A DNA stretch of 64,000 bases, taken from contig NZ_SOAU01000001.1 of NCBI RefSeq assembly GCF_004364865.1, forward strand, positions 2,574,001-2,638,000. Reading direction: 5' to 3'. The first letter of the stretch is position 1. Each line of letters starts with the position of its first letter. Origin of the DNA: Ilumatobacter fluminis. Lineage in GTDB: Bacteria; Actinomycetota; Acidimicrobiia; Acidimicrobiales; Ilumatobacteraceae. The notes below the pieces were generated by a model. That model was not told where the DNA came from, did not search any database, and was given only the letters and a program-made list of their open reading frames with translations. The translations under genes were made by a program, and so were the position numbers. This document shows positions 1 through 64,000 of the stretch, one piece after another.

Positions 1-876
1 GCATGGATCGGCTTCGCGATGCCGAACGTCGACGAGCTCAGCGAGGCGTGCGACCGGCTCGGCATCAGCGACGAGATCGACGTGCACGAGATCCTCGCTC
101 CGCACCGCCAGCCGGTGCTCAGCGTCGAGGGCAAGGTCGTCCACGTCGTGCTGCGGACGGCCCGGTACGTCGACCGCGACGAGAAGATCTCGCTCGGCGA
201 GCTGACCCTGTTGGTGACCGAACGAGCGGTCATCTCGATCCGGTACGGCCACGCGAGTCCGCTCTCGAAGCTGCGCCACGAACTCGAGTCCGAACCCGAG
301 CTGCTGCACGCCGGCCCGCCCGCCGTGCTCGTCGCGATCATCGAGCAGGTGATCGCCGACTACAGCCCGGCACTGAACGGTTTCGAGCAGGACGTGATCG
401 AGGTCGAACGCGATGTGTTCTCCGACGGCGGACCCCAGCCGGTCCGACGGTTGTTCCGCCTCAAGTCCGAGGTCCGCACCTTCCAGAGTCCGCTCGAGGC
501 GCTCCCCGAGCCGCTCGCCCGGTTGAGTCGACTGCTTCGTCGGTTCGCTCACCCCGACGTGGTCGAGGACCTCAACGAAGCGATCGACCAGCTCGACCGG
601 ACCGTGATCCGGACCCGGTCACTGTCGAACCTGCTCGACGCCGCCCTCACGGCGAGCCTCGCGCAGACGAGCATCCAGCAGAACGAGGACATGCGCAAGA
701 TCTCGGCGTGGGTCGCCATGGCAGCGGTCCCGACGCTGATCGCGGGTATCTACGGCATGAACTTCCGGGAGATGCCCGAACTCGACTCGGCGCTCGGCTA
801 CCCGATCGTCATGGCCGCGATGGGCCTCATCGTGTTCGGCCTGTACCGGTTCTTCCGGAAGAACGACTGGCTCTGA
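1..876 (+). CDS. CorA-family divalent cation transporter, 5' end outside window
   Basis: Inner-membrane Mg2+/Co2+ channel of the CorA family. The open frame runs from the first base, and residues before the first ATG (codon 7) read like a normal CorA N-terminal strand (AWIGFAMP), so the gene almost certainly begins upstream and this is a 5'-partial. 291 residues are visible: a cytoplasmic alpha/beta then long helical funnel domain (about 1-230), a first membrane helix ending in the signature YGMNF (residues 251-255), a short loop with acidic residues, and a second helix (about 265-283) ending in basic residues, FFRKNDWL. The GMN triplet is the family's ion-selectivity motif. It is co-directional with the next gene, 38 bp away. 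Specific ion is not determinable. Confidence 0.9.
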   Translation, partial: AWIGFAMPNVDELSEACDRLGISDEIDVHEILAPHRQPVLSVEGKVVHVVLRTARYVDRDEKISLGELTLLVTERAVISIRYGHASPLSKLRHELESEPELLHAGPPAVLVAIIEQVIADYSPALNGFEQDVIEVERDVFSDGGPQPVRRLFRLKSEVRTFQSPLEALPEPLARLSRLLRRFAHPDVVEDLNEAIDQLDRTVIRTRSLSNLLDAALTASLAQTSIQQNEDMRKISAWVAMAAVPTLIAGIYGMNFREMPELDSALGYPIVMAAMGLIVFGLYRFFRKNDWL

Positions 877-914
877 TTCGCCGCCGCTGCGGCCGTCGCA
901 TAGGTTGCCCGTTC

Positions 915-3104
915 ATGCGGGGGAAGATTGCAGGACTGCTGGCTGTCGCGTGCGTGTTCACGGCGTGCTCGGGTGACGACGACCAGGCGACGACGGCGAC
1001 GAGCGAGTCGACGGACACGACGGACACGAGCGAGTCATCGGGCGAACCGGCGCCGTCGGTCGCACCGCCGACCACCGAGGTGAGCGAATCGACCGCCACC
1101 ACCACCGACACCACCACCGTCGCCACCATCGCGCCCCCGACCACCGAGCCGAGCGGTCCGTCACCGTCGCCCGCCGACGCCGACCTCGTCGCCGCCATCC
1201 AGGCCGATCTCGACGGCGCACCCGCCGGCTGCGATCCGCTCGATCCCCGCCAGTGCGTGTTCCCCTACCCGTCGAACGCGACGACGGCCGGCGACGACAC
1301 GTCGGCAACCGGACTCCGGGTGGCGTTCCCGACCGATGGCTTGCCGGCGAACAGCGAGGGCGTGCACATCGACCCGGCCGAATGGAACCGCAACGACGGC
1401 TTCTCGCCGAACTCGTCGATCCTGACCCACGTGCCGGGCCTCGACGCCGAGGCATCGTCGCTCCCGCGCTGGGACGACCTGGAGGGATCGCTCTCCGACG
1501 AGGCGACCGTGGTGATCGTCGACGATGCCGGCGAGCGGGTCGCGCTCTGGGCCGAACCCGACGTCGACGTCACCGGCCCCGACGACGAGGTGCTCGTGAT
1601 CCATCCGGCTGTCTCGCTCGAGGAAGGCCGCCTCTACCACGTGGCCCTCCGCGGCCTCGTCGACGGCACAGGCGCCACGATCGACCCATCGGCGACGTTC
1701 ACGTCGTATCGCGACGCGCTCACCACCGAGATCGACGAGATCGAGCGACGGCGCCCCGACATGGAGGCGATGTTCGACGACCTCGCCGCGGCCGGCATCG
1801 CCCGTGACGATCTCCAGCTCGCCTGGACGTTCACGGTCGCCTCCACCGAGAACATCACCGGACGCATGCTGCACATCCGCGACGAGACACTCGCCGAGCT
1901 CGGCGACGCGGCACCGACGTTCACGGTGACCGACGTGATCGAGCCGCCCGAACTCGATCGTGACGGGCTGGCGCGCCAGATCGTCGGCACGTACACGGTC
2001 CCGAACTGGTTGACCGGCGACGGCGGCCCGGGCAACCGGTTCGAGACCGGCGCCGACGGGCTCCCCGTCCGCAACGGCACCGTCGAGGCGCCCTTCGTGT
2101 GCAACGTGTCCGACACGACCATGAACGGCACCGAGCCCGCACACATCGTCCAGTACGGCCACGGCCTGCTCGGCAGCAACTTCGAGATCAACGCCGGCAA
2201 CGTGCGGGCGATGTCGAACGAGCACGACGTGGTCCACTGCGCGACCAAGTGGGCCGGCATGAGCGAGGACGACATCGGCAACGCCGCCAGTGTGCTGACC
2301 GAGGTGTCGGCGTTCCCGACGATGGCCGACCGGCTCCAGCAGGGCGTGTTGAACCAGATCGTGCTCGGCCGGCTGATGCTCGCCGACGACGGCCTCGTCG
2401 CCGATCCGGCGTTCGCGAGGCCCGACGGATCGCCGCTCATCGACCACACGACGCTGTACTACGACGGCAACAGCCAGGGCGGGATCATGGGCCTGATGCT
2501 GGCCGGCGTCTCGCCCGACTTCGAGCGGGCGGTGTTGGGCGTGCCCGGCATGAACTACTCGATGCTGCTCCCCCGCTCGGTCGACTTCGACACGTACGAA
2601 GCGATCATGACGCCGGCCTACCCGAGCACGCTCGACCGGATGCTCACCATCTCGCTGATGCAGATGTTGTGGGACCGCGCCGAGGGCGCCGGCTACGTGC
2701 GCCACGTGGTGAGCGATCCGCTGCCCGGCACGAACGCCAAGGACGTCCTGATGCACGTCGCGTACGGCGACCACCAGGTGACCGAACTGTCGGCGCTCGT
2801 GCAGGCGCGCACGATGGGCGTCCCGATCCACCGCCCGATCGCTGCCGACGGCCGCTACCCGGGCGATCCGGCGTGGGGGCTCGACGACGCGATCGACGGA
2901 GTCTCGACGTCGGCGATCGTCATCTGGGACTCCGGCATGGCCCCCATCCCGTTCGAGGCGACGGCACCGCGCGAGGGCGACGACTCGCACGAGGATCCCC
3001 GAGCCGACCCCGACGCCAGGGCCCAGAAGGCCGCCTTCCTCTTCGACGGCGAGTACGTCGACATCTGCAACGGCGCCCCCTGCACCGCCGACCACGTCGA
3101 CTGA
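915..3104 (+). CDS. secreted lipoprotein with alpha/beta-hydrolase-like domain
   Basis: 729-residue exported protein. The start is placed at ATG 915 because it begins a lipoprotein signal peptide with lipobox FTAC (Cys18). The frame is open far upstream but only as a shadow of corA. After Cys18 comes a Thr/Ser/Pro/Asp-rich linker (about 20-90), typical of surface lipoproteins in this window, then a large domain. The motif GNSQGG at about residues 518-523 fits the nucleophile elbow G-x-S-x-G of alpha/beta hydrolases, with Ser520 as candidate nucleophile; a conserved-looking HGLLGSN lies upstream and could supply the oxyanion hole. This resembles large bacterial lipase/esterase-like lipoproteins. 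Substrate is unknown. It converges on the Lrp gene with a palindrome between. Confidence 0.75.
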   Translation: MRGKIAGLLAVACVFTACSGDDDQATTATSESTDTTDTSESSGEPAPSVAPPTTEVSESTATTTDTTTVATIAPPTTEPSGPSPSPADADLVAAIQADLDGAPAGCDPLDPRQCVFPYPSNATTAGDDTSATGLRVAFPTDGLPANSEGVHIDPAEWNRNDGFSPNSSILTHVPGLDAEASSLPRWDDLEGSLSDEATVVIVDDAGERVALWAEPDVDVTGPDDEVLVIHPAVSLEEGRLYHVALRGLVDGTGATIDPSATFTSYRDALTTEIDEIERRRPDMEAMFDDLAAAGIARDDLQLAWTFTVASTENITGRMLHIRDETLAELGDAAPTFTVTDVIEPPELDRDGLARQIVGTYTVPNWLTGDGGPGNRFETGADGLPVRNGTVEAPFVCNVSDTTMNGTEPAHIVQYGHGLLGSNFEINAGNVRAMSNEHDVVHCATKWAGMSEDDIGNAASVLTEVSAFPTMADRLQQGVLNQIVLGRLMLADDGLVADPAFARPDGSPLIDHTTLYYDGNSQGGIMGLMLAGVSPDFERAVLGVPGMNYSMLLPRSVDFDTYEAIMTPAYPSTLDRMLTISLMQMLWDRAEGAGYVRHVVSDPLPGTNAKDVLMHVAYGDHQVTELSALVQARTMGVPIHRPIAADGRYPGDPAWGLDDAIDGVSTSAIVIWDSGMAPIPFEATAPREGDDSHEDPRADPDARAQKAAFLFDGEYVDICNGAPCTADHVD

Positions 3105-3129
3105 CCCACCCGCCCCCAGCCCGCCCAAT

Positions 3130-3170
3130 GCGTGAACAAACTGCGGAATAGTTCCTCAGTTTGTTCACGC
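3130..3170. repeat. 41-bp palindromic element, copy 1
   Basis: Arms GCGTGAACAAACTGCGGAA (3130-3148) and its near-complement (3152-3170) surround the 3-nt loop TAG; 18 of 19 positions pair. A second, perfect copy lies at 33558-33598. Both copies sit between converging genes. No T-run follows on either strand, so it is not a textbook intrinsic terminator, although a bidirectional terminator role is possible. Short ORFs starting inside it are artefacts of the repeat. Confidence 0.85.
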
Positions 3171-3190
3171 CTTCGTCGGGTCGTGGGTGG

Positions 3191-3634
3191 TCAGGGGCGG
3201 ACGACTCGGAGGAGGAGTTTGGTCTCGGTGCTGGCGACGCCGGCTTCGGAACGGAGCCAGCGCACGAAGGTGTCGAGTCCGTCAGCGCCGTGGCAGGCGA
3301 CATTGATCGAGTAGTCGGCGGTGCCGGTGACGTAGGCCGCAAAGGTGACCTCGTCGCGCTGGGCGAGTCGGGCCTCGAACTCCTCGACGTCGCCCGGGCC
3401 GAGCTTCACGTCGACCACCGCCTGCACCGTGCGACCCAGGGCATCCGGGTCGACCCGGACGGTGTAGCCCTCGATGACGCCGTCACGTTCGAGACGGCGC
3501 ACGCGATCGGCGGCCGACGTCGGCGACAGATGCACGGCCTCGCCCAGCTCCCGCCAGCTGATTCGTGCGCCTCGTTCCAGCTCACGCAGAATTCGGAGGT
3601 CGATTTGGTCGAGAGCACTCGATTCGGCGGCCAT
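3191..3634 (-). CDS. Lrp/AsnC-family transcriptional regulator
   Basis: 147-residue regulator of the leucine-responsive family. An N-terminal winged helix-turn-helix (about 8-60, containing DLRILRELE and SPTSAADRVRRLERDGVI) is followed by a RAM ligand-binding domain (about 65-140). Family members sense amino acids. It is transcribed away from an alanine dehydrogenase gene, with 62 bp between start codons, which is the usual arrangement of AldR-type regulators controlling ald. The inference is that it activates or represses alanine catabolism in response to alanine. No distinct operator could be picked out by eye in the 62-bp gap. Confidence 0.9.
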   Translation of the reverse strand: MAAESSALDQIDLRILRELERGARISWRELGEAVHLSPTSAADRVRRLERDGVIEGYTVRVDPDALGRTVQAVVDVKLGPGDVEEFEARLAQRDEVTFAAYVTGTADYSINVACHGADGLDTFVRWLRSEAGVASTETKLLLRVVRP

Positions 3635-3696
3635 CGGACCAGTTTGTCACGGAAGTTCACTCGCACACGCGGCGCTGACCTCACGACAATCTGATC

Positions 3697-4830
3697 ATGG
3701 CAGGTGCAGCGATCACGACCGTCGGCGTCCCCAAGGAGATCAAGACCCTCGAACACCGGGTGGCCATGACTCCCGACGGTGTGCGTGAACTCGAGCGGCA
3801 CGGCATCGACGTGTTCGTCGAGACCGGCGCCGGCGAAGGCGCCTCCATCACCGACGACGACTACCGCGCGGCCGGCGCCGACATCGTGCCCACCGCCGCC
3901 GAGGCGTGGTCGAAGCAGATGGTCGTCAAGGTGAAGGAGCCGCAGGAGAGCGAGTACGGCTACCTGCGCCCCGACCTGACGCTGTTCACCTACCTCCACC
4001 TCGCCGCCTACCCCGAGGTCGCCCGCGCCCTGATCGACGCCCGCACGACCGGCATTGCCTACGAGACGGTCCAGGTCGACGGTGGCGGCCTCCCGCTGCT
4101 CGCCCCGATGTCGGAAGTGGCCGGCCGGCTCGCCACCCAGATCGGCGCCCACTACCTCGAGCGTCACAACGGCGGCCGGGGTGTGCTGATGGGCGGCGCT
4201 CCCGGCGTCCGCCCGGCCAAGGTCGTCGTGCTCGGCGCCGGCAACGTCGGCTGGAACTCGGCGTGGATCGCCGCCGGCATGGAGGCCGAGGTCGTCCTCA
4301 TCGACAAGAACCTCGATCGGCTGCGCTGGGTCGACCAGATCCACAAGGGTCGCATCATGACGCTGGCGTCGAACCGCGGCGCGATCGAACGCTCGGTCGC
4401 CGAGGCCGACCTCGTGATCGGCGCGGTGCTCGTGGCCGGTGGCCGGGCCCCCGTGCTGGTCGACGAGGCGATGGTCAGCTCGATGAAGCCGCGCGCCGTG
4501 ATCGTCGACGTCGCCGTCGACCAGGGTGGCTGCATCGAGACGATCCACGAGACCAGCCACGACGACCCGGTGTACGAGTTCCACGGGGTCGTCCACTACG
4601 CGGTCGGCAACATGCCCGGCGCCGTGCCCCACACCTCCACCTACGCGCTCACGAACGCGACCCTGCCGTACATCCTCGACGTCGCCGTCCACGGCCCCGA
4701 AGAGGCAGCACGCCGCGATCGGGCGCTCGCCCTCGGGATCAACACGGTCGCCGGCAAGGTCACGAACGAGCCCGTCGCCGAGTTCCTGAACGACACGTTC
4801 GTCGACCCGCTGGTCGCGCTCGCCGGCTGA
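3697..4830 (+). CDS. ald: alanine dehydrogenase
   Basis: Catalyses NAD-dependent oxidative deamination of L-alanine to pyruvate and ammonium (EC 1.4.1.1). 377 residues, the usual length. It starts with the typical VGVPKEIK strand; substrate residues are recognisable by alignment to known family motifs: Arg21 (EHRVAMTP), Lys80 (KVKEPQ) and His101 (YLHLAAYP). A Rossmann motif lies near residue 170-185 (VVLGAGNVGWNSA), slightly altered from the common GAGVAG form. The C-terminal NATLPYIL is conserved. Divergent Lrp-type regulator upstream. In this organism it may supply pyruvate and nitrogen together with the window's glutamate synthase. Confidence 0.95.
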   Translation: MAGAAITTVGVPKEIKTLEHRVAMTPDGVRELERHGIDVFVETGAGEGASITDDDYRAAGADIVPTAAEAWSKQMVVKVKEPQESEYGYLRPDLTLFTYLHLAAYPEVARALIDARTTGIAYETVQVDGGGLPLLAPMSEVAGRLATQIGAHYLERHNGGRGVLMGGAPGVRPAKVVVLGAGNVGWNSAWIAAGMEAEVVLIDKNLDRLRWVDQIHKGRIMTLASNRGAIERSVAEADLVIGAVLVAGGRAPVLVDEAMVSSMKPRAVIVDVAVDQGGCIETIHETSHDDPVYEFHGVVHYAVGNMPGAVPHTSTYALTNATLPYILDVAVHGPEEAARRDRALALGINTVAGKVTNEPVAEFLNDTFVDPLVALAG

Positions 4831-4896
4831 CGCTCCGGCCGCTCCGGCCGGCCTCTCGGCTCTCCCCCACTTGCAGCCCGGGCGTACGCTCGACCC

Positions 4897-6114
4897 ATGG
4901 GGACGCTCGCGACCGAACTCGACCTGCCCGATCTGTCGTATCTCGACGACGCCGACCGGACGTGGGAGGAAAGTCGCGACGCCGCCGACGAGGTGGCCCG
5001 ACAGCACTGGCTCGCACGAGGCCTGCTCGGTTTCGCCGTCCTGCACTACGACGACGTCGTGGCCGTGCTGCGTGACAAGCGCTGGCATTCGGCGTCGGGC
5101 CAGATCCTCGAGATGGCCGGGATCGAGGACTCGGAGTGGACCGCCCGCCGTCGGCAGTCGATCCTGTCCGCGGAAGGCGACGAACACGTCCGGTTGCGTC
5201 GCCTCGTCGGACCGGCGTTCTCGCCGCGCCACGCCGACTCGCTGCGTCCGTTCATGCGTCAGGTGGTCGACGATCTGATCGACGGATTCGTCGAGCAGGG
5301 ACGCGCCGACATCGCCGTCGACTTCTGCGAGCCGTACCCCATCCCGATCATCTGCGAGCTGTTCGGCGCCCCGAAGGAGGACTGGAAGCAGTTCTCGCAC
5401 TGGGCGACCGACATCTTCCGGATCTTCAACAACAATCTCGAAGAAGATCTGCCGGCGATCGTCACGGCCAACATCGAACTCGACGACTACCTGGGTGAGC
5501 TGATCGACCGGCGGCGCGACACGCCCACCGACGATCTCGTCACGACGCTCATCGCCGCCGAGGACGAGGGCGACCGGTTGTCGCACGACGAGCTGATCTC
5601 GCTGTGCGTCGCCGTGCTGATGGCGGGCACCGACACGACCCGCAACCAGCTCGGCTGCTCGACCTACCTGTTCGCGAAGCACCCCGAGCAGTGGGCGCTG
5701 CTCCGCGAGCGACCCGAGCTCGCGCCGCGCGCCGTCGAGGAGACCATGCGCTTCCTCGGTGCGGTTCGCGGCACGGTGCGGATCGCGAGCGAGGACATCG
5801 AGTACCGCGACGTCGTGTTCCCCAAGGGGACGATCATGGCGACGTCGCTGAGCGCGGCGAACCTCGATGCCGACACGTTCGACGATCCATTCGTGTTCGA
5901 CATCACCCGTGAACCGTCGAACAAGCCGCAGCTGACGTTCGGGTCCGGCATCCACTTCTGTCTCGGTGCCGCGCTCGCCCGCGCCGAGCAGCAGGAGGCG
6001 CTCACGATCATGGCCGATCGGCTCCCGAACCTGCGGCTCGACGGCGAGGTCGAGTGGAAGCCGAACTCGTTCGGCATCTGGGGCCCGGCCGCGTTGCCGG
6101 TCGCCTTCGGCTGA
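4897..6114 (+). CDS. cytochrome P450
   Basis: 405-residue soluble bacterial P450. The I-helix oxygen-binding motif AGTDTT is at residues 243-248, the K-helix ExxR is present as EETMR, and the heme-ligand loop is FGSGIHFCLG with Cys355 as the axial thiolate. These are all the diagnostic elements of the superfamily. Substrate cannot be predicted; there is no ferredoxin or ferredoxin reductase beside it. Start ATG 4897 follows ald by 66 bp in the same direction, so a separate promoter is likely but was not seen. Confidence 0.95.
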   Translation: MGTLATELDLPDLSYLDDADRTWEESRDAADEVARQHWLARGLLGFAVLHYDDVVAVLRDKRWHSASGQILEMAGIEDSEWTARRRQSILSAEGDEHVRLRRLVGPAFSPRHADSLRPFMRQVVDDLIDGFVEQGRADIAVDFCEPYPIPIICELFGAPKEDWKQFSHWATDIFRIFNNNLEEDLPAIVTANIELDDYLGELIDRRRDTPTDDLVTTLIAAEDEGDRLSHDELISLCVAVLMAGTDTTRNQLGCSTYLFAKHPEQWALLRERPELAPRAVEETMRFLGAVRGTVRIASEDIEYRDVVFPKGTIMATSLSAANLDADTFDDPFVFDITREPSNKPQLTFGSGIHFCLGAALARAEQQEALTIMADRLPNLRLDGEVEWKPNSFGIWGPAALPVAFG

Positions 6115-6212
6115 CGCCCCTGACGCGGCTCAGCACCGAAACCCACCCTGCTCCACCGATCCGATCGCGGTACGGTGCGAACGTTCCTGACACGACGAGC
6201 CGGAGGAGGTCG

Positions 6213-6275
6213 ATGCACATGACGGTCATTGCGCACTCCCTCTTCGGCCGCGCTCGTCGAGCAGCCTCGGGCTGA
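6213..6275 (+). CDS. possible 20-residue leader peptide upstream of RIO kinase
   Basis: Short frame MHMTVIAHSLFGRARRAASG preceded 3 bp upstream by a very strong Shine-Dalgarno (GGAGGAGG, 6202-6209), stronger than most in the window. It lies in the 238-bp gap before the RIO kinase and ends 77 bp before it. A small basic peptide or translated leader is possible. Evidence is only the RBS and position; it may equally be chance. Confidence 0.25.
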   Translation: MHMTVIAHSLFGRARRAASG

Positions 6276-6352
6276 CCGCGCACTGCGCCACGCCCCGCTC
6301 CGAGCGGCCGAACGTCCATCGTTCTGCACACCGCACCAGGAGCAACGCACCA

Positions 6353-7102
6353 ATGCGACCCATTCCCGACTGGCTCGTCGTCGAGTCGGTCTCCGACACC
6401 GAGATCGGTGTCGTCACCACCGGCAAGGAAGCCCAGATCGACCTCGTCGAACGAACCGGCCACGACGGGCGGACGTGTCTCGTCGCCCGCAAGCGGTATC
6501 TGCCGCGAGAAGTCCACAACAAGGGCGAACTGGAAGCCCTCGGCTTCCAACGCGCTTCCACGTTCCGCCACGACGTCCGTTACCGAGAGGGCAGGCAGTT
6601 CCGCAAGAGCCGCGATCGACGCGCGGTCGAACGGATGACCACCTACGGCAAGCACCTGCTCCAGGACCGCTGGACCGGTCACGAGTACGACGTCATGTCG
6701 GCGCTGTGGCAGGCCGGCCTCACCGTGCCGTACCCGATCGAGTACGGCACCGACGTCCTCGAACTCGAGTTCGTCGGCGACCGCGACGGGGCGGCACCGC
6801 AGCTGCGCTCGGCCCGACTCGACGCCGTCGGACTCGCCGACGCGTACGCACAGCTCGTCGACGGTTTGACGCTGATCGTCTCGGCGGGCTGGGCCCACGG
6901 TGACCTGTCGGCCTACAACCTGCTGTGGTGGGACGACCGGCTGTGGTTCATCGACTTCCCGCAGGCGGTCGACATCGCCGCCAACCCGATGGGGCTCGAC
7001 TTCCTCCACCGAGACGTCGTCAACGTGTGCGACTGGTTCGGTCGACGCGGTGTCGACACCGACGGCGAGGCGCTCTTCGCCCAACTCCTCGCCGTGATGT
7101 GA
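6353..7102 (+). CDS. RIO1-family atypical serine protein kinase
   Basis: 249-residue kinase-like protein of the RIO1 family. An N-terminal RIO-specific segment is followed by the ATP-binding lobe with Lys in VARKRYLP, the catalytic loop HGDLSAYNLL (His182, Asp184, Asn189) and the metal-binding IDFPQAVD motif near residue 200. RIO kinases act in ribosome maturation in archaea and eukaryotes; bacterial members exist but their role is poorly known. The next gene, on the opposite strand and 6 bp away, encodes the ribosome-rescue factor ArfB, suggesting but not proving a translation-related context. Confidence 0.9.
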   Translation: MRPIPDWLVVESVSDTEIGVVTTGKEAQIDLVERTGHDGRTCLVARKRYLPREVHNKGELEALGFQRASTFRHDVRYREGRQFRKSRDRRAVERMTTYGKHLLQDRWTGHEYDVMSALWQAGLTVPYPIEYGTDVLELEFVGDRDGAAPQLRSARLDAVGLADAYAQLVDGLTLIVSAGWAHGDLSAYNLLWWDDRLWFIDFPQAVDIAANPMGLDFLHRDVVNVCDWFGRRGVDTDGEALFAQLLAVM

Positions 7103-7108
7103 GTCGGC

Positions 7109-7525
7109 TCACCAATCGTTGCGGGTCGGCTTGCGACGTTGGCGCTTGGTCTCGCCGCGCCGCTTCTTCGCATCGAGGCGTCGCCGCTTCGATCCCTTCG
7201 TGGGCTTGGTCGCCTTGCGCTTGCGTTCGACACGGAGCGCGTCTCGCAACCGGTCGGCGAGGCGCTGCTCGGCGAGTTCTCGGTTGCGGAGCTGGCTGCG
7301 TTCGTCGTCGGCGCTCACGCGGACCTCCGGCCCGAGCTTCGACCGAACGCGGTCACGCTGACTCGCGCTGAACGCCGACGACGACTCGACGTCGAAGCGG
7401 AGGTCGACGCGCGTCGCGTTCTTGTTGGCGTGTTGACCGCCCGGTCCACCGGACGCGCTGAACGAGACCTCGAGTTCGCGGCGCGGGATTCGCACCGATC
7501 GGGTCACGACCAGGTCGTCGCTCAT
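7109..7525 (-). CDS. arfB: alternative ribosome-rescue factor / peptidyl-tRNA hydrolase
   Basis: 138-residue class-I release-factor-like hydrolase (ArfB/YaeJ). The GGQ catalytic motif is at residues 29-31 within SGGPGGQHANK, followed by an RF-1 fold and a strongly basic C-terminal tail (KRKATKPTKGSKRRR onwards) that in ArfB enters the empty mRNA channel of stalled ribosomes. Hydrolyses peptidyl-tRNA on non-stop complexes. The start ATG 7525 lies 26 bp from the divergent LLM oxidoreductase start. No stop-codon-recognition domain is present, which distinguishes it from RF1/RF2. Confidence 0.92.
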   Translation of the reverse strand: MSDDLVVTRSVRIPRRELEVSFSASGGPGGQHANKNATRVDLRFDVESSSAFSASQRDRVRSKLGPEVRVSADDERSQLRNRELAEQRLADRLRDALRVERKRKATKPTKGSKRRRLDAKKRRGETKRQRRKPTRNDW

Positions 7526-7551
7526 GGATCCAGCCTGCCACGCTGGGGGTC

Positions 7552-8595
7552 ATGGCTGACCTCAAGTTGGGACTTTCCACCGGATACTGGTCGTCGGGAC
7601 CGCCCGCCGGCGCCGCCGAGGCGGTGCTCGAGGCCGACCGGCTCGGCTTCGACTCGGTGTGGACCGCCGAGGCGTACGGATCGGACGCACTGACACCGCT
7701 CGCCTGGTGGGGGTCGCAGACCCAGAACATCCGGCTCGGCACGTCGATCGTGCAGATGTCGGCCCGTACCCCGGCGGCGACCGCGATGTCGGCGATGACG
7801 ATCGACCACCTCTCCGGTGGCCGGTTCGTGCTCGGCCTCGGTGCCTCCGGGCCGCAGGTCGTGGAGGGCTGGTACGGCCAGCCGTACCCGCGCCCGCTCG
7901 AACGCACGCGTGAGTACGTGCAGATCATTCGCGACATCGTGCGTCGCGAGGCACCGGTCGAGTTCCACGGCAAGCACTACGACATGCCCTATGCGGGCGA
8001 CGACGGGATGGGGATCGGCAAGGCGCTCAAGCCCACGGTCCACCCGTTCCGCCAGGAGATCCCGATCTGGCTCGGCGCCGAAGGACCGAAGAACGTGTCG
8101 CTCGCGGCCGAGGTCGGCGACGGCTGGCTGCCGCTGTTCTTCTCACCGAAGGAAGACGCCTGGTACCGCGAGCGGTTGCAGATCGGGTTCGACGCGAGCG
8201 GCGAGTCGGGCAAGGCCGATCGATTCGAGGTCGCGTCGATGCTGACGGTGATCCCCGGCGACGACGCCGAGGCCTGCGCCGACCTGATGCGGCCGTTCAT
8301 CGCGCTCTACGCGGGTGGCATGGGCGCCAAGGGCGCCAACTTCCACTTCGACGTGTTCGACCGGATGGGTTGGGGCGGGGTCGCCACCGAGATCCAGGAG
8401 CTCTACCTGCAGGGTAAGAAGGACGAGGCGGCCGGCCTCATCCCGCTCGAGATGGTCGAGGACGTCGCCCTCGTCGGCCCGCCCGCCAAGATCAAGGACG
8501 AGATGGCCAAGTGGAAGGAGACATGTCTCACGACGGTCCTGCTCTCCGCCCGCGCCGACCAGTTGGAGATGCTCGCCGAGCTCATCAACGGCTGA
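7552..8595 (+). CDS. LLM-class (probably F420-dependent) oxidoreductase
   Basis: 347-residue TIM-barrel oxidoreductase of the luciferase-like monooxygenase family. It shows the N-terminal LKLGLSTGYW strand, GFDSVWTAEAYGSDALTPLA, the HLSGGRFVLGLGASGPQVVEG motif region and IPIWLGAEGPKN typical of F420-binding members in actinobacteria. Cofactor assignment (F420 rather than FMN) is by family resemblance only. Cytoplasmic. Substrate unknown. It converges on the PCD-VOC gene with 11 bp between stop codons. Confidence 0.88.
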   Translation: MADLKLGLSTGYWSSGPPAGAAEAVLEADRLGFDSVWTAEAYGSDALTPLAWWGSQTQNIRLGTSIVQMSARTPAATAMSAMTIDHLSGGRFVLGLGASGPQVVEGWYGQPYPRPLERTREYVQIIRDIVRREAPVEFHGKHYDMPYAGDDGMGIGKALKPTVHPFRQEIPIWLGAEGPKNVSLAAEVGDGWLPLFFSPKEDAWYRERLQIGFDASGESGKADRFEVASMLTVIPGDDAEACADLMRPFIALYAGGMGAKGANFHFDVFDRMGWGGVATEIQELYLQGKKDEAAGLIPLEMVEDVALVGPPAKIKDEMAKWKETCLTTVLLSARADQLEMLAELING

Positions 8596-8606
8596 TGGAG
8601 GAATCG

Positions 8607-9260
8607 TCAGCGGTCTTGCCAGGTGCAGATGCAGGCTTCGTTGCCGTCGGCGTCGGCGAGGACCCACCAGGCCCGGGCGTGCTCGTCGCTCACCAGCGTG
8701 CCACCGGCGGCCAGGGCCTCGGCGACTCGCCGTTCGGCGACGTCGTGCGGGACGCTGATGTCGACATGAATGCGGTTGCGCTGCGTCCGCCCGTCACCCA
8801 TCGGCTGGAACAAGATCGCCGGGCCGAAGCCGGCCGGATCGTCGACGAAGGCGGCCGGGTCGTCGGAGTAGCCGAGCACCGCCAACCAGAAGGGCCGGAT
8901 GCGATCGGCGTCCTCGGTGTCGATCGTCCACTCGACGGCCTGCACCCGGAGCGGCCGCGCCTCGGCACCAGCGACCGCCGCCAGACCGGAGATCGTGCGG
9001 GCCAGGTCGACGTCGCGGTCGGTCACGCCGCCGGCGTCGTGCGACCACAGTTCGACTCGTACGGCGCCGGGCCACCGGAGGTGGAGAGCGGGATGATGAT
9101 CGGCCGCCTCGGCGGCGGCGGCGATCTCGGCGAGCAACGCCGCGCCGCCGGGGAACGAGGTGGCGACGAACTCGGCACGGATGGCGCCGACGCCGTAGCG
9201 CCAGTCGCCGAGGGTCGCATCGGCGGCGATCTCGGCGGGCGGGACGAGCGTTGACGACAT
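8607..9260 (-). CDS. pterin-4a-carbinolamine dehydratase / VOC-domain fusion
   Basis: 217 residues in two parts. Residues about 5-100 match pterin carbinolamine dehydratase: DHHPAL (His55-His56-Pro57) and SHDAGGVTDRD (His74) correspond to the active-site HHP...H...GLT..D pattern. Residues about 105-215 form a glyoxalase/VOC-like domain (VEWTIDTEDADRIRPFW, RIHVDISVP, DADGNEACICTW). The VOC part resembles glyoxalase-like domain proteins often annotated with unknown function. Stand-alone dehydratase is normally about 100 residues, so this is a fusion. The dehydratase half would recycle hydroxylated pterin, but no aromatic amino acid hydroxylase is visible nearby. Confidence 0.85.
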   Translation of the reverse strand: MSSTLVPPAEIAADATLGDWRYGVGAIRAEFVATSFPGGAALLAEIAAAAEAADHHPALHLRWPGAVRVELWSHDAGGVTDRDVDLARTISGLAAVAGAEARPLRVQAVEWTIDTEDADRIRPFWLAVLGYSDDPAAFVDDPAGFGPAILFQPMGDGRTQRNRIHVDISVPHDVAERRVAEALAAGGTLVSDEHARAWWVLADADGNEACICTWQDR

Positions 9261-9307
9261 GGCGCCAGTTCAGCAGACGCGGCAGCTCGGTCGACGTGGC
9301 GGCGGGA

Positions 9308-9496
9308 TCAATCGCAACAGCTGTCGCGCCAGCCACAGCCCGAGCACTTGAAGTGGGCGTGCTCGGGGAACAGATCGCTGCCGCACATCGGGCACTCGGG
9401 GTAGGTCCCGAGCACCGATCGGCATCCACCGGTGGTGTCGGACGCGGTCAGGACCGACGGGGCGACGTGCGGGGCGGGATCGTGCTGCTGTGACAT
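9308..9496 (-). CDS. small cysteine-rich zinc-ribbon protein
   Basis: 62-residue protein with a clear ribosome-binding site (GGAGGA) just before ATG 9496. Cysteine pairs CPMC (35, 38) and CSGC (51, 54) form a likely zinc ribbon, with an additional C-terminal Cys-Cys (60-61) and Cys25. No DNA-binding or enzymatic domain is recognisable. It lies between the PCD-VOC gene (same strand, 47 bp) and the divergent MFS gene. Function unknown; a nucleic-acid or protein-binding role is a guess. Confidence 0.7.
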   Translation of the reverse strand: MSQQHDPAPHVAPSVLTASDTTGGCRSVLGTYPECPMCGSDLFPEHAHFKCSGCGWRDSCCD

Positions 9497-9567
9497 GAGT
9501 CCTCCACGATCGCGCGTTTCCCGTCCGCCGGTCGCGGATGGTCCGCACTAGCTTGACTGACGGGTCA

Positions 9568-10881
9568 ATGGGCGCTTCCACCTCCACCGAGGCCACACCT
9601 CGGCAACGTCACCGACCCGGCACCGCCCGGGCGGCGCTCGCCTACCCGGCGTTCCGCACCCTGTTCATCGGGACCGCACTGTCGAGCGTCGGCACCTGGA
9701 TGCAGAACTTCACCCTGCCGGCCTACCTCGATTCGCGCACCGGTTCGGCAGGCCTCGTCGGCCTGATGGTCTTCGCGCAGCTCGGTCCGCTGCTGTTGTT
9801 GTCGATCCCGGCCGGCATGCTCGCCGACCGTGTGAACCGCACCCGTCTCGTGATCGCCATGCAGACCACGATGCTCGTGTTCTCGCTGGTGCTCGCCGGG
9901 CTCGTCGCGACCGACGCTCCCCTGTGGACGCTCTTCGCCGCTCAGCTCGCGATCGGCATCGCGAACACCGTCAACGCCCCGGCGTTCAGTGCGAGCATCC
10001 CGATGCTCGTCGACCGGGCCGACCTGCCCGGCGCCATCAGCCTCAACTCGGCGATGATCAACGGCAGCCGCATCCTGGGTCCGGCGTTCGCCGCCCTGCT
10101 GGCCGCGCTCGGCGTGTCGATCGCCCAACTGTTCCTGGTCAACTCGGCGACGTTCCTCTTCCTGATCGTGCCGCTGTTCTTCGTGGCGCTCCCGCAGGTG
10201 GCCGGCAAGTCGACGGCGAAGGGATGGAGACAGCTCCGCGCCGGCGTCGACATCGTGCGAGGCCGACGGGTGCTGTCCCGGGTGATCGGCACGATGTTCA
10301 TGTTCTCGCTGGTGTGCCTGCCCTACGTCGGCCTGTTCCCCTCGGTCGCCCGGCTCAACTTCGACCTCGACCCGGAGGGCAACGGCTACCGGCTGCTCTA
10401 CATCGTGTGGGGTCTGGGTGCGTTCTTCGGCGCCCTCGCCGTCGGCACCTGGCTGTCGCGCCGCGACACGCGGCGACTCATCCCGTTCGGACTCCTCCTG
10501 TTCGCCGTGTCGCTGGGCGTCTTCTCGCTCCTGTCGTCACTCGTGTTGGCGTTGCCCGTCGCGTTCGCGCTCGGCTTCGTGTACTTCATGACTGCGACGG
10601 CGCTGGCCTCGGTGATGCAGCGCAACCTGGCCGACAACGAACGGGCGATGGCGATGCCACTGTGGTTCATGGCATTCGGCGGCACCGTTCCGGTCGGCAA
10701 CCTGATCGGCGGTCCGATCATGGACGCGGTCGGTGCCCGGTGGGTCCTCGGCTTCGGTGCCGCGTTCGCCCTGTTCCTCGCCTGGTGGGCCAACCTGGCC
10801 CGCCTGGACGAGGACGACTTCCTCCCGGTCGACGAGGGCGGCGAGCCCTTCGTCCCGGTCAACGCCAACCGCGCCTTCTGA
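9568..10881 (+). CDS. MFS transporter (EntS-like exporter)
   Basis: 437-residue major facilitator superfamily protein with about 10-12 hydrophobic helices. The N-terminal AFRTLFIGTALSSVGTWMQNFTLPAYL and the loop MLADRVNRTRL (motif-A-like D-R-x-x-R) place it among enterobactin-exporter-type drug/siderophore exporters. ATG 9568 is preferred over the upstream in-frame start at 9538 because the family normally starts shortly before the first helix. The short inverted repeat TTGAC-N6-GTCAA (9553-9568) overlaps the start and could be an operator. Substrate unknown. It converges on murF with 16 bp between. Confidence 0.85.
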   Translation: MGASTSTEATPRQRHRPGTARAALAYPAFRTLFIGTALSSVGTWMQNFTLPAYLDSRTGSAGLVGLMVFAQLGPLLLLSIPAGMLADRVNRTRLVIAMQTTMLVFSLVLAGLVATDAPLWTLFAAQLAIGIANTVNAPAFSASIPMLVDRADLPGAISLNSAMINGSRILGPAFAALLAALGVSIAQLFLVNSATFLFLIVPLFFVALPQVAGKSTAKGWRQLRAGVDIVRGRRVLSRVIGTMFMFSLVCLPYVGLFPSVARLNFDLDPEGNGYRLLYIVWGLGAFFGALAVGTWLSRRDTRRLIPFGLLLFAVSLGVFSLLSSLVLALPVAFALGFVYFMTATALASVMQRNLADNERAMAMPLWFMAFGGTVPVGNLIGGPIMDAVGARWVLGFGAAFALFLAWWANLARLDEDDFLPVDEGGEPFVPVNANRAF

Positions 10882-10897
10882 CCCGCTGGTCGCCTCG

Positions 10898-12187
10898 TCA
10901 GCCGAGGAGTTCGTCGACGAAGCGCTCGAGGGCGCCGGCTCGACTGGCTTTCACCAGGACCACGTCGCCGCTGCCGAGTTCGCCGAGCGCCGCAACCGGG
11001 TCGTCGGTCGGCTGGACGCCGTACAGGTCGGTGCCGGTGGCGATCACCTCGATGCCCCGAGCTCGTGCGTCGTCGGCGACCCGGGCATGACCGGCGGCCG
11101 GATCGTCGAGTTCGCCCATTGGGCCGAGGATCGCCATCCGCCGGGTCGCATCCATCGCCGCCACCGCGTCGAGCGCGGCCCGCATCGAGTCGGGGTTCGC
11201 GTTGTAGGCGTCGTTGATCACGACGGCGCCAGAGGTCAGGGTGTGCAGCTCCATGCGCATGCCCGACACGGTCGCGGCCGCGAGCGCAACGACTGCGGCG
11301 TCAATCGTCCCCTCCACCACACCTGCGACGGCGATCGCTGCGGCGGCGTTGCTCGCCATGTGGACACCGCTGGCGGCGAGTTCGACGCGACCGCTCCCCC
11401 ACGGCGTCTCGATCGTGAACCTCGGCCGAGCGAGCGCGTCGAGTTCGAGTTCGATGATGCGCACGTCACCGGCGTCGACGCCGAACGTCACCACGTCGCC
11501 TGCGGCGGCAGCGGCCATCGCTGCGACCCGATGATCGTCGGCATTGAGCACCGCGACACCGTCGGCCGGCAACTGCTCGATCAGCTCTCGCTTGGCCCGA
11601 GCGACACCGTCGATCCCCCCGACCCGCTCGGTATGCGAGGCGGCGACCCGGGTCACGACACCGATCGTGGGGTGTGCGACATCGCACAGCCGGACGATCT
11701 CACCGAAGCCGCGCATGCCCATCTCGACCACCAGCGCCTCGACGCCGTCGGGTGCGCCGAGAATCGTGACCGGGAGGCCCTGCTCGTTGTTGAAGCTCCG
11801 CAGGTTCGCCGTCACCCGCCGGGTGGCGCCCAGCGCGGCAGCGATGAAGTCTTTCGTCGACGTCTTGCCGACACTGCCGGTCACGCCGATGACCGGGATG
11901 TCGAGCTGTCGGCGCGACCATGTCGCCAGCGCCATCAGCGCTGCTGCCGTGTCGTCGACACGAATCGCCGTGCCGCCACCGGGTTCGCGTTCGGTCAGAT
12001 ACGCCGCGGCACCGCCTGCGAGGGCGCCGTCGATGAACTCGTGACCGTCGCGCTCGGCGACGATCGGCACGAACAACTGGCCGGTGGCGACCGAGCGGGA
12101 GTCGAACGACGCGCCGTCGACGGCGACGTCCGGCCCGTGCAGGGTGCCGCCGACGGCAGAAGCGACCTGGGATGCCATGATCCGCAT
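10898..12187 (-). CDS. murF: UDP-N-acetylmuramoyl-tripeptide--D-alanyl-D-alanine ligase
   Basis: Cytoplasmic Mur ligase adding D-Ala-D-Ala to the UDP-MurNAc-tripeptide (EC 6.3.2.10). About 429 residues: N-terminal substrate domain (FDSRSVATGQLFVPI), ATP-binding P-loop VTGSVGKTSTKDF, the central NNEQGLPVTIL region typical of MurF, NDAYNANPDSMRAAL in the C-terminal domain. ATG 12187 (MRIMASQ) or ATG 12178 fit the family N-terminus; the open frame upstream is antisense to ddl. It is located apart from other division/cell-wall genes but paired head-to-head with ddl, which makes its D-Ala-D-Ala substrate. Confidence 0.93.
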   Translation of the reverse strand: MRIMASQVASAVGGTLHGPDVAVDGASFDSRSVATGQLFVPIVAERDGHEFIDGALAGGAAAYLTEREPGGGTAIRVDDTAAALMALATWSRRQLDIPVIGVTGSVGKTSTKDFIAAALGATRRVTANLRSFNNEQGLPVTILGAPDGVEALVVEMGMRGFGEIVRLCDVAHPTIGVVTRVAASHTERVGGIDGVARAKRELIEQLPADGVAVLNADDHRVAAMAAAAAGDVVTFGVDAGDVRIIELELDALARPRFTIETPWGSGRVELAASGVHMASNAAAAIAVAGVVEGTIDAAVVALAAATVSGMRMELHTLTSGAVVINDAYNANPDSMRAALDAVAAMDATRRMAILGPMGELDDPAAGHARVADDARARGIEVIATGTDLYGVQPTDDPVAALGELGSGDVVLVKASRAGALERFVDELLG

Positions 12188-12212
12188 GGTTCCGAACGGT
12201 ACCGTCGTGGGG

Positions 12213-13295
12213 GTGAGCAACGAGCGCATCAACCTCGTGGTGTTGTTCGGCGGCCAGTCGGCCGAGCACGACGTGAGCTGCACCACCGCGGCGCACGTGC
12301 TCGCGGCGGCCGACCCCGACAAGTACCGCATCACCCCCGTCGGCATCTCCACCGACGGCCAATGGGCGGTCGCCACGGAGGCAGCGGACGCATTGCGTTC
12401 CGGCCCCGCTGCGCTCCCGAGTCGACTCGACCCACGCGGCGACACCCTGTCGCCCACGACGATGCTCGGCGAGGCGGCCGAACGCCCGGAGCGCACCGTC
12501 GTGCTTCCCCTCCTCCATGGCCCGATGGGCGAGGACGGCACCGTGCAGGGCATGCTCGAACTCGCGAACGTCGCCTACGTCGGTGCCGGCGTCCTCGGCT
12601 CGGCCGTGGCGATGGACAAGGCGATGGCCAAGCAGGTCCTCACCGCCGCAGGGATCGCGCAGGCCCGCTACCGCGCCTTCGCCGAGCATCAGATCACCCC
12701 GGCGTTGCCGGCCGAACTGGCGGCCGACCTCGGACTCCCCTGCTTCGTGAAACCGGCGAACATGGGCTCGTCCGTCGGTGTCACCAAGGCCAAGACGGTC
12801 GAGGAGCTGCGCGACGCGATCGACTACGCGCTCACGTACGACGAGTGGATCGTCGTCGAGGAAGGCATCGTCGGCCGTGAGATCGAGATCGCCGTGATCG
12901 GCAACGACGATCCGTTCGTGTCGGTGCCGGGTGAGATCCTCCCGGGCGACGAGTTCTACAGCTACGACGACAAGTACGTGAACGACGCATCGTCGGGTGT
13001 GATCCCGGCGCCGCTCACCCCGGACCAGACGGCCGACGTGCAACGCCAGGCGCTGGCCGTGTTCCGGGCACTGCGCTGCGAGGGACTCGCCCGGTGCGAC
13101 TTCTTCCTCGAGGAGTCGGGTCCGGCGCGCGGCTTCCTCTGCAATGAGGTCAACACGATGCCCGGCTTCACGCCGATCTCGATGTTCCCCAAGATGCTGA
13201 TCGCGAGCGGTATGCCGTATCCCGAGATCATCGACCGGCTCGTCGAACTCGCGCTCGAGCGCCACGGCCGTCGCCGCCGCAATACCAAGCACTGA
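12213..13295 (+). CDS. ddl: D-alanine--D-alanine ligase
   Basis: ATP-grasp enzyme joining two D-alanines (EC 6.3.2.4). GTG 12213 is chosen because the family begins just before VVLFGGQSAEHDVS; GTG 12207 and ATG 12186 are alternatives. About 360 residues. Visible motifs: GPMGEDGTVQGMLE, KPANMGSSVGVTK (ATP-grasp Lys and serine loop), EEGIVGREIEIAVIG, and the metal/substrate region CDFFLEE...FLCNEVNTMPGFT. Its dipeptide product is the substrate of the divergently encoded MurF. The 25-bp gap between the start codons forces overlapping promoters. Confidence 0.95.
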   Translation: MSNERINLVVLFGGQSAEHDVSCTTAAHVLAAADPDKYRITPVGISTDGQWAVATEAADALRSGPAALPSRLDPRGDTLSPTTMLGEAAERPERTVVLPLLHGPMGEDGTVQGMLELANVAYVGAGVLGSAVAMDKAMAKQVLTAAGIAQARYRAFAEHQITPALPAELAADLGLPCFVKPANMGSSVGVTKAKTVEELRDAIDYALTYDEWIVVEEGIVGREIEIAVIGNDDPFVSVPGEILPGDEFYSYDDKYVNDASSGVIPAPLTPDQTADVQRQALAVFRALRCEGLARCDFFLEESGPARGFLCNEVNTMPGFTPISMFPKMLIASGMPYPEIIDRLVELALERHGRRRRNTKH

Positions 13296-13313
13296 GGCGG
13301 CGACGACCCGACG

Positions 13314-13967
13314 TCACCCGAGTTCGGCGAGCATCGCCTCCATCTGATCGATCTGGACTCCCTGCGCCGACAGCATGTCGGTCGCCCAGAACTCGAGCGT
13401 GGTGTCGCTGCCGTCGATCAGCACCTCTGTGAGCATGGCCAGCGCGCCCTCGTGATGTCCGATCATCAACTCGAGGTAGAGCCGATCGAAGGCGACGCCG
13501 GACGACGCCGCGAGCTCGTCCATCTCGTCGGGCGAGGCCATGCCCATCTGCTCGACCATCATCGGCATCGAGAGCATCATCTCGTAGGACGACTCGGCGT
13601 CGGTGACCACCAAGCTGTTCCACGTCTGCCAGTTCTGCATCATGCCGATCTCGACGTCTTGCTCGACTCCGATCCGATCGGCGAGCGCAGCAACCGACTC
13701 GTCGGCTGCCCGCTCGGGTGCGAGGTCGCCCATCACCGTTGCCTGGAAGTGGTGCGGGATCATCATGGCGACGAAGTCGATGTCGGCGCCGTTGTACGTG
13801 GCCACAGGAGGCGACGCAACCGTGGTCGTCGTCGCCGGTGGGTCCTTGGGCTTCTTCCCGCCGCCCTTTCCGGACGGCGGACCTGCGCTGGCGACGGCGG
13901 CAACGGCAAGTGCACCCACAGCGACCGTGATCGCCGAAACGCGGCGGAACTTCTTGTCGAACTTCAT
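13314..13967 (-). CDS. exported DUF305 protein
   Basis: 217 residues with an N-terminal signal peptide (RRVSAITVAVGALAVAAV, cleavage near ASA), a short Lys/Pro/Thr linker, then a DUF305 helical domain carrying the two diagnostic His-His motifs MIPHHFQAT and MIGHHEGAL plus several Met-rich turns (MMLSMPMMVEQMGM). DUF305 proteins are ferritin-like helical bundles suspected of metal binding, but the biochemical role is not settled. GAGGAG ribosome-binding site directly upstream of ATG 13967. It follows the LVIVD protein gene on the same strand by 90 bp and may be co-transcribed with it. Confidence 0.85.
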   Translation of the reverse strand: MKFDKKFRRVSAITVAVGALAVAAVASAGPPSGKGGGKKPKDPPATTTTVASPPVATYNGADIDFVAMMIPHHFQATVMGDLAPERAADESVAALADRIGVEQDVEIGMMQNWQTWNSLVVTDAESSYEMMLSMPMMVEQMGMASPDEMDELAASSGVAFDRLYLELMIGHHEGALAMLTEVLIDGSDTTLEFWATDMLSAQGVQIDQMEAMLAELG

Positions 13968-14057
13968 GGTTCTCCTCAGTGACTGCGAAACGTGTTCGCG
14001 CTGGACCGATGGGGTGCCGGCGGTCCGTCCGACTCGGACCGAACCGCCGGCACCGGC

Positions 14058-15452
14058 TCAGTCCTTCAGCGCGTACTGCGTTTGCGCGTTGAAGTAGTCC
14101 TGCTTCACCCGGTTGGCGCTGCTGACGCCCTGTGTACCGGTCAGCTTGAGCACGTCGAGACCGAGCGTGATGTCGCTCGAGTAGATGTACCCGTTGTACC
14201 AGTAGGCGGACCAGCTCCCGCCGAGCGCCGGCGGGTCGATCGCTCCGCGGTCGAACCAGGCGATCTCGTACGGATTGGCGGGATCGGTGAAGTCCATCAC
14301 CAGCACGCCACCCTGGTACCACGACTGGACCATGAGATCGCGACCGTCGGCGGGGATGATCGACCCGTTGTGGGCCACACAGTTCTCGGTGTTCGCCTGG
14401 TGGCGGGGGATCTTGAAGTAGCTCTGGAACTCGAGCGTGCGGTCGTCACCCTCTCCGTTGATCGTGAAGATCGCATTGGCCCCGCGTTCGGGACCGACGG
14501 CCTCGTTGCACGTCGCGCCACCACCGCCGCCGAGCTCGTCGGTGAAGACGACCTTGGAGGCGTCATTGCTGAACGTCGCCGAGTGCCAGAAGGCGAAGTT
14601 CGCGTCCTCGACACTCGTGATGACATACGGGTTCACCGGATCGGAGATGTCCATCAACACGCCCTGCCCCATGCACGCCCCTGCGGCGAGGTCGAGCTCG
14701 GGATACACGGTGATGTCGTGACAACCCGCCGTTCGGACTGCACCGCCGTCGGGGAACAGCACCGCCTTGTTGACGACCGATGCCGACGCAGGATCGGCAA
14801 TGGGCACCTCGACGATCGAGATCGCGTCGTGCGGAGGCTGACAATTGGGGAACGACGACCTCGGTCCGTAGGAGGAGATGTAGAGATAGACGATGTCGTC
14901 GGTGTCACCCGGCACGAGCGTGTGGGTGTGTGATCCGCAGTCGGTCCGCACGTTGCCGACGTATGCCGGGTTCGAGAGGTCGCTGATGTCGAAGATCCGC
15001 ATGCCCTCCCAACCGTCGGGGTTCGCCGCCGACGTTCCGCTGCTCTCGCACGACGGGTCCGTCTGTGGCGAGTCGACCGACATGAACACGAGCGAACCAT
15101 CCGGGCTGACCGATGGGTCGCCCTGGCCGCCCGGGCAGGCGATCTGCGCAACCAACTCCGTCTTCTGGGGATGCCTGATGTCGTAGAAGTTCAGACCGCC
15201 GTAGCTGCCCTGGATCGCCAGATCGCCGTGGAACGCGAGATCCGAATGGAACGTGCCGTCGTTCACCCCCTGACGTGGAATGTTGAGCACCAGGTCGAGA
15301 TTCTGCGTGCTCGCCGTCTCGCCTGGCGCCAGCGGCACGTCGGCTTGCGCCGAGGTCGGCGCGCCGTAGCCGACCTGGCTGAGCACCAGTGCTCCGGTGA
15401 GTGTTGCGATCGCGGCGGCGCGCCGCGATCGACGGTGGGTGGAACCGATCAT
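14058..15452 (-). CDS. exported LVIVD-repeat (beta-propeller-like) protein
   Basis: 464-residue secreted protein. ATG 15452 has a purine-rich ribosome-binding site and starts a signal peptide (RRSRRAAAIATLTGALVLSQV). The mature part has repeated strands of the type GGLNFYDIRHPQKTELV, GMRIFDISDLSNPAYVGNV, GVLMDISDPVNPYVI and GVLVMDFTDPANPYEIAWF, which are LVIVD-type repeats expected to form a propeller. Paired cysteines suggest disulfides outside the cell. No catalytic motif is recognisable; such proteins are thought to bind ligands or partners at the surface. Upstream of the DUF305 gene on the same strand. Confidence 0.8.
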   Translation of the reverse strand: MIGSTHRRSRRAAAIATLTGALVLSQVGYGAPTSAQADVPLAPGETASTQNLDLVLNIPRQGVNDGTFHSDLAFHGDLAIQGSYGGLNFYDIRHPQKTELVAQIACPGGQGDPSVSPDGSLVFMSVDSPQTDPSCESSGTSAANPDGWEGMRIFDISDLSNPAYVGNVRTDCGSHTHTLVPGDTDDIVYLYISSYGPRSSFPNCQPPHDAISIVEVPIADPASASVVNKAVLFPDGGAVRTAGCHDITVYPELDLAAGACMGQGVLMDISDPVNPYVITSVEDANFAFWHSATFSNDASKVVFTDELGGGGGATCNEAVGPERGANAIFTINGEGDDRTLEFQSYFKIPRHQANTENCVAHNGSIIPADGRDLMVQSWYQGGVLVMDFTDPANPYEIAWFDRGAIDPPALGGSWSAYWYNGYIYSSDITLGLDVLKLTGTQGVSSANRVKQDYFNAQTQYALKD

Positions 15453-15660
15453 CACGTAACCCTTCCCTGTCGTGAAGCGTGCAGATTTTCCCGTCACCGC
15501 GTCCGTGCACGTCCGGTCGAGGCGAGCACCATCATTGCCACTTTGCGTGTCCGGGCGACCTCAATTCGCGTCATGATCCGGTGCCGACTCGTCAAACTCG
15601 AGCCCCGAGGTGGGTGATGAGCTCACGGTCGACCAGCCACGGGAGGCGTATGGTTGCGGC

Positions 15661-16167
15661 ATGACGAGCGAGCCACCGATCGATCGGCTCAACGAGGTCG
15701 GCGTCCTCAATCGGCGGGAGATCGAGGCGCGGATCGTCGCGCCGCTGCTGGAGCGGCTCTCGGAGCGGTTCGGGCCCGAGGTGTACGACACGGCCCGCGA
15801 CGTCATCGTCGACGTGGCGCGCGAGCAGGGTGCCGCGCTGGCCGATCTGGTCGGTGACGACTCGCTACCCGGATTCGCGTCGGCACTCGGCGCCTGGTCG
15901 GCCGACGGGGCACTCGAGACCGAGATGCGCGAGCTGTCCGACGAGGTGTTCGCGTTCGACGTGGTGCGTTGCCGCTACGCCGAGATGTACCGGGCGCTCG
16001 GACTCGCCGATCTAGGGGCGACGATGTCGTGCAATCGCGACGGGTCGCTGATCGAGGGCTTCAACCCCGACGTCGTGTTCACCCGCACCCAGACCATCAT
16101 GGGCGGCGCCGACCACTGCGACTTCCGATTCGAGCTGCCAGCCACACCGGTCGAGATCCGGTCATGA
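15661..16167 (+). CDS. L-2-amino-thiazoline-4-carboxylic acid hydrolase-family protein
   Basis: 168-residue cytoplasmic protein. The C-terminal half (CRYAEMYRALGLADLGATMSCNRDGSLIEGFNPDVVF...TIMGGADHCDFRF) matches the ATC hydrolase-like family, in which a conserved Cys and the GxxHCDFR segment are typical. The N-terminal part is helical. The family name comes from one enzyme in L-cysteine synthesis from thiazoline; most members are functionally uncharacterised. ATG 15661 follows a 208-bp divergent promoter region shared with the LVIVD gene. Its stop overlaps the next start (ATGA), implying translational coupling. Confidence 0.75.
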   Translation: MTSEPPIDRLNEVGVLNRREIEARIVAPLLERLSERFGPEVYDTARDVIVDVAREQGAALADLVGDDSLPGFASALGAWSADGALETEMRELSDEVFAFDVVRCRYAEMYRALGLADLGATMSCNRDGSLIEGFNPDVVFTRTQTIMGGADHCDFRFELPATPVEIRS

Positions 16168-16538
16168 CGTTCCGCTCGCTCGTGCTCGCGACCGTTCTGG
16201 TCGGCGGCGTGCTGGCCGGTTGCGGCGGCGACGACCGGCCGTCCGACGCGGCGTGGAGCGTGATCTGGGACGGCGAGCGCGGGCTGGTTCCCACCGAGGC
16301 CGAGCTGACGGCCGGCGGGCGCGACCTGTGCGACGAGCTGGTCGGGCTGTACCGAGAGCGCTTCGACGACCTCATGCCGACGCCGTCGGAGGGCCTTGAC
16401 GACGCGGTCGACGCGTGGACCGAGCAGGCCGAACAGATCGCGTTCGAGTGCCCGACCGATCCCGAGATCCTGGCGGCCGAGTACGAGGCGCTGCGTCGCC
16501 TCGAAGCCGAGATCGACGCCGGCCTCGCCGCCGGCTGA
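16164..16538 (+). CDS. small lipoprotein of unknown function
   Basis: 124 residues; signal peptide with lipobox VLAGC (Cys near residue 20), then an acidic domain without recognisable family. Two cysteines (in RDLCDEL and FECPTD) could form a disulfide outside the membrane. The start ATG overlaps the stop of the preceding hydrolase-like gene (ATGA), so the two are very likely made together. No function can be assigned. Confidence 0.75.
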   Translation: MTFRSLVLATVLVGGVLAGCGGDDRPSDAAWSVIWDGERGLVPTEAELTAGGRDLCDELVGLYRERFDDLMPTPSEGLDDAVDAWTEQAEQIAFECPTDPEILAAEYEALRRLEAEIDAGLAAG

Positions 16539-16556
16539 GCCGCTCGCCGTCGACGG

Positions 16557-17156
16557 TCAGGTCGTAGGCGACAGGGCCGCCCGCAGGAACGACCGCAGCT
16601 CGTCACGGAGACGGCGGAGGTCGGGCAGACTCGGCTTCCACCCGACCGCCCTGAGCACCTCCGGCTCGGTCGCGATGCCGGTGACCGTGGCGTAGGCGAG
16701 GCCGGCAACCAACCCGGGATCGCCCTGGCGCAGGCGACCCTTGTCCATCTCGAGGCGCAGGTAGTCCACCCCACGATCGACCAGCGGCTGCACGTGCTGA
16801 CGGAGCCGGTCGGCGCGAGCATCGGGCAAGCGGCTCACCTCGCGGACGAGACCGAGCAACGCCGGTCGGCGGACGGCCGGACGGAAGACCGCCTCGATCA
16901 CGGCGTCGATCCGGTCGAGCGGGTCGTCGTCGGCCGACCGGATGGCCGCCTCGATCGACACGTGCAGCTCGGCGGCGACCGCCTCGAGCACGGCGTCGAC
17001 CAGCTCGTCTTTCGAGGGGAACCAGTACAGGACCGTCTGCTTGCGGATGCCGACCGATCGTGCGATCTCGTCGAGCGACACGGCGTCGACGCCGCGGCTG
17101 CCGAACAGGTCGATCGCGGCGTCGAGGATGCGCTGTCGGGTCGGTGTCGTCGTCAT
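16557..17156 (-). CDS. TetR-family transcriptional regulator
   Basis: 199 residues. N-terminal TetR helix-turn-helix: RQRILDAAIDLFGSRG, then LDEIARSVGIRKQTVLYWFPSKDELV; the C-terminal helical ligand domain contains a long Arg-rich segment. ATG 17156 gives the conventional N-terminus. It is divergent from the acyl-CoA reductase operon, and a 7+7 bp palindrome at 17227-17242 lies between. By the usual logic of the family it should repress that operon and be released by a lipid or acyl-CoA effector; this is inference. Confidence 0.92.
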   Translation of the reverse strand: MTTTPTRQRILDAAIDLFGSRGVDAVSLDEIARSVGIRKQTVLYWFPSKDELVDAVLEAVAAELHVSIEAAIRSADDDPLDRIDAVIEAVFRPAVRRPALLGLVREVSRLPDARADRLRQHVQPLVDRGVDYLRLEMDKGRLRQGDPGLVAGLAYATVTGIATEPEVLRAVGWKPSLPDLRRLRDELRSFLRAALSPTT

Positions 17157-17215
17157 GATCGTTCGGGAACGCGAGTCGGCCGCCACGTTCGGTTTCGTGT
17201 TCGGCGGCGAGACCA

Positions 17216-17252
17216 TTGAAGAACTCTCTACCAAGTGGTAGACAGTCCCATT
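17216..17252 (+). promoter_or_regulatory. promoter of the lipid operon overlapping a TetR-type operator
   Basis: The perfect inverted repeat TCTACCA-AG-TGGTAGA occupies 17227-17242. A possible -35 (TTGAAG, 17216-17221) and -10 (TAGACA, 17239-17244) are separated by 17 bp, so the operator would cover the spacer and part of the -10 region. A start point about seven bases after the -10 would fall at or near GTG 17253, suggesting a leaderless mRNA; no ribosome-binding site is visible there. The palindrome is directly seen; promoter elements are inferred. Confidence 0.6.
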
Positions 17253-19637
17253 GTGATCGCCGAATCGCTCGCTGGCAAGCGCATCGCCATCACCGGCTCG
17301 ACCGGGTTCGTCGGAACGGCGCTCGTCGAGCGCCTGCTCCGCAGTGTTCCCGACTGTGAGCTGGTCCTGCTCGTTCGTGACGGCAAGCGCACCAAGGCCG
17401 CCAAGCGCGTCGAGAAGGAGCTGCTCCGCAACGACGCCTTCGACCGACTGCGCGAGCAGTACAACGGGCCCGACTCGACCGAGTCGTTCACCGACATGAC
17501 CGCACGCCGGATCACCACGATCACCGGCGACGTGTCGAGCGACGGTCTCGGCCTGGACGACGACGACCGCCGCACGTTTTCGACCGCCGACGTGGTCATC
17601 CACTCGGCGGCGACGGTCTCGTTCGACTCACCACTCGACCGGGCGGTCGAGATCAACCTGCTCGGCCCGGTTCGCATCGCCCAGTTGTGTCACGACCTCG
17701 GCGTGACGCCGCACCTCGTCGCCGTCAGCACCTGCTACGTCGCCGGCAACCGTCGCGGCAAGGCCCCCGAGGTGCTCGTCAGCGACGGACCGTTCGACAT
17801 CGGGCTGTCGTGGAAGGCCGAGGTCGACGCCGCCCGTCGCCTCCGCAGCGACAACGACGCGCTGAGCCGCCAGCCCGACCAACTCGCCCGCTTCCGCAAG
17901 GAAGCACGCACGGAGCTCGGCGCCGCCGGCGCCCCGGCGCTCGCCGCCAAGACCGAACAGCTCCGCGAACGCTGGGTGCGCGACCAGCTGGTCGAGGCCG
18001 GACGGTCGCGCGCCGCCAGCGTCGGCTGGCCCGACGCCTACGCATTCACCAAGGCGCTCGGCGAGCAGGCGCTCACCGACACGGTTGCGAGTCACGGCGG
18101 CGACGTGCCGGTGTCGATCGTCCGCCCCTCGATCATCGAGTCGGCGTGGGCCGAACCGCATCCCGGCTGGATCCGCGGCTTCCGCATGGCCGAGCCCGTC
18201 ATCTTGTCGTACGCCAAGGGGCTGCTCAGCCAGTTCCCCGGTGTTCCCGAGGGCACGATCGACGTGATCCCGGTCGACATCGTGGTGAGCGCCATCATCG
18301 CCGTCGCCGCCGTCGGACCCGAGGCCGCTCCGCCGATCACCCAGGTCGCGTCGGGCGGCATCAACCCGCTCACCTATCGCATGCTGATCGACTACGTGAG
18401 CACGTGGTTCGGCGAGCATCCGTTGTACGACCCGAAGGGCCAGCCGATCGTGCTGCCCGAGTGGCGATTCCCCGGACGCGGCAAGGTCGAAGGCGAACTC
18501 CGTCGCGCCAACCGGGTGCTCGGATGGAGCGAGAAGACCCTGCAGGCACTGCCGCTGCGCGGCAAGCAGGCCGAACTCGCCGCCACGATCGAGACCCGCC
18601 GCGCCGAGGTCGAGGCAGCGACGCAGTACGTCGAACTGTACGGCCTCTACACCGAGTGCGAGGCGATCTACCAGGTCGACAACCTGCTGGCCGTCGACCG
18701 GATGCTCGACGACGTCGACCACGAGGTCTTCCAGCTCGATCCGCGCATCGTCGACTGGGAGCACTACGCCACCAACATCCACCTGCCGGCGATCGTGCAG
18801 CACGCACGTGTGAAGACGACGCCCGGCAAGTCGCGCTCGACCGACCGCATGGTCCGGCTCCGCAAGCAGGTGCTCGACCCCAAGCGGCACGTCGCCGCGT
18901 TCGACCTCGAGAACACCCTGATCGCCTCGAACGTCGTCGAGAGCTACTCGTTCCTCGCGACGCGCCGTCTGAACACGCCCGAGCGGGTTCGCTACGTGTT
19001 GCGCACGTTGTCGGAGGCACCCGGGCTGCTGCGGATGGACCGCCGCGACCGCACCGACTTCCTGCGCCACTTCTACCGCCGGTACGAGGACGCTCCGATC
19101 GAGCAGATCGAACTCGACGTGCAGGCGATGATGCACGAACTGATCCTCACCAAGAGCTTCCCCGAGGGCATGCGGCGCGTACGCGAGCACCGAGCCGCCG
19201 GCCACCGCACGGTGCTGATCACCGGAGCGCTCGAGTTCAACGTGGCGCCGCTCAAGCCCCTGTTCGACGAGATCATCGCCGCCGAGATGACCACGACCGA
19301 CGACGGCCGCTACACCGGCGAGATGAAGTCGGTCCCGCCCACCGGCGAGACACGAGCCCAGCTGCTCGAGGACTACTGCGCCGCCGAAGGGTTCCGTCTC
19401 GACGAGTGCGTGGCGTACGCCGACTCGTCGTCCGACCTGCCCCTGTTCGAGGCCGTCGGCTTCCCCGTCGCCGTCAACCCCGAGACCCGGCTCGCCACCA
19501 TCGCCCGCAAGCGCGGCTGGCTCGTCGAGCACTGGTCGAAGGCCGATGGCGCACCCAAGCCGCTGCTGCCGATCGGGCCGATGCTGAACGACCGTGAACG
19601 TCGCCGCCGGTTCGTGTCGAGCGGAGGCGGACGATGA
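17253..19637 (+). CDS. fatty acyl-CoA reductase (male-sterility type SDR) fused to HAD-IB phosphatase
   Basis: About 794 residues. N-terminal extended-SDR/acyl-CoA reductase domain: ITGSTGFVGTALVERLL binds NADPH, and YAFTK supplies Tyr and Lys of the active site; it extends to about 480. The C-terminal HAD-IB domain begins around 540 with motif I FDLENTL (Asp551; the usual second Asp is Glu553), includes ITGA and ends with the acidic motif ADSSSDLPLFE. The reductase class makes fatty aldehyde or alcohol from acyl-CoA. GTG 17253 is preferred; GTG 17235 lies inside the operator. First gene of a four-gene operon; its stop overlaps the next start. Confidence 0.87.
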   Translation: MIAESLAGKRIAITGSTGFVGTALVERLLRSVPDCELVLLVRDGKRTKAAKRVEKELLRNDAFDRLREQYNGPDSTESFTDMTARRITTITGDVSSDGLGLDDDDRRTFSTADVVIHSAATVSFDSPLDRAVEINLLGPVRIAQLCHDLGVTPHLVAVSTCYVAGNRRGKAPEVLVSDGPFDIGLSWKAEVDAARRLRSDNDALSRQPDQLARFRKEARTELGAAGAPALAAKTEQLRERWVRDQLVEAGRSRAASVGWPDAYAFTKALGEQALTDTVASHGGDVPVSIVRPSIIESAWAEPHPGWIRGFRMAEPVILSYAKGLLSQFPGVPEGTIDVIPVDIVVSAIIAVAAVGPEAAPPITQVASGGINPLTYRMLIDYVSTWFGEHPLYDPKGQPIVLPEWRFPGRGKVEGELRRANRVLGWSEKTLQALPLRGKQAELAATIETRRAEVEAATQYVELYGLYTECEAIYQVDNLLAVDRMLDDVDHEVFQLDPRIVDWEHYATNIHLPAIVQHARVKTTPGKSRSTDRMVRLRKQVLDPKRHVAAFDLENTLIASNVVESYSFLATRRLNTPERVRYVLRTLSEAPGLLRMDRRDRTDFLRHFYRRYEDAPIEQIELDVQAMMHELILTKSFPEGMRRVREHRAAGHRTVLITGALEFNVAPLKPLFDEIIAAEMTTTDDGRYTGEMKSVPPTGETRAQLLEDYCAAEGFRLDECVAYADSSSDLPLFEAVGFPVAVNPETRLATIARKRGWLVEHWSKADGAPKPLLPIGPMLNDRERRRRFVSSGGGR

Positions 19638-20818
19638 AGGCGCTCCAGATCCGGCGTTCGGCCGGCAAGTTCGGCCTGGCCCGCGTCGCGTCCGCTGTCG
19701 CGCCCGCCACGTCGGCTCGTATCGGGCCGCTCGAGTACCGCACGATCGACGATCCCGAGTGCCCCGGCGACGGATGGCACCGGGTGCAGACCCGCCTGGC
19801 GGGCATCTGCGGCTCCGACCTGTCACTGGTCGAAGGGCACGCCTCCACCTACTTCGACGACTACGTCAGCTTTCCGTTCGTGCCCGGCCACGAGGTGGTC
19901 GGCGAACTCGACGACGGCACTCGTGTGGCGATCGAACCGGTGCTCGGCCATGAGGCCCGAGGGTTCGCGCCCCCGTTCGAGGGCGCCTCACCCGGCGACG
20001 GTGACGACTACGCACACCTGGCGACGGGCCGGCTCGAGCCCGGTATCCAGACCGGCTTCTGCTGCTCCACGGGCGGGGGCTGGGCACCGTGGTTCTGGGC
20101 ACACGAGACGCAGCTGCACCGCCTCGACGACGCCATGCCCGACGAGCGCGCCGTCCTCATCGAGCCGATCGCCGGTGGCGTGCACGCTGCGCTGCTCGCC
20201 GCCCCCACCATCGCCGACGTCGCCGACCCGATCGTGGCCGTGCTCGGCGCCGGCACGATGGGGCTCGCCGCGATCGCCGGACTCAAGCGGTATCTGCCGA
20301 ACGCCCACGTGATCGTCGGCGCCCGGTACCCGCACCAGATCGCACTCGCCACGGCGCTCGGCGCCGACGAGGTGGTGCAGGCGAGCAAGCTCGACCGGGC
20401 GGTCCGCCGCGCGGCCGGCTGCCACATCATCGGCGGCGTGCTCAGCTCCGGTGCCCATGTCACGATCGACGCCGTGGGCAACAGCGGTTCGATCACCGAC
20501 GCACTCCGCATCACCCGGCCGCGCGGTCGGGTCGTGCTGCTCGGCATGCCGGCCGAGGTGCGCGTCGACCTCACCGGGCTCTGGCACCGTGAGACCGAAC
20601 TCAAGGGCGCCTACACCTACGGCACCGAGACGCTGCCCGATGGCAGCACGGCTCGCACGTTCGATCTCGCGATCGACACCGCGAACCACTACGAGGCCGA
20701 ACGACTGCTGTCGGCCACCTACCGGCTCGACGACCACGTCGATGCCCTGGCCCACGCCGCCGAAGCCGGCCGCCGTGGCGCCGTGAAGATCGCCTTCGAC
20801 CTCCGAGGAGACACCTGA
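19634..20818 (+). CDS. zinc-type medium-chain dehydrogenase
   Basis: 394-residue alcohol dehydrogenase-like protein. Catalytic-zinc ligands are placed as Cys59 (AGICGSD), His86-Glu87 (PGHEVVGE) and a following Glu177 (LIEPIAGG). The Rossmann motif is VLGAGTMGLAAIAGLK. The structural-zinc cluster of four cysteines usual after the PGHE motif is absent; in its place is a segment with only CC in GFCCSTGGG. The ATG overlaps the preceding stop (GATGA), implying coupled translation. In context it probably oxidises or reduces the alcohol/aldehyde handled by the acyl-CoA reductase, but this is inferred only from the operon. Confidence 0.85.
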   Translation: MKALQIRRSAGKFGLARVASAVAPATSARIGPLEYRTIDDPECPGDGWHRVQTRLAGICGSDLSLVEGHASTYFDDYVSFPFVPGHEVVGELDDGTRVAIEPVLGHEARGFAPPFEGASPGDGDDYAHLATGRLEPGIQTGFCCSTGGGWAPWFWAHETQLHRLDDAMPDERAVLIEPIAGGVHAALLAAPTIADVADPIVAVLGAGTMGLAAIAGLKRYLPNAHVIVGARYPHQIALATALGADEVVQASKLDRAVRRAAGCHIIGGVLSSGAHVTIDAVGNSGSITDALRITRPRGRVVLLGMPAEVRVDLTGLWHRETELKGAYTYGTETLPDGSTARTFDLAIDTANHYEAERLLSATYRLDDHVDALAHAAEAGRRGAVKIAFDLRGDT

Positions 20819-20819
20819 C

Positions 20820-22409
20820 ATGCCCCGTCCTGGATTCGTGCTCGACGTCGACAAGTCGACGCCGCCGGTGCTGTTCTGGCGCGGCGAGGGGTTCAGCCTC
20901 GAGAAGCTGCCCGCCGACCGCAGCCGCATCATCTATCCCGCCGAGCCCCTCCCCGGTCTCGACGACCCCGACGGCCACATCCGCGATGCGCTGCTGAACC
21001 CGCACGACATGGAGCCGCTGCCGGCCCTGCTGCGTCCCGACATGAAGCTGACGATCTGCTTCGACGACGCCAGCCTGTCGCTGCCGAAGATGCGCCGCCC
21101 CGACATCCGCCAGCGGATCATCGAGGCCGTTCTCGACCACGCCGCCGAGGCGGGCGTCGACGACATCCACATCATCGCTGCGCTCGGCCTGCACCGCCGG
21201 ATGCACGACTACGAGCTCCGCCACGTGCTCGGCGACCGCATCTTCGACGCGTTCCACCCACGTGGCCTGCTGTACCAGCACGACGCCGAAGATCCCGACA
21301 ACCTGGCGGTGCTCGGTGAGACCGACCACGGCGAGGTGCTCGAGATCAACAAGCGGGTCGCCGACAGCGACCTCGTCGTCTACGCCAACGTGAACCAGGT
21401 GGCGATGGACGGCGGGTGGAAGTCGATCACCACCGGCTTCGCCTCGTACCGCTGCCTCGCCAACCACCACACGCCGACCCACCTCCAGGAGACCAAGAGC
21501 CTGATGGGTCACCGCGACCACTCGGCGCTCCACAAGAGCATCTGGCGGCTCGGCAAGGTGCTGCGCGACAACGGTCCGAAGATCTTCCAGGTCGAGACGT
21601 CGATCAACACCAACGCCTTCCCCGACACCTTCGGCTTCCTCAGCAAGCGCGAGTGGGAGTGGACGGCGAAGGACCGGGCGCTCTACCTCGCGACCGAGAA
21701 GTCGCTGAAGCGCATGCCCAACCGGGCCAAGCGCAAGATCTTCCACTCGATCGAGGCGCCGTACGAGATGACGAGCGTGCAGGCCGGCTACACGCCGAGC
21801 GTGCACGAGATCACGCTCGAACACGTCTACGAGCAGCATCTCGTGCCGGTCGAGGGCCAGACCGACATCCTCACGATGGGCATCCCGTTCATCTGCCCGT
21901 ACAACCCCGAGGGCATCATGAACCCGATCCTCGTGATGTGCATGGGGCTCGGCTACATGTTCAACATGTACCGCAACAAGCCGCTGGTCCGTGAGGGCGG
22001 TGTGATCATCATGACGCACCCGACGTACCGCGAGTTCAACCCGGTGCACCACCCGAGCTACATCGACTTCTTCGACGAGGTGCTCGCCGACACCACCGAC
22101 CCGGTCGTCATGGCCGAGAAGTACGAGAAGAAGTACGCCGAGGACGAGTGGTACAAGCACCTGTACCGCACCGGCAACGCCTACCACGGCGTGCACCCGT
22201 TCTACGCCTGGTACTGGGGCGCACATGGACAGCAGTGGGCCGGCAAGGTCATCATCGTCGGCGGCGACGCCCCGACCGTGCGCCGCCTCGGCTTCACGCC
22301 GGCGAGCACGATGGACGACGCCTACGAGATCGCCACCGATGTCGTCGGCCGCTCCCCCAGCATCTCCCACCTCCACGTCCCCGGCGTTCTGGTCGCCGAC
22401 GTCCAGTGA
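20820..22409 (+). CDS. LarA-like (DUF2088, lactate racemase N-terminal) protein
   Basis: 529 residues. The N-terminal region matches the LarA/DUF2088 fold: FDDASLSLPKMRRPDIRQRI corresponds to the conserved D-x-T/S-R-P region, and HIIAALGLHRRMHDYELRHVLG to the A-x-G-x-H-R signature of that family. LarA uses a nickel-pincer cofactor made by LarB/C/E; none of those is in the window. The C-terminal half (from about 300) is family-specific, rich in Tyr, Trp and His (HGVHPFYAWYWGAHGQQW). It begins one base after the dehydrogenase stop. Function is unknown; epimerisation or hydride transfer on a lipid-linked hydroxy acid is a hypothesis. Confidence 0.75.
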   Translation: MPRPGFVLDVDKSTPPVLFWRGEGFSLEKLPADRSRIIYPAEPLPGLDDPDGHIRDALLNPHDMEPLPALLRPDMKLTICFDDASLSLPKMRRPDIRQRIIEAVLDHAAEAGVDDIHIIAALGLHRRMHDYELRHVLGDRIFDAFHPRGLLYQHDAEDPDNLAVLGETDHGEVLEINKRVADSDLVVYANVNQVAMDGGWKSITTGFASYRCLANHHTPTHLQETKSLMGHRDHSALHKSIWRLGKVLRDNGPKIFQVETSINTNAFPDTFGFLSKREWEWTAKDRALYLATEKSLKRMPNRAKRKIFHSIEAPYEMTSVQAGYTPSVHEITLEHVYEQHLVPVEGQTDILTMGIPFICPYNPEGIMNPILVMCMGLGYMFNMYRNKPLVREGGVIIMTHPTYREFNPVHHPSYIDFFDEVLADTTDPVVMAEKYEKKYAEDEWYKHLYRTGNAYHGVHPFYAWYWGAHGQQWAGKVIIVGGDAPTVRRLGFTPASTMDDAYEIATDVVGRSPSISHLHVPGVLVADVQ

Positions 22410-22426
22410 TCGGGCGCTGATCCGTC

Positions 22427-23431
22427 GTGGAACTGCCGAAGCGATACCTCCGAGCCGGGCAACGGTTCGCCGGACGGGCCGAGAACGCCGCCCGCAAGGC
22501 CGCAATGCCGTTGCGGTCGTACGGGTTCCCGTACCGCGCCCCGAACGTGCCGAAAGGCGTCGAGGTGCCCGAGGAGCCGTCGAAGCTGGGCGCCGACTAC
22601 GACACCGAGTGGGCGCGGCGTCCGTTGGCACGCGCGGCGCGCGGCGTGATCACCGAAGGGCCGTTGCGGCTCCTCATCGGTGGCGTCGCGATGCCGGACA
22701 TCACCGGCCTCGACCGCCTCGACTCGTTGAGCAAACTCGAGGAGCCACCGCCGGTCATCTTCGCCCCGAACCATCACAGCCACCTCGACACCGGGCTGAT
22801 GATCAGCGCGATCCCCCGCTGCTGGCGTCGTGAACTCGTCGTGGCGGCAGCGGCCGACTACTTCTTCGACTCGCACTGGAAGGCCGCCATGTCGGCGCTC
22901 GCGCTGAATGCGATCCCGATCGACCGCGAGGTCACGAGCCGCAAGTCGAGCGACATGTTCCGCGACCTGATCGCCGACGGCCACAGCCTGCTGATCTACC
23001 CCGAGGGCGGGCGTTCCCCCGACGGCTGGGGTCAGGAGTTCAAGGGCGGCGCCGCGTACCTGTCGGCCCGCACCGGTGCGCCGGTCGTGCCGGTGTTCAT
23101 CGACGGGACGGGCGCGATCTACGGCAAGGGCATGAAGCGCCCGAAGCCGGGGCGCACCAAGGTCGTGTTCGGCGCCCCGCTCCGACAGGCCGACGACGAG
23201 AACACGCGTCGCTTCAACAGCCGGATCGAGGCAGCGGTGACGCGTCTCGGCGACGAGGCACTGACCGACTACTGGACCGCCACCAAGCGGGCCGCGCAGG
23301 GCACGAACCCGGCGCTCACGGGCCCGGAGTACAACGGCTGGCGCCGCCAGTGGGAACTGGGCGAACGCCGCAAGCTCGGCGCCGCCGGCCTCCGCCGCCG
23401 CCAGAAGCGAGTCTGGCCCGACCTCGGCTGA
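22427..23431 (+). CDS. PlsC-like 1-acylglycerol-3-phosphate acyltransferase
   Basis: 334 residues starting at GTG 22427, 17 bp after the LarA-like gene. Acyltransferase motif I is NHHSHLD (catalytic His and Asp), and motif III is IYPEGGRSPDGWG; VPVFIDG is motif IV-like. These are diagnostic of the glycerophosphate/lysophosphatidate acyltransferase superfamily. Likely membrane-associated and acting on acyl-CoA or acyl-ACP. As last gene of the TetR-controlled operon it suggests that the pathway product is acylated into a lipid. The C-terminus is basic (RRRQKRVWPDLG). Followed by the hairpin array. Confidence 0.88.
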   Translation: MELPKRYLRAGQRFAGRAENAARKAAMPLRSYGFPYRAPNVPKGVEVPEEPSKLGADYDTEWARRPLARAARGVITEGPLRLLIGGVAMPDITGLDRLDSLSKLEEPPPVIFAPNHHSHLDTGLMISAIPRCWRRELVVAAAADYFFDSHWKAAMSALALNAIPIDREVTSRKSSDMFRDLIADGHSLLIYPEGGRSPDGWGQEFKGGAAYLSARTGAPVVPVFIDGTGAIYGKGMKRPKPGRTKVVFGAPLRQADDENTRRFNSRIEAAVTRLGDEALTDYWTATKRAAQGTNPALTGPEYNGWRRQWELGERRKLGAAGLRRRQKRVWPDLG

Positions 23432-23455
23432 CCCCGGGTCACCGTTGCGACCAAC

Positions 23456-24208
23456 GGTCTCGGCGGCTGTAGTCCGACATCCCGAACCCAGGCCGCCGAG
23501 AAACCCGGCTCCTGAGCCAACGCACCGTTCTCGCGGGCTGCCGTCCGGTATCCCGGACCCAGCTCACCGAGAACCGGGGGCATGAGGCCCGGTGACCCCC
23601 CGTCGCCTCACCGCACCCGAACGCCTCGAAGCAACGACCAGCACCTCCGCCACCTCACGACGACCCGAGACCGCATTCCCGCACCAGCCCGATCTCGGCG
23701 GAAGCCGTTGCGCAAACCGCAACGAACGCCCCGAGAACCCTTGCTCCCGGCCCGGCGCACCGATCTCGGCGGCTCTCTTCCGACATCTCGGACTCAGATC
23801 ACCGAGAACCCGCCGGCGACCGAACTCGCTGCTTCCGAGCACACACCCTGCCAACCCACCATCCAGCACCACCGAGCACTCGACCACCCACGATCTCGGC
23901 GGCTCTCGTCCGACATCTCGGACTCAGATCACCGAGAACCCGCCGGCGACCGAACTCGCTGCTTCCGAGCACACACCCTGCCAACCCACCATCCAGCACC
24001 ACCGAGCACTCGACCCACCGATCTCGGCGGCTCTCGTCCGACATCCCGGACTCACATCGCGAGAACCCCGGATCCCGGCCCAGCGCACCGTTCTCGGCGG
24101 CTCTCGTCCGACATCTCGGACTCACATCACCGAGAACCCCGGCACCCGCCTCAACGCTCAGTTCTCGGGGGCTCTCGTCCGGTATGCCGGACTCAGATCA
24201 CCGAGAAC
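23456..24208. repeat. array of eight 48-nt nested-hairpin repeats
   Basis: The 891-bp gene-free stretch 23432-24322 between converging genes is occupied by this array. Copies: 23456-23503, 23527-23574, 23691-23738, 23762-23809, 23892-23939, 24020-24066 (47 nt), 24090-24137, 24161-24208. Each has an outer stem GTTCTCGG / CCGAGAAC (or GATCTCGG at the left) and an inner stem with a 4-5 nt loop. Inner stems differ but still pair: GTCCGA/TCGGAC, GTCCGG/CCGGAC and GTTGCG/CGCAAC. Start-to-start distances are 71, 164, 71, 130, 128, 70 and 71. The 23-nt spacers of the 71-nt units resemble each other (ending GCGCACC), unlike CRISPR spacers. No protein is supported in any frame. Confidence 0.9.
23762..24019. 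repeat. tandem duplication of a 128-130 bp unit inside the hairpin array
   Basis: 23762-23891 and 23892-24019 are nearly identical. Each starts with one 48-nt hairpin followed by an 80-82 nt segment containing ACTCGCTGCTTCCGAGCACA and ending in CACCGAGCACTCGACC. The only clear differences are one base in the first hairpin (TTCCGA for GTCCGA) and the junction (CGACCACCCAC versus CGACCCACC). The near-identity points to a recent duplication. Confidence 0.9.
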
Positions 24209-24322
24209 GGCAGGGTTGCGAACCGGGGCGCCAGAATGCTTGCCCCTCCAGGTGGTCGGCGGCTGCTCGCCGGAACTCGAGCACTCGAACATCGTGCACT
24301 GACGAGCTCGCGCGATCAGTGG

Positions 24323-24973
24323 TCAGCAGCTGCCTTCGGGCGGGATGTTGAGGGTGCTGCCGACGAGGAAGGTGTTCCAGACCGGGTTGTTCAGGTTCGC
24401 GTTGCTCAACTGGTCGACGGTGATGTCGTACTGGTTGGCGACGCGGGTCGGGTTGTCCCCGGCCACGATGGTGTGCGAGCAGCCGGTGCCCGTCGCTTCG
24501 TCGGTGTCTCCCGAGTCGGCGGTCTCGCTCGAGCCGGAGTCGGTCGACGAGTCGGTCGACCCGCCCGACGACGGCGTTTCGCTCGCACCCGGCGCCGCCG
24601 AGCCCGGCGGGATGAGGATGGTGTCGCCCGGCAGCAGCACGTGGTTGATGCCGTCGGTCCAGCCGTTGTAGGCGACGATGGCGTCCATCGTGACGTCGAA
24701 GCGGCCGGCGATCGCCGACAGGCTGTCGCCCGACTGGATCGTGTACGACTGCTCATTCGGCACGGTGCCACCCGCCGGCGTCTCACCGGGGGCGATCGTC
24801 GTGGTGGTGGTCGTCGTCGCCGGAGCCTTCAGGGCGTAGCTCGTGGTCGGCACGTAGTTGAGCGTGTCGCCAGAGCTGGCGGCCTCGCCGTCGGACGAAC
24901 CGCATCCCGAGAGCAGCGCCATGGAGGCGACACCGATCGTGAGCGCGAACGTCGCGCGAGGACTGGATTTCAT
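24323..24973 (-). CDS. lipoprotein with two LysM domains
   Basis: 216 residues. Signal peptide with lipobox LLSGC, a Thr-rich linker (TTTTTTTIAPGE), a first LysM (about 75-122: YTIQSGDSLSAIAGRFDVT ... LLPGDTILIP), a Ser/Thr/Gly/Asp-rich spacer, and a second LysM (about 165-213: TIVAGDNPTRVANQYDITV ... FLVGSTLNIPP). LysM binds peptidoglycan GlcNAc, so the protein is expected to sit on the outer face of the membrane and hold the wall. No catalytic domain. A pair of cysteines (GTGCSH and the C-terminal GSC) may form a disulfide around the second LysM. Confidence 0.9.
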   Translation of the reverse strand: MKSSPRATFALTIGVASMALLSGCGSSDGEAASSGDTLNYVPTTSYALKAPATTTTTTTIAPGETPAGGTVPNEQSYTIQSGDSLSAIAGRFDVTMDAIVAYNGWTDGINHVLLPGDTILIPPGSAAPGASETPSSGGSTDSSTDSGSSETADSGDTDEATGTGCSHTIVAGDNPTRVANQYDITVDQLSNANLNNPVWNTFLVGSTLNIPPEGSC

Positions 24974-25083
24974 GACCGACAGCGTACGGGGTTCGACCCC
25001 CTGAGTGGTGGCACCCTCAGGTACTGCTCAGCCCGGCGTGCCACGGGTCACGCAGACCCGCGACACGCCGTGCCGAGCACCGG

Positions 25084-26535
25084 TCACATGAGTGGACGGT
25101 CGGTCGGTGCGATCGGCGCCGGGAGTCGGGTGTCGCCCATCAGGTAGCGGTCGACGCCGGCTGCGGCCGAGCGGCCCTCGGCGATCGCCCAGACGATCAG
25201 GCTCTGGCCACGGCCCATGTCGCCGGCGGTGAACACGCCGGGCACGTTGGTCATGAAGTCGGCGTCGCGGACCACGTTCGAGCGGCCGTCGCGCTCGACG
25301 CCGAGCTCGTCGAGCCACGGGAACGACTCGGTGCCGGTGAAGCCCATCGCCAGGAACACGTAGTCGGCGGGGATCTCGACGTCGGTGCCTTCGACCTTCT
25401 CGAACTTGCCGTCGACCATCTGGACCTCGTGCAGGGCGAGCGCCTTCACGTTGCCGTTGCCGTCGTCGACGAAGCGCTCGGTGTTGACCGAATACATCCG
25501 CTCGCCGCCCTCGTCGTGGGCCGACGTGACCTTGTACGTGAACGCGAACTGCGGCCAGGGGTTCGTCCCCGCCCGCTCTTCGGGTGGCCGAGGCATGATC
25601 TCGAGCTGGGTGACCGAGGCGGCACCCTGACGGTGCGCGGTGCCGAGACAGTCGGCGCCGGTGTCGCCACCGCCGATGATCACGACGTGCTTGCCGTTGA
25701 CGTCGATCGGCGACGACTCGATGTCGCCGAGCTGCACGCGGTTGGCGAACGGCAGGTACTCCATCGCCTGGTAGATGTTGTTCAGCTCTCGACCCGGCAC
25801 CGGCAGGTCGCGCCACTGGGTGGCGCCGCAGGCCAGAACGATCGCGTCGTACGATGCCTGCAAGACCGAGATGTCGACGTTCTCGCCGACGACCGCGTTG
25901 GTGCGGAACTCGGTGCCCTCGGCTTCCATCTGGTCGAGACGGCGGTCGATGTGACGCTTCTCCATCTTGAACTCGGGGATGCCGTAGCGGAGCAGACCAC
26001 CGATGCGGTCGGCACGCTCGAGCACGACGGTGTCGTGTCCGGCCCGGGTGAGTTGCTGTGCAGCGGCGAGCCCGGCTGGGCCCGAACCGATGACGGCGAC
26101 CCGCTTGCCGGTCTTCACCGACGGGATCTGCGGGGCGACCCATCCCTGGTCGAAGGCGTAGTCGATGATCTCGACCTCGACCTGCTTGATCGCCACCGGC
26201 GGCTGGTTGATGCCGAGCACGCACGCCGACTCGCACGGAGCCGGGCACAAGCGGCCCGTGAACTCCGGGAAGTTGTTGGTGGCGTGCAGGCGGTCGATCG
26301 CGTCACGCCAGTGGTCGCGGTAGACGAGATCGTTCCAGTCGGGAATCAGGTTGCCGAGCGGGCAACCGTTGTTGCAGAACGGGATGCCGCAGTCCATGCA
26401 GCGACCCGCCTGGGTCTGCACCTTCTCGACGGGGAACTCCTCGTAGACCTCGCGCCAGTCCTTCAATCGCACCGGCACGGGGCGGTACTGCGGGGTCTCA
26501 CGTTCCCACTGCAGGAATCCGGTCGTCTCACCCAT
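25084..26535 (-). CDS. gltD: glutamate synthase small (beta) subunit
   Basis: 483-residue FAD/NADPH-binding subunit of glutamate synthase, supplying electrons to the large subunit. The N-terminal domain has the 4Fe-4S cysteines CMDCGIPFCNNGCPLGN and CPAPCESAC; an FAD dinucleotide fold follows (VIGSGPAGLAAAQQL) and an NADPH fold (VIIGGGDTGADC); the end has GVFTAGDMGRGQSLIVWAI. Start ATG 26535 lies 51 bp after the gltB stop, so gltBD form an operon transcribed leftward. No additional gene is fused. Confidence 0.96.
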   Translation of the reverse strand: MGETTGFLQWERETPQYRPVPVRLKDWREVYEEFPVEKVQTQAGRCMDCGIPFCNNGCPLGNLIPDWNDLVYRDHWRDAIDRLHATNNFPEFTGRLCPAPCESACVLGINQPPVAIKQVEVEIIDYAFDQGWVAPQIPSVKTGKRVAVIGSGPAGLAAAQQLTRAGHDTVVLERADRIGGLLRYGIPEFKMEKRHIDRRLDQMEAEGTEFRTNAVVGENVDISVLQASYDAIVLACGATQWRDLPVPGRELNNIYQAMEYLPFANRVQLGDIESSPIDVNGKHVVIIGGGDTGADCLGTAHRQGAASVTQLEIMPRPPEERAGTNPWPQFAFTYKVTSAHDEGGERMYSVNTERFVDDGNGNVKALALHEVQMVDGKFEKVEGTDVEIPADYVFLAMGFTGTESFPWLDELGVERDGRSNVVRDADFMTNVPGVFTAGDMGRGQSLIVWAIAEGRSAAAGVDRYLMGDTRLPAPIAPTDRPLM

Positions 26536-26586
26536 CGTTCGTCTCCTCGCTCCTCGTCACTCGTGTCACTCGAATCATCCGGCCGC

Positions 26587-29500
26587 TCACTTCGCCTTGG
26601 CCGCTTCCATGATGCGGACGACGGTCTCGTCCTCGGTGAGGCCCTCCGCCTCGGCCTCGGCAGTGACGGTGAGCACCCGCTTGTAGTCGACCGGCATGAC
26701 CTTGCGGAACCGGCTGACCTCGACGCTCCACGACGCCAGCATGCGGGCGGCGACGGCGGAGTCGGTGTACTGGTGGTGCTTCTCGATGGCGCTGCGCAGG
26801 AACTCGCGATCGTCCTCGTCGAGCTGTTCGACCTCGACCATCTCGTAGTTGACCCGACGGTCGAAGTGATTGCCCCGGTCGTACACGTAGGCGATGCCGC
26901 CCGACATGCCGGCACCGAAGTTGCGTCCGGTCGAACCGAGGATGACGACACGACCACCGGTCATGTACTCGCATCCGTGATCGCCGACGCCTTCGACGAC
27001 GGCGGTGGCACCCGAGTTGCGGACGCAGAACCGCTCGCCGACGATGCCGCGCAGGTAGATCTCACCACCGGTGGCGCCATAGCCGATCACGTTGCCGGCG
27101 ATGATCTGATCCTCGGCGACGAACGGGGACGACTCGGGCGGACGAACGATCAGGCGGCCGCCCGACAGGCCCTTGCCGACGTAGTCGTTGGCGTCGCCGA
27201 GCAGCTTCATCGTGATACCGGCCGGGACGAACGCACCGAAGCTCTGCCCTGCCGAACCGGTGAACGTGATGTCGATCGTGCCGTCGGGCAGACCCGCGCC
27301 CTTCCAGACCTTGGTGACCTCGTGGCCGAGCAGGGTGCCGACCGTGCGGTGCACGTTGCGGATCGGGAGGTCGATCTCGACGTGCTGTGCGTCGGTGATC
27401 GCCGGCTGCGCGAGCCGGATCAGCTCCTGGTCGAGCGCCTCGTCGAGGCCGTGGTCTTGCTCCTGCGTGCAGACGAACGCCTGCTCATAGGGGTTCTCGA
27501 CCAGCTTGAGGATCGGGGCGATGTCGAGGCCGTGCGCCTTCCAGTGGTCGACGGCGGGCTTCACGTCGAGCATCTCGACGTGGCCGATCATCTCGTCGAG
27601 GGTGCGGAAGCCGAGCTCGGCCATGTACTCGCGGATCTCCTCGGCGATGTACTCGAAGAAGTTCACGACGAACTCGGGCTTGCCCGTGAACCGCTTGCGG
27701 AGCTCGGGGTTCTGGGTGGCGACGCCGACGGGGCAGGTGTCGAGGTGACAGACACGCATCATCACGCAGCCCGACACGACGAGCGGCGCCGTGGCGAAGC
27801 CGTACTCTTCGGCACCGAGCAGTGCGGCGATCACGACGTCACGGCCCGTCTTCAGCTGGCCGTCGGTCTGCACGACGATGCGGTCGCGCAACCCGTTGAG
27901 CACCAGTGTCTGCTGGGTCTCGGCGAGACCGAGCTCCCACGGCCCACCGGCGTGCTTGAGCGAGGTGAGCGGTGAGGCGCCCGTGCCACCGTCGTGACCG
28001 GAGATCAGGACGACGTCGGCCTTCGCCTTCGAGACGCCGGCGGCAACCGTGCCGACGCCCATCTCGGCGACGAGCTTCACGTGCACACGAGCCATCGGGT
28101 TCGCGTTCTTCAGATCGTGGATGAGCTGCTTCAGGTCCTCGATCGAATAGATGTCGTGGTGCGGCGGCGGGCTGATCAGGCCGACGCCCGGCGTGGAGTG
28201 GCGGGTCTTGGCGATCCACGGCCACACCTTGTGGCCGGGCAGCTGGCCGCCCTCGCCGGGCTTCGCGCCCTGCGCCATCTTGATCTGGATGTCGTCGGAG
28301 TTGGTGAGGTACTCGGCGGTGACGCCGAACCGGCCGGAGGCGACCTGCTTGATCGACGAACGACGGGTGGGGTCGTACAGACGGTCGGGATCTTCGCCCC
28401 CTTCACCGGTGTTCGACTTGGCGCCGAGCTGGTTCATGGCGACGGCGAGCGTCTCGTGTGCCTCGGCGGAGATCGAGCCGTACGACATGGCGCCGGTCGA
28501 GAACCGCTTGACGATCTCGCTCACCGGCTCGACCTCGTCGATCGGCACCGGCGGGCGTGCGCCGTCCTTGAACTGGAACAGGCCACGCAGGGTCGCGAGC
28601 TTGTTCGACTGATCGTCGACCCGGCTCGTGTACTCCTTGAAGATGTCGTACCGCTTGGCACGGGTGGCGTGCTGCAGCTTGAACACCGTCTCGGGGTTGA
28701 AGAGGTGGTACTCGCCTTCGCGACGCCACTGGTACTCGCCACCCAGCTCGAGCCGACGGTGCGACCGCAGCTCGGGACGACGCGGGTTGGCGACCGAGTG
28801 CCGCAGCTGGATGGCGCGGGCGATCTCGTCGAGGCCGATGCCACCGAGACGGCTCACGGTGCCGGTGAAGTACTTGTCGACCAGTTCGTCGCCGAGGCCG
28901 ATCGCCTCGAAGATCTGGGCACCCGTGTAGGAGGCGACCGTCGAGATACCGATCTTCGACATGACCTTCAGCACGCCCTTCGAGCACGCCTTGATGTAGT
29001 TCTTGATCGCCTGCTGGGGGTCGAGCCCGCCCATGCCGTGGAGGCCTTCGGCGATGAGGTCTTCGATCGACTCGAACGCGAGGTACGGGTTGATCGCGCC
29101 GGCGCCGTACCCGATGAGGAGCGCCATATGGTGCACTTCGCGGGCGTCACCGCACTCGACGACGAGACCGACCTTGGTGCGCTGCTTGGTGCGTACCAGG
29201 TGATGGTGCACGGCCGAGGTGAGGAGCAGCGACGGGATCGGCGCCTCGACGGAGTCGGCGTTGCGGTCGGAGAGCACGATGATCCGCGCTCCCCCGTCGA
29301 TCGCCGCCGACACCTCGGCGAAGATCGCATCGAGCGCTTCGCGGAGTGCGTCACCGCCGCCGTCGACCCGGTACAGGCCCTTGACGACGTGGGCCGCCAG
29401 ACCGGGGAACTGGCCGTCGCTGTTCGAGTGGATGATCTTGGCGAGCTCGTCGTTGTCGAGCACCGGGTACGGCAGGTGCAGCTGGCGGCAGCTGTCGGGG

Positions 29501-31137
29501 CCCGGCTGGAGCAGGTTCGACTCGGGCCCGATCGTCGACGAGATCGCCGTGACGACCTCTTCGCGGATCGCGTCGAGCGGCGGGTTCGTGACCTGTGCGA
29601 ACAGCTGCTGGAAGTAGTCGAACAGCAACCGCGGCCGGTCCGACAGGACGGCGATCGGCGTGTCGGTGCCCATCGAACCGATCGGTTCGGCGCCGGCCTT
29701 CGCCATCGGCGCGATGATGATCTTCAGCTCTTCGTGGGTGTAGCCGAACATCTGCTGCCGACGCAGCACGCTGTCGTGGCTGAACACGATGTGTTCGCGC
29801 TCGGGCAGGTCGGGCAGGCTCACCATGCCGTTGCGAACCCACTCGCCGTAGGGGTGTTCGGCGGCGAGCTGCTTCTTGATCTCCTCGTCGTCGACGATGC
29901 GCCCCTCGCGCGTGTCGATCAGGAACATCTTGCCGGGCTGCAGACGACCCTTGCTGATCACCTTCGACGGGTCGACGTCGATCACGCCGACCTCCGACGC
30001 CATGATGACGAGGTCGTCGTCGGTGACCCAGTAGCGGCTCGGGCGCAGACCGTTGCGGTCGAGCACCGCGCCGATCACCTCGCCGTCGGTGAAGGTGACG
30101 CTGGCGGGGCCGTCCCACGGCTCCATGACCGACGCGTGAAACTCGTAGAAGGCGCGCCGGTCGGCGTCCATCTCCGGGTTGTTCTCCCACGCCTCGGGGA
30201 TCATCATCATCACCGCGTGGTGCAGCGGCCGGCCACCGAGATGCAACAGCTCGAGCGCCTCGTCGAAGCGGGCGGTGTCGGACGCGCCGGGCGTGCAGAT
30301 CGGGAACGCCTGCTCGAGTCCGGGCAGGTGCGGGCTGGCCGCCATGGCCTCGCGTGCACGCATCCAGTTCTGGTTGCCCTGCACCGTGTTGATCTCGCCG
30401 TTGTGGGCGACGTACCGGTACGGGTGCGCAAGCGGCCACGACGGGAAGGTGTTGGTCGAGAAGCGGGAGTGCACGAGCAGCAGCGCCGACTCGATCCGCT
30501 CGTCGGTCAGATCGCCGAAGAACTGGCCGAGCTGGGGCGTGGTGAGCATGCCCTTGTAGACGATCGTGCGGGCCGACAGCGACGCGAAGTACATCTCCTC
30601 GTCGCCGGTCTTGTGCTCGTGTTCGACCCGCTTGCGGGCGACGTAGGTGCGGCGGTCGAGCGCCACGCCGGTCTCGCCACCGGGCGAGGTGACGAACAGC
30701 TGCCGGAAGCTCGGCATGACCGAGCGCGATGTCTTGCCGAGGCAGTCGGGGTCGACCGGCACGTCGCGCCAACCCAGCACCGTCAGACCTTCCTCGTCGA
30801 AGATCTGCTCGATGCGGGCCATCACCTTGACGCGCACGTCGTCGGCGGCCGGCAGGAACGCGATGCCGGCGGCGTACGAGCCGGCGGCGGGCAGGTCGAA
30901 GTCGACCGTGTCGCGGAACAGGCGATCGGGGATCTGGATCAGGATGCCCGCGCCGTCCCCGGTGTCGGGCTCGGCGCCGGTGGCGCCGCGGTGCTCCAGG
31001 TTCGTCAGCGCGAGCAGACCCGTCTGGACGAGCTCGTTCGAGGCATGGCCCTGCATGTGGGCGACGAACGACACGCCACAGGAGTCGTGTTCGAAACGCG
31101 GGTCGTAGAGACCCGTGGGGCCGGGGTACGTCTGCAT
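26587..31137 (-). CDS. gltB: glutamate synthase large (alpha) subunit
   Basis: 1516-residue NADPH-dependent glutamate synthase: glutamine + 2-oxoglutarate to two glutamates. N-terminal class-II glutamine amidotransferase domain with Cys20 (HDSCGV) becoming the N-terminal nucleophile after propeptide removal; central domain; FMN-binding synthase barrel ([12 protein letters not shown]-like segment [25 protein letters not shown]); 3Fe-4S cysteines [16 protein letters not shown]-terminal GXGXG beta-helix domain (GFGG-type repeats ending [10 protein letters not shown]). ATG 31137 has a GGAAGGA ribosome-binding site. Full length for the family. Works with GltD and, through ammonia, alongside alanine dehydrogenase. 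Confidence 0.97.
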
Positions 31138-31346
31138 CGGATCCTTCCAGCGGAAGAGGGGTTGTCAGGATTCCGGGACGACGTTGGCCCGAAGGAATTG
31201 CCATGTTACGAGATCGCGCGGGCGGACCACAAAGACCATCGCAGACGCGCATGGTGCCAGCACCACCACCGATGGCCCGCACGGTCGATCGAACTGCCAC
31301 GGAGCGTGGCACGCCATCGTTGTCGGGACGTCGCTACGCTCGGGCC

Positions 31347-32579
31347 ATGCTGCAGGCGGGGGCCAGTCGGAATCGAATCATCGGCGTCTTGACGTTCGTC
31401 GTCGCGATGGGTGGAGCGATCGCCGTCGCGATCGGCGGGCCCGGCGCCGCGGCCGTCGGCGCCGGGCCGTCGGCATCGATCGATCTGTCACTCGCCGCAT
31501 GGGTCGTCGGAGACGTCGACCCGACGATTACGGTCACCCGCGACGGCACCGACATCACCGGCACCGACTGTGGCCCCACCAGCGTCGAACCCGGCGATCA
31601 ACGAGACCCGGTGGTTCGACTCCAGTGTGTCGGCGTCGGTGCCGGAACATACGACTTCGTCGTGACCGGGTTGCCGGGCGGCCACACCGCCACCACGTCG
31701 TGCCACGACCAGGTCAACGCATATGTCGTTCCTCCCTTCGTGAACGACGAGAACGCAGCGCTCGGGTATGTGGGTTGCGAGATGCTGATCGCTCCGCCGG
31801 GCATCGGGGCGACCGACGAGGCCTGGGAGGGCTTCGATGCGTTCGGCGCCGACGACGAGGCAGTCGACGCGTCGACCTGCGTCGGGTTCAACGTCGGCAA
31901 CCCGTACTCGTTCTGCCCGCTCGACGAGGGAACGTACCGCCTCGAGGCCGCAGCGCCCGCCGGCTACATCTCGTCGGTCGACTGCACGCTCGGAGTCGGC
32001 GCCGGCCCGACGGTCGGGACCGGCACCGAGGTCGAGATCACCGCGACGCAACCACACGTCAGGTGCTGGGGTGGCGACTGGTGGCCACCGCTCGAGGTCT
32101 ACGTCGAAGCGATCGCGTTCGACGATCTGACCTGGCTCGACACCGTCTCGCTGTGGGCGAGCTCGGAGGGCGGATCGAGGCAGCCCTGTGAGCTCGAACG
32201 GGACGGCACCAATGTGCTCACATCGGGCTGTCTCGGCCTGGAGCCCGGGTCGTACACCCTGACGCTCGAGGACGTGCCGGTCGACACCGTGTCGGTCGAG
32301 AACGTGGGCTGCGATCCGGTCGAAGTCGCCGCGCCGCCCGGCGACACTCGGGGCGCGAACAGTTGTGCGTTCATCGTCACCGGCCCGAATCCCGGCGCAA
32401 CCGTCCCACCGTCGATCCCCGACACCGGCGGCGAACCGGAGCCGACGCTCCCGCCGACCGGCGGTCTACCCCCGACCGGCACGAGCACGACCGACACAAT
32501 CGCTGTGATGGCAGCCGCCCTCGTCACGCTCGGCCTGATCGGCGTTGCCTCGGCCCGTCGACGCAGCTCTGTCCACTGA
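31347..32579 (+). CDS. secreted surface protein with LPXTG-type anchor
   Basis: 410 residues; ATG 31347 is chosen because it starts a hydrophobic signal segment (IIGVLTFVVAMGGAIAVAIGG). The extracellular part contains many cysteines in spaced pairs and Ig-like beta segments (for example PTITVTRDGTDITGTDC, GSYTLTLEDVPVDTV), suggesting repeated disulfide-linked domains. The C-terminus has a Pro/Thr-rich stalk with LPPTG twice, a hydrophobic helix (AVMAAALVTLGLIGVA) and a basic tail (RRR), the arrangement of sortase substrates. No sortase gene is in the window. Ligand unknown. A 209-bp region separates it from the divergent gltB; no clear promoter motif was identified there. Confidence 0.8.
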   Translation: MLQAGASRNRIIGVLTFVVAMGGAIAVAIGGPGAAAVGAGPSASIDLSLAAWVVGDVDPTITVTRDGTDITGTDCGPTSVEPGDQRDPVVRLQCVGVGAGTYDFVVTGLPGGHTATTSCHDQVNAYVVPPFVNDENAALGYVGCEMLIAPPGIGATDEAWEGFDAFGADDEAVDASTCVGFNVGNPYSFCPLDEGTYRLEAAAPAGYISSVDCTLGVGAGPTVGTGTEVEITATQPHVRCWGGDWWPPLEVYVEAIAFDDLTWLDTVSLWASSEGGSRQPCELERDGTNVLTSGCLGLEPGSYTLTLEDVPVDTVSVENVGCDPVEVAAPPGDTRGANSCAFIVTGPNPGATVPPSIPDTGGEPEPTLPPTGGLPPTGTSTTDTIAVMAAALVTLGLIGVASARRRSSVH

Positions 32580-32603
32580 CGTCCGGGTTGCGCCCCACGA
32601 CCC

Positions 32604-32632
32604 TTGCGGGTGTGCATCGGGACGTGTAGTTT
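32604..32632 (+). promoter_or_regulatory. probable promoter of the ArsR/SRPBCC operon
   Basis: TTGCGG (32604-32609), a 17-bp spacer and TAGTTT (32627-32632), followed by a short AT-rich run into ATG 32645. The GTAG-TTTG-CTAC inverted repeat overlapping the -10 region is a possible ArsR-family operator. Elements are recognised by eye only. Confidence 0.4.
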
Positions 32633-32644
32633 GCTACTTCATAC

Positions 32645-33040
32645 ATGAGTGAAATAACGAAGACGACCCAACGAGACGACGAGCGGCTGAGCGAGATGTT
32701 CGCAGCCTTGGCGAGCACGACGCGACGCCGGATGCTGCAGCGGCTCGCCGAGGGCGAGGCGACGGTCAACGAACTGGCCGAGCCGTTCGACCTGTCGCTG
32801 CCGGCCGTGTCGAAGCACGTCAAGGTGCTCGAACACGCCGGTCTCATCACCCAGGGCCGTCGCGCCCAGTACCGGCCGTGCACGATCAACCCCGACGCGC
32901 TCCGCATCGTCGCGTCGTGGACCGAGCACTACCGCCGCCTCTGGGACGACCGCCTCGACCGCATGGACGACTACCTCGCCGCCCTCTCCCCCGCCACCGA
33001 CGATCACCACCGCGACAACGACCAGGAGCAACCGACATGA
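32645..33040 (+). CDS. ArsR-family winged-helix regulator
   Basis: 131 residues. Winged helix-turn-helix of the ArsR type: FAALASTTRRRMLQRLAEGEATVNELAEPFDLSLPAVSKHVKVLEHAGLI, then a C-terminal helix with several His residues (EHYRRLW, DDHHRDND). No metal-binding CxC typical of ArsR/SmtB sensors, so this is the non-metal subgroup commonly found in front of SRPBCC (AHSA1-like) genes. It overlaps that gene by four bases (ATGA). Likely autoregulatory. Confidence 0.92.
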   Translation: MSEITKTTQRDDERLSEMFAALASTTRRRMLQRLAEGEATVNELAEPFDLSLPAVSKHVKVLEHAGLITQGRRAQYRPCTINPDALRIVASWTEHYRRLWDDRLDRMDDYLAALSPATDDHHRDNDQEQPT

Positions 33041-33534
33041 GCAACAGCGACACGGCACCCGCCGTCATCATCACCCGGACCTTCGAGGCACCGATCGACA
33101 CCGTCTGGTCGATGTTCGCCGAGGCCGAACACTTCGGTGCCTGGTACGGCCCGCAAGGCGCCGAACTCGAGGTGCAGCGCTTCGAACCCGAACCCGGCGG
33201 GGACCGATTGGTCTGCATGCGGATGCCGACGCCGCAGGGCACCCACGAAATGTGGTTCACCGGCGAGTTCGTCGAGCTCGACCCACCGACGCGCCTCGTC
33301 TACACCGAGTCGGTCTGCGACGCGACCGGTCGCGTCCTCACCGCAACCGAGATGGGTATGCCCGAGGGCGCTCCGACGACCACGCGAGTCGTCGTCGACC
33401 TCACGAGCGTCGGGTCCGAGGCCGACGGTTCGACACAGCTGACCCTCACCCACGAGGGCATTCCCGCCGGCTCCCCCGGCGAGATGGGTTGGCAGATGGC
33501 TCTCGACAAGCTCGCCGCCCGCCTCACCCCCTAA
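33037..33534 (+). CDS. SRPBCC-family (AHSA1-like) protein
   Basis: 165 residues forming a START-like lipid/ligand-binding fold: ITRTFEAPIDTVWSMFAEAEHFGAWYGPQGAE, GTHEMWFTGEFVELDPPTRLVYTES, TQLTLTHEGIP, and GWQMALDKLAARL at the end are the standard landmarks of the activator-of-Hsp90 ATPase 1-like group. Function of bacterial members is mostly unknown; some bind small hydrophobic molecules. The ATG lies inside the ArsR stop, so the pair is translationally coupled, a widespread actinobacterial arrangement. Ends at a palindromic repeat facing a convergent gene. Confidence 0.9.
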   Translation: MSNSDTAPAVIITRTFEAPIDTVWSMFAEAEHFGAWYGPQGAELEVQRFEPEPGGDRLVCMRMPTPQGTHEMWFTGEFVELDPPTRLVYTESVCDATGRVLTATEMGMPEGAPTTTRVVVDLTSVGSEADGSTQLTLTHEGIPAGSPGEMGWQMALDKLAARLTP

Positions 33535-33557
33535 ACACCCACCCGACAACGCCGAAT

Positions 33558-33598
33558 GCGTGAACAAACTGCGGAACTATTCCGCAGTTTGTTCACGC
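33558..33598. repeat. 41-bp palindromic element, copy 2
   Basis: Perfect inverted repeat: arm GCGTGAACAAACTGCGGAA (33558-33576), loop CTA, complementary arm (33580-33598). Compared with the copy at 3130-3170 the loop is the reverse complement and the single mismatch of copy 1 is absent. It lies 23 bp after the SRPBCC stop and 42 bp before the end of the opposing enoyl-CoA hydratase gene. No poly-T tract. Confidence 0.88.
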
Positions 33599-33640
33599 CT
33601 TGGCCGAGTGTGCGGCGGGGTGCAGGGGGTGAGGCCTAGG

Positions 33641-34453
33641 TCAGTCGGCGAAGTTCGGAGCTCGCTTTTCCATGTTGGCCATGACCGACTCGACCTGGTT
33701 CGGGGAGCCGATCTGTTCGCCGATCAGGCGGCGCTCGAGTTCGAACTGCTCGGCGGCGCTCTCGTCGAACAGGTGCTTGAACGCCGTCTTGGCACCACGC
33801 ACCGCACCGGGGCTCCGACCGGCGATCTCGCGAGCGAGCGCCATGGCGTCCTCGTACGGCGTGTCGGACAGGCGCGTGACGAGACCGAGGTCGTACGCCT
33901 CGCGCCCGCCGACCATGCGTGCCGTATAGGTGAGTTCGCGAGCGACGTCTTGGCGGACGACCTTGCTCAGCATGAACGTGCCGGTCATGTCGGGCACCAG
34001 ACCCCAGTGCACCTCACGCACCGACCACTTGGTGTCGGGGTGCGCGATGCGGATGTCGGCGCCCAGCGCGATCTGCAGACCGCCGCCGAGGGCGTGTCCG
34101 TGCACGGCGGCGATCACCGGCATCGGCAGCTCTTCCCACACCCAACAGACCTGCTGGCCGAGGTGCGTGATGCGACCGTCCTCCATCGCGCCGGGGTTGC
34201 CACGGTCGTTCTCCCCGCCGGCGCCGTTGCCGCCGGCCATGTCGCCGAAGATCGAGAAGTCGAGTCCGGCGCAGAACGACTCACCGTCGCCCACGAGCAC
34301 GACGGCACGGACGCCGTCGGCGGTCTTGAGCGACTCGCCCGCTTCGGCGATCGCAGCGAACTGCTCGCGGTCGAGGGCGTTGCGCTTGTCGGCCCGGTTG
34401 AAGCGGACCTCGGCGATGCCGTCGTTGATGGTGACGATGACGCGATCAGACAT
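33641..34453 (-). CDS. enoyl-CoA hydratase/isomerase family protein
   Basis: 270-residue crotonase-fold protein. ATG 34453 gives MSDRVIVTINDGIAEVRFNR, the standard N-terminus. The oxyanion-hole segments are present as SFCAGLDFSIFG and HGHALGGGLQIALGADIRIA. The second glutamate typical of classical hydratases is not obvious (VHWGLVPDMTGTF), so it might be a hydratase, isomerase or thioesterase-like member. Acts on acyl-CoA thioesters in the cytoplasm. The neighbouring methyltransferase is on the same strand, 56 bp upstream. Confidence 0.88.
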   Translation of the reverse strand: MSDRVIVTINDGIAEVRFNRADKRNALDREQFAAIAEAGESLKTADGVRAVVLVGDGESFCAGLDFSIFGDMAGGNGAGGENDRGNPGAMEDGRITHLGQQVCWVWEELPMPVIAAVHGHALGGGLQIALGADIRIAHPDTKWSVREVHWGLVPDMTGTFMLSKVVRQDVARELTYTARMVGGREAYDLGLVTRLSDTPYEDAMALAREIAGRSPGAVRGAKTAFKHLFDESAAEQFELERRLIGEQIGSPNQVESVMANMEKRAPNFAD

Positions 34454-34509
34454 GTGGACAGCTTGCCCCGTCGCCGTCGTCGCCGACGAACCGTCGGACG
34501 TCGCGGCCG

Positions 34510-35343
34510 TCAGACCCGACGCGCCCGCAGTGTGTAGCTGTGCGGGAGGCGCTCGGGTCGGTCGGCCAACCGGAACTCGCCGCCGCCGATGTCGATCATC
34601 TGGTCGCCGAGCGCCGGCCACGGCACCGAATCGTGCTCCTCGAAGCCGGTGATCTCGAGCCCGTTCGACCACAGCGCGTTGAAGATCTCGGCGAGACCGT
34701 GGTTGAAGTGGACGATGTCGGGGGCGGCCAACGCTCCGTCGTGATCGACGTAGGTCGACTCGTCGGAGAACGGCACGCCGTCGGTCTCGAAGTACGGATA
34801 CTCCAGCGCCACGAGGCGATCGGGTCGAGGATCGTCCATCGCCCACAGCACCGGGTGCCCCTCACGGATGAACAGTTCGCCGCCCGGCCGGAGCAGCCGC
34901 GCCACGACGCCGGCCCAGCGCTCGACACTCGGCAGCCAGCACAGTGCGCCGATCCCGGTGAAGACGAGATCGAATCGCTCCTCCCCCAACGCCTCCGGCG
35001 CGTCGTACACGTCGGACACCACGTAGTCGACCGGCGGGCCGGCCGTGGCCGCGAGATCGCGGGCGACCTCGATCGCCGACTCGCTGAAGTCGAGCCCGGT
35101 GACGGTCGCGCCGAGGCGTGCGAGCGACAGGGTGTCGGTGCCGATGTGGCACTGGAGGTGCACGACGTCGAGTCCGGCGATGTCGCCGAGGCGCGGCACA
35201 TCGAACCGCACCACATCGGACAGCCGCTTCGGGTCGGACCGGAACGCGTCGAGGGCGTACTCGTCGCTCGCCGCGTGGTGCGGCACCCGGGACTCCCAGT
35301 TGGCGTGATTGATCGAGCGGTAGTCGCCCTGCTCCCCCGTCAT
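34510..35343 (-). CDS. class I SAM-dependent methyltransferase
   Basis: 277 residues from ATG 35343. SAM-binding motif I reads LDVVHLQCHIGTDTLSLARLG, motif II region GLDFSESAIEVARDLA, then DLVFTGIGALCWLPSVERW and RLLRPGGELFIREGHPV. These mark a seven-beta-strand methyltransferase of the Methyltransf_25/UbiE-like type. It may act on a small molecule; the substrate cannot be determined. Divergent from the nitroreductase gene (66 bp between starts). Confidence 0.9.
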   Translation of the reverse strand: MTGEQGDYRSINHANWESRVPHHAASDEYALDAFRSDPKRLSDVVRFDVPRLGDIAGLDVVHLQCHIGTDTLSLARLGATVTGLDFSESAIEVARDLAATAGPPVDYVVSDVYDAPEALGEERFDLVFTGIGALCWLPSVERWAGVVARLLRPGGELFIREGHPVLWAMDDPRPDRLVALEYPYFETDGVPFSDESTYVDHDGALAAPDIVHFNHGLAEIFNALWSNGLEITGFEEHDSVPWPALGDQMIDIGGGEFRLADRPERLPHSYTLRARRV

Positions 35344-35409
35344 GGGCCCAGCGTCGCACGTCACACGTCCGACCCGAAGGAAGTTTCACGCCGCTGCCAG
35401 ACTGCGGCC

Positions 35410-36054
35410 ATGCATCTGGGACTCTCCGCCGACGAAGTACTCACCACCACCCGCGCCGTCCGCAAGCGACTCGACTTCGAGCGCCCCGTGGAGCGGGAGG
35501 TGATCATGGAGTGCCTCGAGATCGCGCTCCAGGCGCCCACCGGCTCCAACCGCCAGGGCTGGCAGTGGGTGTTCGTCACCGACCCCGACAAGAAGAAGGC
35601 CCTCCGCGACATCTACGCCGAGCGCTTCGACGCCTACCGCAACATGCCTCGCCCGACGTACGACGACGGTGACGTCCGTGGCGAGCGCGCCGAGAAGGTC
35701 GTCGACTCGGCGAGCTATCTGTCGGAGCACTTCCACGAGGCGCCCGTGCTCATGATCCCGTGCCTGGAGGGCAAGCCGGGCGACGGTGTCGCCGGGTCGG
35801 CCGGCTACTGGGGATCGCTCCTGCCGGCGGTGTGGAGTTTCATGCTGGCGCTGCGCGAGCGCGGGATCGGTTCGGCGTGGACCACGCTGCACCTGCCCAA
35901 CGGCGGCGACGAGCAGGCCGCCGAGATCCTCGGCATCCCGCACGACAAGTACAGCCAGGCCGGCTTGTTCCCGATCGCCTACACCCAAGGCACCGATTTC
36001 AAGCTCGCCAAGCGACTCCCCGCCGAGGAAGTCAGCCACTGGGACGAGTGGTGA
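35410..36054 (+). CDS. nitroreductase-family flavoprotein
   Basis: 214 residues. TTTRAVRKRLDFERPV at the N-terminus (FMN phosphate-binding RSxRxF-like motif), APTGSNRQGWQWVFVTD, and the later GSLLPAVWSFMLALRERGIGSAWTTLHL with GIPHDKYSQAGLFPIAY are typical of FMN-dependent nitroreductases. Uses NAD(P)H to reduce nitro compounds, quinones or other acceptors. Its last 23 bases overlap the end of the opposing membrane protein gene. Confidence 0.92.
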   Translation: MHLGLSADEVLTTTRAVRKRLDFERPVEREVIMECLEIALQAPTGSNRQGWQWVFVTDPDKKKALRDIYAERFDAYRNMPRPTYDDGDVRGERAEKVVDSASYLSEHFHEAPVLMIPCLEGKPGDGVAGSAGYWGSLLPAVWSFMLALRERGIGSAWTTLHLPNGGDEQAAEILGIPHDKYSQAGLFPIAYTQGTDFKLAKRLPAEEVSHWDEW

Positions 36055-36502
36055 CGGCGGGCGACGCCTCGCACCACTGCTGAACCCGCAACCGGTGCCA
36101 CCGCGGCACCGACACGTCATCGCCGTCGACCGACCACCGGTCGCTCAGCAGACCCAGTCCCTCCAGCCGCAGCCGCTCGGGGGCGACCACGTCGACCCGT
36201 TCGACCGGCTTTCGACGCCACCGGGCCGACCGGTAGACGGCGACGCCGCCCGGCGTGGTCGCCAACGCGACGGGCGGGCGCACGACCTCGGCGAGGAACG
36301 GCAGGGCCAGGGCAGCCAGCCCGAACCCCCATCGGGCAACCGAACCGGGCCCCGAAGCGACAGCGATCAGGAACACGACGACGCTCAGGACAGCCCCGCC
36401 GAACCGAACCGGCCCCATGATGCGATCACCCCACACGGCATCGGTCGCGCCCTCGCCGCCGTCGAGACGATGCACCGCATCGAGGAGTCGTGCGTTCGCC
36501 AT
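36032..36502 (-). CDS. small membrane protein of unknown function
   Basis: 156 residues. Two hydrophobic helices (about 35-50 MGPVRFGGAVLSVVVFLIAV and 56-72 WGFGLAALALPFLAEVV) and then a C-terminal hydrophilic part with beta-strand character (GVAVYRSARWRRKPVERVDVV ... RWHRLRV) resembling a PH-like domain. No family name could be assigned. It overlaps the nitroreductase gene tail to tail by 23 bp. Confidence 0.65.
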   Translation of the reverse strand: MANARLLDAVHRLDGGEGATDAVWGDRIMGPVRFGGAVLSVVVFLIAVASGPGSVARWGFGLAALALPFLAEVVRPPVALATTPGGVAVYRSARWRRKPVERVDVVAPERLRLEGLGLLSDRWSVDGDDVSVPRWHRLRVQQWCEASPAVTTRPSG

Positions 36503-36533
36503 GGCGCCAGCGTAGGCGACCAGGAATCGGTCG

Positions 36534-37259
36534 TCACTCGACGAGGCGGAGGCCGGCGGGGGTGACGCTCGGGACGTCGTTGGGGAGTTCGACGACGAAC
36601 TCGGTGCGGTGTGCCGGGAAGAGATGTTCGCTCATCAGAATCGGCCGCCCGTCTGCGTCGTTGGTGACGCGTCGACACTTGAGCAACGGCGCGCCGACGG
36701 GCACGGCCAGGAGGTCGGCCTCGTCGGCATGGGCGACATCGGCGCCGATCGTCTGCGTGGCGCCTCGCAGCTTGCCGTCGAGCAACTCGTAGAACGGGTG
36801 CCGCTCGACGTCGCTCAACGACAGCCGCTCCCCCAGCTCGGCCGGGCACCAGACGGTGACGACGGCGAACGGTTCGCCGTCGGCCAGATTGACGCGCTTG
36901 ACCCGCAGCACCTTGGCGACCCCGAGCACGCGTCGCACGTGGGCGGGGGGCTTCTCGAAGGCGAACTCGAGCACCCGGCGCTGCGCGTCGCGCCCGCTCG
37001 TCTCGAGCTGCGCCTCGATCGTGCCGAGCGACTCGAGCCGCTGGGGCACCGGCTCGGTCGCGACGAACCACCCGAACCCCTGTCGGGCATCGATCAGGCC
37101 GTCGTCGCGGACCAGTTCGAGCGCTCGGCGCACGGTGACGCGGCTCGCGGAGAACTCGGCCGACAGCTCCGACTCGGACGGGAGCAGCGAGCCAGGAGCG
37201 GCGTTCCGGACGCGCTCGCGCAGTGCCTCGGCGATCTCCTGGTAGCGGATCGAACGCAT
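36534..37259 (-). CDS. GntR-family (HutC/UTRA subtype) regulator
   Basis: 241 residues. N-terminal GntR helix-turn-helix: [46 protein letters not shown], then a UTRA ligand-binding domain (about 80-235: [52 protein letters not shown]). HutC-type regulators bind small metabolites. It lies 13 bp downstream of the VOC gene on the same strand, so they share a promoter that faces aconitase. It may respond to a metabolite connected with these genes; this is inference. Confidence 0.9.
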
Positions 37260-37272
37260 CAGGCCGTTCCCA

Positions 37273-37692
37273 TCAGCTCGATGCCTCCACCAGCTCGATG
37301 CGGTTCCCGAACGGATCGTCGAGGTGACATCGGACGGTGCCGGGGATCTCGTCGCTCCATCGCACGTCGAGCCCCCGCTCGACGACGAAGGCATCGAGAT
37401 CGGCGACCAGCAGTGCCGGGTGCGCCTTGCGGGCCGGCACGAAGTCGGGGTCGGCACCGACGTGGACCACCGTGCTGCCCGCCTCGAACCAGGCCCCGCC
37501 GCGGGCCGCCATCACCGGCGGTTTCGGCACCTCGACGAGACCCAGCACACCGACGTAGAACGCCCTCGCCTCGTCTTCGGACGCAACGGGGATGGCGAGC
37601 TGGACGTGGTCGATGCCACGCCACGGCGACGTGGGACACGCACCGGTGCTGTCGGCTCCGTGGCCGCCGTCCGGACTCTTTGCCGCTTCCAT
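37273..37692 (-). CDS. VOC-family (glyoxalase-like) protein
   Basis: 139 residues. ATG 37692 is chosen since it follows a -10-like TATAAT by nine bases. The single domain carries [35 protein letters not shown], and [15 protein letters not shown], landmarks of the vicinal-oxygen-chelate fold; the His in GIDHVQLAI and the Glu in RIELVE are candidate metal ligands. Substrate unknown. First gene of a two-gene unit with the GntR regulator. Confidence 0.85.
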
Positions 37693-37716
37693 CAGACTTG
37701 TATTATAGTTGTCTAC
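37693..37716. promoter_or_regulatory. 24-bp shared divergent promoter (VOC-GntR / aconitase)
   Basis: The whole gap between the start codons is AT-rich in a GC-rich genome. On the minus strand it holds the consensus TATAAT (37702-37707) nine bases from the VOC ATG; on the plus strand TATAGT (37704-37709) eight bases before the aconitase ATG, with TTGCCG 18 bp upstream as a possible -35. The two -10 boxes overlap, so transcription in the two directions should compete. TGTA-N11-TACA (37699-37717) is a possible operator for the GntR protein. Both mRNAs would have almost no leader. Confidence 0.65.
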
Positions 37717-40002
37717 ATGACCGTGACCGCCAGTACCCCTATCGAGCTCGTGGAGCGCGTCTACGCGTCGCTCCCCGACAACGTCCAGCTCGGCCGTGAA
37801 CGTCTCGGCCGCCCGCTCACCCTCGCCGAGAAGATCCTCATCAACCACCTGGCCGATCCGTCGGTCGACGTCGACCGTGGCGTCACCTACAACGACTTCA
37901 ACCCCGACCGCGTCGCGATGCAGGACGCCACCGCCCAGATGGCGCTGCTGCAGTTCATGACCGCCGGGCTGCCCGAGGTGGCCGTGCCGTCGACAGTGCA
38001 CTGCGACCACCTGATCCAGGCCAAGGTCGGCGCGCAGATCGACCTCGGTGTCGCGATCGACACCAACAAGGAGGTCTACGACTTCCTGAAGAGCGTCTCG
38101 GCCAAGTACCAGATCGGCTTCTGGGGCCCCGGCTCCGGCATCATCCACCAGGTCGTGCTCGAGAACTACGCCTTCCCCGGCGGCATGATGATCGGCACCG
38201 ACAGCCACACCCCGAACGCCGGCGGCCTCGGCATGGTCGCGATCGGCGTCGGTGGCGCCGACGCCGTCGACGTCATGACCGGCTTCCCGTGGAACGTCCG
38301 CTGGCCGAAGGTCATCGGCGTCAAGCTCACCGGCTCGCTCTCGGGTTGGTCGAGCCCGAAGGACGTCATCCTCGAGGTCGCCCGACAGCTGACGGTCAAG
38401 GGCGGCACCGGCGCCATCATCGAGTACCACGGCCCTGGCGCCGACTCGATCAGCGCCACCGGCAAGGCCACGATCTGCAACATGGGTGCCGAGATCGGCG
38501 CCACGACGTCGGTGTTCGGCTACGACCAGAACATGGCGATGTACCTCAAGGCCACCGGCCGCGAGGCGATCGCCGACGCCGCCGACAAGGTCGCCGACGA
38601 CCTGCGGCCCGACGAGGGCGCCCTGTACGACCAGGTCATCGAGATCGACCTCGATCAGCTCAAGCCGCTCCTCAACGGCCCGCACACGCCCGACCTCGCC
38701 CACAAGGCCGGCGCCGACGGCGTCGGCGCTGCGGCTCGCGAGAACGGTTGGCCGCTCGAACCGTCGGCCACGCTGATCGGCTCGTGCACCAACAGCTCGT
38801 ACGAGGACATCACCCGTGCGGCGTCGATCGCACGCCAGGCCGCTGCGAAGGGCCTCACGGCCAAGACCGACCTCCTGATCACCCCCGGGTCCGAGCAGAC
38901 CCGAGCCACGATCGAGCGCGACGGCCTGCTCGCCGATCTCGAGGCGATCGGTGCGACGGTGCTCGCCAACGCCTGCGGTCCCTGCATCGGCCAGTGGAGC
39001 CGCCCCGAGTCGGTGACCGGTGAGATCAACACGATCGTCACCTCGTTCAACCGCAACTTCCCGAAGCGCAACGACGGCTCGGCGAACACGCTCGCCTTCG
39101 TCACGTCGCCCGACACGGTCATGGCGATCGCCCTCTCGGGCCGCCTCGACTTCGACCCGACCACCGACACGATCACCGCCCCCGACGGCACCGAGGTCAG
39201 CCTCGACCCGCCGGTCGGCCAGGTGCTCCCCGACGCCGGCTACGACCCGGGCGAGGACACGTTCACGCCCCCGCCGGCCGACTCGTCCGACGTCGAGGTC
39301 ATCGTCAGCCCATCGAGCGACCGCCTGCAGCTGCTCGACCCGTTCCCGGCGTGGAGCGGCGACGACTACCGCGACCTGCCGATCCTGGTGAAGGCCCAGG
39401 GCAAGTTCACGACCGACCACATCTCGATGGCCGGCCCGTGGCTGAAGTACCGCGGTCACCTCGAGAACATCTCGGGCAACCTCTACCTCGGCGCCGTCAA
39501 CGCGTACACGAACGCAGACGGCTCGGCCTACGAGGTCGGCCACGGCAAGAACGTGCTCACCGGCGACACCCAGACGTTCCCCGAGATCGCCAAGGCGTAC
39601 CACGAGGCCGGACAGCCGTGGGTCGTCATCGGCGACGAGAACATGGGTGAGGGCTCGAGCCGTGAACATGCAGCGATGGAGCCCCGCTTCCGCATGGGTC
39701 TGGTGGCGATCGCCCGCAGCTTCGCTCGCATCCACGAAACCAACCTGAAGAAGCAGGGCATGGTGCCGCTGACCTTCTCCGATCCGGCCACCTACGACCT
39801 GATCGACGAGGACGACCGCATCAACGTGCTCGGTCTCCCGCCGGTGCCCGACCAGCCGGTGCACTGCCAGATCGTCAAGCCCGACGGCACCACGATCGAC
39901 TTCGAAGCGAACCACACGTTCAGCCCCGAGCAGGTCGAGTGGTTCCGTGCGGGTTCGGCGCTCAACATCGTGCGCCAGAAGGTCGCCGACGGCACCGCCT
40001 GA
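37717..40002 (+). CDS. aconitate hydratase, mitochondrial (ACO2-like) type
   Basis: 761-residue TCA-cycle enzyme interconverting citrate and isocitrate through cis-aconitate. Three cysteines bind the 4Fe-4S cluster: GSCTNSS and ACGPCIGQW. Other landmarks: [53 protein letters not shown]. The length and motifs such as HCDHLIQAK and [16 protein letters not shown] match the mitochondrial-type family rather than the roughly 900-residue AcnA usual in actinobacteria. Start ATG 37717 lies directly at the shared promoter with the GntR-VOC genes. Followed by a strong hairpin. Confidence 0.93.
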
Positions 40003-40044
40003 CGGCGAGCAGCATCACGAACGGGTCGCACAACGGCCCGGTCC

Positions 40045-40089
40045 GACGCCGGGTTCGGTGGGGAGCGATCCCTCACCGGACCCGGCGTC
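40045..40089. terminator. strong bidirectional hairpin after aconitase
   Basis: Left arm GACGCCGGGTTCGGTG followed by GGGA, loop GCGA, then TCCC and the complementary arm ending CCCGGCGTC; one mismatch plus one bulged base in about 20 pairs. It sits between the converging aconitase and PAP2 genes. There is no T-run, as is common for GC-rich actinobacterial terminators. Confidence 0.75.
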
Positions 40090-40190
40090 GTTGCGTCCCG
40101 GTTGCGAGCCAGTTCAGCCACGGCGCCCTGTGACGGGCACGGCGATGCGCACGGTCTGCGCGGGAGGTCGAGCTTCGGGTGGTGACGCGA

Positions 40191-41075
40191 TCAGGACGTC
40201 GTCGACGAGTCGACGTCGCGCTGTGGCGCGTTCGCCGTGGGCGACGCCGAGTTGGCGTGCGCCTCGAGCTGGTCGAGTCCGGCGGCGGTCTGGAACCGCA
40301 GCTTCGTCCACGACCAGCGACGATCGCCGACCCAGGCCTGCACGACCCGATAGACACCGATCGCCGCCATGATCAAGATGCCGGCGACGGCGGCGTCGAT
40401 CCACCAGTGGTTCGCCGTTGCGATGATCGCCAGCGTCATCAGCGCCGGGTGGATCAGGATCAGATAGCGCCACGGTGACTTGAGCACCATGATCACGGCG
40501 ATCGCCTCGATCATCGCCCAGCCGAAGTGCAGCGACGGCATGGCGGCGATCTGGTTGGCGGCGCCGTCGAGCGCGTTGGCCGGGTAGATGCTCGGCCCGA
40601 ACGTCGCCATCGTGTCGACGAAACCGGCCATCATCCGGGGTGGAGCCAGCGGGAAGATCAGGTGGATGACGAGGGCCGAGAAGGTCACGAACGCCATCAG
40701 GTTCCGCACGAAGGAGTAGTGGCCGTGGTGGCGCCAGTACAGCCACAGCAGCAGGCCGATCGCGGCCGGGAAGTGGAACACCACGTAGTACTGGTTGAGC
40801 AGCTTGATGATCGTGGGGTGATCGAGCAGGAACTGCTGCAGGTTGTCCTCGAAGGGCAGGCCGAGCCAGGTCTCGAAGCTGATCACGCCGCGGGCGTTGT
40901 CGAACGCCGCACGCAGGTCGCCACGGGTGAACAGACGGATCGTTCGGTAGATGACGAGCAGGCCGGCGCAGATGCCGATCTCGAGCAGCAGGCGGAAGCC
41001 GTATCGGCTGCGCCACCACGACGCGATTGATCCGGTGACGTCACGTCCTCCGGATTGCACCGTCGTACCCATCAC
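40191..41075 (-). CDS. PAP2-superfamily membrane phosphatase / lipid phosphotransferase
   Basis: 294 residues with five to six membrane helices. The conserved C-terminal catalytic pieces are AAMPSLHFGWAMIEA (Ser-Leu-His of PAP2 motif 2) and ATANHWWIDAAVAG (His and Asp of motif 3); this spacing is typical of the inositol-phosphorylceramide synthase/Aur1-like branch and of bacterial PAP2 proteins that transfer head groups. Likely acts at the outer face of the membrane. The C-terminus after about 250 is hydrophilic. Exact substrate unknown. Confidence 0.85.
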   Translation of the reverse strand: MMGTTVQSGGRDVTGSIASWWRSRYGFRLLLEIGICAGLLVIYRTIRLFTRGDLRAAFDNARGVISFETWLGLPFEDNLQQFLLDHPTIIKLLNQYYVVFHFPAAIGLLLWLYWRHHGHYSFVRNLMAFVTFSALVIHLIFPLAPPRMMAGFVDTMATFGPSIYPANALDGAANQIAAMPSLHFGWAMIEAIAVIMVLKSPWRYLILIHPALMTLAIIATANHWWIDAAVAGILIMAAIGVYRVVQAWVGDRRWSWTKLRFQTAAGLDQLEAHANSASPTANAPQRDVDSSTTS

Positions 41076-41351
41076 GACCTTCCTCGCCAGTTATGTCGCC
41101 CGCTGTGGCCTTCCACAGTAGTCCCGTAACGCCTTCTTCATAGAGATCATTCCCGGTTTCATCGGTCACAATCCACTGGTTTTCGCGCATCGGTGCTGGA
41201 CAACGACGTGATCGCGCCGTGTTCGGCCACGATGCGTCGCCATCCGGCCACCGACAAGATGACATGCGGGCGAACATGCCCGTTTCAGGTCGCGTCCAAA
41301 CCAGAACGAACGCGGCCGCACCGCCGCCGAACAACCAGCATCGACCACGGA

Positions 41352-41966
41352 ATGGAACCGAACACGCGCGTCATGCGTTCTATGGTCGTGCAGGTGACCG
41401 AGAACCACGACGGTTCGGCCACAGGTGGGACCCCGACGACGAGCGCGGCGACGACCGCGACGACCGCGGACGCCGCGCCTGCGACCCGACTGCGGACCGA
41501 CGATTTCGACGAGTTCTGCGTCGCCGTCCAGCCGTCGCTGGCGCGTGCGCTCGCACTCACCCTGAACGACGCCGAGCTCGGCCGTGACGCTGCCGCCGAG
41601 GGCCTGACCCGGGCGTGGGCTCGGTGGTCGAGCGTGTCGGCCATGGACAACCCCGCCGGATGGGTCTACCGGGTCGGGTTGAACTGGGCCCGGTCGCGCC
41701 TGCGGAAACGACGACGAGAGGTGAGCACCGCGTTCCCGCCCGATCGCAGCCGCACCTCGGCAGCGATCGACGGCTACGACGACGCCGTCGCTGGGGCGCT
41801 CGCCCGCCTGTCGCCCGACCATCGTGCGGTGGTGGTCGCTCGCTACTACCTCGACTGGTCGGAGGCGGCCACCGCCGCCGCGCTCGAGGTGCCGGCCGGC
41901 ACCGTGAAGAGCAGGCTGAGCAGGGCGCTCGAACGACTCGACGACGACCTCAGGAGCGACGGATGA
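41352..41966 (+). CDS. ECF-type RNA polymerase sigma factor
   Basis: About 204 residues. Region 2: FCVAVQPSLARALALTLNDAELGRDAAAEGLTRAWARW; DNPAGWVYRVGLNWARSRLR between; region 4: ALARLSPDHRAVVVARYYLDWSEAATAAALEVPAGTVKSRLSRALERL. A Thr/Ala-rich N-terminal extension makes the exact start uncertain (ATG 41352, 41373 or 41382). The last base pairs overlap the next start (ATGA), so it is translationally coupled to a membrane protein that is a likely anti-sigma or sensor. No ECF promoter motif was recognised. Confidence 0.9.
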   Translation: MEPNTRVMRSMVVQVTENHDGSATGGTPTTSAATTATTADAAPATRLRTDDFDEFCVAVQPSLARALALTLNDAELGRDAAAEGLTRAWARWSSVSAMDNPAGWVYRVGLNWARSRLRKRRREVSTAFPPDRSRTSAAIDGYDDAVAGALARLSPDHRAVVVARYYLDWSEAATAAALEVPAGTVKSRLSRALERLDDDLRSDG

Positions 41967-44032
41967 ACCCGATCCCCGAACCCCCCGACCGCGACCGCCG
42001 GCTGCGCCGGACGCTCGACGCCTCCGCGGCGAGCCTCCAACTCGGTGCCGCCGCCCCGGGCGACATCGCAGCCCGTGGGCGCCGCCGCCGTCGGCACCGG
42101 CGACTCATCGGTGGCGGCGCCGTGTTGGCGCTGGTCGTCGGTTCGGCCGCTGTGCTCGCGAGCGGCTCCGACGACTCGACCGTCTCCACGAGCGACAGCG
42201 TCCCGCCCACGTCGACGGCGCCTGCACAACCCACACCGGCCACGCCGACCACCATCCAGGCGCCCGACGCCATCTCTCCGACGACCGGGCCATCGACGTC
42301 CGGGCCATCGACGTCCGGGCCACCGACGACGGCGACGCCGGCCGACGTCGACGCACAGCCCGACGACACGACGCCGACCGTGCCACCCGAGACCTCGTTC
42401 GGCAGTCTCGTTCCGTTCGGCGACGGTTTCGCCATGGTCACGACCCGAACCATCACGCCACCTCTCCCCGACCGTCTCCCACCCGAGATTCGCGACCTGT
42501 TCTCCGAGGAGGCGATCGCCCTGTTCGCCGACGGACTCCCACCGACGATCGAGGAGGCGACGCGCATCCTCGACGAGGCCGGCCTGCTCGGCGAAGTCAC
42601 CGAGGTGATCACGAACCATCCAGAGGCCTCCGACGCGATCTACGGCAGCGGACCTGCGACGCAGGTCACCGAGATCTGGACCACGGGCGACGGGGAGACG
42701 TGGACCCTGACCGAGGTCCCCGGCGGCCGCGCCTACCGTGCTGCGCTGCCGACATCGGACGGCCTGGTCGCATGGTCGACCGAACCGGGCTCCGATCAGG
42801 GCTCGACCGTGGTCAGTCTCGCCGCTACCGATGATCTGTCCGACTGGCGATTCGCCGAGTTTCCCCTCGGCCCCGACCCGGACGAACCGAGCTACCTCGA
42901 CGAGGTCGGCTGGGTCGACACCGTCGTGACCGTCGGCGATCAGTGGTTCGCGCTGGCGGAGGTGTCACGACACATCGACTGGCTCGAGGTGCTGCCGCCC
43001 GACGTTCGCGGCGAGATCGGCGACCGGGCGTTCGGCCTCACCTACGACGAGGAGTCGCTGACGGTCGACTACGTCACCGGCGAGGGCCAGATCGTCCGGT
43101 CGTTCGATTTCGTCGAGCTCGGGTTGCCCGACGGCCCTCGCGAGATCGACGGCCTGCCGCAACAGCGGTTGTTCACCGGGACCTTCGGGGGTGCTCCGGC
43201 GGCAGAGAGGATCGACCTCCCGAGCAACTCCGCGCTGGACGATCCTCTCGGAGCGACCGCCCGATCGCTGCATGCGCTCCCCTCCGGCGAGTTGGTCTAC
43301 GTCGGCAACTCCGTCTTCCGGTCGGGGGACGGACGTTCGTGGACCGAGTCAGCGGCACTCCCGGTCGAGCTCGTGGTCACGGGGTCGGCGCCGCTCGGCG
43401 ACCGGGTGCTCATCGCCGGTCGCCGCTCCGATGTCTCCGCTCCTATCTTCATGACATGGGACCCGGTCGATGGGCTCGTCGAGATCGCCGGCCCGGACGT
43501 GCCCGGCGACTTTGGACTGTGGGGCCGCCGAGCGTCGCCGACGTGGGTCGTCGACTCGGTGACGACGACGCCGGCACCACCGATCGAGTTCGGATTCGAG
43601 CACGACGGGCTCCAGTACGAGATCGTCGACGACCTGCAGACCTTCACTCTCGTGGTCACCGACGTAGCGACGGGCGACGTCGTCGTCGACCGCCTCATCC
43701 CGACCGAGGAACGCACCGAGCTGTTCGACACGCTCGGCGCCGGCGACCAGGAGACCGTCGCCGTGACCGACGACGACGGGACCGAGATCGCCCGCCTGCC
43801 GTCGGCCCTGGTCGTCAACGCCTACCTGGAGGCCCAGACCGGCGGAGTGTCCGAACCGGCTCGATCGGACCACGATCGCTGGCTGATCGCCACCACCGAC
43901 GGCGTCGACTGGTCGACGATCGATCTCGTCGACCCGGACGACGACAGCGTGTGGTCGGCCGAAGCGGTCCTCAACGGCCGGACACTCCTCGTGCGCGACC
44001 ACGACGACTGGTCGGTCGAGACGCTGCCCTGA
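41963..44032 (+). CDS. large membrane-anchored partner of the ECF sigma factor (putative anti-sigma/sensor)
   Basis: 689 residues. The N-terminal about 45 residues are cytoplasmic and very basic ([11 protein letters not shown]), one helix spans the membrane (about 48-67, GGGAVLALVVGSAAVLA), then a Thr/Pro/Ser stalk with the repeat SGPSTSGP, and a big extracytoplasmic domain of over 550 residues. That domain has repeated WTTGDGETWTLTEV, VFRSGDGRSWTES and IATTDGVDWSTI pieces, typical of BNR/propeller-like repeats. Encoded with an overlapping start with the sigma factor, so an anti-sigma or sensor role is inferred; no zinc-binding anti-sigma motif is present. May bind a surface signal. Confidence 0.75.
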   Translation: MNPIPEPPDRDRRLRRTLDASAASLQLGAAAPGDIAARGRRRRRHRRLIGGGAVLALVVGSAAVLASGSDDSTVSTSDSVPPTSTAPAQPTPATPTTIQAPDAISPTTGPSTSGPSTSGPPTTATPADVDAQPDDTTPTVPPETSFGSLVPFGDGFAMVTTRTITPPLPDRLPPEIRDLFSEEAIALFADGLPPTIEEATRILDEAGLLGEVTEVITNHPEASDAIYGSGPATQVTEIWTTGDGETWTLTEVPGGRAYRAALPTSDGLVAWSTEPGSDQGSTVVSLAATDDLSDWRFAEFPLGPDPDEPSYLDEVGWVDTVVTVGDQWFALAEVSRHIDWLEVLPPDVRGEIGDRAFGLTYDEESLTVDYVTGEGQIVRSFDFVELGLPDGPREIDGLPQQRLFTGTFGGAPAAERIDLPSNSALDDPLGATARSLHALPSGELVYVGNSVFRSGDGRSWTESAALPVELVVTGSAPLGDRVLIAGRRSDVSAPIFMTWDPVDGLVEIAGPDVPGDFGLWGRRASPTWVVDSVTTTPAPPIEFGFEHDGLQYEIVDDLQTFTLVVTDVATGDVVVDRLIPTEERTELFDTLGAGDQETVAVTDDDGTEIARLPSALVVNAYLEAQTGGVSEPARSDHDRWLIATTDGVDWSTIDLVDPDDDSVWSAEAVLNGRTLLVRDHDDWSVETLP

Positions 44033-44048
44033 CACACGGCGCGCCCGT

Positions 44049-44168
44049 GTCGGGATCAGTCGGTGCCGGGGCGGCGTTCGGCTTCGCTGTCGGGATCAGT
44101 CGGTGCCGGGGCGGCGTTCGGCTTCGCTGTCGGGATCAGTCGGTGCCGGGGCGACGCTCGGCCTCGTG
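44049..44168. repeat. three tandem 40-bp copies of the 3' end of the HAD-acyltransferase gene
   Basis: Units 44049-44088 and 44089-44128 are identical, each starting GTCGGGATCAGTCGGTGCCG; the third, 44129-44168, diverges at its end and contains the real stop codon (44136-44138) and last codons of the HAD-acyltransferase gene. The 40-bp length is not a multiple of three, so the downstream copies cannot extend the protein in frame. Confidence 0.9.
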
Positions 44169-45569
44169 CTCCGGGTCGCCGTGGTAGCCGGGCGGGTAGG
44201 TGCGTGCCAGCTCCTCGGGCGTCGGGTCGTACGGCTCGTGCGCCACGGGCGGCAGCAGCTTCGTGATCGCCTTCATGATCCGCTTGGTGTCGGCGTCGGC
44301 ACTCTTGTACTTCAACGACACCTCCGGTCCGACGGTCGCCGTGACCTCCGGCGGGTCGGTGACGTTGAGCAGATCGGGCACCCGCGCCGATCGGGGCCAC
44401 ACCTTCTCGGTTCCCCACAGCCCGACCGGGATCACCGGGGCCTTGGTGAGCGCGGCCAGGCGCGCCGCACCCCAGCGACCGGTGAGCTTCGGTTCGAAGA
44501 ACGCCGGGCCGCGCGGGATCGTGCCCTGCGGCATGATGCCGACCATCTCGCCGCCTGCCAGCGCGTCGGCGGCGGCTGAGAGCGGTTCGTCGGAGCCGGT
44601 GCCGCGGTCGACGCGGATACCGCCGAGCGCGGTGGCGAGGGTGCCGACGAGCGGTGCGTCGAACACCTCCTTCTTGCCGAGGAAGCGGATCGTGCGGCCG
44701 GTGCGGGCGACGACCATGGCCATCATGGTCGGGTCGAAGTACGAACGGTGGTTCCCGACCAGGATGACCGGCCCCTCATCGGGGATGTTCTCGGTGCCCT
44801 CGATGTGGATGTCGGCGAACGGGACGAGCGACGGCCGGGCGAACATCATGCCGAGCTTCTGCAACTCGAGGCCGACGACGGGTAGCTTGCGCACGCCCGG
44901 TGACACGTCGAGGTGCAGCGTCGGCCAGCGGCGGGCGGCGGCCATGAGCGTCATGCGAGGGTCGGGGTTGACCACGACCGGGTTGCCGACGGCGCCGAGC
45001 AACGGCGTGTCGTACACCGAGTCGGAGTACGCCCAGCTCTCCGCCATGTCGATGTCGTGCTTCGACGCCCAGGCGCGGACCGCCTCGAGCTTGCCCGCCG
45101 ACCAGACGAACGGGCCGGCGAGGGTGCCGTCGTAGGTATCGCCGTCGGCAGCGACGCCGTACCGGGTGGCGATCACGTCGTCGAGGCCGAGCAGGTCGGC
45201 GAAGGGCTTGACGAGGTCGTACGGGGTGGTGGTGGCGAGCACGATCGGCCGCCCGGCATCACGGTGCTGCGCGAAGACCCCCGCCGCGAACGGCTGCACC
45301 ATGGCGACGAGTTGGTGGGCCACCGTCTCGGCGGCGTCCTGCACCGACCGACGTGACCGCCCCTTCGCCAGCGTCACGGCCTGACGGGCGAGTGCCATCG
45401 ACGGCAGCGTCTCGCCGATCGTGTTGAACAGCTGGTAGACGAACTTCTCGCCCGGCACGGAGCGGCTGACCAGGCCGGCCTCCTTCATCGCGTGCGAGAA
45501 CACCTCCCCGCTGGCGCCGCGCAGCAGTGTGCGATCGAGGTCGAAGAAGGCCGCTCCCTGTGATGCCAC
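44136..45569 (-). CDS. HAD-IB phosphatase fused to PlsC-like acyltransferase
   Basis: 477 residues. N-terminal HAD-IB hydrolase: AAFFDLDRTLLRG gives the catalytic Asp-x-Asp-x-Thr, and AYSDSVYDTPLLGAVG the acidic motif. C-terminal 1-acyl-sn-glycerol-3-phosphate acyltransferase: NHRSYFDPTMM (motif I, His and Asp), MPQGTIPRG (motif III-like) and PVIPVGLWGTE. Both fused activities could convert a lipid phosphate: one removes phosphate, the other adds acyl. This domain order also exists in mycobacterial proteins of the PlsC type. The C-terminus has Pro/Glu/Asp-rich residues whose DNA is triplicated. Confidence 0.88.
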   Translation of the reverse strand: MASQGAAFFDLDRTLLRGASGEVFSHAMKEAGLVSRSVPGEKFVYQLFNTIGETLPSMALARQAVTLAKGRSRRSVQDAAETVAHQLVAMVQPFAAGVFAQHRDAGRPIVLATTTPYDLVKPFADLLGLDDVIATRYGVAADGDTYDGTLAGPFVWSAGKLEAVRAWASKHDIDMAESWAYSDSVYDTPLLGAVGNPVVVNPDPRMTLMAAARRWPTLHLDVSPGVRKLPVVGLELQKLGMMFARPSLVPFADIHIEGTENIPDEGPVILVGNHRSYFDPTMMAMVVARTGRTIRFLGKKEVFDAPLVGTLATALGGIRVDRGTGSDEPLSAAADALAGGEMVGIMPQGTIPRGPAFFEPKLTGRWGAARLAALTKAPVIPVGLWGTEKVWPRSARVPDLLNVTDPPEVTATVGPEVSLKYKSADADTKRIMKAITKLLPPVAHEPYDPTPEELARTYPPGYHGDPEHEAERRPGTD

Positions 45570-45633
45570 GGCCGCAGCCTAGGCGTCCCGGCCGCGACGG
45601 GACAGCGCCGGGACGGGAACGGAAAAACGGGAA

Positions 45634-45660
45634 ACGCCCCGATTGGGGGAATCGGGGCGT
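45634..45660 (-). terminator. perfect 11-bp hairpin followed by T-rich DNA on the minus strand
   Basis: ACGCCCCGATT (45634-45644), five-base loop, complement (45650-45660). Reading leftward on the minus strand the hairpin is followed by TTTCCCGTTTTTCC. It lies in the leader region of the HAD-acyltransferase gene (65 bp before its start), so it is a candidate intrinsic terminator or attenuator. Confidence 0.7.
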
Positions 45661-45661
45661 C

Positions 45662-45805
45662 TCAACCTGGGATCTTCCTTCGGTGGGGGGCCGATTGGTG
45701 GAAGTCCCTCCGAGCGGAACATGGGGGGTGTTCTCGCGTCGTTCTGTTTGTGAAAGTATGCACGTGCACGTGTGCATCTGGCAAGTAGAACATGACGATA
45801 GTCAT
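45662..45805 (-). CDS. possible small protein or leader peptide with HVHVH motif
   Basis: 47-residue frame from ATG 45805 (alternative ATG 45793, 43 residues) beginning MTIVMFYLPDAHVHVHTFTN and ending with a stop codon one base before the terminator hairpin. It contains His-x-His-x-His and a single Cys. Codon use is unlike neighbours (A/T-rich third positions in the first half, AGA). No ribosome-binding site is evident. It could be a translated leader that controls the downstream hairpin, or chance. Confidence 0.3.
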   Translation of the reverse strand: MTIVMFYLPDAHVHVHTFTNRTTREHPPCSARRDFHQSAPHRRKIPG

Positions 45806-45834
45806 TATCTGTTTTGCCGATAGGCTCCCGGCAT
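45798..45834. promoter_or_regulatory. candidate LysR-type operator with ATAG spacing
   Basis: ATAG (45798-45801), seven bases, CTGT (45809-45812), seven bases, ATAG (45820-45823), seven bases, GCAT (45831-45834). This matches the four-quarter spacing ATAG-N7-CTAT-N7-ATAG-N7-CTAT known for OxyR, although two quarters are imperfect. It lies immediately before the LysR gene. The whole 45740-45834 stretch is AT-richer than its surroundings. Confidence 0.4.
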
Positions 45835-46771
45835 GGACGTCCGCCAGCTCGCCGCCATCGTCGCCGTGGCCGATCACGGCACCTTCAGCGCCGCTGCACG
45901 AGCCCTCTACACGGTGCAGTCCAACGTGTCCGGCCATGTGGCCAAGCTCGAGCGCGAACTCGGCGCACCGCTCGTCGACCGTTCGAACGGCACCCTGACC
46001 GAGGAAGGGGTCCGAGTCGTCGAGCGGGCACGCCGCGTCCTCCAGGAGATCGACGACATCGCGGCCGACATCGCCTCGCTCGACGACGACGTGTCGGGCG
46101 ATGCCCGCATCGGCGTGATCGGTACGACGGCCCGCTGGATGATGCCGCAGCTGCTCGGCGCCGTCGCCGAGCGACACCCACGAGTCCACCCGATCGTCAG
46201 CGAGGGTTCCACGACCACGATCGTGCCGGGCGTGCTGTCCGGCCAGCTCAATGCGGCGATCATCCACCTGCCGATCGACGACCCCGAACTCGTCGTCGAG
46301 CCGCTGTTCGCCGAAGACCTTCTCCTGCTCGCTCCCGCCGGACATCCACTCGCCGGGCGTGACGAGATGTCGCTCACCGAACTCGAGGACACCCCCCTGC
46401 TCCTCCCGCCGAAGGGTGCCGCACTGCGACGGGTGCTCGACCGGGCCGCCGGCAGCGTCGACGTGACGTTGCGGGCACAAGCCGAGATCGACGGCGTGCG
46501 CCTGCTCGCGTCGCTGGCGTTCGACGGCTACGGCGCAGCGATCGTCCCGGCCACGGCGGCGCCACGCCAGGTCGACGGCCGATTCAGCCGCATCACGGTG
46601 CCCGAACTCCCCCGTCGCGTCGTTGCGTTCGCTCGGCGCCGCCGCCCGGCGCCGAGCGCCGCGACGACGGCCGTCGCCGAGGTGCTGGCCGACGTGATCG
46701 CCTCGCACGGCGCCGATCAGCCCGGCGTGCACCTCGGCTCGGAGACGTTCCCGCTCCAGCGCTCGTCCTGA
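45833..46771 (+). CDS. LysR-family transcriptional regulator
   Basis: 312 residues. N-terminal helix-turn-helix: MDVRQLAAIVAVADHGTFSAAARALYTVQSNVSGHVAKLERELG, followed by a periplasmic-binding-like effector domain (about 90-290). It has no cysteine at all, so it cannot sense peroxide like OxyR despite the OxyR-like spacing of the operator before it. Effector and targets are unknown. Divergent from the HAD-acyltransferase gene and its leader, which may be a target. Confidence 0.93.
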   Translation: MDVRQLAAIVAVADHGTFSAAARALYTVQSNVSGHVAKLERELGAPLVDRSNGTLTEEGVRVVERARRVLQEIDDIAADIASLDDDVSGDARIGVIGTTARWMMPQLLGAVAERHPRVHPIVSEGSTTTIVPGVLSGQLNAAIIHLPIDDPELVVEPLFAEDLLLLAPAGHPLAGRDEMSLTELEDTPLLLPPKGAALRRVLDRAAGSVDVTLRAQAEIDGVRLLASLAFDGYGAAIVPATAAPRQVDGRFSRITVPELPRRVVAFARRRRPAPSAATTAVAEVLADVIASHGADQPGVHLGSETFPLQRSS

Positions 46772-46869
46772 CGACACGGGCGTCCGTCGACGGCGGCGAT
46801 GGCCGGCTCGGGGCGAGAGCGCGACGGCACCCTGTCGCCGTCGGGTCGGTCCGGATAGTGTCCGACCCG

Positions 46870-48219
46870 ATGTCCCTCGACGAACTCCAACTCGCCGCGG
46901 CCGTCCCCGGACCGGTCAGCACTCGCATCCGGCTCCTCGACGGTCGACGCGTGTCGTGGCTCGAGTTCGACGCCGTCGACCCGGCGGCGCCGCTCACCCA
47001 GGCGATGACCATGACGATGGAGATCGCGGCCCGAACCGCGTTCGACGAGCGGATCCCGCTCGTGATGGTCGTCAACTCCGCCGGCGCCGACATCGGCGAA
47101 GGGATCGCAGCACTCGACGGCTGGGGGCGTGTCGCCCGCGCCCTCACCCGCTGCTCCGGCGCCGTCCCCACCTTCGCCATCGTCGACGGACCGGCTGTCT
47201 CCGGACCGGCGCTGTTGCTCGGCCTGGTCGACTTCGTCATCATGACCGAACGTTCGTATGCGTTCGTCAACGGCCCGGTGATGGTCCGCCAGTTCACCGG
47301 CATCGACATCACCAAGGACGACCTCGGGAGCCCGGGCCCGCTCGAGCAGAACGCCGGCCTGCCGGTCGGCGTCGTCGCCGATCGAGACGCCGGCACCGAG
47401 ATGGTCACCGAGCTCCTCGCCTACCTGCCCGACCACGTCGACCTCGAACCGCCGCGCTGGCCCGTCACCGACCCGGTCGACCGGCCGTGCCCCGAGGCGG
47501 GCGAACTGATCCCCGAATCGTCGACCGGTAGCTACGACGTGCGCCAGGTCGCGGAGGCGATCGTTGACGACGACTCGTTCATGGAGATCCGCGCACGCTG
47601 GGCCGGCAACGTCGTGACCGCCTTCGCGACCGTCGGCGGTCGCCCGATCGGCATCATCGCCAACCAGCCGATGAACCTCGCCGGCACGCTCGACATCCCG
47701 GCGTCGCAGAAGGCCGCCCGCTTCGTGTCGTTCTGCGACTCGTTCAACCTGCCGATCCTCACCCTCGTCGACACGCCCGGCTTCTACCCCGGCAAGGACC
47801 TCGAGTGGCGCGGCATGATCCGCCACGGCGCCCAGCTCGTTTACGCCTACGGACGGGCGACCGTGCCCCGGATCTGCATCATCTTGCGCAAGAGCTACGG
47901 CGGCGCCTACATCGTCATGGACTCCAAGACGATGGGGAACGACGTGTGCCTCGCCTGGCCCTGGGCCGAACTGGCCGTGATGGGCGCCGGCCAGGCCGCC
48001 GCCATCCTGCAGCGCCGGGCGACCGACGAGGAACGAGCGGCGTTCGAGGTCGACTACGCCGAACGTCTCCTCAACCCGTACATCGCGGCCGACCGTGGCC
48101 TCGTCGACGGCGTCATCGACCCGGCGGAAACACGTCGCGAGGTGGCCGCCGCGTTGTCGATGCTGGCGAACAAGCGCGAGCGCCTGCCGCGCCGCAAGCA
48201 CGGCAACACCCCGCTCTGA
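46870..48219 (+). CDS. carboxyl transferase domain protein (AccD/PCC-beta family)
   Basis: About 449 residues of the biotin-dependent carboxyltransferase superfamily (crotonase fold, two halves). Visible: NSAGADIGEGIAALDGWGRV and VDGPAVSGPALLLGLVDFVIM in the N half; VSFCDSFNLPILTLVDTPGFYPG, RICIILRKSYGGAYIVMDSKTMGNDVCLAWPWAELAVMG in the C half. These are hallmarks of propionyl/acetyl-CoA carboxylase beta subunits. It stands alone: no biotin carboxylase or biotin carrier gene is adjacent. GTG 46858 is an alternative start. Located before citrate synthase (146 bp). Confidence 0.87.
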   Translation: MSLDELQLAAAVPGPVSTRIRLLDGRRVSWLEFDAVDPAAPLTQAMTMTMEIAARTAFDERIPLVMVVNSAGADIGEGIAALDGWGRVARALTRCSGAVPTFAIVDGPAVSGPALLLGLVDFVIMTERSYAFVNGPVMVRQFTGIDITKDDLGSPGPLEQNAGLPVGVVADRDAGTEMVTELLAYLPDHVDLEPPRWPVTDPVDRPCPEAGELIPESSTGSYDVRQVAEAIVDDDSFMEIRARWAGNVVTAFATVGGRPIGIIANQPMNLAGTLDIPASQKAARFVSFCDSFNLPILTLVDTPGFYPGKDLEWRGMIRHGAQLVYAYGRATVPRICIILRKSYGGAYIVMDSKTMGNDVCLAWPWAELAVMGAGQAAAILQRRATDEERAAFEVDYAERLLNPYIAADRGLVDGVIDPAETRREVAAALSMLANKRERLPRRKHGNTPL

Positions 48220-48272
48220 GTCACCGTCGGCGCGGGCCAATGCCCACCGGGCGGGCCGTCATCAGATGTTCA

Positions 48273-48291
48273 AACGCTTCGTTGAAGCGTT
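48273..48291. terminator. short hairpin between carboxyltransferase and citrate synthase
   Basis: AACGCTTC-GTT-GAAGCGTT, an eight-bp perfect stem with a three-base loop, 53 bp after the carboxyltransferase stop. It may terminate that gene's mRNA or be a feature of the citrate synthase promoter region; no T tract is present. Confidence 0.4.
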
Positions 48292-48364
48292 GGTGCCCTG
48301 GGCCGATACAGTCCCGACACGGGAGAACAGCCCTATTCAACGCGTGAGACACGAAGGAAGCGAC

Positions 48365-49633
48365 GTGCCCGACACCATCACCATCACCGACGACCGCACC
48401 GGCAAGACCGTCACCGTACCGATCGAAGGCGGTGTGTTCCCTGCGGCGGCCGTCCGCGAGCTCGACCCGAGCTTGTTCGTGTACGACCCCGCCTACATGC
48501 AGACGGCGTCGTGCAAGTCGGAGATCACGTATCTCGACGGCGGCGCCGGCATTCTCCGCTATCGCGGCTACCCGATCGAGCAGCTCGCCGAGAAGTCGAC
48601 CTTCCTCGAGGTCGCCTACCTCCTGCTGCACGGTGAGCTCCCGACGACGGCCGAGCTCGAGCAGTGGCGCCACGACGTCACGCACCACACGTACATCCAC
48701 GAGAACATGCGCAAGCGGTTCGTCGACGGCTTCCACTACGACGCCCACCCGATGGGCCTGTTCGTGTCGGCGATCGCCGCGCTCGGCACGTTCTACGACG
48801 GCGCCAAGGACATCGACGACGAGGCATCCCGCCGCAAGCAGATCCTGCGGTTGATCGCGAAGACCCCGACGATCGCTGCGATGTCGTACCGCTTCTCCCA
48901 GGGCCTGCCGTTCAACTACCCGGAGAACGAGCTCTCGTACCCCGCCAACTTCCTCAACATGATGTGGAAGGTCGGCAACGACTACCAGGTCGACCCGATC
49001 CTCGAGCGGGCGATGGACATCTTGTTCATCCTCCACGCCGACCACGAGCAGAACTGCGGCACGACCGCAATGCGCGTCGTCGGGTCGAGCCACGCCGATC
49101 CCTACTCGTCGGCTGCCGCTGCGGCGAGCGCCCTGTACGGCCCGCTGCACGGTGGCGCCAACGAGGCCGTCGTGCGCATGCTCAGCGAGATCGGCTCCGT
49201 CGAGAACGTGCCGGCCTTCATCGACTCGGTCAAGAACGGCGAGGGCCGCCTGATGGGCTTCGGCCACCGCGTCTACAAGAACTACGACCCCCGGGCCACG
49301 ATCATCAAGAAGACGGCCTACGACGTGTTCGAGGTGACCGGCAAGAACCCGCTGCTCGACATCGCGCTGGCCCTCGAAGAGGTCGCACTGAAGGACTCGT
49401 ACTTCGTCGACCGCAAGCTGTACCCGAACGTCGACTTCTACTCGGGCCTGATCTACCAGGCGATGGGATTCCCCGTCGAGATGTTCACCGTGCTGTTCGC
49501 GATCCCGCGCACGGCCGGTTGGCTCGCCCACTGGCAGGAGCTGTTGAACGACAAGGATCAGAAGATCTCGCGTCCCCGCCAGTGGTACACCGGCCCCGAC
49601 GAGCGCGACTACGTGGAGATCGGCAACCGCTGA
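48365..49633 (+). CDS. gltA: citrate synthase
   Basis: Condenses acetyl-CoA and oxaloacetate to citrate. 422 residues from GTG 48365, which has the ribosome-binding sequence GAAGGAAG upstream; the open frame further 5' is not coding. Landmarks: ADHEQNCGTTAMRVVGSSHADPYSS, LYGPLHGGANEAV (active-site His), GFGHRVYKNYDPRA (active-site His), and the C-terminal ISRPRQWYTG. The length and motifs fit the type II (GltA-like) group. Works directly with the window's aconitase 8 kb away. Followed by a 12-bp perfect hairpin. Confidence 0.95.
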   Translation: MPDTITITDDRTGKTVTVPIEGGVFPAAAVRELDPSLFVYDPAYMQTASCKSEITYLDGGAGILRYRGYPIEQLAEKSTFLEVAYLLLHGELPTTAELEQWRHDVTHHTYIHENMRKRFVDGFHYDAHPMGLFVSAIAALGTFYDGAKDIDDEASRRKQILRLIAKTPTIAAMSYRFSQGLPFNYPENELSYPANFLNMMWKVGNDYQVDPILERAMDILFILHADHEQNCGTTAMRVVGSSHADPYSSAAAAASALYGPLHGGANEAVVRMLSEIGSVENVPAFIDSVKNGEGRLMGFGHRVYKNYDPRATIIKKTAYDVFEVTGKNPLLDIALALEEVALKDSYFVDRKLYPNVDFYSGLIYQAMGFPVEMFTVLFAIPRTAGWLAHWQELLNDKDQKISRPRQWYTGPDERDYVEIGNR

Positions 49634-49657
49634 TCACCCGAAGCGAATCGATCGAGC

Positions 49658-49685
49658 CGAACGGCCGCCTCCGGGCGGCCGTTCG
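49658..49685. terminator. hairpin terminator after citrate synthase
   Basis: Perfect 12-bp stem CGAACGGCCGCC / GGCGGCCGTTCG with the four-base loop TCCG, 24 bp after the citrate synthase stop. No T-run. Consistent with a GC-rich terminator. Confidence 0.8.
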
Positions 49686-49753
49686 TCGCGTCCGGCGTCA
49701 GGTCGTCCCGAGGGCGGCTCGAGCGGGCCGGCGCCGTATCAGAAGGCGCCAGA

Positions 49754-50347
49754 TCAGAAGAGGTCGGCGAAGCGCTCGATGCCGAGCGACACGATCGCCG
49801 TGGCATCACCGACGCGGTCACGGGTGACGGTCGGGATCGGGCGGGTGCGGGTGGCGAGCGGCGTCGGCGCCGCGGCCGTCGGCGTCGGCGTCGAGGCCGG
49901 CGCGGCCGTCGTCGGCGGCACCGGCGGGAGACCGACCGCCACCGCCACGGTGGTGGGCGGGACGGGCGGCAGACCGACGGCGACGATCGTGGTCGTCGGC
50001 ACGGGCGGGGCCCCGACGGCAACGGTGTCACCGTCGACGACTCCCACGGCACCGTCGTCGCTCGCCACGGTCGTGCTGGTCGTGGTGGTGGACGTCGTCG
50101 GAGCAACCGTCGTCGTGGTCGTCGTGGGGGCGACCGTGGTGGTCGTCGTCGTGGTCGGCGCAACGGTGGTCGTCGTCGTGGCCTCCGGAGCGACCGTGCT
50201 CGTGGGAGCGGTCGTCTCGGGAGCCGGTTCGCCGGCCGGGGGTTCGTCAGCCAGCACGCTCGGCGCGGTGGCGACGACGCTCAGTACAGATACCGCTGTG
50301 ATCGCGGTGGCGATTCGCCGAATCGCGCCGTTCCGAGTACCCAACAT
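49754..50347 (-). CDS. secreted Thr/Pro-rich low-complexity protein
   Basis: 197 residues; ATG 50347 starts a signal peptide (AIRRIATAITAVSVLSVVATA). The mature protein is dominated by VAPTTTTTT-like repeats and Val/Pro/Gly motifs such as VAVGLPPVPPTT (three copies). No globular domain is recognised. The C-terminus (DRVGDATAIVSLGIERFADLF) is the only non-repetitive part. Such proteins are typically surface-exposed stalks or wall-spanning linkers. The start lies 192 bp from the divergent acyl-CoA dehydrogenase. Function unknown. Confidence 0.65.
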   Translation of the reverse strand: MLGTRNGAIRRIATAITAVSVLSVVATAPSVLADEPPAGEPAPETTAPTSTVAPEATTTTTVAPTTTTTTTVAPTTTTTTVAPTTSTTTTSTTVASDDGAVGVVDGDTVAVGAPPVPTTTIVAVGLPPVPPTTVAVAVGLPPVPPTTAAPASTPTPTAAAPTPLATRTRPIPTVTRDRVGDATAIVSLGIERFADLF

Positions 50348-50538
50348 GCTTCCAGCGTATGAATCTCGTCTCGGCGCTGTCACCCCGAAATTCAAGGAAT
50401 TCCGAGGAATTCGTTCAAGAACCGGAAAATCCGACCACGGAAATGTCACATTTCGGGTTTGGCCAACCACTCAGTGCGCGAGCCCGTCCGTCCCGACCGA
50501 TTCGGGGGTGAGGGTTGCTCACGCATACGATCGTCGCC

Positions 50539-51648
50539 ATGGACTTCGCGTGGTCGCCCGAACAGATCGAGTTGCGTGAGCAGGCCCGTCAGGTCGCCGC
50601 CGACGCGGTGGAGCGGTTCGGTCGTCACAACGACTCGTGGATCAACGGCTTCTCGAAGGACTTCGCGAAGGAGATGGCCGCACTGGGTTGGATCGGCCTG
50701 ACCTGGCCGACCGAGTTCGGCGGCCAGGGTCGCCCGCCGGTCGACCGCCTGATCATCGGTGAGGAACTGATCGCCGCCGGCGCACCGATCGCGGCCATGT
50801 GGTTCGCCGACCGACAGATGGGGCCGACCCTGATCGCCTACGGCCGCGACGACCAGCAGGCCGAGTTCCTGCCGGGCATGTTGTCGGGCGACACCACCTG
50901 GTGCATCGGCATGTCGGAACCGAACGCCGGCAGCGATCTCGCATCGCTCGTCACGTCGGCACGACGCGACGGCGACGAGTGGGTGATCAACGGCCAGAAG
51001 ATCTGGACCAGCTTCGGTGATGTCGCCGACTACATCTACCTGATCTGCCGCACGAGCAGCGACGGCCCGCCCCACCAGGGCATCAGCGAGATCATCGTGC
51101 CGATGGACACGCCCGGCATCGAGGTCCGTCCGATCAAGGACATGACCACGAACCAGCACTTCTGCGAGGTGTTCTTCACCGACGTGCGGGTGCCGCTCCC
51201 CAACCTGGTCGGCGTCGAGGGCAACGCGTTCAAGCAGACGATGCGCCAGCTCGAACACGAACGCGGCGGCATCGACCGGCTGGTCTCGAACCGTGCCCTG
51301 TTCCAACTCGCGTGCGACCGGGCCGACACCTCCGACCCGCGCGTCCGCCAGGAGATCGCCCGACTCGAATCGGCCTACCGGATCGGACGCATCCTCGTCA
51401 CTCGTGAGGTGCTCGGGCAGGCACCCACGGGGTTCTCCGCCGCCACGAAGTGCTTCTGCACCGAGCACGAGATCGAGGTCGCCGAGTTCGTCGCCCGTGT
51501 CTACGGCGCCGACGCCACGGTGTGGAACGACGTCGTGCACGGCCTCCTCTACGCGCCCGGCTACACGATCATGGGTGGCACGTCGAACATCATGCGCAAC
51601 ATCCTCGGTGAGCGGGTGCTCGGTCTGCCCCGAGAGCCGCGCGCCTGA
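50539..51648 (+). CDS. acyl-CoA dehydrogenase
   Basis: 369-residue FAD-dependent acyl-CoA dehydrogenase. Landmarks: FAWSPEQIELREQARQVA, ALGWIGLTWPTEFGGQG, CIGMSEPNAGSDLASLVTSA, GDEWVINGQKIWTS, and the C-terminal GYTIMGGTSNIMRNILGERVLGLP. It has no cysteine-rich or extra domains. Catalyses alpha-beta dehydrogenation of an acyl-CoA, transferring electrons to electron-transferring flavoprotein. The chain-length or sterol preference cannot be set. Stands alone with no nearby ETF genes. Confidence 0.93.
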   Translation: MDFAWSPEQIELREQARQVAADAVERFGRHNDSWINGFSKDFAKEMAALGWIGLTWPTEFGGQGRPPVDRLIIGEELIAAGAPIAAMWFADRQMGPTLIAYGRDDQQAEFLPGMLSGDTTWCIGMSEPNAGSDLASLVTSARRDGDEWVINGQKIWTSFGDVADYIYLICRTSSDGPPHQGISEIIVPMDTPGIEVRPIKDMTTNQHFCEVFFTDVRVPLPNLVGVEGNAFKQTMRQLEHERGGIDRLVSNRALFQLACDRADTSDPRVRQEIARLESAYRIGRILVTREVLGQAPTGFSAATKCFCTEHEIEVAEFVARVYGADATVWNDVVHGLLYAPGYTIMGGTSNIMRNILGERVLGLPREPRA

Positions 51649-51666
51649 CCCGGCGATGCCGGACGA

Positions 51667-52497
51667 TCAGAGTCCGGCGTACCAGTCGTAGCTGCGCTCG
51701 GCCCAGTAGTCGGCCGGGCGCTCGTACGAGTACCGGATCACGCCGATCCGCTTGATCGCCTTGATGCCGTACTTGTTCGGCGTGGCGAGCCGGAGCGGTG
51801 CACCGTGCGCCTGCGACAACGGCTCGCCGTGCTCACGCATCGCGAGCAGCGTCTGCGGGTGCAGGATCGACGGCATGTCCCAGCCGACGTAGTACTGACG
51901 ATCGGGCGTCGCCAGCCCGACGTAGGGCACGTCGCCGACCTCGTCGGCGTAGCGGGCGTGGAAGTCGGCGAAACGGGGCCCTCCCCAGTGGGTGATGTTC
52001 GACCAGCCCTCGATGCACTTGTGCTCGTAGACGAGGTCGTACTGGGGCAGCGCCTCGAAGGTCGAGATGTCGAGTTCATCGAGCATCGTGCCGTCGGGCG
52101 CCTCGACGCGGACGGTCCACTCGTCGAGGTCGATCTCGTTGCGGATCCCGAGTCGGCCGTTGATCTGGATCGGGCTGGCGTCGGCGATGTCGTACTCGGG
52201 CGCCGAGCGCGCGGGCAGGGCGGTCCAGATCGACTCGTTCGCCTCGAGGGTGTCGCGCAGCACCTGCGGGATGCCGTCGTCGGTGTCTTGGGTCTGGACC
52301 CACCGCCACAGCCCGCCGCCGACCACGACGGCGGCGGCACCCGTGAGGAACGATCGCCGCGAGCGAGTGCGGAACTCCGAGACCGGGATCGTGGGTGCGT
52401 CGGCGGTCTGGGCGGCGAGCTGCCGGGCCCGATCGTCGTCGTGCTGCCGGTCGTCGTCGGGTCCAGGGCGATCGTCGGTGGTTTCGGTGCCACTCAT
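51667..52497 (-). CDS. exported molybdopterin oxidoreductase (MsrP/YedY-like, SuoX-type)
   Basis: 276 residues. Twin-arginine-type N-terminus (RSRRSFLTGAAAVVVGG) preceded by an acidic Asp/Gln-rich segment. The molybdopterin domain has the Mo-ligand Cys in YEHKCIEGWSNITHWGG, and GVGLATPDRQYY-like strands GLATPDRQYYVGWDMPSI plus GAPLRLATPNKYGIKAIKRIGVIRYS. These fit the sulfite-oxidase fold used by MsrP. It overlaps the cytochrome b gene by four bases (ATGA), so the pair probably works as a membrane-coupled redox system (like YedYZ/MsrPQ). Substrate unknown; protein methionine sulfoxide is the analogy. Confidence 0.87.
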   Translation of the reverse strand: MSGTETTDDRPGPDDDRQHDDDRARQLAAQTADAPTIPVSEFRTRSRRSFLTGAAAVVVGGGLWRWVQTQDTDDGIPQVLRDTLEANESIWTALPARSAPEYDIADASPIQINGRLGIRNEIDLDEWTVRVEAPDGTMLDELDISTFEALPQYDLVYEHKCIEGWSNITHWGGPRFADFHARYADEVGDVPYVGLATPDRQYYVGWDMPSILHPQTLLAMREHGEPLSQAHGAPLRLATPNKYGIKAIKRIGVIRYSYERPADYWAERSYDWYAGL

Positions 52498-53300
52498 GAC
52501 GTGGCCTCCTCGTCGGTGGGTGTGGTGACGTCGGGGGCCGCGACGTCGGCGGGACTGGCGGGTTCGAGGCTGTAGCCGGTGATCATCGAGCGGAAGTTGT
52601 TCCATCCGGCACGGGCCACCTGGAGCAGGTGGACGACGAAGAACAGGACGATGCCGATCGTCATCGCGAAGTGGGTGAGCCGTGCGCCCTGGTAGCCGCC
52701 GAACAGGTACGGCAGCGGGTGGAGCTGGGTCGGCTTGTAGATCGCGAAGCCGCTGATCACGAGGATCGCCGCCATGACGAGCACGGCGGTGTACGCCATG
52801 CGCTGGGCGGCGTTGTACTTGCCCTGCGGCGGGGCGTCCTTGCGGAGGTGCAGATCGTGAGCGACGACCTGGGCGGCTTCTCTCGGCACCCGTCGGTCGG
52901 GGACGATGTGCCGCCACTCCCCCGTCAGAGCGAGGTAGATCGAGTAGGCGACGCCGTTGATGACGAACAACCACCCGAACGAGAAGTGGAACGCCATCCC
53001 GCGCGCCAACCGGCGGTCGAGGCCGAGTTGTTCGTAGACGACCTCGGGGAAGAACGCGAACCACTCCCAGCTGCCGATGCCGAACGCATAGACGTCCTCG
53101 GCCCAGTAGATGCGGAGGCCGCTCCACACCATGATGGTCAGCAGCGGGACGTTGATCCAGTGGAACCACCGGATCGCCCGTGGATGGACGAGGCGTGCGA
53201 CGCGGTCGTCGCCGGGCGTCGACGGTTCGTCCGGCCCCGCGTCGTCGTGCTGGTCGTGCCGGTCGTCGTGCTGTTCGTGGTCGATGTCGATGGAGGTCAT
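52494..53300 (-). CDS. cytochrome b (b561-like) membrane subunit
   Basis: 268 residues from ATG 53300 with a GGGAG ribosome-binding site. A His/Asp-rich N-terminal stretch is followed by about four to five membrane helices with heme-ligand candidates (IRWFHWINVPLL, ARGMAFHFSFGWLFV, RLTHFAMTIGIVLFFVVHLLQVARAGW). The arrangement resembles the nickel-hydrogenase/formate-dehydrogenase/b561-type cytochrome b family. It probably passes electrons between the quinone pool and the exported molybdoenzyme encoded next to it (four-base overlap). Its N-terminus has an unusual run of His/Asp (about 5-25). Confidence 0.87.
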   Translation of the reverse strand: MTSIDIDHEQHDDRHDQHDDAGPDEPSTPGDDRVARLVHPRAIRWFHWINVPLLTIMVWSGLRIYWAEDVYAFGIGSWEWFAFFPEVVYEQLGLDRRLARGMAFHFSFGWLFVINGVAYSIYLALTGEWRHIVPDRRVPREAAQVVAHDLHLRKDAPPQGKYNAAQRMAYTAVLVMAAILVISGFAIYKPTQLHPLPYLFGGYQGARLTHFAMTIGIVLFFVVHLLQVARAGWNNFRSMITGYSLEPASPADVAAPDVTTPTDEEATS

Positions 53301-53350
53301 GTGCGCTCCCGTCGCCAGGTGCGGCGAACGCCGCACCCAGCGAGGTTCGT

Positions 53351-54184
53351 TCAGCCGGCGGGCGGCGTCAAGACGGTGTCGATGATGTGGATCACGCCGT
53401 TGTCGGCGGTGATGTCGTATTCGACGACGGTGGCGTCGCCGACCATCACCGTGTCACCGTCGACGGTGATGGTGAGTTCGCTGCCGGCGAGGGTGGTGAA
53501 GGCCTGGCCGTTCATGTCCATCACCATGGCGGCGTCGTCGCTGCCTTCGACCACGTGGGCCTCGAGCAGCGTCGTGAGGGCGTCGGTGTCGGCGAGGACG
53601 TCGTCGGCGGTCATGTCCATCTCGCCGAGGTAGGCGGCGAACGCCTCGTCGGTGGGAGCGAACACGGTGAAGGGACCCTCGTCGTGCAGGGCGTCCTGCA
53701 GTCCGGCGGCGTGGATCGCGTCGTCGAGGACGGTGAGATCGTCACGGTCGATGATGCGACTCATCAGGTCGTTCATCGACATGTCGTCGGCCATGTCATC
53801 GTCGGCCATGTCATCGTCGGACATGTCGTCATCGGACATGTCGTCATCGGACATGTCATCGTCGGACATGTCATCGTCGGCCATCTCGTCATCGGCCATG
53901 TCATCGTCGGACATCTCGTCATCGGACATGTCATCGTCGGCCATGTCATCGTCGGACATCTCGTCATCGGCCATCTCGTCATCGGCCATCTCGTCATCGG
54001 CCATCTCGTCGTCGGCCATGTCGTCGTCGGCCATCTCGTCATCGGCCATGTCGTCATCGGCCATGTCGTCATCGGCGACGGACTCGACGGGCGCGGCGGT
54101 GTCGTTGCCGTCGTCGTCACCACACGCTGCGAGGGTGAGCGCTGCGGCGACGGTGGCGGCGAGGGCGGTTCGGGTACGGATCAT
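53351..54184 (-). CDS. fasciclin (FAS1) lipoprotein with acidic-Met pentapeptide repeats
   Basis: 277 residues. Signal peptide with lipobox LAACG; then an unusual tract of 19 pentapeptides DD(D/E)M(A/S) (about residues 38-132); then one FAS1 domain (about 140-275) with LTVLDDAIHAAGLQDALHDEGPFTVFAPTDEAFAA and NGVIHIIDTVLTP. FAS1 mediates adhesion or carbohydrate interaction. The repeats could bind metal (Cu or other soft metals) because of Met and Asp, but this is inference. It lies 50 bp upstream of the cytochrome b gene in the same direction, so a three-gene unit with the molybdoenzyme is likely. Confidence 0.87.
   Translation of the reverse strand: MIRTRTALAATVAAALTLAACGDDDGNDTAAPVESVADDDMADDDMADDEMADDDMADDEMADDEMADDEMADDEMSDDDMADDDMSDDEMSDDDMADDEMADDDMSDDDMSDDDMSDDDMSDDDMADDDMADDMSMNDLMSRIIDRDDLTVLDDAIHAAGLQDALHDEGPFTVFAPTDEAFAAYLGEMDMTADDVLADTDALTTLLEAHVVEGSDDAAMVMDMNGQAFTTLAGSELTITVDGDTVMVGDATVVEYDITADNGVIHIIDTVLTPPAG
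53789..54073 (-). repeat. 19 tandem 15-bp repeats coding DD(D/E)M(A/S)
   Basis: Fifteen-base units, read on the plus strand as GCCAT-GTCGTCATCG variants, within the fasciclin gene. Wobble positions differ among copies (ATC/GTC, GTC/CTC), and exactly 19 in-frame units were counted in the protein. On the opposite strand they create artefactual long Val/Ile/Gly/His ORFs. Confidence 0.9.
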
Positions 54185-54336
54185 GCTGCCTCCTGGTTCG
54201 GGGGTGGACGAGAGCGACGGTACGGACGCCCACCCGCCGCTACCAGGCAGTTCTCCGGTTGTTTCTCGACTCGTTCGGACCCGTTCCGCACCTTCTCCGT
54301 CCGTTCCCCGTTCGGGCCGAGCAGTACCGTCGGGAC

Positions 54337-55638
54337 ATGGCCGATCTGCTCGCACTCTCCAGCCGCATCATCGACGACCGCATCCTCGACGAGCCGGTCA
54401 ATCGCGTCACGCAAGAGCTCAGCGAGATCGGCGACGGCATGGCGGTCGTCGAGAGCTTCAGCCACTCCGCCGTCGTGCGTACGGACGCCGGCGCGATCGC
54501 GTTCGACGCCTCACACCGCAGCAGCGGCGACGACGTGGCAGCGGCGATCGACGACTGGTCCGACGTGCCCGTCACCCATCTCGTCTACACCCACGGTCAC
54601 ATCGACCACGTCGGCGGCAGCGGGGCGTTCGCCGAGCGCTGGAACGACATCGACGTGATCGGCCACGAGCGGGTCAGCGCACGCTTCGAGCGCTACCGGG
54701 CGACCAACGACTGGAACATCGACATCAACCAGCGCCAGTTCGGCGGAATCCGACAGGACCAGGGGCTGCTGCTGGCCGAGTCGGACGACGAGGCGCTCGC
54801 CCGCTGGCGACAGTTCCTGCCGGCGAGCACCCTCTGGCCGACGACCGTCGTCGGCGACTCCCACACCGTGCAGGTCGGCGACGAGACGATCGAACTGTTC
54901 CACGATCGCGGCGAGACGGATGACCATCTGTGGGCGTGGCTGCCGCATCGCAAGGCGATCATGGCCGGCGATTTCCTGATCTGGAACTTCCCGAACGCCG
55001 GCAACCCGCAGAAGGTGCAGCGATACCCGATCGAGTGGGCAGCGGCGCTGCGACGGATGGCGGCGCTCGAGCCCGAACTGGTCGTACCGGCGCACGGGTT
55101 GCCGATCGCCGGCGCCGAGCGGATCTCGACGGTGCTGAACACCGTCGCCGATGCGCTCGACGCGATCGTCGACGAGGTCGTGTCGATGATGAACGCCGGT
55201 GCGAAGCTCGACGAGATCGTGCACACGGTTCGGGTCCCGGACGACACCCTGGCGCTCCCCTACCTTCGACCCCTCTACGACGAGCCCGAGTTCGTCGTTC
55301 GCAATGTCTGGCGCCAGTTCGGAGGCTGGTGGGACGGTGCCGCGAGCCGGTTGAAGCCGGCTCCCGACGCGGCCGTGGGTGCCGTCGTGGCCGAGCTGGC
55401 CGGCGGCACGCAGGCCCTGCTCGACCGAGCCGATCAGGCGCTCGACGACGGCGACATCCGACTCGCGAGCCACCTCGCCGACTTCGCCGGGTGGGCAGCA
55501 CCCGACGATCCCGACGTGCACGCGAAGCGGGCAGAGGTCTATCTGCGGCGCCGCAAGGTCGAGTCGTCGCTGATGTCGAAGGGCATCTTCGCAGCGGCCG
55601 CCCGCGAGTCGCAGATCGTCGCCGAACGCGACAGCTGA
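54337..55638 (+). CDS. metallo-beta-lactamase-fold hydrolase, alkylsulfatase-like
   Basis: 433 residues from ATG 54337. The metal-binding motif THGHIDHVGG (His-x-His-x-Asp-His) and the later HDRGETDDHLWAW and VPAHGLPI indicate a two-metal hydrolase. The C-terminal part (about 270-430: AGAKLDEIVHTVRVPDDTLALPYLRPLYDEP ... VRNVWRQFGGWWDGAASRLKP) matches the dimerisation domain of class III alkylsulfatases (SdsA-like). Cytoplasmic; no signal peptide. Substrate may be an alkyl sulfate or another hydrophobic ester. Divergent from the fasciclin gene (152 bp). Ends in a shared terminator. Confidence 0.88.
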   Translation: MADLLALSSRIIDDRILDEPVNRVTQELSEIGDGMAVVESFSHSAVVRTDAGAIAFDASHRSSGDDVAAAIDDWSDVPVTHLVYTHGHIDHVGGSGAFAERWNDIDVIGHERVSARFERYRATNDWNIDINQRQFGGIRQDQGLLLAESDDEALARWRQFLPASTLWPTTVVGDSHTVQVGDETIELFHDRGETDDHLWAWLPHRKAIMAGDFLIWNFPNAGNPQKVQRYPIEWAAALRRMAALEPELVVPAHGLPIAGAERISTVLNTVADALDAIVDEVVSMMNAGAKLDEIVHTVRVPDDTLALPYLRPLYDEPEFVVRNVWRQFGGWWDGAASRLKPAPDAAVGAVVAELAGGTQALLDRADQALDDGDIRLASHLADFAGWAAPDDPDVHAKRAEVYLRRRKVESSLMSKGIFAAAARESQIVAERDS

Positions 55639-55658
55639 GCGCCGCTTCGGGATCGAGG

Positions 55659-55704
55659 CTGCGCCCCGACTCGGTCTCCCTACCAGAACCGGGCCGGGGC
55701 GCAG
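55659..55704. terminator. bidirectional hairpin between MBL hydrolase and PhoX-like gene
   Basis: Arms CTGCGCCCCG (55659-55668) and CGGGGCGCAG (55695-55704) pair perfectly; the interior also allows GGT/ACC pairing. It lies between two converging genes, 20 bp after one stop and 3 bp before the other, and probably terminates both. Confidence 0.8.
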
Positions 55705-55707
55705 ACG

Positions 55708-57552
55708 TCACGAACCGATGACGCCGCCGTCCTTGCGGGTGATCACGAAGGTGGCGTCGCGAGGGATCTCGGGACCGCCGGCTCCCGGCACCGGGAAGTT
55801 GGTCGACGACGGGTCGCCGTTGCCCGGATGCTGGGTGTTGACGAACATCGTCCGACGGTCAGGGGTAACGGCGATGCCAGTGATCTCGTCGCCGTCGACG
55901 CCGGCGAAGATGCGCCGGATCTCCTTGGTCTTGGGGTCGGCGACGAGCATCTGGTTGTTGCCGTACGGCTGGTCGCCGTCGGTCTGGACGAACACACGGC
56001 CGTCGGGGTCGACCCACAAGCCGTCGGGTGATCCGTAGGCAGCCTCGGTGCCGTGGCTGTCCTGGGCGATCAGGAAGATGTCCCACTCGAAGGATGTCCC
56101 GACGTGCTTGTCGCTGTCGCGCCAGCGGATGATGTGCCCGTCCGGGTTCGGCGCGAGCGGATTGGCGGCGTTTGCCTCGGTGCGGCGGGTGTTGTTGGTC
56201 AGGGTGCAGTACACGTCGCCGTTCGGGGCGACCGAGGTCCACTCGGGGCGGTCCATCGGGGTGGCGCCGAGCAGGTCGGCGGCTCGGCGTGCGTAGACGA
56301 GGACCTCGGCCTGGTCGGCGAACTCGGCGGCGAGCACCGGGTTGTCGATCGTGAGCTCGAGCCACTGGCCGGTGCCGTCGTCGTCGAAACGGGCGACGAA
56401 CAGCTGGCCTTCGCTGAGCGGGCTCTTGCCCTGCGCACGCATCGACTTCCAGTTCTTGGCCGACACGAACTTGTAGATGTAGTCGAACCGCTCGTCGTCG
56501 CCCATGTAGCCGACCACGCGACCGCCACGGCCGACGGTGAGTGCGATGCCTTCGTGCTTCACGCGCCCGAGCGCCGTGTGCTTCACCGGTGCCGACGTCG
56601 GACTCATCGGGTCGATCTCGACGATCCAGCCGAAGCGGTTGGACTCGTTCGCGTAGTCGGGGTTCGTCAGGTCGAATCGCTCGTCGAAGACGTGCCAGCC
56701 GTAGCCGAACCCGCCGGACGACAGGCCGTAACGCGCCTGACGCTCGGTCGCCGTGAACGTCTCGTTCGCGCCGAAGTAGCCATTGAAGTTTTCTTCGCAG
56801 GTGAGGTACGTACCCCACGGCGTCGAGCCGTTGGCGCAGTTGTTCACCGTGCCGGCGGGAGCGTTGCCCGCCGGGTTGTCGAGCAGCGGGTGCCCGGCGA
56901 CGGGACCGTCGAAGGTGACCGGGGTGTTCGGGGTGATCCGCCGGTTGTAGCTCGACGCGACCCGCTCCCACGCGCCGTTGGTGCGCTTCAGTTCGACGAC
57001 CGCGTTGCCGTGGATCGCCTGCGAGATGCGGACGTCCTCGAGACTCTCGGGAAACGCCTTGCCGAGCACGTGGGGCGTGGTGCCGTACTCGTGGTTGATG
57101 CACAGGATTCCGTGGTCGCTGCGCCCGTTGATCGGGAAGAAGTGCATCCCGTCGTGCCCGAGTCCGATCTGCTGGAGCGCCTCGGCCTCGGAGGCGGGAC
57201 GACCCCCGTTGGTGTCGACGCCGCCGGGCTGCAGCGGAGTGCCCCACGGGATGATCACGTCGTACTGGTAGTCGTCGGAGATCGTCGGGTTCGGCCCACC
57301 CGGGTTCGGGCACGGAGCGAACCCGATCAGGGAATTGTGGAACACGGCGTTGCCGTTGCCCTTGCCGTTGCCGGTCTTGGCGGGCGCGCCGGCCTCGGCG
57401 ACGCTCGATGCGCCGAAGAACGCGATCGCAGCCGTGGCGCCGCCGCCGATGAGGGCCTTGCGGCGGCTGAGGTTGGTGGCCAACACGTCCTGGAAGGGAC
57501 GGTTGGTCGAAGGGTTGCTGATGCCGTCGTCAACGGTCACGGGGGTCTCCAT
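55708..57552 (-). CDS. PhoX-like (DUF839) exported phosphatase
   Basis: 614 residues from ATG 57552. Twin-arginine signal: LSRRKALIGGGATAAIAFFGASSVAEA. The remaining protein carries the DUF839/PhoX landmarks: ICINHEYGTTPHV, NNCANGSTPWGTYLTCEENFNGYFG, HTALGRVKHEGIALTVGRGGRVVGYMGDDERFDYIYKFVS and PDGLWVDPDGRVFVQTDGDQ. PhoX is a calcium/iron-dependent alkaline phosphatase exported through Tat. Possible phosphate-scavenging role. No Pho box was identified. Divergent from the VWA lipoprotein gene. Confidence 0.88.
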   Translation of the reverse strand: METPVTVDDGISNPSTNRPFQDVLATNLSRRKALIGGGATAAIAFFGASSVAEAGAPAKTGNGKGNGNAVFHNSLIGFAPCPNPGGPNPTISDDYQYDVIIPWGTPLQPGGVDTNGGRPASEAEALQQIGLGHDGMHFFPINGRSDHGILCINHEYGTTPHVLGKAFPESLEDVRISQAIHGNAVVELKRTNGAWERVASSYNRRITPNTPVTFDGPVAGHPLLDNPAGNAPAGTVNNCANGSTPWGTYLTCEENFNGYFGANETFTATERQARYGLSSGGFGYGWHVFDERFDLTNPDYANESNRFGWIVEIDPMSPTSAPVKHTALGRVKHEGIALTVGRGGRVVGYMGDDERFDYIYKFVSAKNWKSMRAQGKSPLSEGQLFVARFDDDGTGQWLELTIDNPVLAAEFADQAEVLVYARRAADLLGATPMDRPEWTSVAPNGDVYCTLTNNTRRTEANAANPLAPNPDGHIIRWRDSDKHVGTSFEWDIFLIAQDSHGTEAAYGSPDGLWVDPDGRVFVQTDGDQPYGNNQMLVADPKTKEIRRIFAGVDGDEITGIAVTPDRRTMFVNTQHPGNGDPSSTNFPVPGAGGPEIPRDATFVITRKDGGVIGS

Positions 57553-57761
57553 TCGCCTGGGGATCGTGGGATCGTCGGCGAACCTAGATCGGGGTGGTGG
57601 ACGTCCGATCGCCGGTCGGTGAACACCCGTCGACCGAGTGGTGAACAGTCGGCGGTACGGACTCGACCCGGTCGCCGACCGGTTGGGAGGCCCCCGTTTC
57701 GTCATCCGTTCGACACATGGGCATCGGGAACCGGTCCGGTGGCGACGTTCGTCCAACCGCC

Positions 57762-59525
57762 ATGAAGCGCAGCAACGTGAACCAGACAGTGGCGGCCTTG
57801 GTCGCCGTGGGGGTGATGCTCACTGCTTGCAGTGGGGATGACGACGACTCTTCGAGCGACGACGACGTCGAGCAGTCGTCCCGGTCGTCCGAGTCGTCCG
57901 ACGGAGGGCGAGACGAGGAGGACGTCTTCGCACCACCGGCCGACGAACCGGCGTCCGAGCCAGCCGACGACGCCCGAGACGACAGCGGTGACGACGCCGA
58001 GAGCGACGACATGGCGACCGAGGAGCCGGCGGAGGAACCTGCCGATGCTCCGGCCGGGGACGCCGACGCCGAGTTCGCCGACGAGGCCGCGGCGCCGACC
58101 GCCGGTGAGGACGGGTCCGGCGGGTTGTTCGAGTCCGAACCGGTCGAGCCGACCGACCGCGAGCAGGACAACACCTTCGAGGACTACGGCTATCGCGACT
58201 TCGTCGAGACGAGCGACGACCCGTTGTCGACGTTCGCCCTCGATGTCGACACCGGTTCGTACACGGTCATGCGACGGTGGATCGACGAAGGGGTGCTCCC
58301 GCCGATCGAGTCGGTCCGCCCGGAGGAGTACGTCAACGCCTTCTCGTACGACTACGACACGCCGCGCAGCGGTCTGGAGATCAGCGTCGACGGTGGCCCA
58401 TCACCGTTCGACGACGACAATGTGCTCGTCCGCATCGGTGTGCAAGGCGAGATCGTCGACGACGACGACCGGGGTCCGGCCGCGCTCACCTTCGTGGTCG
58501 ACACGTCCGGGTCGATGGATCGAGACGATCGTCTCGGGCTGGTGAAGGAGTCGCTCGAGATCCTCGTCGAGGAGTTGGACGACGACGACACGGTCGCGAT
58601 CGTCACCTACTCCGACGCCTCGGGCGTCGTGCTGTTCCCGACGCCGGTCAGCGAACGAGACGTGATCCTCGACGCGATCGACGACCTCGAGCCCGGCGGG
58701 TCGACCAACCTCGAGAGCGGACTCCGCACGGGCTACGAACTGGCCGGCGAGGCCTTCCGAGACGACGGCATCAATCGGGTCGTGCTCGCCTCGGACGGTG
58801 TCGCCAACGTCGGCGTGACCGACCCGGACGCCTTGGCGGCGATGATCCGAGACGATGCCGACCGCGGCATCAACCTCGTGACGGTCGGCTTCGGCATGGG
58901 CAACTTCAACGACGTCACGATGGAGCAGCTCGCCGACCAGGGCGACGGTTTCTACGCCTACGTCGACACCGACGAGGAGGCCGAGCGCCTGTTCGAGGAC
59001 GAGCTGACATCGACACTGCTCACCGTGGCGAAGGACGCCAAGATCCAGGTCGAGTTCGACCCGGAGATCGTCGAGGCCTACCGGCTGATCGGGTTCGAGA
59101 ACCGGGGTGTGCGCGACAGCGATTTCCGCAACGACGACGTCGACGCCGGCGAGCTCGGTGCCGGTCACCAGGTAACCGCCGTCTACGAGCTCGAACTCGA
59201 GCGTGGCGTCGACCTCGACGACCGGGACGAGATCGGCGAGGTGTTCCTGCGGTGGGAGGACCCGGACGACGGCGACGTGACCGAGATCGACGAGGACATC
59301 GACCTGCGCGACGTCGAGATCGATTGGGCGAGCACGCCGGACGACTTCCGCCTCGCGACCGTCGTGGCCGTCTTCGCGGAGGTATTGCGCGACAACCCGT
59401 ACGCCGACGACATCGAGATGGCGTCGCTCGTCGCCGAAGCCGACCGGCTGGCCGACGAGATGGACGACGACGACATCGACGAGCTCGCCGCACTCATCGA
59501 CGAAGCCGCCGATCTGATGGGCTGA
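57762..59525 (+). CDS. lipoprotein with von Willebrand factor A domain (YfbK-like)
   Basis: 587 residues. ATG 57762 gives a lipoprotein signal peptide with lipobox MLTAC. A very acidic Asp/Ser/Glu/Pro/Ala linker (about 24-145) precedes the globular part: an N-terminal von Willebrand-associated region (ALDVDTGSYTVMRRWIDEGVLPPIESVRPEEYVNAFSY), a VWA domain with MIDAS VDTSGSMD, VLASDGVANVG, and a C-terminal DUF3520-type region. YfbK-family proteins are surface-exposed but of unclear function. The metal ion at the MIDAS site suggests binding to a protein partner. Confidence 0.88.
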   Translation: MKRSNVNQTVAALVAVGVMLTACSGDDDDSSSDDDVEQSSRSSESSDGGRDEEDVFAPPADEPASEPADDARDDSGDDAESDDMATEEPAEEPADAPAGDADAEFADEAAAPTAGEDGSGGLFESEPVEPTDREQDNTFEDYGYRDFVETSDDPLSTFALDVDTGSYTVMRRWIDEGVLPPIESVRPEEYVNAFSYDYDTPRSGLEISVDGGPSPFDDDNVLVRIGVQGEIVDDDDRGPAALTFVVDTSGSMDRDDRLGLVKESLEILVEELDDDDTVAIVTYSDASGVVLFPTPVSERDVILDAIDDLEPGGSTNLESGLRTGYELAGEAFRDDGINRVVLASDGVANVGVTDPDALAAMIRDDADRGINLVTVGFGMGNFNDVTMEQLADQGDGFYAYVDTDEEAERLFEDELTSTLLTVAKDAKIQVEFDPEIVEAYRLIGFENRGVRDSDFRNDDVDAGELGAGHQVTAVYELELERGVDLDDRDEIGEVFLRWEDPDDGDVTEIDEDIDLRDVEIDWASTPDDFRLATVVAVFAEVLRDNPYADDIEMASLVAEADRLADEMDDDDIDELAALIDEAADLMG

Positions 59526-59549
59526 CCACGCCGAAGGTACGGTGCGGCC

Positions 59550-60545
59550 ATGGAACATGTTCGTTTCGGCCGCACCGGCCTTCGCGTCTCGAAGCTGTGC
59601 CTCGGCACGATGACCTTCGGGTTCCAGTGCGACGACGAGACCTCGTTCGCCATCATGGACACGGCGTACGACGCCGGGATCTCGTTCTTCGACACCGCCG
59701 ACGTGTACCCGATCGGTGGTCCGGTCGAGACGATCGGCCGGACCGAAGAGCTGATCGGTCGGTGGATGGCACGTCACGGTCGTCGTGACGACATCGTCCT
59801 GGCCACCAAGTGCTTCTTCCGCACCGGACCGAACGCGTGGGATCAGGGCAACAGCCGCAAGAACATCATGCGGGCGATCGACCGGTCGCTCGAGCGCCTC
59901 GGCACCGACTACGTCGACCTGTACCAGATCCACTTCTTCGATCCGCACACACCGATCGACGAGACGCTCCAGGCACTGGACGACCTCGTGCGGTCGGGCA
60001 AGGTCCGATACGTCGGCTGCTCGAACACGATGGCGTACCAGCTCGCCCGGGCGATCGGTCGCAGCGAGGCGCTCGGCATCAGCCGGTTCGAGGCGGTGCA
60101 GCCCCGCTACAACCTCCTGTTCCGAGAGAACGAACGCGAGCTGTTCCGCCTGTGTGACGAGGACGACGTCGCCGTCATCCCGTACAACCCGCTCGCCGGC
60201 GGCCTGCTCACCGGCAAGCACAGGCAGGGCGCACCCACCGAGGGCACCCGGTTCACGCTCGGCGGCGCAGGCGAGATGTACTCGGAGCGCTACTGGCAGG
60301 ATCAGATGTTCGCGTCGGTCGAAGACCTGCGGGCCGTCGCCGAGGACGCCGGGGTGCCGATGACGACGATGGCGATCCAGTGGGTACTCGCCAACCCGGT
60401 GGTCACGGCACCGATCATCGGTGCCAGCCGCCCGGAACAGCTCGCCGCGTCGGTCGCAGCGGTCGAGTCACCGATCGACGCCGACGTCAAGGCGAAGCTC
60501 GACGAACTCACCGCCCTGTACCGACAGGGCGATCACGAACGCTGA
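59550..60545 (+). CDS. aldo/keto reductase
   Basis: 331 residues, (beta/alpha)8 barrel. Catalytic tetrad candidates: Asp in ISFFDTADVYP, Tyr in the same motif (DVYP), Lys in VLATKCFFRT and His in LYQIHFFDPH. NADPH-binding C-terminal part includes PIIGASRPEQLAASVAA. It has the full length and typical LCLGTMTFGFQCDDETSF start. Substrate unknown. It follows the VWA gene by 24 bp and could be co-transcribed. Confidence 0.95.
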   Translation: MEHVRFGRTGLRVSKLCLGTMTFGFQCDDETSFAIMDTAYDAGISFFDTADVYPIGGPVETIGRTEELIGRWMARHGRRDDIVLATKCFFRTGPNAWDQGNSRKNIMRAIDRSLERLGTDYVDLYQIHFFDPHTPIDETLQALDDLVRSGKVRYVGCSNTMAYQLARAIGRSEALGISRFEAVQPRYNLLFRENERELFRLCDEDDVAVIPYNPLAGGLLTGKHRQGAPTEGTRFTLGGAGEMYSERYWQDQMFASVEDLRAVAEDAGVPMTTMAIQWVLANPVVTAPIIGASRPEQLAASVAAVESPIDADVKAKLDELTALYRQGDHER

Positions 60546-60551
60546 GCGGTC

Positions 60552-61967
60552 TCAGCCGGCGTAGCCGGACGGGTTGCCCGTCGCCATGGCGTTCTGCACA
60601 CCGGCGATGATCGTGCGGATCTGCACGTAGTCGGGATTGCCCGGCTCGATCAGCGGCGGGATCAGACCGACCGACTCCTGGATCGCCTGGTTGTCGCCCA
60701 GGCGGTCCAGGAGCCGGCTGAACTCGCTCGACGACAGCGAGGTCCGCATCGAGTCGTCGAGCACGCCGGTGACGGAGCCGAACCCGGTCAACGCCTCGGT
60801 CGCCGAGACCTGGGAGCCGAGCGCTGCGAGCAGCTGACGCTGGCGACCCATCCGCTGGTAGTCGGAGTCGGCGTACCTCGAACGGGCGTATGCGATCGCC
60901 ATCGCTCCGTCCATGTCGACGGCGCCCGGGCCGATCGACGACGGCAGCTCGCGCTCGCCCGGCAGCGACGGTGGCAGCTCGATGCTGGTCGCCAGGTCGA
61001 GGGTGACGCCACCGACGGCGTCGATCACCTCCGTGAAGCCCTGCATGTTGACGAGGGCGAAGTCGTCGATCTGGATGCCGAGCGAGTAGCCGAGTGCTTC
61101 GGACAGTGCGACGGCCTCGGCTTGCAGCCCGTCGCGGCTGTAGGCGGCCATGAGTTCGTCGCGCGTCGACACGTACGGGAAGATCGCGTTGCCCAGATCG
61201 TCGAATCCGTTGGGGAACGCGTCGGCCATCGGGGTGCCTGGCGGGAACTGGATGCGGGTCAGGTTGCGCGGGATCGACACCAGCGCCGTGCGACCGGTCG
61301 GCTCGTGGATGGTGACGAGGATCATCGTGTCGGTACGGAGCCCCCACCGGCCCGGGCCGGCGTCGCCGCCGAACAGCACGATGTTCGTGAAGTCGCTCTG
61401 GTCGACCGCGGCGTTCGTCGGCGTGTACAGCGGGTCGTCGCTGCCGCCGGCGAACACGTCGGCGACAACGGTGCGGGCCTCGTTGGCCTGGAACGCCACC
61501 CAGTACGCGGGGAGGCCGAGCGCGAGCACCAGCACGGCGGCGACCGACGATCGACCGGCGATCCCGGGCGAACGCCGGTGGGCGTGGAACACCTCGCCGA
61601 TGGCGGCGAGCCGCACGACGACGGCGCCGAGCGCTGCCGCGGTGACGATCAGCAGGAACTGTGGGTCGAGAGCGAATCCGACCAGGTCGTCGCGGTTCGC
61701 GTACACCCAGGCGAGCATCACGAACGGCAGGAGCACCCCGACGACGAACAGGACGATGCCGAGCACGGGGTGCCGTTTCATCGAGGGCAGGCCGGGCACG
61801 AAGACGGACGCGAACAACTGGCCGGTGCCGGTGTTCTGGTCGAGCTGCGAGGGCGGCGGGGACGGACGCGCCGCCGCCGGCATCTCGGCGGTGCCGGATG
61901 ACGATCGGTCGGGCGAGTCGAACCGGCGGAGCCGTTCGAGCGCTGCGTCTTCACTGGGACGATTCAT
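60552..61967 (-). CDS. LytR-CpsA-Psr (LCP) family cell-wall ligase
   Basis: 471 residues from ATG 61967. A cytoplasmic N-terminal tail is followed by several membrane helices (about 70-190), then the extracellular LCP domain: [27 protein letters not shown] with the conserved Arg/Asp, [15 protein letters not shown]-like segment [17 protein letters not shown], and [24 protein letters not shown] enzymes transfer undecaprenyl-linked glycopolymers to peptidoglycan. The additional helices before the LCP domain are more than the single anchor usual in the family. Converges tightly on the aldo/keto reductase gene. Confidence 0.9.
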
Positions 61968-62113
61968 GGCGGCGCGGAACTCTACGGCGCCGCGAGCCGC
62001 TTCGGATGTCGCCCCTGAACGATCTCTCAGCATCGTCCGAACGACCCATGTCCCCAGCCGATCCGGGACGTTCGGCCGTGGACAGATGGGCGATCGGAAT
62101 TGACGATGGAGTC

Positions 62114-63976
62114 ATGGCTTCCCCCGACTACATCCCGGACTACGTACAGCACGACGGACTCATCGCATGGGTCACCGACATGGTCGAACTCTGCAAGCCG
62201 GCCTCGGTTCACTTCTGCGACGGCTCGCAGGAGGAATACGACCGACTCACCCAGGAACTCGTCGACGCCGGCACGTTCATCAGACTGAACGAGGAGAAGC
62301 GCCCCGGGAGCTTCCTCGCCCGTTCCGACCCGAGCGACGTCGCCCGCGTCGAGGACCGCACCTACATCTGCTCACGCACCGAGGAGGACGCGGGCCCGAC
62401 CAACAACTGGATGGACCCGGACGAGATGCGCGGCATCCTCGGCGGTCTCTTCGACGGCTGCATGGCGGGCCGGACGATGTACGTCATCCCGTTCAGCATG
62501 GGCCCGCTCGGCTCCGACATCGCCCAGCTCGGCGTCGAGATCACCGACTCCGCCTACGTCGCCGTGAACATGAAGATCATGACCCGCATGGGCAAGGGCG
62601 CCGTCGAGGTGCTCGGCACCGACGGCGAGTTCGTGCCCTGCATGCACACCGTCGGCGCACCCCTCGCCGAGGGCGACACCGACGTCGCGTGGCCCTGCAA
62701 CCCCGACACGAAGTACATCGTGCACTTCCCCGAGGAGCGCGAGATCTGGAGCTACGGCTCGGGCTACGGCGGCAACGCACTCCTCGGCAAGAAGTGCCTG
62801 GCGCTGCGCATCGCCTCGACGATGGCCCGCGACGAGGGCTGGCTCGCCGAGCACATGTTGATCATGGGTGTCACCGACCCCGAGGGTGAGAAGACCTTCG
62901 TCGCCGCAGCGTTCCCGAGCGCCTGTGGCAAGACGAACTTCGCCATGCTGGTTCCGCCACAGTCGTTCCAGGACGAGGGATGGAAGGTCACCACCATCGG
63001 TGACGACATCGCCTGGATCAAGCCCTCCCCCGACGACGGCAAGTTGTACGCGATCAACCCGGAGGCCGGCTACTTCGGCGTCGCCCCCGGCACGTCGTTC
63101 GCCACGAACCCGTCGGCGATGGAGTCGATCCGAGCCAACACCATCTACACCAACGTCGCCCTGACCGACGACGGTGACGTGTGGTGGGAAGGCATGGACG
63201 GCGAACCGCCCGCTCACGCGATCGACTGGCAGGGCAACGACTGGACGCCCGGCTCCGACACGAAGGCCTCGCACCCCAACGCCCGGTTCACGGCGCCCGC
63301 TGCCCAGAATCCGGCGCTCGATCCCGACTGGGACGACCCCAAGGGCGTGCCCATCAGCGCATTCGTGTTCGGCGGTCGCCGCTCCGGCACGATCCCGCTC
63401 GTCGTCCAGAGCTTCAACTGGGCGTACGGCGTCTATATGGCGGCCACGATGGGATCGGAGACGACCGCGGCAGCGTTCGGCCAGCAGGGCGTCGTGCGAC
63501 GCGACCCGTTCGCGATGCTGCCCTTCGCCGGCTACCACATGGGTAGCTACATCAACCACTGGCTCGCCTTCGGACGCAGCATCCAGAACCCGCCCCGCAT
63601 CTTCGAGGTCAACTGGTTCCGTCGTGACGACGACGGCCGGTTCGTGTGGCCCGGCTTCGGCGAGAACATGCGCATCCTGCAGTGGATCGTCGAGCGTTCG
63701 CAGGGCAAGGCGGTCGGTGTCGAGAGCCCGCTCGGCTGGATGCCGCGCTACCAGGACATCAACTGGAAGGGCCTCGAGGACTTCACCGAGGCCGATTTCC
63801 TCGACTGCATGTCGATCGACCGTGCCGACTGGGACGCCGAGCTGCTCCAGGTCGAGGAGTTGTTCATGAAGCTCCACACCCGGCTGCCGAGCGAGATGAC
63901 GGCGATCCGCAACCTCACGGCCAGCGCACTGTGGCGGTCGCCCGAGCACTGGGAGATGAACCACGACCCGACCTGA
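62114..63976 (+). CDS. pckG: phosphoenolpyruvate carboxykinase (GTP)
   Basis: 620 residues from ATG 62114. Converts oxaloacetate + GTP to PEP + CO2 + GDP (EC 4.1.1.32), the entry to gluconeogenesis. Landmarks: [47 protein letters not shown], the P-loop-like [13 protein letters not shown] with the reactive Cys, [27 protein letters not shown], and [26 protein letters not shown]. Together with aconitase, citrate synthase and alanine dehydrogenase it outlines central metabolism in the window. Stops 24 bp before the end of the window. Confidence 0.96.
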
Positions 63977-64000
63977 CCGGTCGACCACGGAGGGACGAGG

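Follow-up and report, generated by a model that had tools for sequence, protein, structure and literature searches.

Concerted evolution of a dispersed 41-nt palindrome family in Ilumatobacter fluminis and its association with a predicted AbiEi-Vsr-like nuclease gene

Since the discovery of REP elements it has been asked how short palindromes disperse yet remain identical within one genome, and RAYT transposases are the main enzyme proposed. In the portions of the literature drawn on here, the nearest known kind to the family described below is that of the REP/RAYT systems (PMC3733652, PMC8266576, PMC8049555), with REP sequences defined by an unpaired GTAG or CGTC tag at one end (PMC3733652). 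Such "REPtrons", in which REP/REPIN sequences accompany RAYT (TnpA-REP), resemble our family in consisting of short, dispersed intergenic palindromes with genome-specific subfamilies and in having the enzyme gene placed between palindromes. In our case, however, no GTAG/CGTC tag is seen, the copies are fewer and of a fixed length of 41 nt, and the flanked gene encodes an AbiEi-Vsr-like nuclease rather than a Y1 HUH transposase. Enterobacterial palindromic units are said to have been found by Gilson and colleagues in the 1980s at equivalent sites in two species with differing consensus, a case of concerted evolution, and we know of no cognate nuclease proposed for them; in the present family, by contrast, the outer boxes are retained and the inner part is exchanged.

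Two protein systems are also relevant. EDxHD/Vsr-type homing endonucleases, such as the mobile intron protein 3r3p, combine a nuclease domain possibly distantly similar to ours (a weak match, E 0.33) with a DNA-binding domain, and they are the source of the model of spread by cutting and repair copying; cutting in our system is a prediction, and our gene is not seen in an intron or intein but is flanked by palindromes that also occur as dispersed solo copies. AbiEi antitoxins of type IV toxin-antitoxin systems (6y8q; Rv2827c, 1zel) share the fold of the N-terminal ~200 residues of the protein (Foldseek E 2e-6) and bind inverted repeats, whereas here the AbiEi part is fused to a nuclease domain. 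The open-licence literature yielded no description of the palindrome or of a nuclease-palindrome link, which is weak evidence of absence.

The window, the whole 64-kb stretch of DNA that was analysed, lies in the single 4,775,416-bp contig (C1) of the source genome (Ilumatobacter fluminis, G000), and its longest close inverted repeats are two 41-nt palindromic elements, to which no strand is assigned. Copy 1 (3130..3170) comprises a left outer box GCGTGAAC (3130..3137), a 19-nt core (3141..3159) that together with the triplets at 3138-3140 and 3160-3162 forms the species-specific part, and a right outer box GTTCACGC (3163..3170); it is preceded by an AAN flank, here AAT (3127..3129), with the counterpart CTT at 3171-3173. 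Copy 2 (33558..33598) has the same left box at 33558..33565, a core at 33569..33587 between triplets at 33566-33568 and 33588-33590, and the same right box at 33591..33598. The boxes are taken from an alignment of 82 distinct elements, in which the left one is nearly invariant. Upstream of copy 1 is a plus-strand gene (954..3104) whose stop lies 25 bp before the element, and a convergent minus-strand gene (3191..3634) ends 20 bp past it; the corresponding genes at copy 2 are 33037..33534 (plus strand, stop 23 bp before) and 33641..34453 (minus strand, end 42 bp past). Both sites are orthologous in relatives: the orthologue of the upstream gene of copy 1 adjoins an element in a related species (L081), and orthologues of the gene convergent on copy 2 do so in two (L129 and L111).

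The preliminary description had reported two 41-bp palindromes at these positions, each between convergent genes and with mutually reverse complementary loops, and all of this is confirmed, the centres being TAG in copy 1 and CTA in copy 2. It had also given both the same 19-bp arm; pairing is perfect in copy 2 (19/19), and one correction applies to copy 1, whose right arm reads CTGAGGAA and leaves one mismatch (18/19 pairs). RNA folds of the two copies reach -27 to -34 kcal/mol (z -8 to -11), with a hairpin that is stable on both strands. Rfam at gathering score gave no match in the window, and a role as uptake sequence was rejected on the grounds that exact matches of the flank-plus-box motif in the window are confined to the two elements. 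Unrelated hairpins occupy other convergent gaps of the window at 40044-40090 and 55659-55704.

Across the 4.78-Mb genome we collected at least 37 copies, each 41 nt long and built from the outer boxes GCGTGAAC/GTTCACGC, variable triplets and a 19-nt core; this count, from a seed search followed by looser patterns, is a lower bound that may miss more degenerate copies. The genome contains 24 forward and 23 reverse matches of the seed GTGAACAAACTGNGGAA and none of its reversed control, in agreement with the earlier judgement that chance is implausible, and the dispersed element of about 45-50 bp then envisaged measures ~47-51 bp when the AAN..NTT flanks are included. By type, 29 sites are A (the window type, with AAACTGCGGAA arms), seven are B (TTTGCGCAC-like arms) and one is C. 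All 37 stand beside or between called genes, as short, dispersed and mostly intergenic palindromes of the REP kind do. Confinement to convergent gaps, a pattern that the preliminary description had put forward for checking, does not hold, with 18 sites in convergent, 14 in tandem and five in divergent gaps (promoter regions), yet convergent gaps are over-represented (odds ratio 5.5, P 1.3e-5, against 205 background gaps of at least 50 bp, 30 of them convergent). Nor is the family a mere pair of copies unrelated to gene ends: a stop codon lies within 50 bp of 32 of the 37 copies, the stop is nearer than the start in 13 of the 14 tandem cases, and some genes have their stop codon inside the element (AAN GCG TGA). 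Genes were called with our own codon-usage script, so single gene boundaries may be off.

Elements also occur as close pairs in this genome, five against 0.41 expected (P 1.5e-4), and four of the five enclose unrelated genes. Generic gene cassettes of the attC type, which such pairs might suggest, were rejected, as only the nuclease pair described below recurs in other genomes and the remaining gene content is unrelated. The R boxes of integron attC sites follow the consensus RYYYAAC / GTTRRRY, which the outer box CGTGAAC does not fit by eye. One of the pairs (G000:C1:482295-483217) encloses a luciferase-like monooxygenase gene, and G003 has one element after the orthologue of the left neighbour with no such gene called.

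The layout is conserved among the 82 distinct elements, which come from six genomes: outer box GCGTGAAC is followed by a variable triplet and a TGCG-containing core, and the mirror image of this half lies beyond three central bases. Pairing is retained in 93.1% of cells, and both sides have changed in 183 cells compared with 71 in shuffles. The alignment excludes one element with a TCGTGAAC-type core and a GCGTGAAC left box (L101:137), and TCGTGAAC-type elements that start with TCGT (L122:6124, L138:7024) were kept out of the element counts. MITEs combine terminal inverted repeats with a target-site duplication and a transposase supplied in trans; the present element is an inverted repeat, and site comparison revealed no target-site duplication or clean empty site. 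Nested-insertion intermediates are not supported (20 extra boxes against 32 expected). Among 10 genomes of the genus, no zero-length insert between GCGTGAAC and GTTCACGC was found, and shorter inserts occur at four places, one each in G000, G003, G009 and G002. As candidate collapsed sites these were rejected, the first three being unlike element remnants by eye and the G002 place being a 40-nt element-like copy.

The outer-box pattern matches 10 of 61 genomes, our own included, and two or more matches are found in this genus only. Forward counts are 31 in G000, two in G001, 12 in G002, 18 in G003 (at least one of these being a non-palindromic chance match) and 21 in G004. A scan of a species-level genome collection returned 76 stretches, nearly all from such genomes; two of the stretches (L073 and L117) look like chance matches; the element-carrying relatives are recorded as Ilumatobacter, Ilumatobacteraceae, Acidimicrobiaceae or Actinomycetota. 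Viral contigs gave no match, leaving a viral origin unsupported.

Judged by neighbouring genes, many sites are the same in related species, and 24 site pairs were tabulated, some with weak flank alignment. Two further pairs (1464795/L115 and 2432581/L097), whose flanks fail to align on both sides, were for that reason excluded from the permutation test and from the tables of 18 and 24 pairs. At seven sites orthologous between G000 and G003, the inner 25 nt are 0.646 identical, compared with 0.650 in shuffled pairings, and at 11 sites orthologous between G000 and G004 the values are 0.560 and 0.562; within G000, inner identity among those same sites is 0.966-0.986. The outer boxes are 0.98-1.00 alike both within and between genomes. 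At the pair 4620127/4621196, G000 and G004 have the odd base of the inward outer boxes in common, and the inner 25 nt differ in both copies. The elements thus evolve in concert at fixed sites, the outer boxes being kept and the inner 25 nt swapped for each species' own version. One G003 site (L086, corresponding to G000 site 2173170) is a mosaic that retains the old triplet on one side only, and replacement can therefore stop inside the element.

The pair 4620127/4621196 lies outside the window and encloses a gene for an AbiEi/Vsr-like nuclease (C1:4620172-4621107, given without strand), with an AbiEi_4 domain and a weak REase_MTES_1575 match. The odd end GTTCATGCGTT of this pair is repeated, again facing inward, in two further close pairs whose enclosed genes are unrelated (right ends of G000:C1:135770 and 482295). 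All five element-rich genomes have the nuclease gene flanked by palindromes, on both sides in G000, G004, G002 and G068 and on one side in G003, where the contig ends. Neighbouring genes of the locus agree among G000, G004 and G003; none matched for G002 and G068, the test being weak for G068 because few genes were called at that locus. Homologues at E 1e-20 or better occur in 49 of 149 genomes searched. Two genomes with no element match (G007 and G009) have no homologue, and G001 and G008 have homologues of 41-42% identity only.

The association extends to the homologues and is well supported. Such a palindrome stands beside all eight of the closest (at least 64% identity, that of G003 partial), with GCGTGAAC boxes in five and GCGTGAGG or GCGTGAGC in G005, G006 and G105, and 41-nt CCGTGAGC palindromes accompany homologues of 44-45% identity in G027 and G084, the latter having two more ~6.6 kb away. 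When 250 bp upstream was compared with 250 bp downstream at the 47 of 50 homologue loci with enough flank, an exact 12-mer or longer was common to both flanks in 41, compared with 42 of 577 random genes (from G000, G019, G021 and G084), and a 14-mer or longer in 35, compared with nine of 577; six homologues have no common 12-mer. Dispersed cognate palindromes are few in the other genomes sampled, with one in 334 kb in G006 (a variant box), two beyond the unit in 244 kb in G084, one in 400 kb in G019 and none in the 400-kb sample of G021. The nuclease tree gives no resolution of whether box type follows the protein. A second AbiEi/Vsr-like gene of G000 (40% identity, within C1:2901500-2903600, L234) has GATTAAATCGACCAGG repeats on both sides, and similar GATTAAATCGACCAGG-bearing repeats bracket a transposase-like gene (C1:1788300-1789199, in L186, 1788040-1789199); palindrome bracketing is therefore not unique to nucleases.

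The product is predicted to combine, in one fused protein, a DNA-binding winged-helix domain of the AbiEi type with a nuclease domain of the Vsr/DUF559 (PD-(D/E)XK-like) kind. Residues 1 to ~200 resemble a two-domain AbiEi, with a winged helix and a second domain (Foldseek 6y8q E 2e-6, 1zel 7e-5; Pfam AbiEi_4 E 1.4e-8; PADLOC AbiEi E 2.2e-13 over residues 6-150), and AbiEi_4 is found in 33 of 47 homologues. The last hundred residues match MTES_1575 in 39 of 47 (E up to 0.01) and DUF559 in 10 of 47, with the G000 protein itself scoring 23.6, below the Pfam cut-off of 38.2. R138, E206, D238, H256 and D265 are invariant among the homologues and E249 is conserved, PDB sequence matches to the nuclease part are weak (3hrl E 0.26, 3r3p E 0.33), and the predicted model is poor there because only three sequences could be used. 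In the sections of two papers cited here, EDxHD/Vsr-like nuclease domains are joined to DNA-binding domains in homing genes (2025; PMC12350094) and DUF559 is linked to Vsr-like nucleases (2026; PMC12907096).

Three observations, namely the gene between its palindromes, the dispersed solo copies and the exchange of whole cores at long-occupied sites, are most simply accounted for by cutting or nicking by a cognate nuclease followed by repair from another copy. We therefore favour, at a probability of about 0.58, a REP-like family spread and homogenised by the AbiEi-Vsr-like nuclease and tolerated as hairpins at gene ends. The window palindromes would be non-autonomous copies associated with the gene at C1:4620172-4621107. 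Its protein may recognise the palindrome via the outer boxes and TGCG motifs, much as AbiEi proteins bind inverted repeats, and would then nick or cut it; repair from another copy would overwrite the inner 25 nt and homogenise the set within each genome, and from time to time a copy may be placed at a new intergenic site. Near stop codons a strong bidirectional hairpin may do no harm, or may help by forming RNA 3' ends for both strands, and copies would be retained at such places. We entertain more tentatively, at somewhat under even odds, a broader proposal of a new class of selfish element, in which an AbiEi-Vsr nuclease gene within its own palindromes spreads and rewrites dispersed 41-nt palindromes via cutting and repair copying, each nuclease lineage having its own palindrome code (NCGTGARN boxes in closer relatives) and the whole genomic set being re-edited when the code changes. 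A nuclease family usually bracketed by its own repeats would offer a second, directly testable route to palindrome spread. It would also assign a role to proteins currently named AbiEi or DUF559 and provide a natural example of the joint rewriting of tens of sites at fixed positions, and it points to a little-known type of DNA that spreads itself.

In the main rival account the AbiEi-nuclease is a regulator or a restriction-like factor that binds the palindromes, the sites tracking its changing specificity by point mutation and selection with nothing being copied. AbiEi proteins bind inverted repeats in the promoters of their own genes (PMC7319586), the palindrome upstream of the gene would act as an operator, and a layout of box, spacer and box is consistent with such sites, the spacer being variable and the triplets (positions 9-11) having the lowest pairing, 0.66-0.72. 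The unpaired and apparently function-free features common to many copies argue against it: in the Sva-07 elements of G068 (30, L101:137 among them), the triplets do not match in 23, the same AAG/TTC combination recurs in 11 and the central triplet is common to 29. The downstream copy and the bias toward 3' ends are also unlike operators, and the mosaic site (2173170 vs L086) retains one old triplet. We regard this account as unlikely.

We consider it improbable that homogenisation is passive, through hairpin-induced template switching or very short ectopic gene conversion, with the nuclease gene as a passenger. The outer boxes could serve as microhomology, and the mosaic L086 agrees with replacement that can end within the element, but this leaves unexplained why the flanks of one gene family match in 41 of 47 homologues and why one relative, G068, has two such nucleases with two matching palindrome families. 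The second nuclease of that genome (58%) adjoins a TCGTGAAC-type 41-mer, and elements of this type are also present on other contigs (L122, L138 and, with a hybrid left box, L101). Copying by reverse transcription (retron/DGR) was rejected, with no RVT_1 match in G000, whose copies are the most homogeneous at the sites compared.

Mobilisation of ordinary REP-type repeats by a RAYT (HUH tyrosine) transposase, the enzyme that the preliminary description had proposed to look for, appears quite improbable. The repeats are palindromic, intergenic and species-specific, and Y1_Tnp/RAYT-like genes are present in eight of 10 genomes of the genus, G000 included; yet the palindrome is absent at all eight loci inspected (of 11 matches), several of which have GGTCAGACC- or GTCAGAC-type palindromes instead, and the G004 match is interrupted by a TAG stop. 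The listed flanks of the elements show no unpaired GTAG or CGTC tag, the ends reading AANGCGTGAAC..GTTCACGCNTT on both sides, and G000 has a second, REPIN-like family of five inverted doublets of GGGGTCAGACCCC. These doublets, 56-57 bp apart, lie at G000:C1:2468194, 3265919, 3669891, 4372540 and 4419706. The GGTCAGACC palindrome, related to the GGGGTCAGACCCC family, has 37 copies in G001 and adjoins RAYT genes in G001 and G004.

That the copies are bidirectional transcription terminators retained by selection, with no mobile element involved, is very improbable: the proximity to stop codons (32 of 37), the convergent enrichment, the stable RNA hairpin on both strands and the occurrence of hairpins with stem score of at least 10 in 10 of 28 convergent gaps (elements included) vs two of 51 divergent ones would suit it, but five of the 37 copies lie in divergent promoter regions, and identical stems at ~29 sites, species-wide replacement and the flanking of the nuclease gene are left unexplained. 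An intrinsic terminator was rejected at both window elements, where no T run (U-tract) follows the hairpin.

Two intergenic sites of G000 that hold an element, C1:3991953 and 2252978, hold a palindrome of another type in relatives (G003/G004 and G005/G006, respectively), as though these places were attractive to, or tolerant of, hairpins of either family.

Follow-up and report, generated by a model that had tools for sequence, protein, structure and literature searches.

What kind of element is represented by a row of imperfect palindromes that fills a gap between two bacterial genes? We analysed a stretch of 64,000 nucleotides (the window), corresponding to positions 2574001–2638000 of one 4,775,416-bp contig, the 4.775-Mb chromosome of Ilumatobacter fluminis. 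As a preliminary description had stated, eight imperfect palindromes lie at window positions 23456–24209, inside an intergenic gap of 891 bp that is free of genes. The gap is flanked by an acyltransferase gene (PF01553; 22427–23431, + strand), which ends 24 bp before the array, and by a convergent gene for a LysM-domain protein (24323–24973, − strand). The units, all on the + strand, are unit 1 (23456–23504; inner stem decayed), unit 2 (23527–23575), unit 3 (23691–23739; of a GTTGCG/CGCAAC subtype also found at, for example, 4.708, 2.812 and 1.030 Mb), unit 4 (23762–23810), unit 5 (23892–23940; the top score to the covariance model of the window, 76.7 bits), unit 6 (24020–24067; with a 1-nt deletion in the 3′ outer arm), unit 7 (24090–24138) and unit 8 (24161–24209). 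When each unit was folded along with 200 shuffles of it, at most one shuffle folded as well as or better than the unit in six of the eight cases (z −3.4 to −4.7); of the other two, one was weak (z −2.0) and unit 6 folded no better than chance (z −0.9).

The spacings between units in this array are 71, 164, 71, 130, 128, 70 and 71 nt. They had been described as quantised at about 71 and about 129 nt. The first value holds, as a period of about 71 nt is found genome-wide. The 130-nt spacing, however, is due to a local duplication of a 125-bp block, and the 164-nt gap had been overlooked. The two block copies (23761–23885, unit 4 plus a long spacer, and 23891–24015, unit 5 plus a long spacer) are 99% identical and spaced by 130 nt. 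The motif GCGCACC, proposed as the common end of the spacers, is present in only a few of them. Local duplications and decayed units are what a decaying local tandem repeat, without any wider meaning, would contain; this reading is hardly credible, as it is refuted by dispersed copies at 26 other loci of this genome and in the related genomes G003, G004 and G032.

A BLAST search of the array against its own genome returned 45 matching places, so the palindromes extend far beyond chance. One covariance model was built from the window copies (R1) and a second from 60 dispersed copies (R2); they found roughly 100 units at about 27 loci, many of them in arrays with the period of about 71 nt. An isolated weak match to R1 (26.5 bits) was also seen within the window itself, at 14013–14055 on the + strand. 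The curated final set comprises 107 units in 27 arrays scattered over the chromosome. A unit consists of a hairpin of about 48 nt and a C/A-rich linker of about 22 nt, and units follow each other within an array as direct repeats at about 71 nt; genome-wide, spacings are mostly 67–74 nt (taken from earlier unit boundaries, so that single values may be a few nt off). Nearly all arrays are intergenic by our own simple codon-bias gene calls, in tandem, convergent and divergent contexts alike (++ 6, −− 9, +− 7, −+ 6; that is, 6 of 28 divergent). The unit pattern had no match among viral contigs, and among genome contigs it matched only the MAG NAT239, in a search that excluded records of the genome itself and of very close ones. 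A literature search on Ilumatobacter repeats gave nothing relevant.

The palindromic design of the units is clear: 78.7% of cells pair, compared with at most 44.5% when the partners are slid. Compensatory changes of the inner stem, which the preliminary description had seen in the window, did not withstand a test on 60 aligned units, where covariation measures were not above those of shuffles (score 0.041 versus 0.039). At the inner-stem position (20,31), 37 of the 60 units have bases that do not pair, the commonest inner stem is GTCCG/CGCAC, with a C.C mismatch, and GTTGCG/CGCAAC is an inherited subtype common to several loci. The structure thus reflects descent from a palindrome rather than proven compensatory selection on an RNA. 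An Rfam search gave no family above its gathering score, the best hits scoring 19.7 and 15.5 bits where 40 and 50 are required. The same description had held that, with no supported covariation, no related copies in other genomes and no transcript, the array would be a decayed local tandem repeat; covariation is indeed absent, yet other genomes do carry copies.

If the repeat spread through, or acted on, the single-stranded template of the lagging strand, it would be expected to have a fixed orientation to the replication fork. We set the origin at dnaA (4.680 Mb). Strand skew over about 60 sampled stretches was weak and noisy, its sign tending to flip near 4.68 and 2.39 Mb. Array orientation was called from units anchored at TCTCGG and CCGAGA, using an unsupervised, iterative leave-one-array-out profile that was blind to position. 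All 27 arrays agreed with their replichore (Fisher p 5.8e-8): 15 of 15 from the origin to 2.30 Mb were called ‘−’, and 12 of 12 from 2.39 Mb back to the origin were called ‘+’. The stretch in which orientation switches is 70–170 kb away from a unique dif-like site, ATAATCGACGTTATGTCAA (locus L171, 1501–1519; chromosome position 2225814, that is 2.226 Mb). Taking this site as the terminus leaves 25 of 27 arrays in agreement (p 6e-6), those at 2.254 and 2.299 Mb being the ones that disagree. Orientation margins were small at some arrays (0.252, 2.812, 4.330 and 0.602 Mb). Agreement with the replichore was 24 of 27 (p 7e-5) after purine/pyrimidine recoding, and one shared C/G transversion in the inner stem agreed in 12 of 13 arrays (38 of 39 units).

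Orientation was not associated with the strand of the flanking genes (p 0.7 and 1.0, obtained with earlier orientation calls that differ at four arrays), and we therefore rejected a transcriptional orientation. The same result bears on the possibility that the arrays act in a transcript, as structured RNAs or transcription terminators. Their GC-rich hairpins, and the position of the window array and several others between convergent genes, would suit such a role. However, orientation tracks replication rather than transcription, the gene contexts are mixed, and neither covariation nor an Rfam family was seen, making a function in RNA very improbable. Thus, of the three options offered by the preliminary description, the structured RNA array is unsupported; the mobile palindromic repeat family fits best, since its copies are dispersed, have a patchy distribution among relatives and occupy an orthologous site in one genome while missing there in another; and the hairpins may also be read as a protein-binding array.

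The two strands of the arrays differ strongly in composition. On the nascent lagging strand, array spacers have a GC skew of −0.455 and an AT skew of +0.586, and the sign relative to replication is identical in 21 of 21 arrays. In contrast, 48 kb of ordinary intergenic DNA read on the same strand gave −0.017 and +0.019, respectively, so the asymmetry belongs to the arrays. Background replication skew was accordingly rejected as the whole explanation. Folded as DNA, 25 of the 27 arrays have their more stable hairpin on the lagging-strand template; the arrays share ancestry, so they do not amount to 27 independent tests. This preference is partly due to T.G pairs on the template, which are C.A mismatches on the opposite strand.

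These data make strand-biased mutation a serious rival, since almost every orientation-informative position, like the spacers, leans towards C/A on the nascent lagging strand. A nearly symmetric palindrome might have been inserted either way round, and strand-specific mutation at hairpins of the lagging-strand template would then have created an apparent orientation; the asymmetry most often seen in the stem (C.A on one strand, T.G on the other) is that expected from C-to-T changes on this template. Three observations argue otherwise. The skew of background intergenic DNA is near zero. The signal includes the shared C/G transversion and persists after purine/pyrimidine recoding. Finally, orientation strength did not correlate with array homogeneity, used as a test of age; homogeneous arrays, including L190, which is absent in the sister genome, are oriented as strongly as heterogeneous ones. 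We consider an origin of the orientation by mutation possible, though unlikely.

We surveyed 61 genomes for the unit (I. fluminis being G000). Within the genus, G003 had 64 matches and G004 had 97; G032, from another genus, had 29, and a few other genomes had 1–9. Seven of the nine other genomes of the genus had zero copies, including the complete genome G009, and also G007, which is small and 74% complete. In G032, G036 and G048 (loci L064, L066 and L067), lower-scoring copies occur in other genera and another family; these are either homologues or independent palindromes.

G005 and G009 retain the gene pair of the window and lack the array; in G004 the pair is kept and the array is rearranged. 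In G004, which corresponds to the MAG NAT239 and is the closer of the two copy-rich relatives of the genus, we examined 16 array loci. Eight have flanks that match a G000 array locus, and there the orientation is the same in both genomes; the flanks of the other eight match none of the G000 array loci. We mapped the latter flanks to G000 by means of one chimeric query, and alignment at 3.943 and 3.704 Mb revealed two empty sites, where G000 has conserved the flanking genes and has no array. Since G000 lacks an array at eight G004 sites, two of them aligned as empty, arrays come and go. The G000 profile, applied to the seven non-shared G004 arrays that could be mapped, agreed in five with the replichore of the corresponding place in G000, on the assumption that G004 is collinear with G000; margins were weakest in the two exceptions, and the five with a clear orientation all agree. 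The repeat is therefore a dispersed palindromic family, gained and lost between relatives, with an exceptional orientation to replication.

In G005, the place of the window array is taken by two copies of another nested hairpin, about 65–70 nt long (L083, 2505–2670), which recurs at a few further places in G005 and at one in G006. Perhaps each lineage has a hairpin family of its own at this position.

It is also conceivable that the orientation is selected. Arrays would then serve replication or chromosome handling, for instance by binding a factor for single-strand binding, priming, fork restart or segregation, and, however the copies had been inserted, only those whose lagging-strand template forms the better hairpin would be kept. 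This would account for the agreement of all arrays with their replichore, for the hairpin preference seen in 25 of them, for the conserved orientation at the eight sites shared with G004 and for the lack of a link to gene strand. The patchy distribution, with no copies in most of the genus, and the presence or absence of arrays between relatives fit it poorly, however; moreover, 27 unevenly spaced loci are few for a KOPS-like signal, and no candidate binding protein was found. We judge selection for orientation to be distinctly unlikely.

The genome contains only one Y1_Tnp gene (at 4552110; 272 aa), which scores 53 bits against the model of REP-associated transposases, under the cut-off of 80. 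Its locus (L060, chromosome 4550610–4553930) is flanked by inverted tandem copies of a different repeat, GGTCAGGTGYCANAGGTGACG, which has 104 sites genome-wide. Such RAYT-linked repeats presumably move through single-stranded DNA. On one replichore and the other, the T and C forms of GGTCAGGTGYCANAGGTGACG tend to occupy opposite strands (p 0.02 and 0.002), as would be expected if transposition through single strands dictates orientation in this genome. The copy-bearing G032, G036 and G048 lack Y1_Tnp genes, which several copy-free genomes do possess. Ownership of the hairpin arrays by this RAYT was therefore rejected, as the gene has a repeat of its own and its presence does not track that of the copies.

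We propose, with about even chances of being right, that the window array arose when a REP-like, non-autonomous palindromic repeat, inserted via the lagging-strand template, expanded locally in tandem. Replication would expose, on this template, the strand that folds into the better hairpin; the exposed single-stranded hairpin could be recognised by a Y1/HUH-type transposase acting in trans (or since lost) and inserted into the lagging-strand template elsewhere, and its direction with respect to the fork would thereby be fixed. Tandem arrays would then arise by slippage or by unequal recombination between the hairpins. The enzyme, the single-stranded intermediate and the mode of amplification are the putative parts of this proposal. 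Another reading, which we regard as unlikely, is that the repeats form a lineage-specific, fork-coupled class of elements, in which tandem hairpins are held so that the stable hairpin stays on the lagging-strand template, maintained by a putative replication factor or lagging-strand transposase that does not belong to the RAYT system. Bacteria commonly contain hairpin repeats, whose movement and possible guidance by the fork have so far been mostly inferred; a family that is oriented to replication in every array and has no obvious cognate transposase makes the question of fork guidance testable. The arrays can also serve as natural markers for the history of the replichores in this lineage.

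Arrays of integron attC sites are likewise tandem imperfect palindromes whose folding depends on the strand. Here, in contrast, no cassette genes lie between units, the linker is about 22 nt, and the outer arms of the hairpin, GTTCTCGG..CCGAGAAC, presumably lack the attC arrangement. CRISPR, which the preliminary description had set aside, shares the regular succession of repeats and spacers. Instead of near-identical repeats with unique spacers, we find varying, divergent repeats at many loci, with short C/A-rich linkers that are shared or duplicated together with the units.

REP elements and their TnpA_REP/RAYT enzymes (REPtrons) are closer. REPs are bulged hairpins of 21–65 nt, extragenic, present in many copies and patchy in taxonomic distribution (PMC6006769), and the present units, 107 palindromes of about 48 nt in 27 nearly all intergenic arrays, resemble them in each of these features. 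Unlike in REPtrons, the 5′ GT[AG]G foot at the hairpin is not enriched (0 of 107 units on one strand; 19 of 107 on the other, where shuffles average 17), although this foot is missing from some REP classes (PMC6006769), and the sole Y1_Tnp gene is not flanked by copies. Nor do the units form REPINs, which consist of two inverted REPs, as they are direct repeats. Because both the foot and a cognate RAYT were looked for and not found, we do not file the family as a member of REP. IS608 and ISDra2, of the IS200/IS605 family, target the lagging-strand template (PMC6006769), and such a use would explain the orientation seen here, where no autonomous element carrying the array hairpins was found. 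With REP membership unproven, the hairpin family behaves like REP/IS200-type elements. The nearest parallel in layout is provided by the GI and GIII REP tandem arrays of Pseudomonas fluorescens SBW25, with spacings that include 71–72 bp and with forward arrays on one side of the chromosome and reverse arrays on the other (Bertels and Rainey 2011, PMC3116915). Both sets are ordered, intergenic tandem palindromes with a spacing near 71–72 nt and opposite orientation on opposite sides of the chromosome. The SBW25 arrays are associated with RAYTs, whereas no cognate enzyme was found for those of this actinobacterium, which have one nested hairpin per 71 nt, and whose 27 arrays are oriented chromosome-wide and show a strong asymmetry of strand composition.
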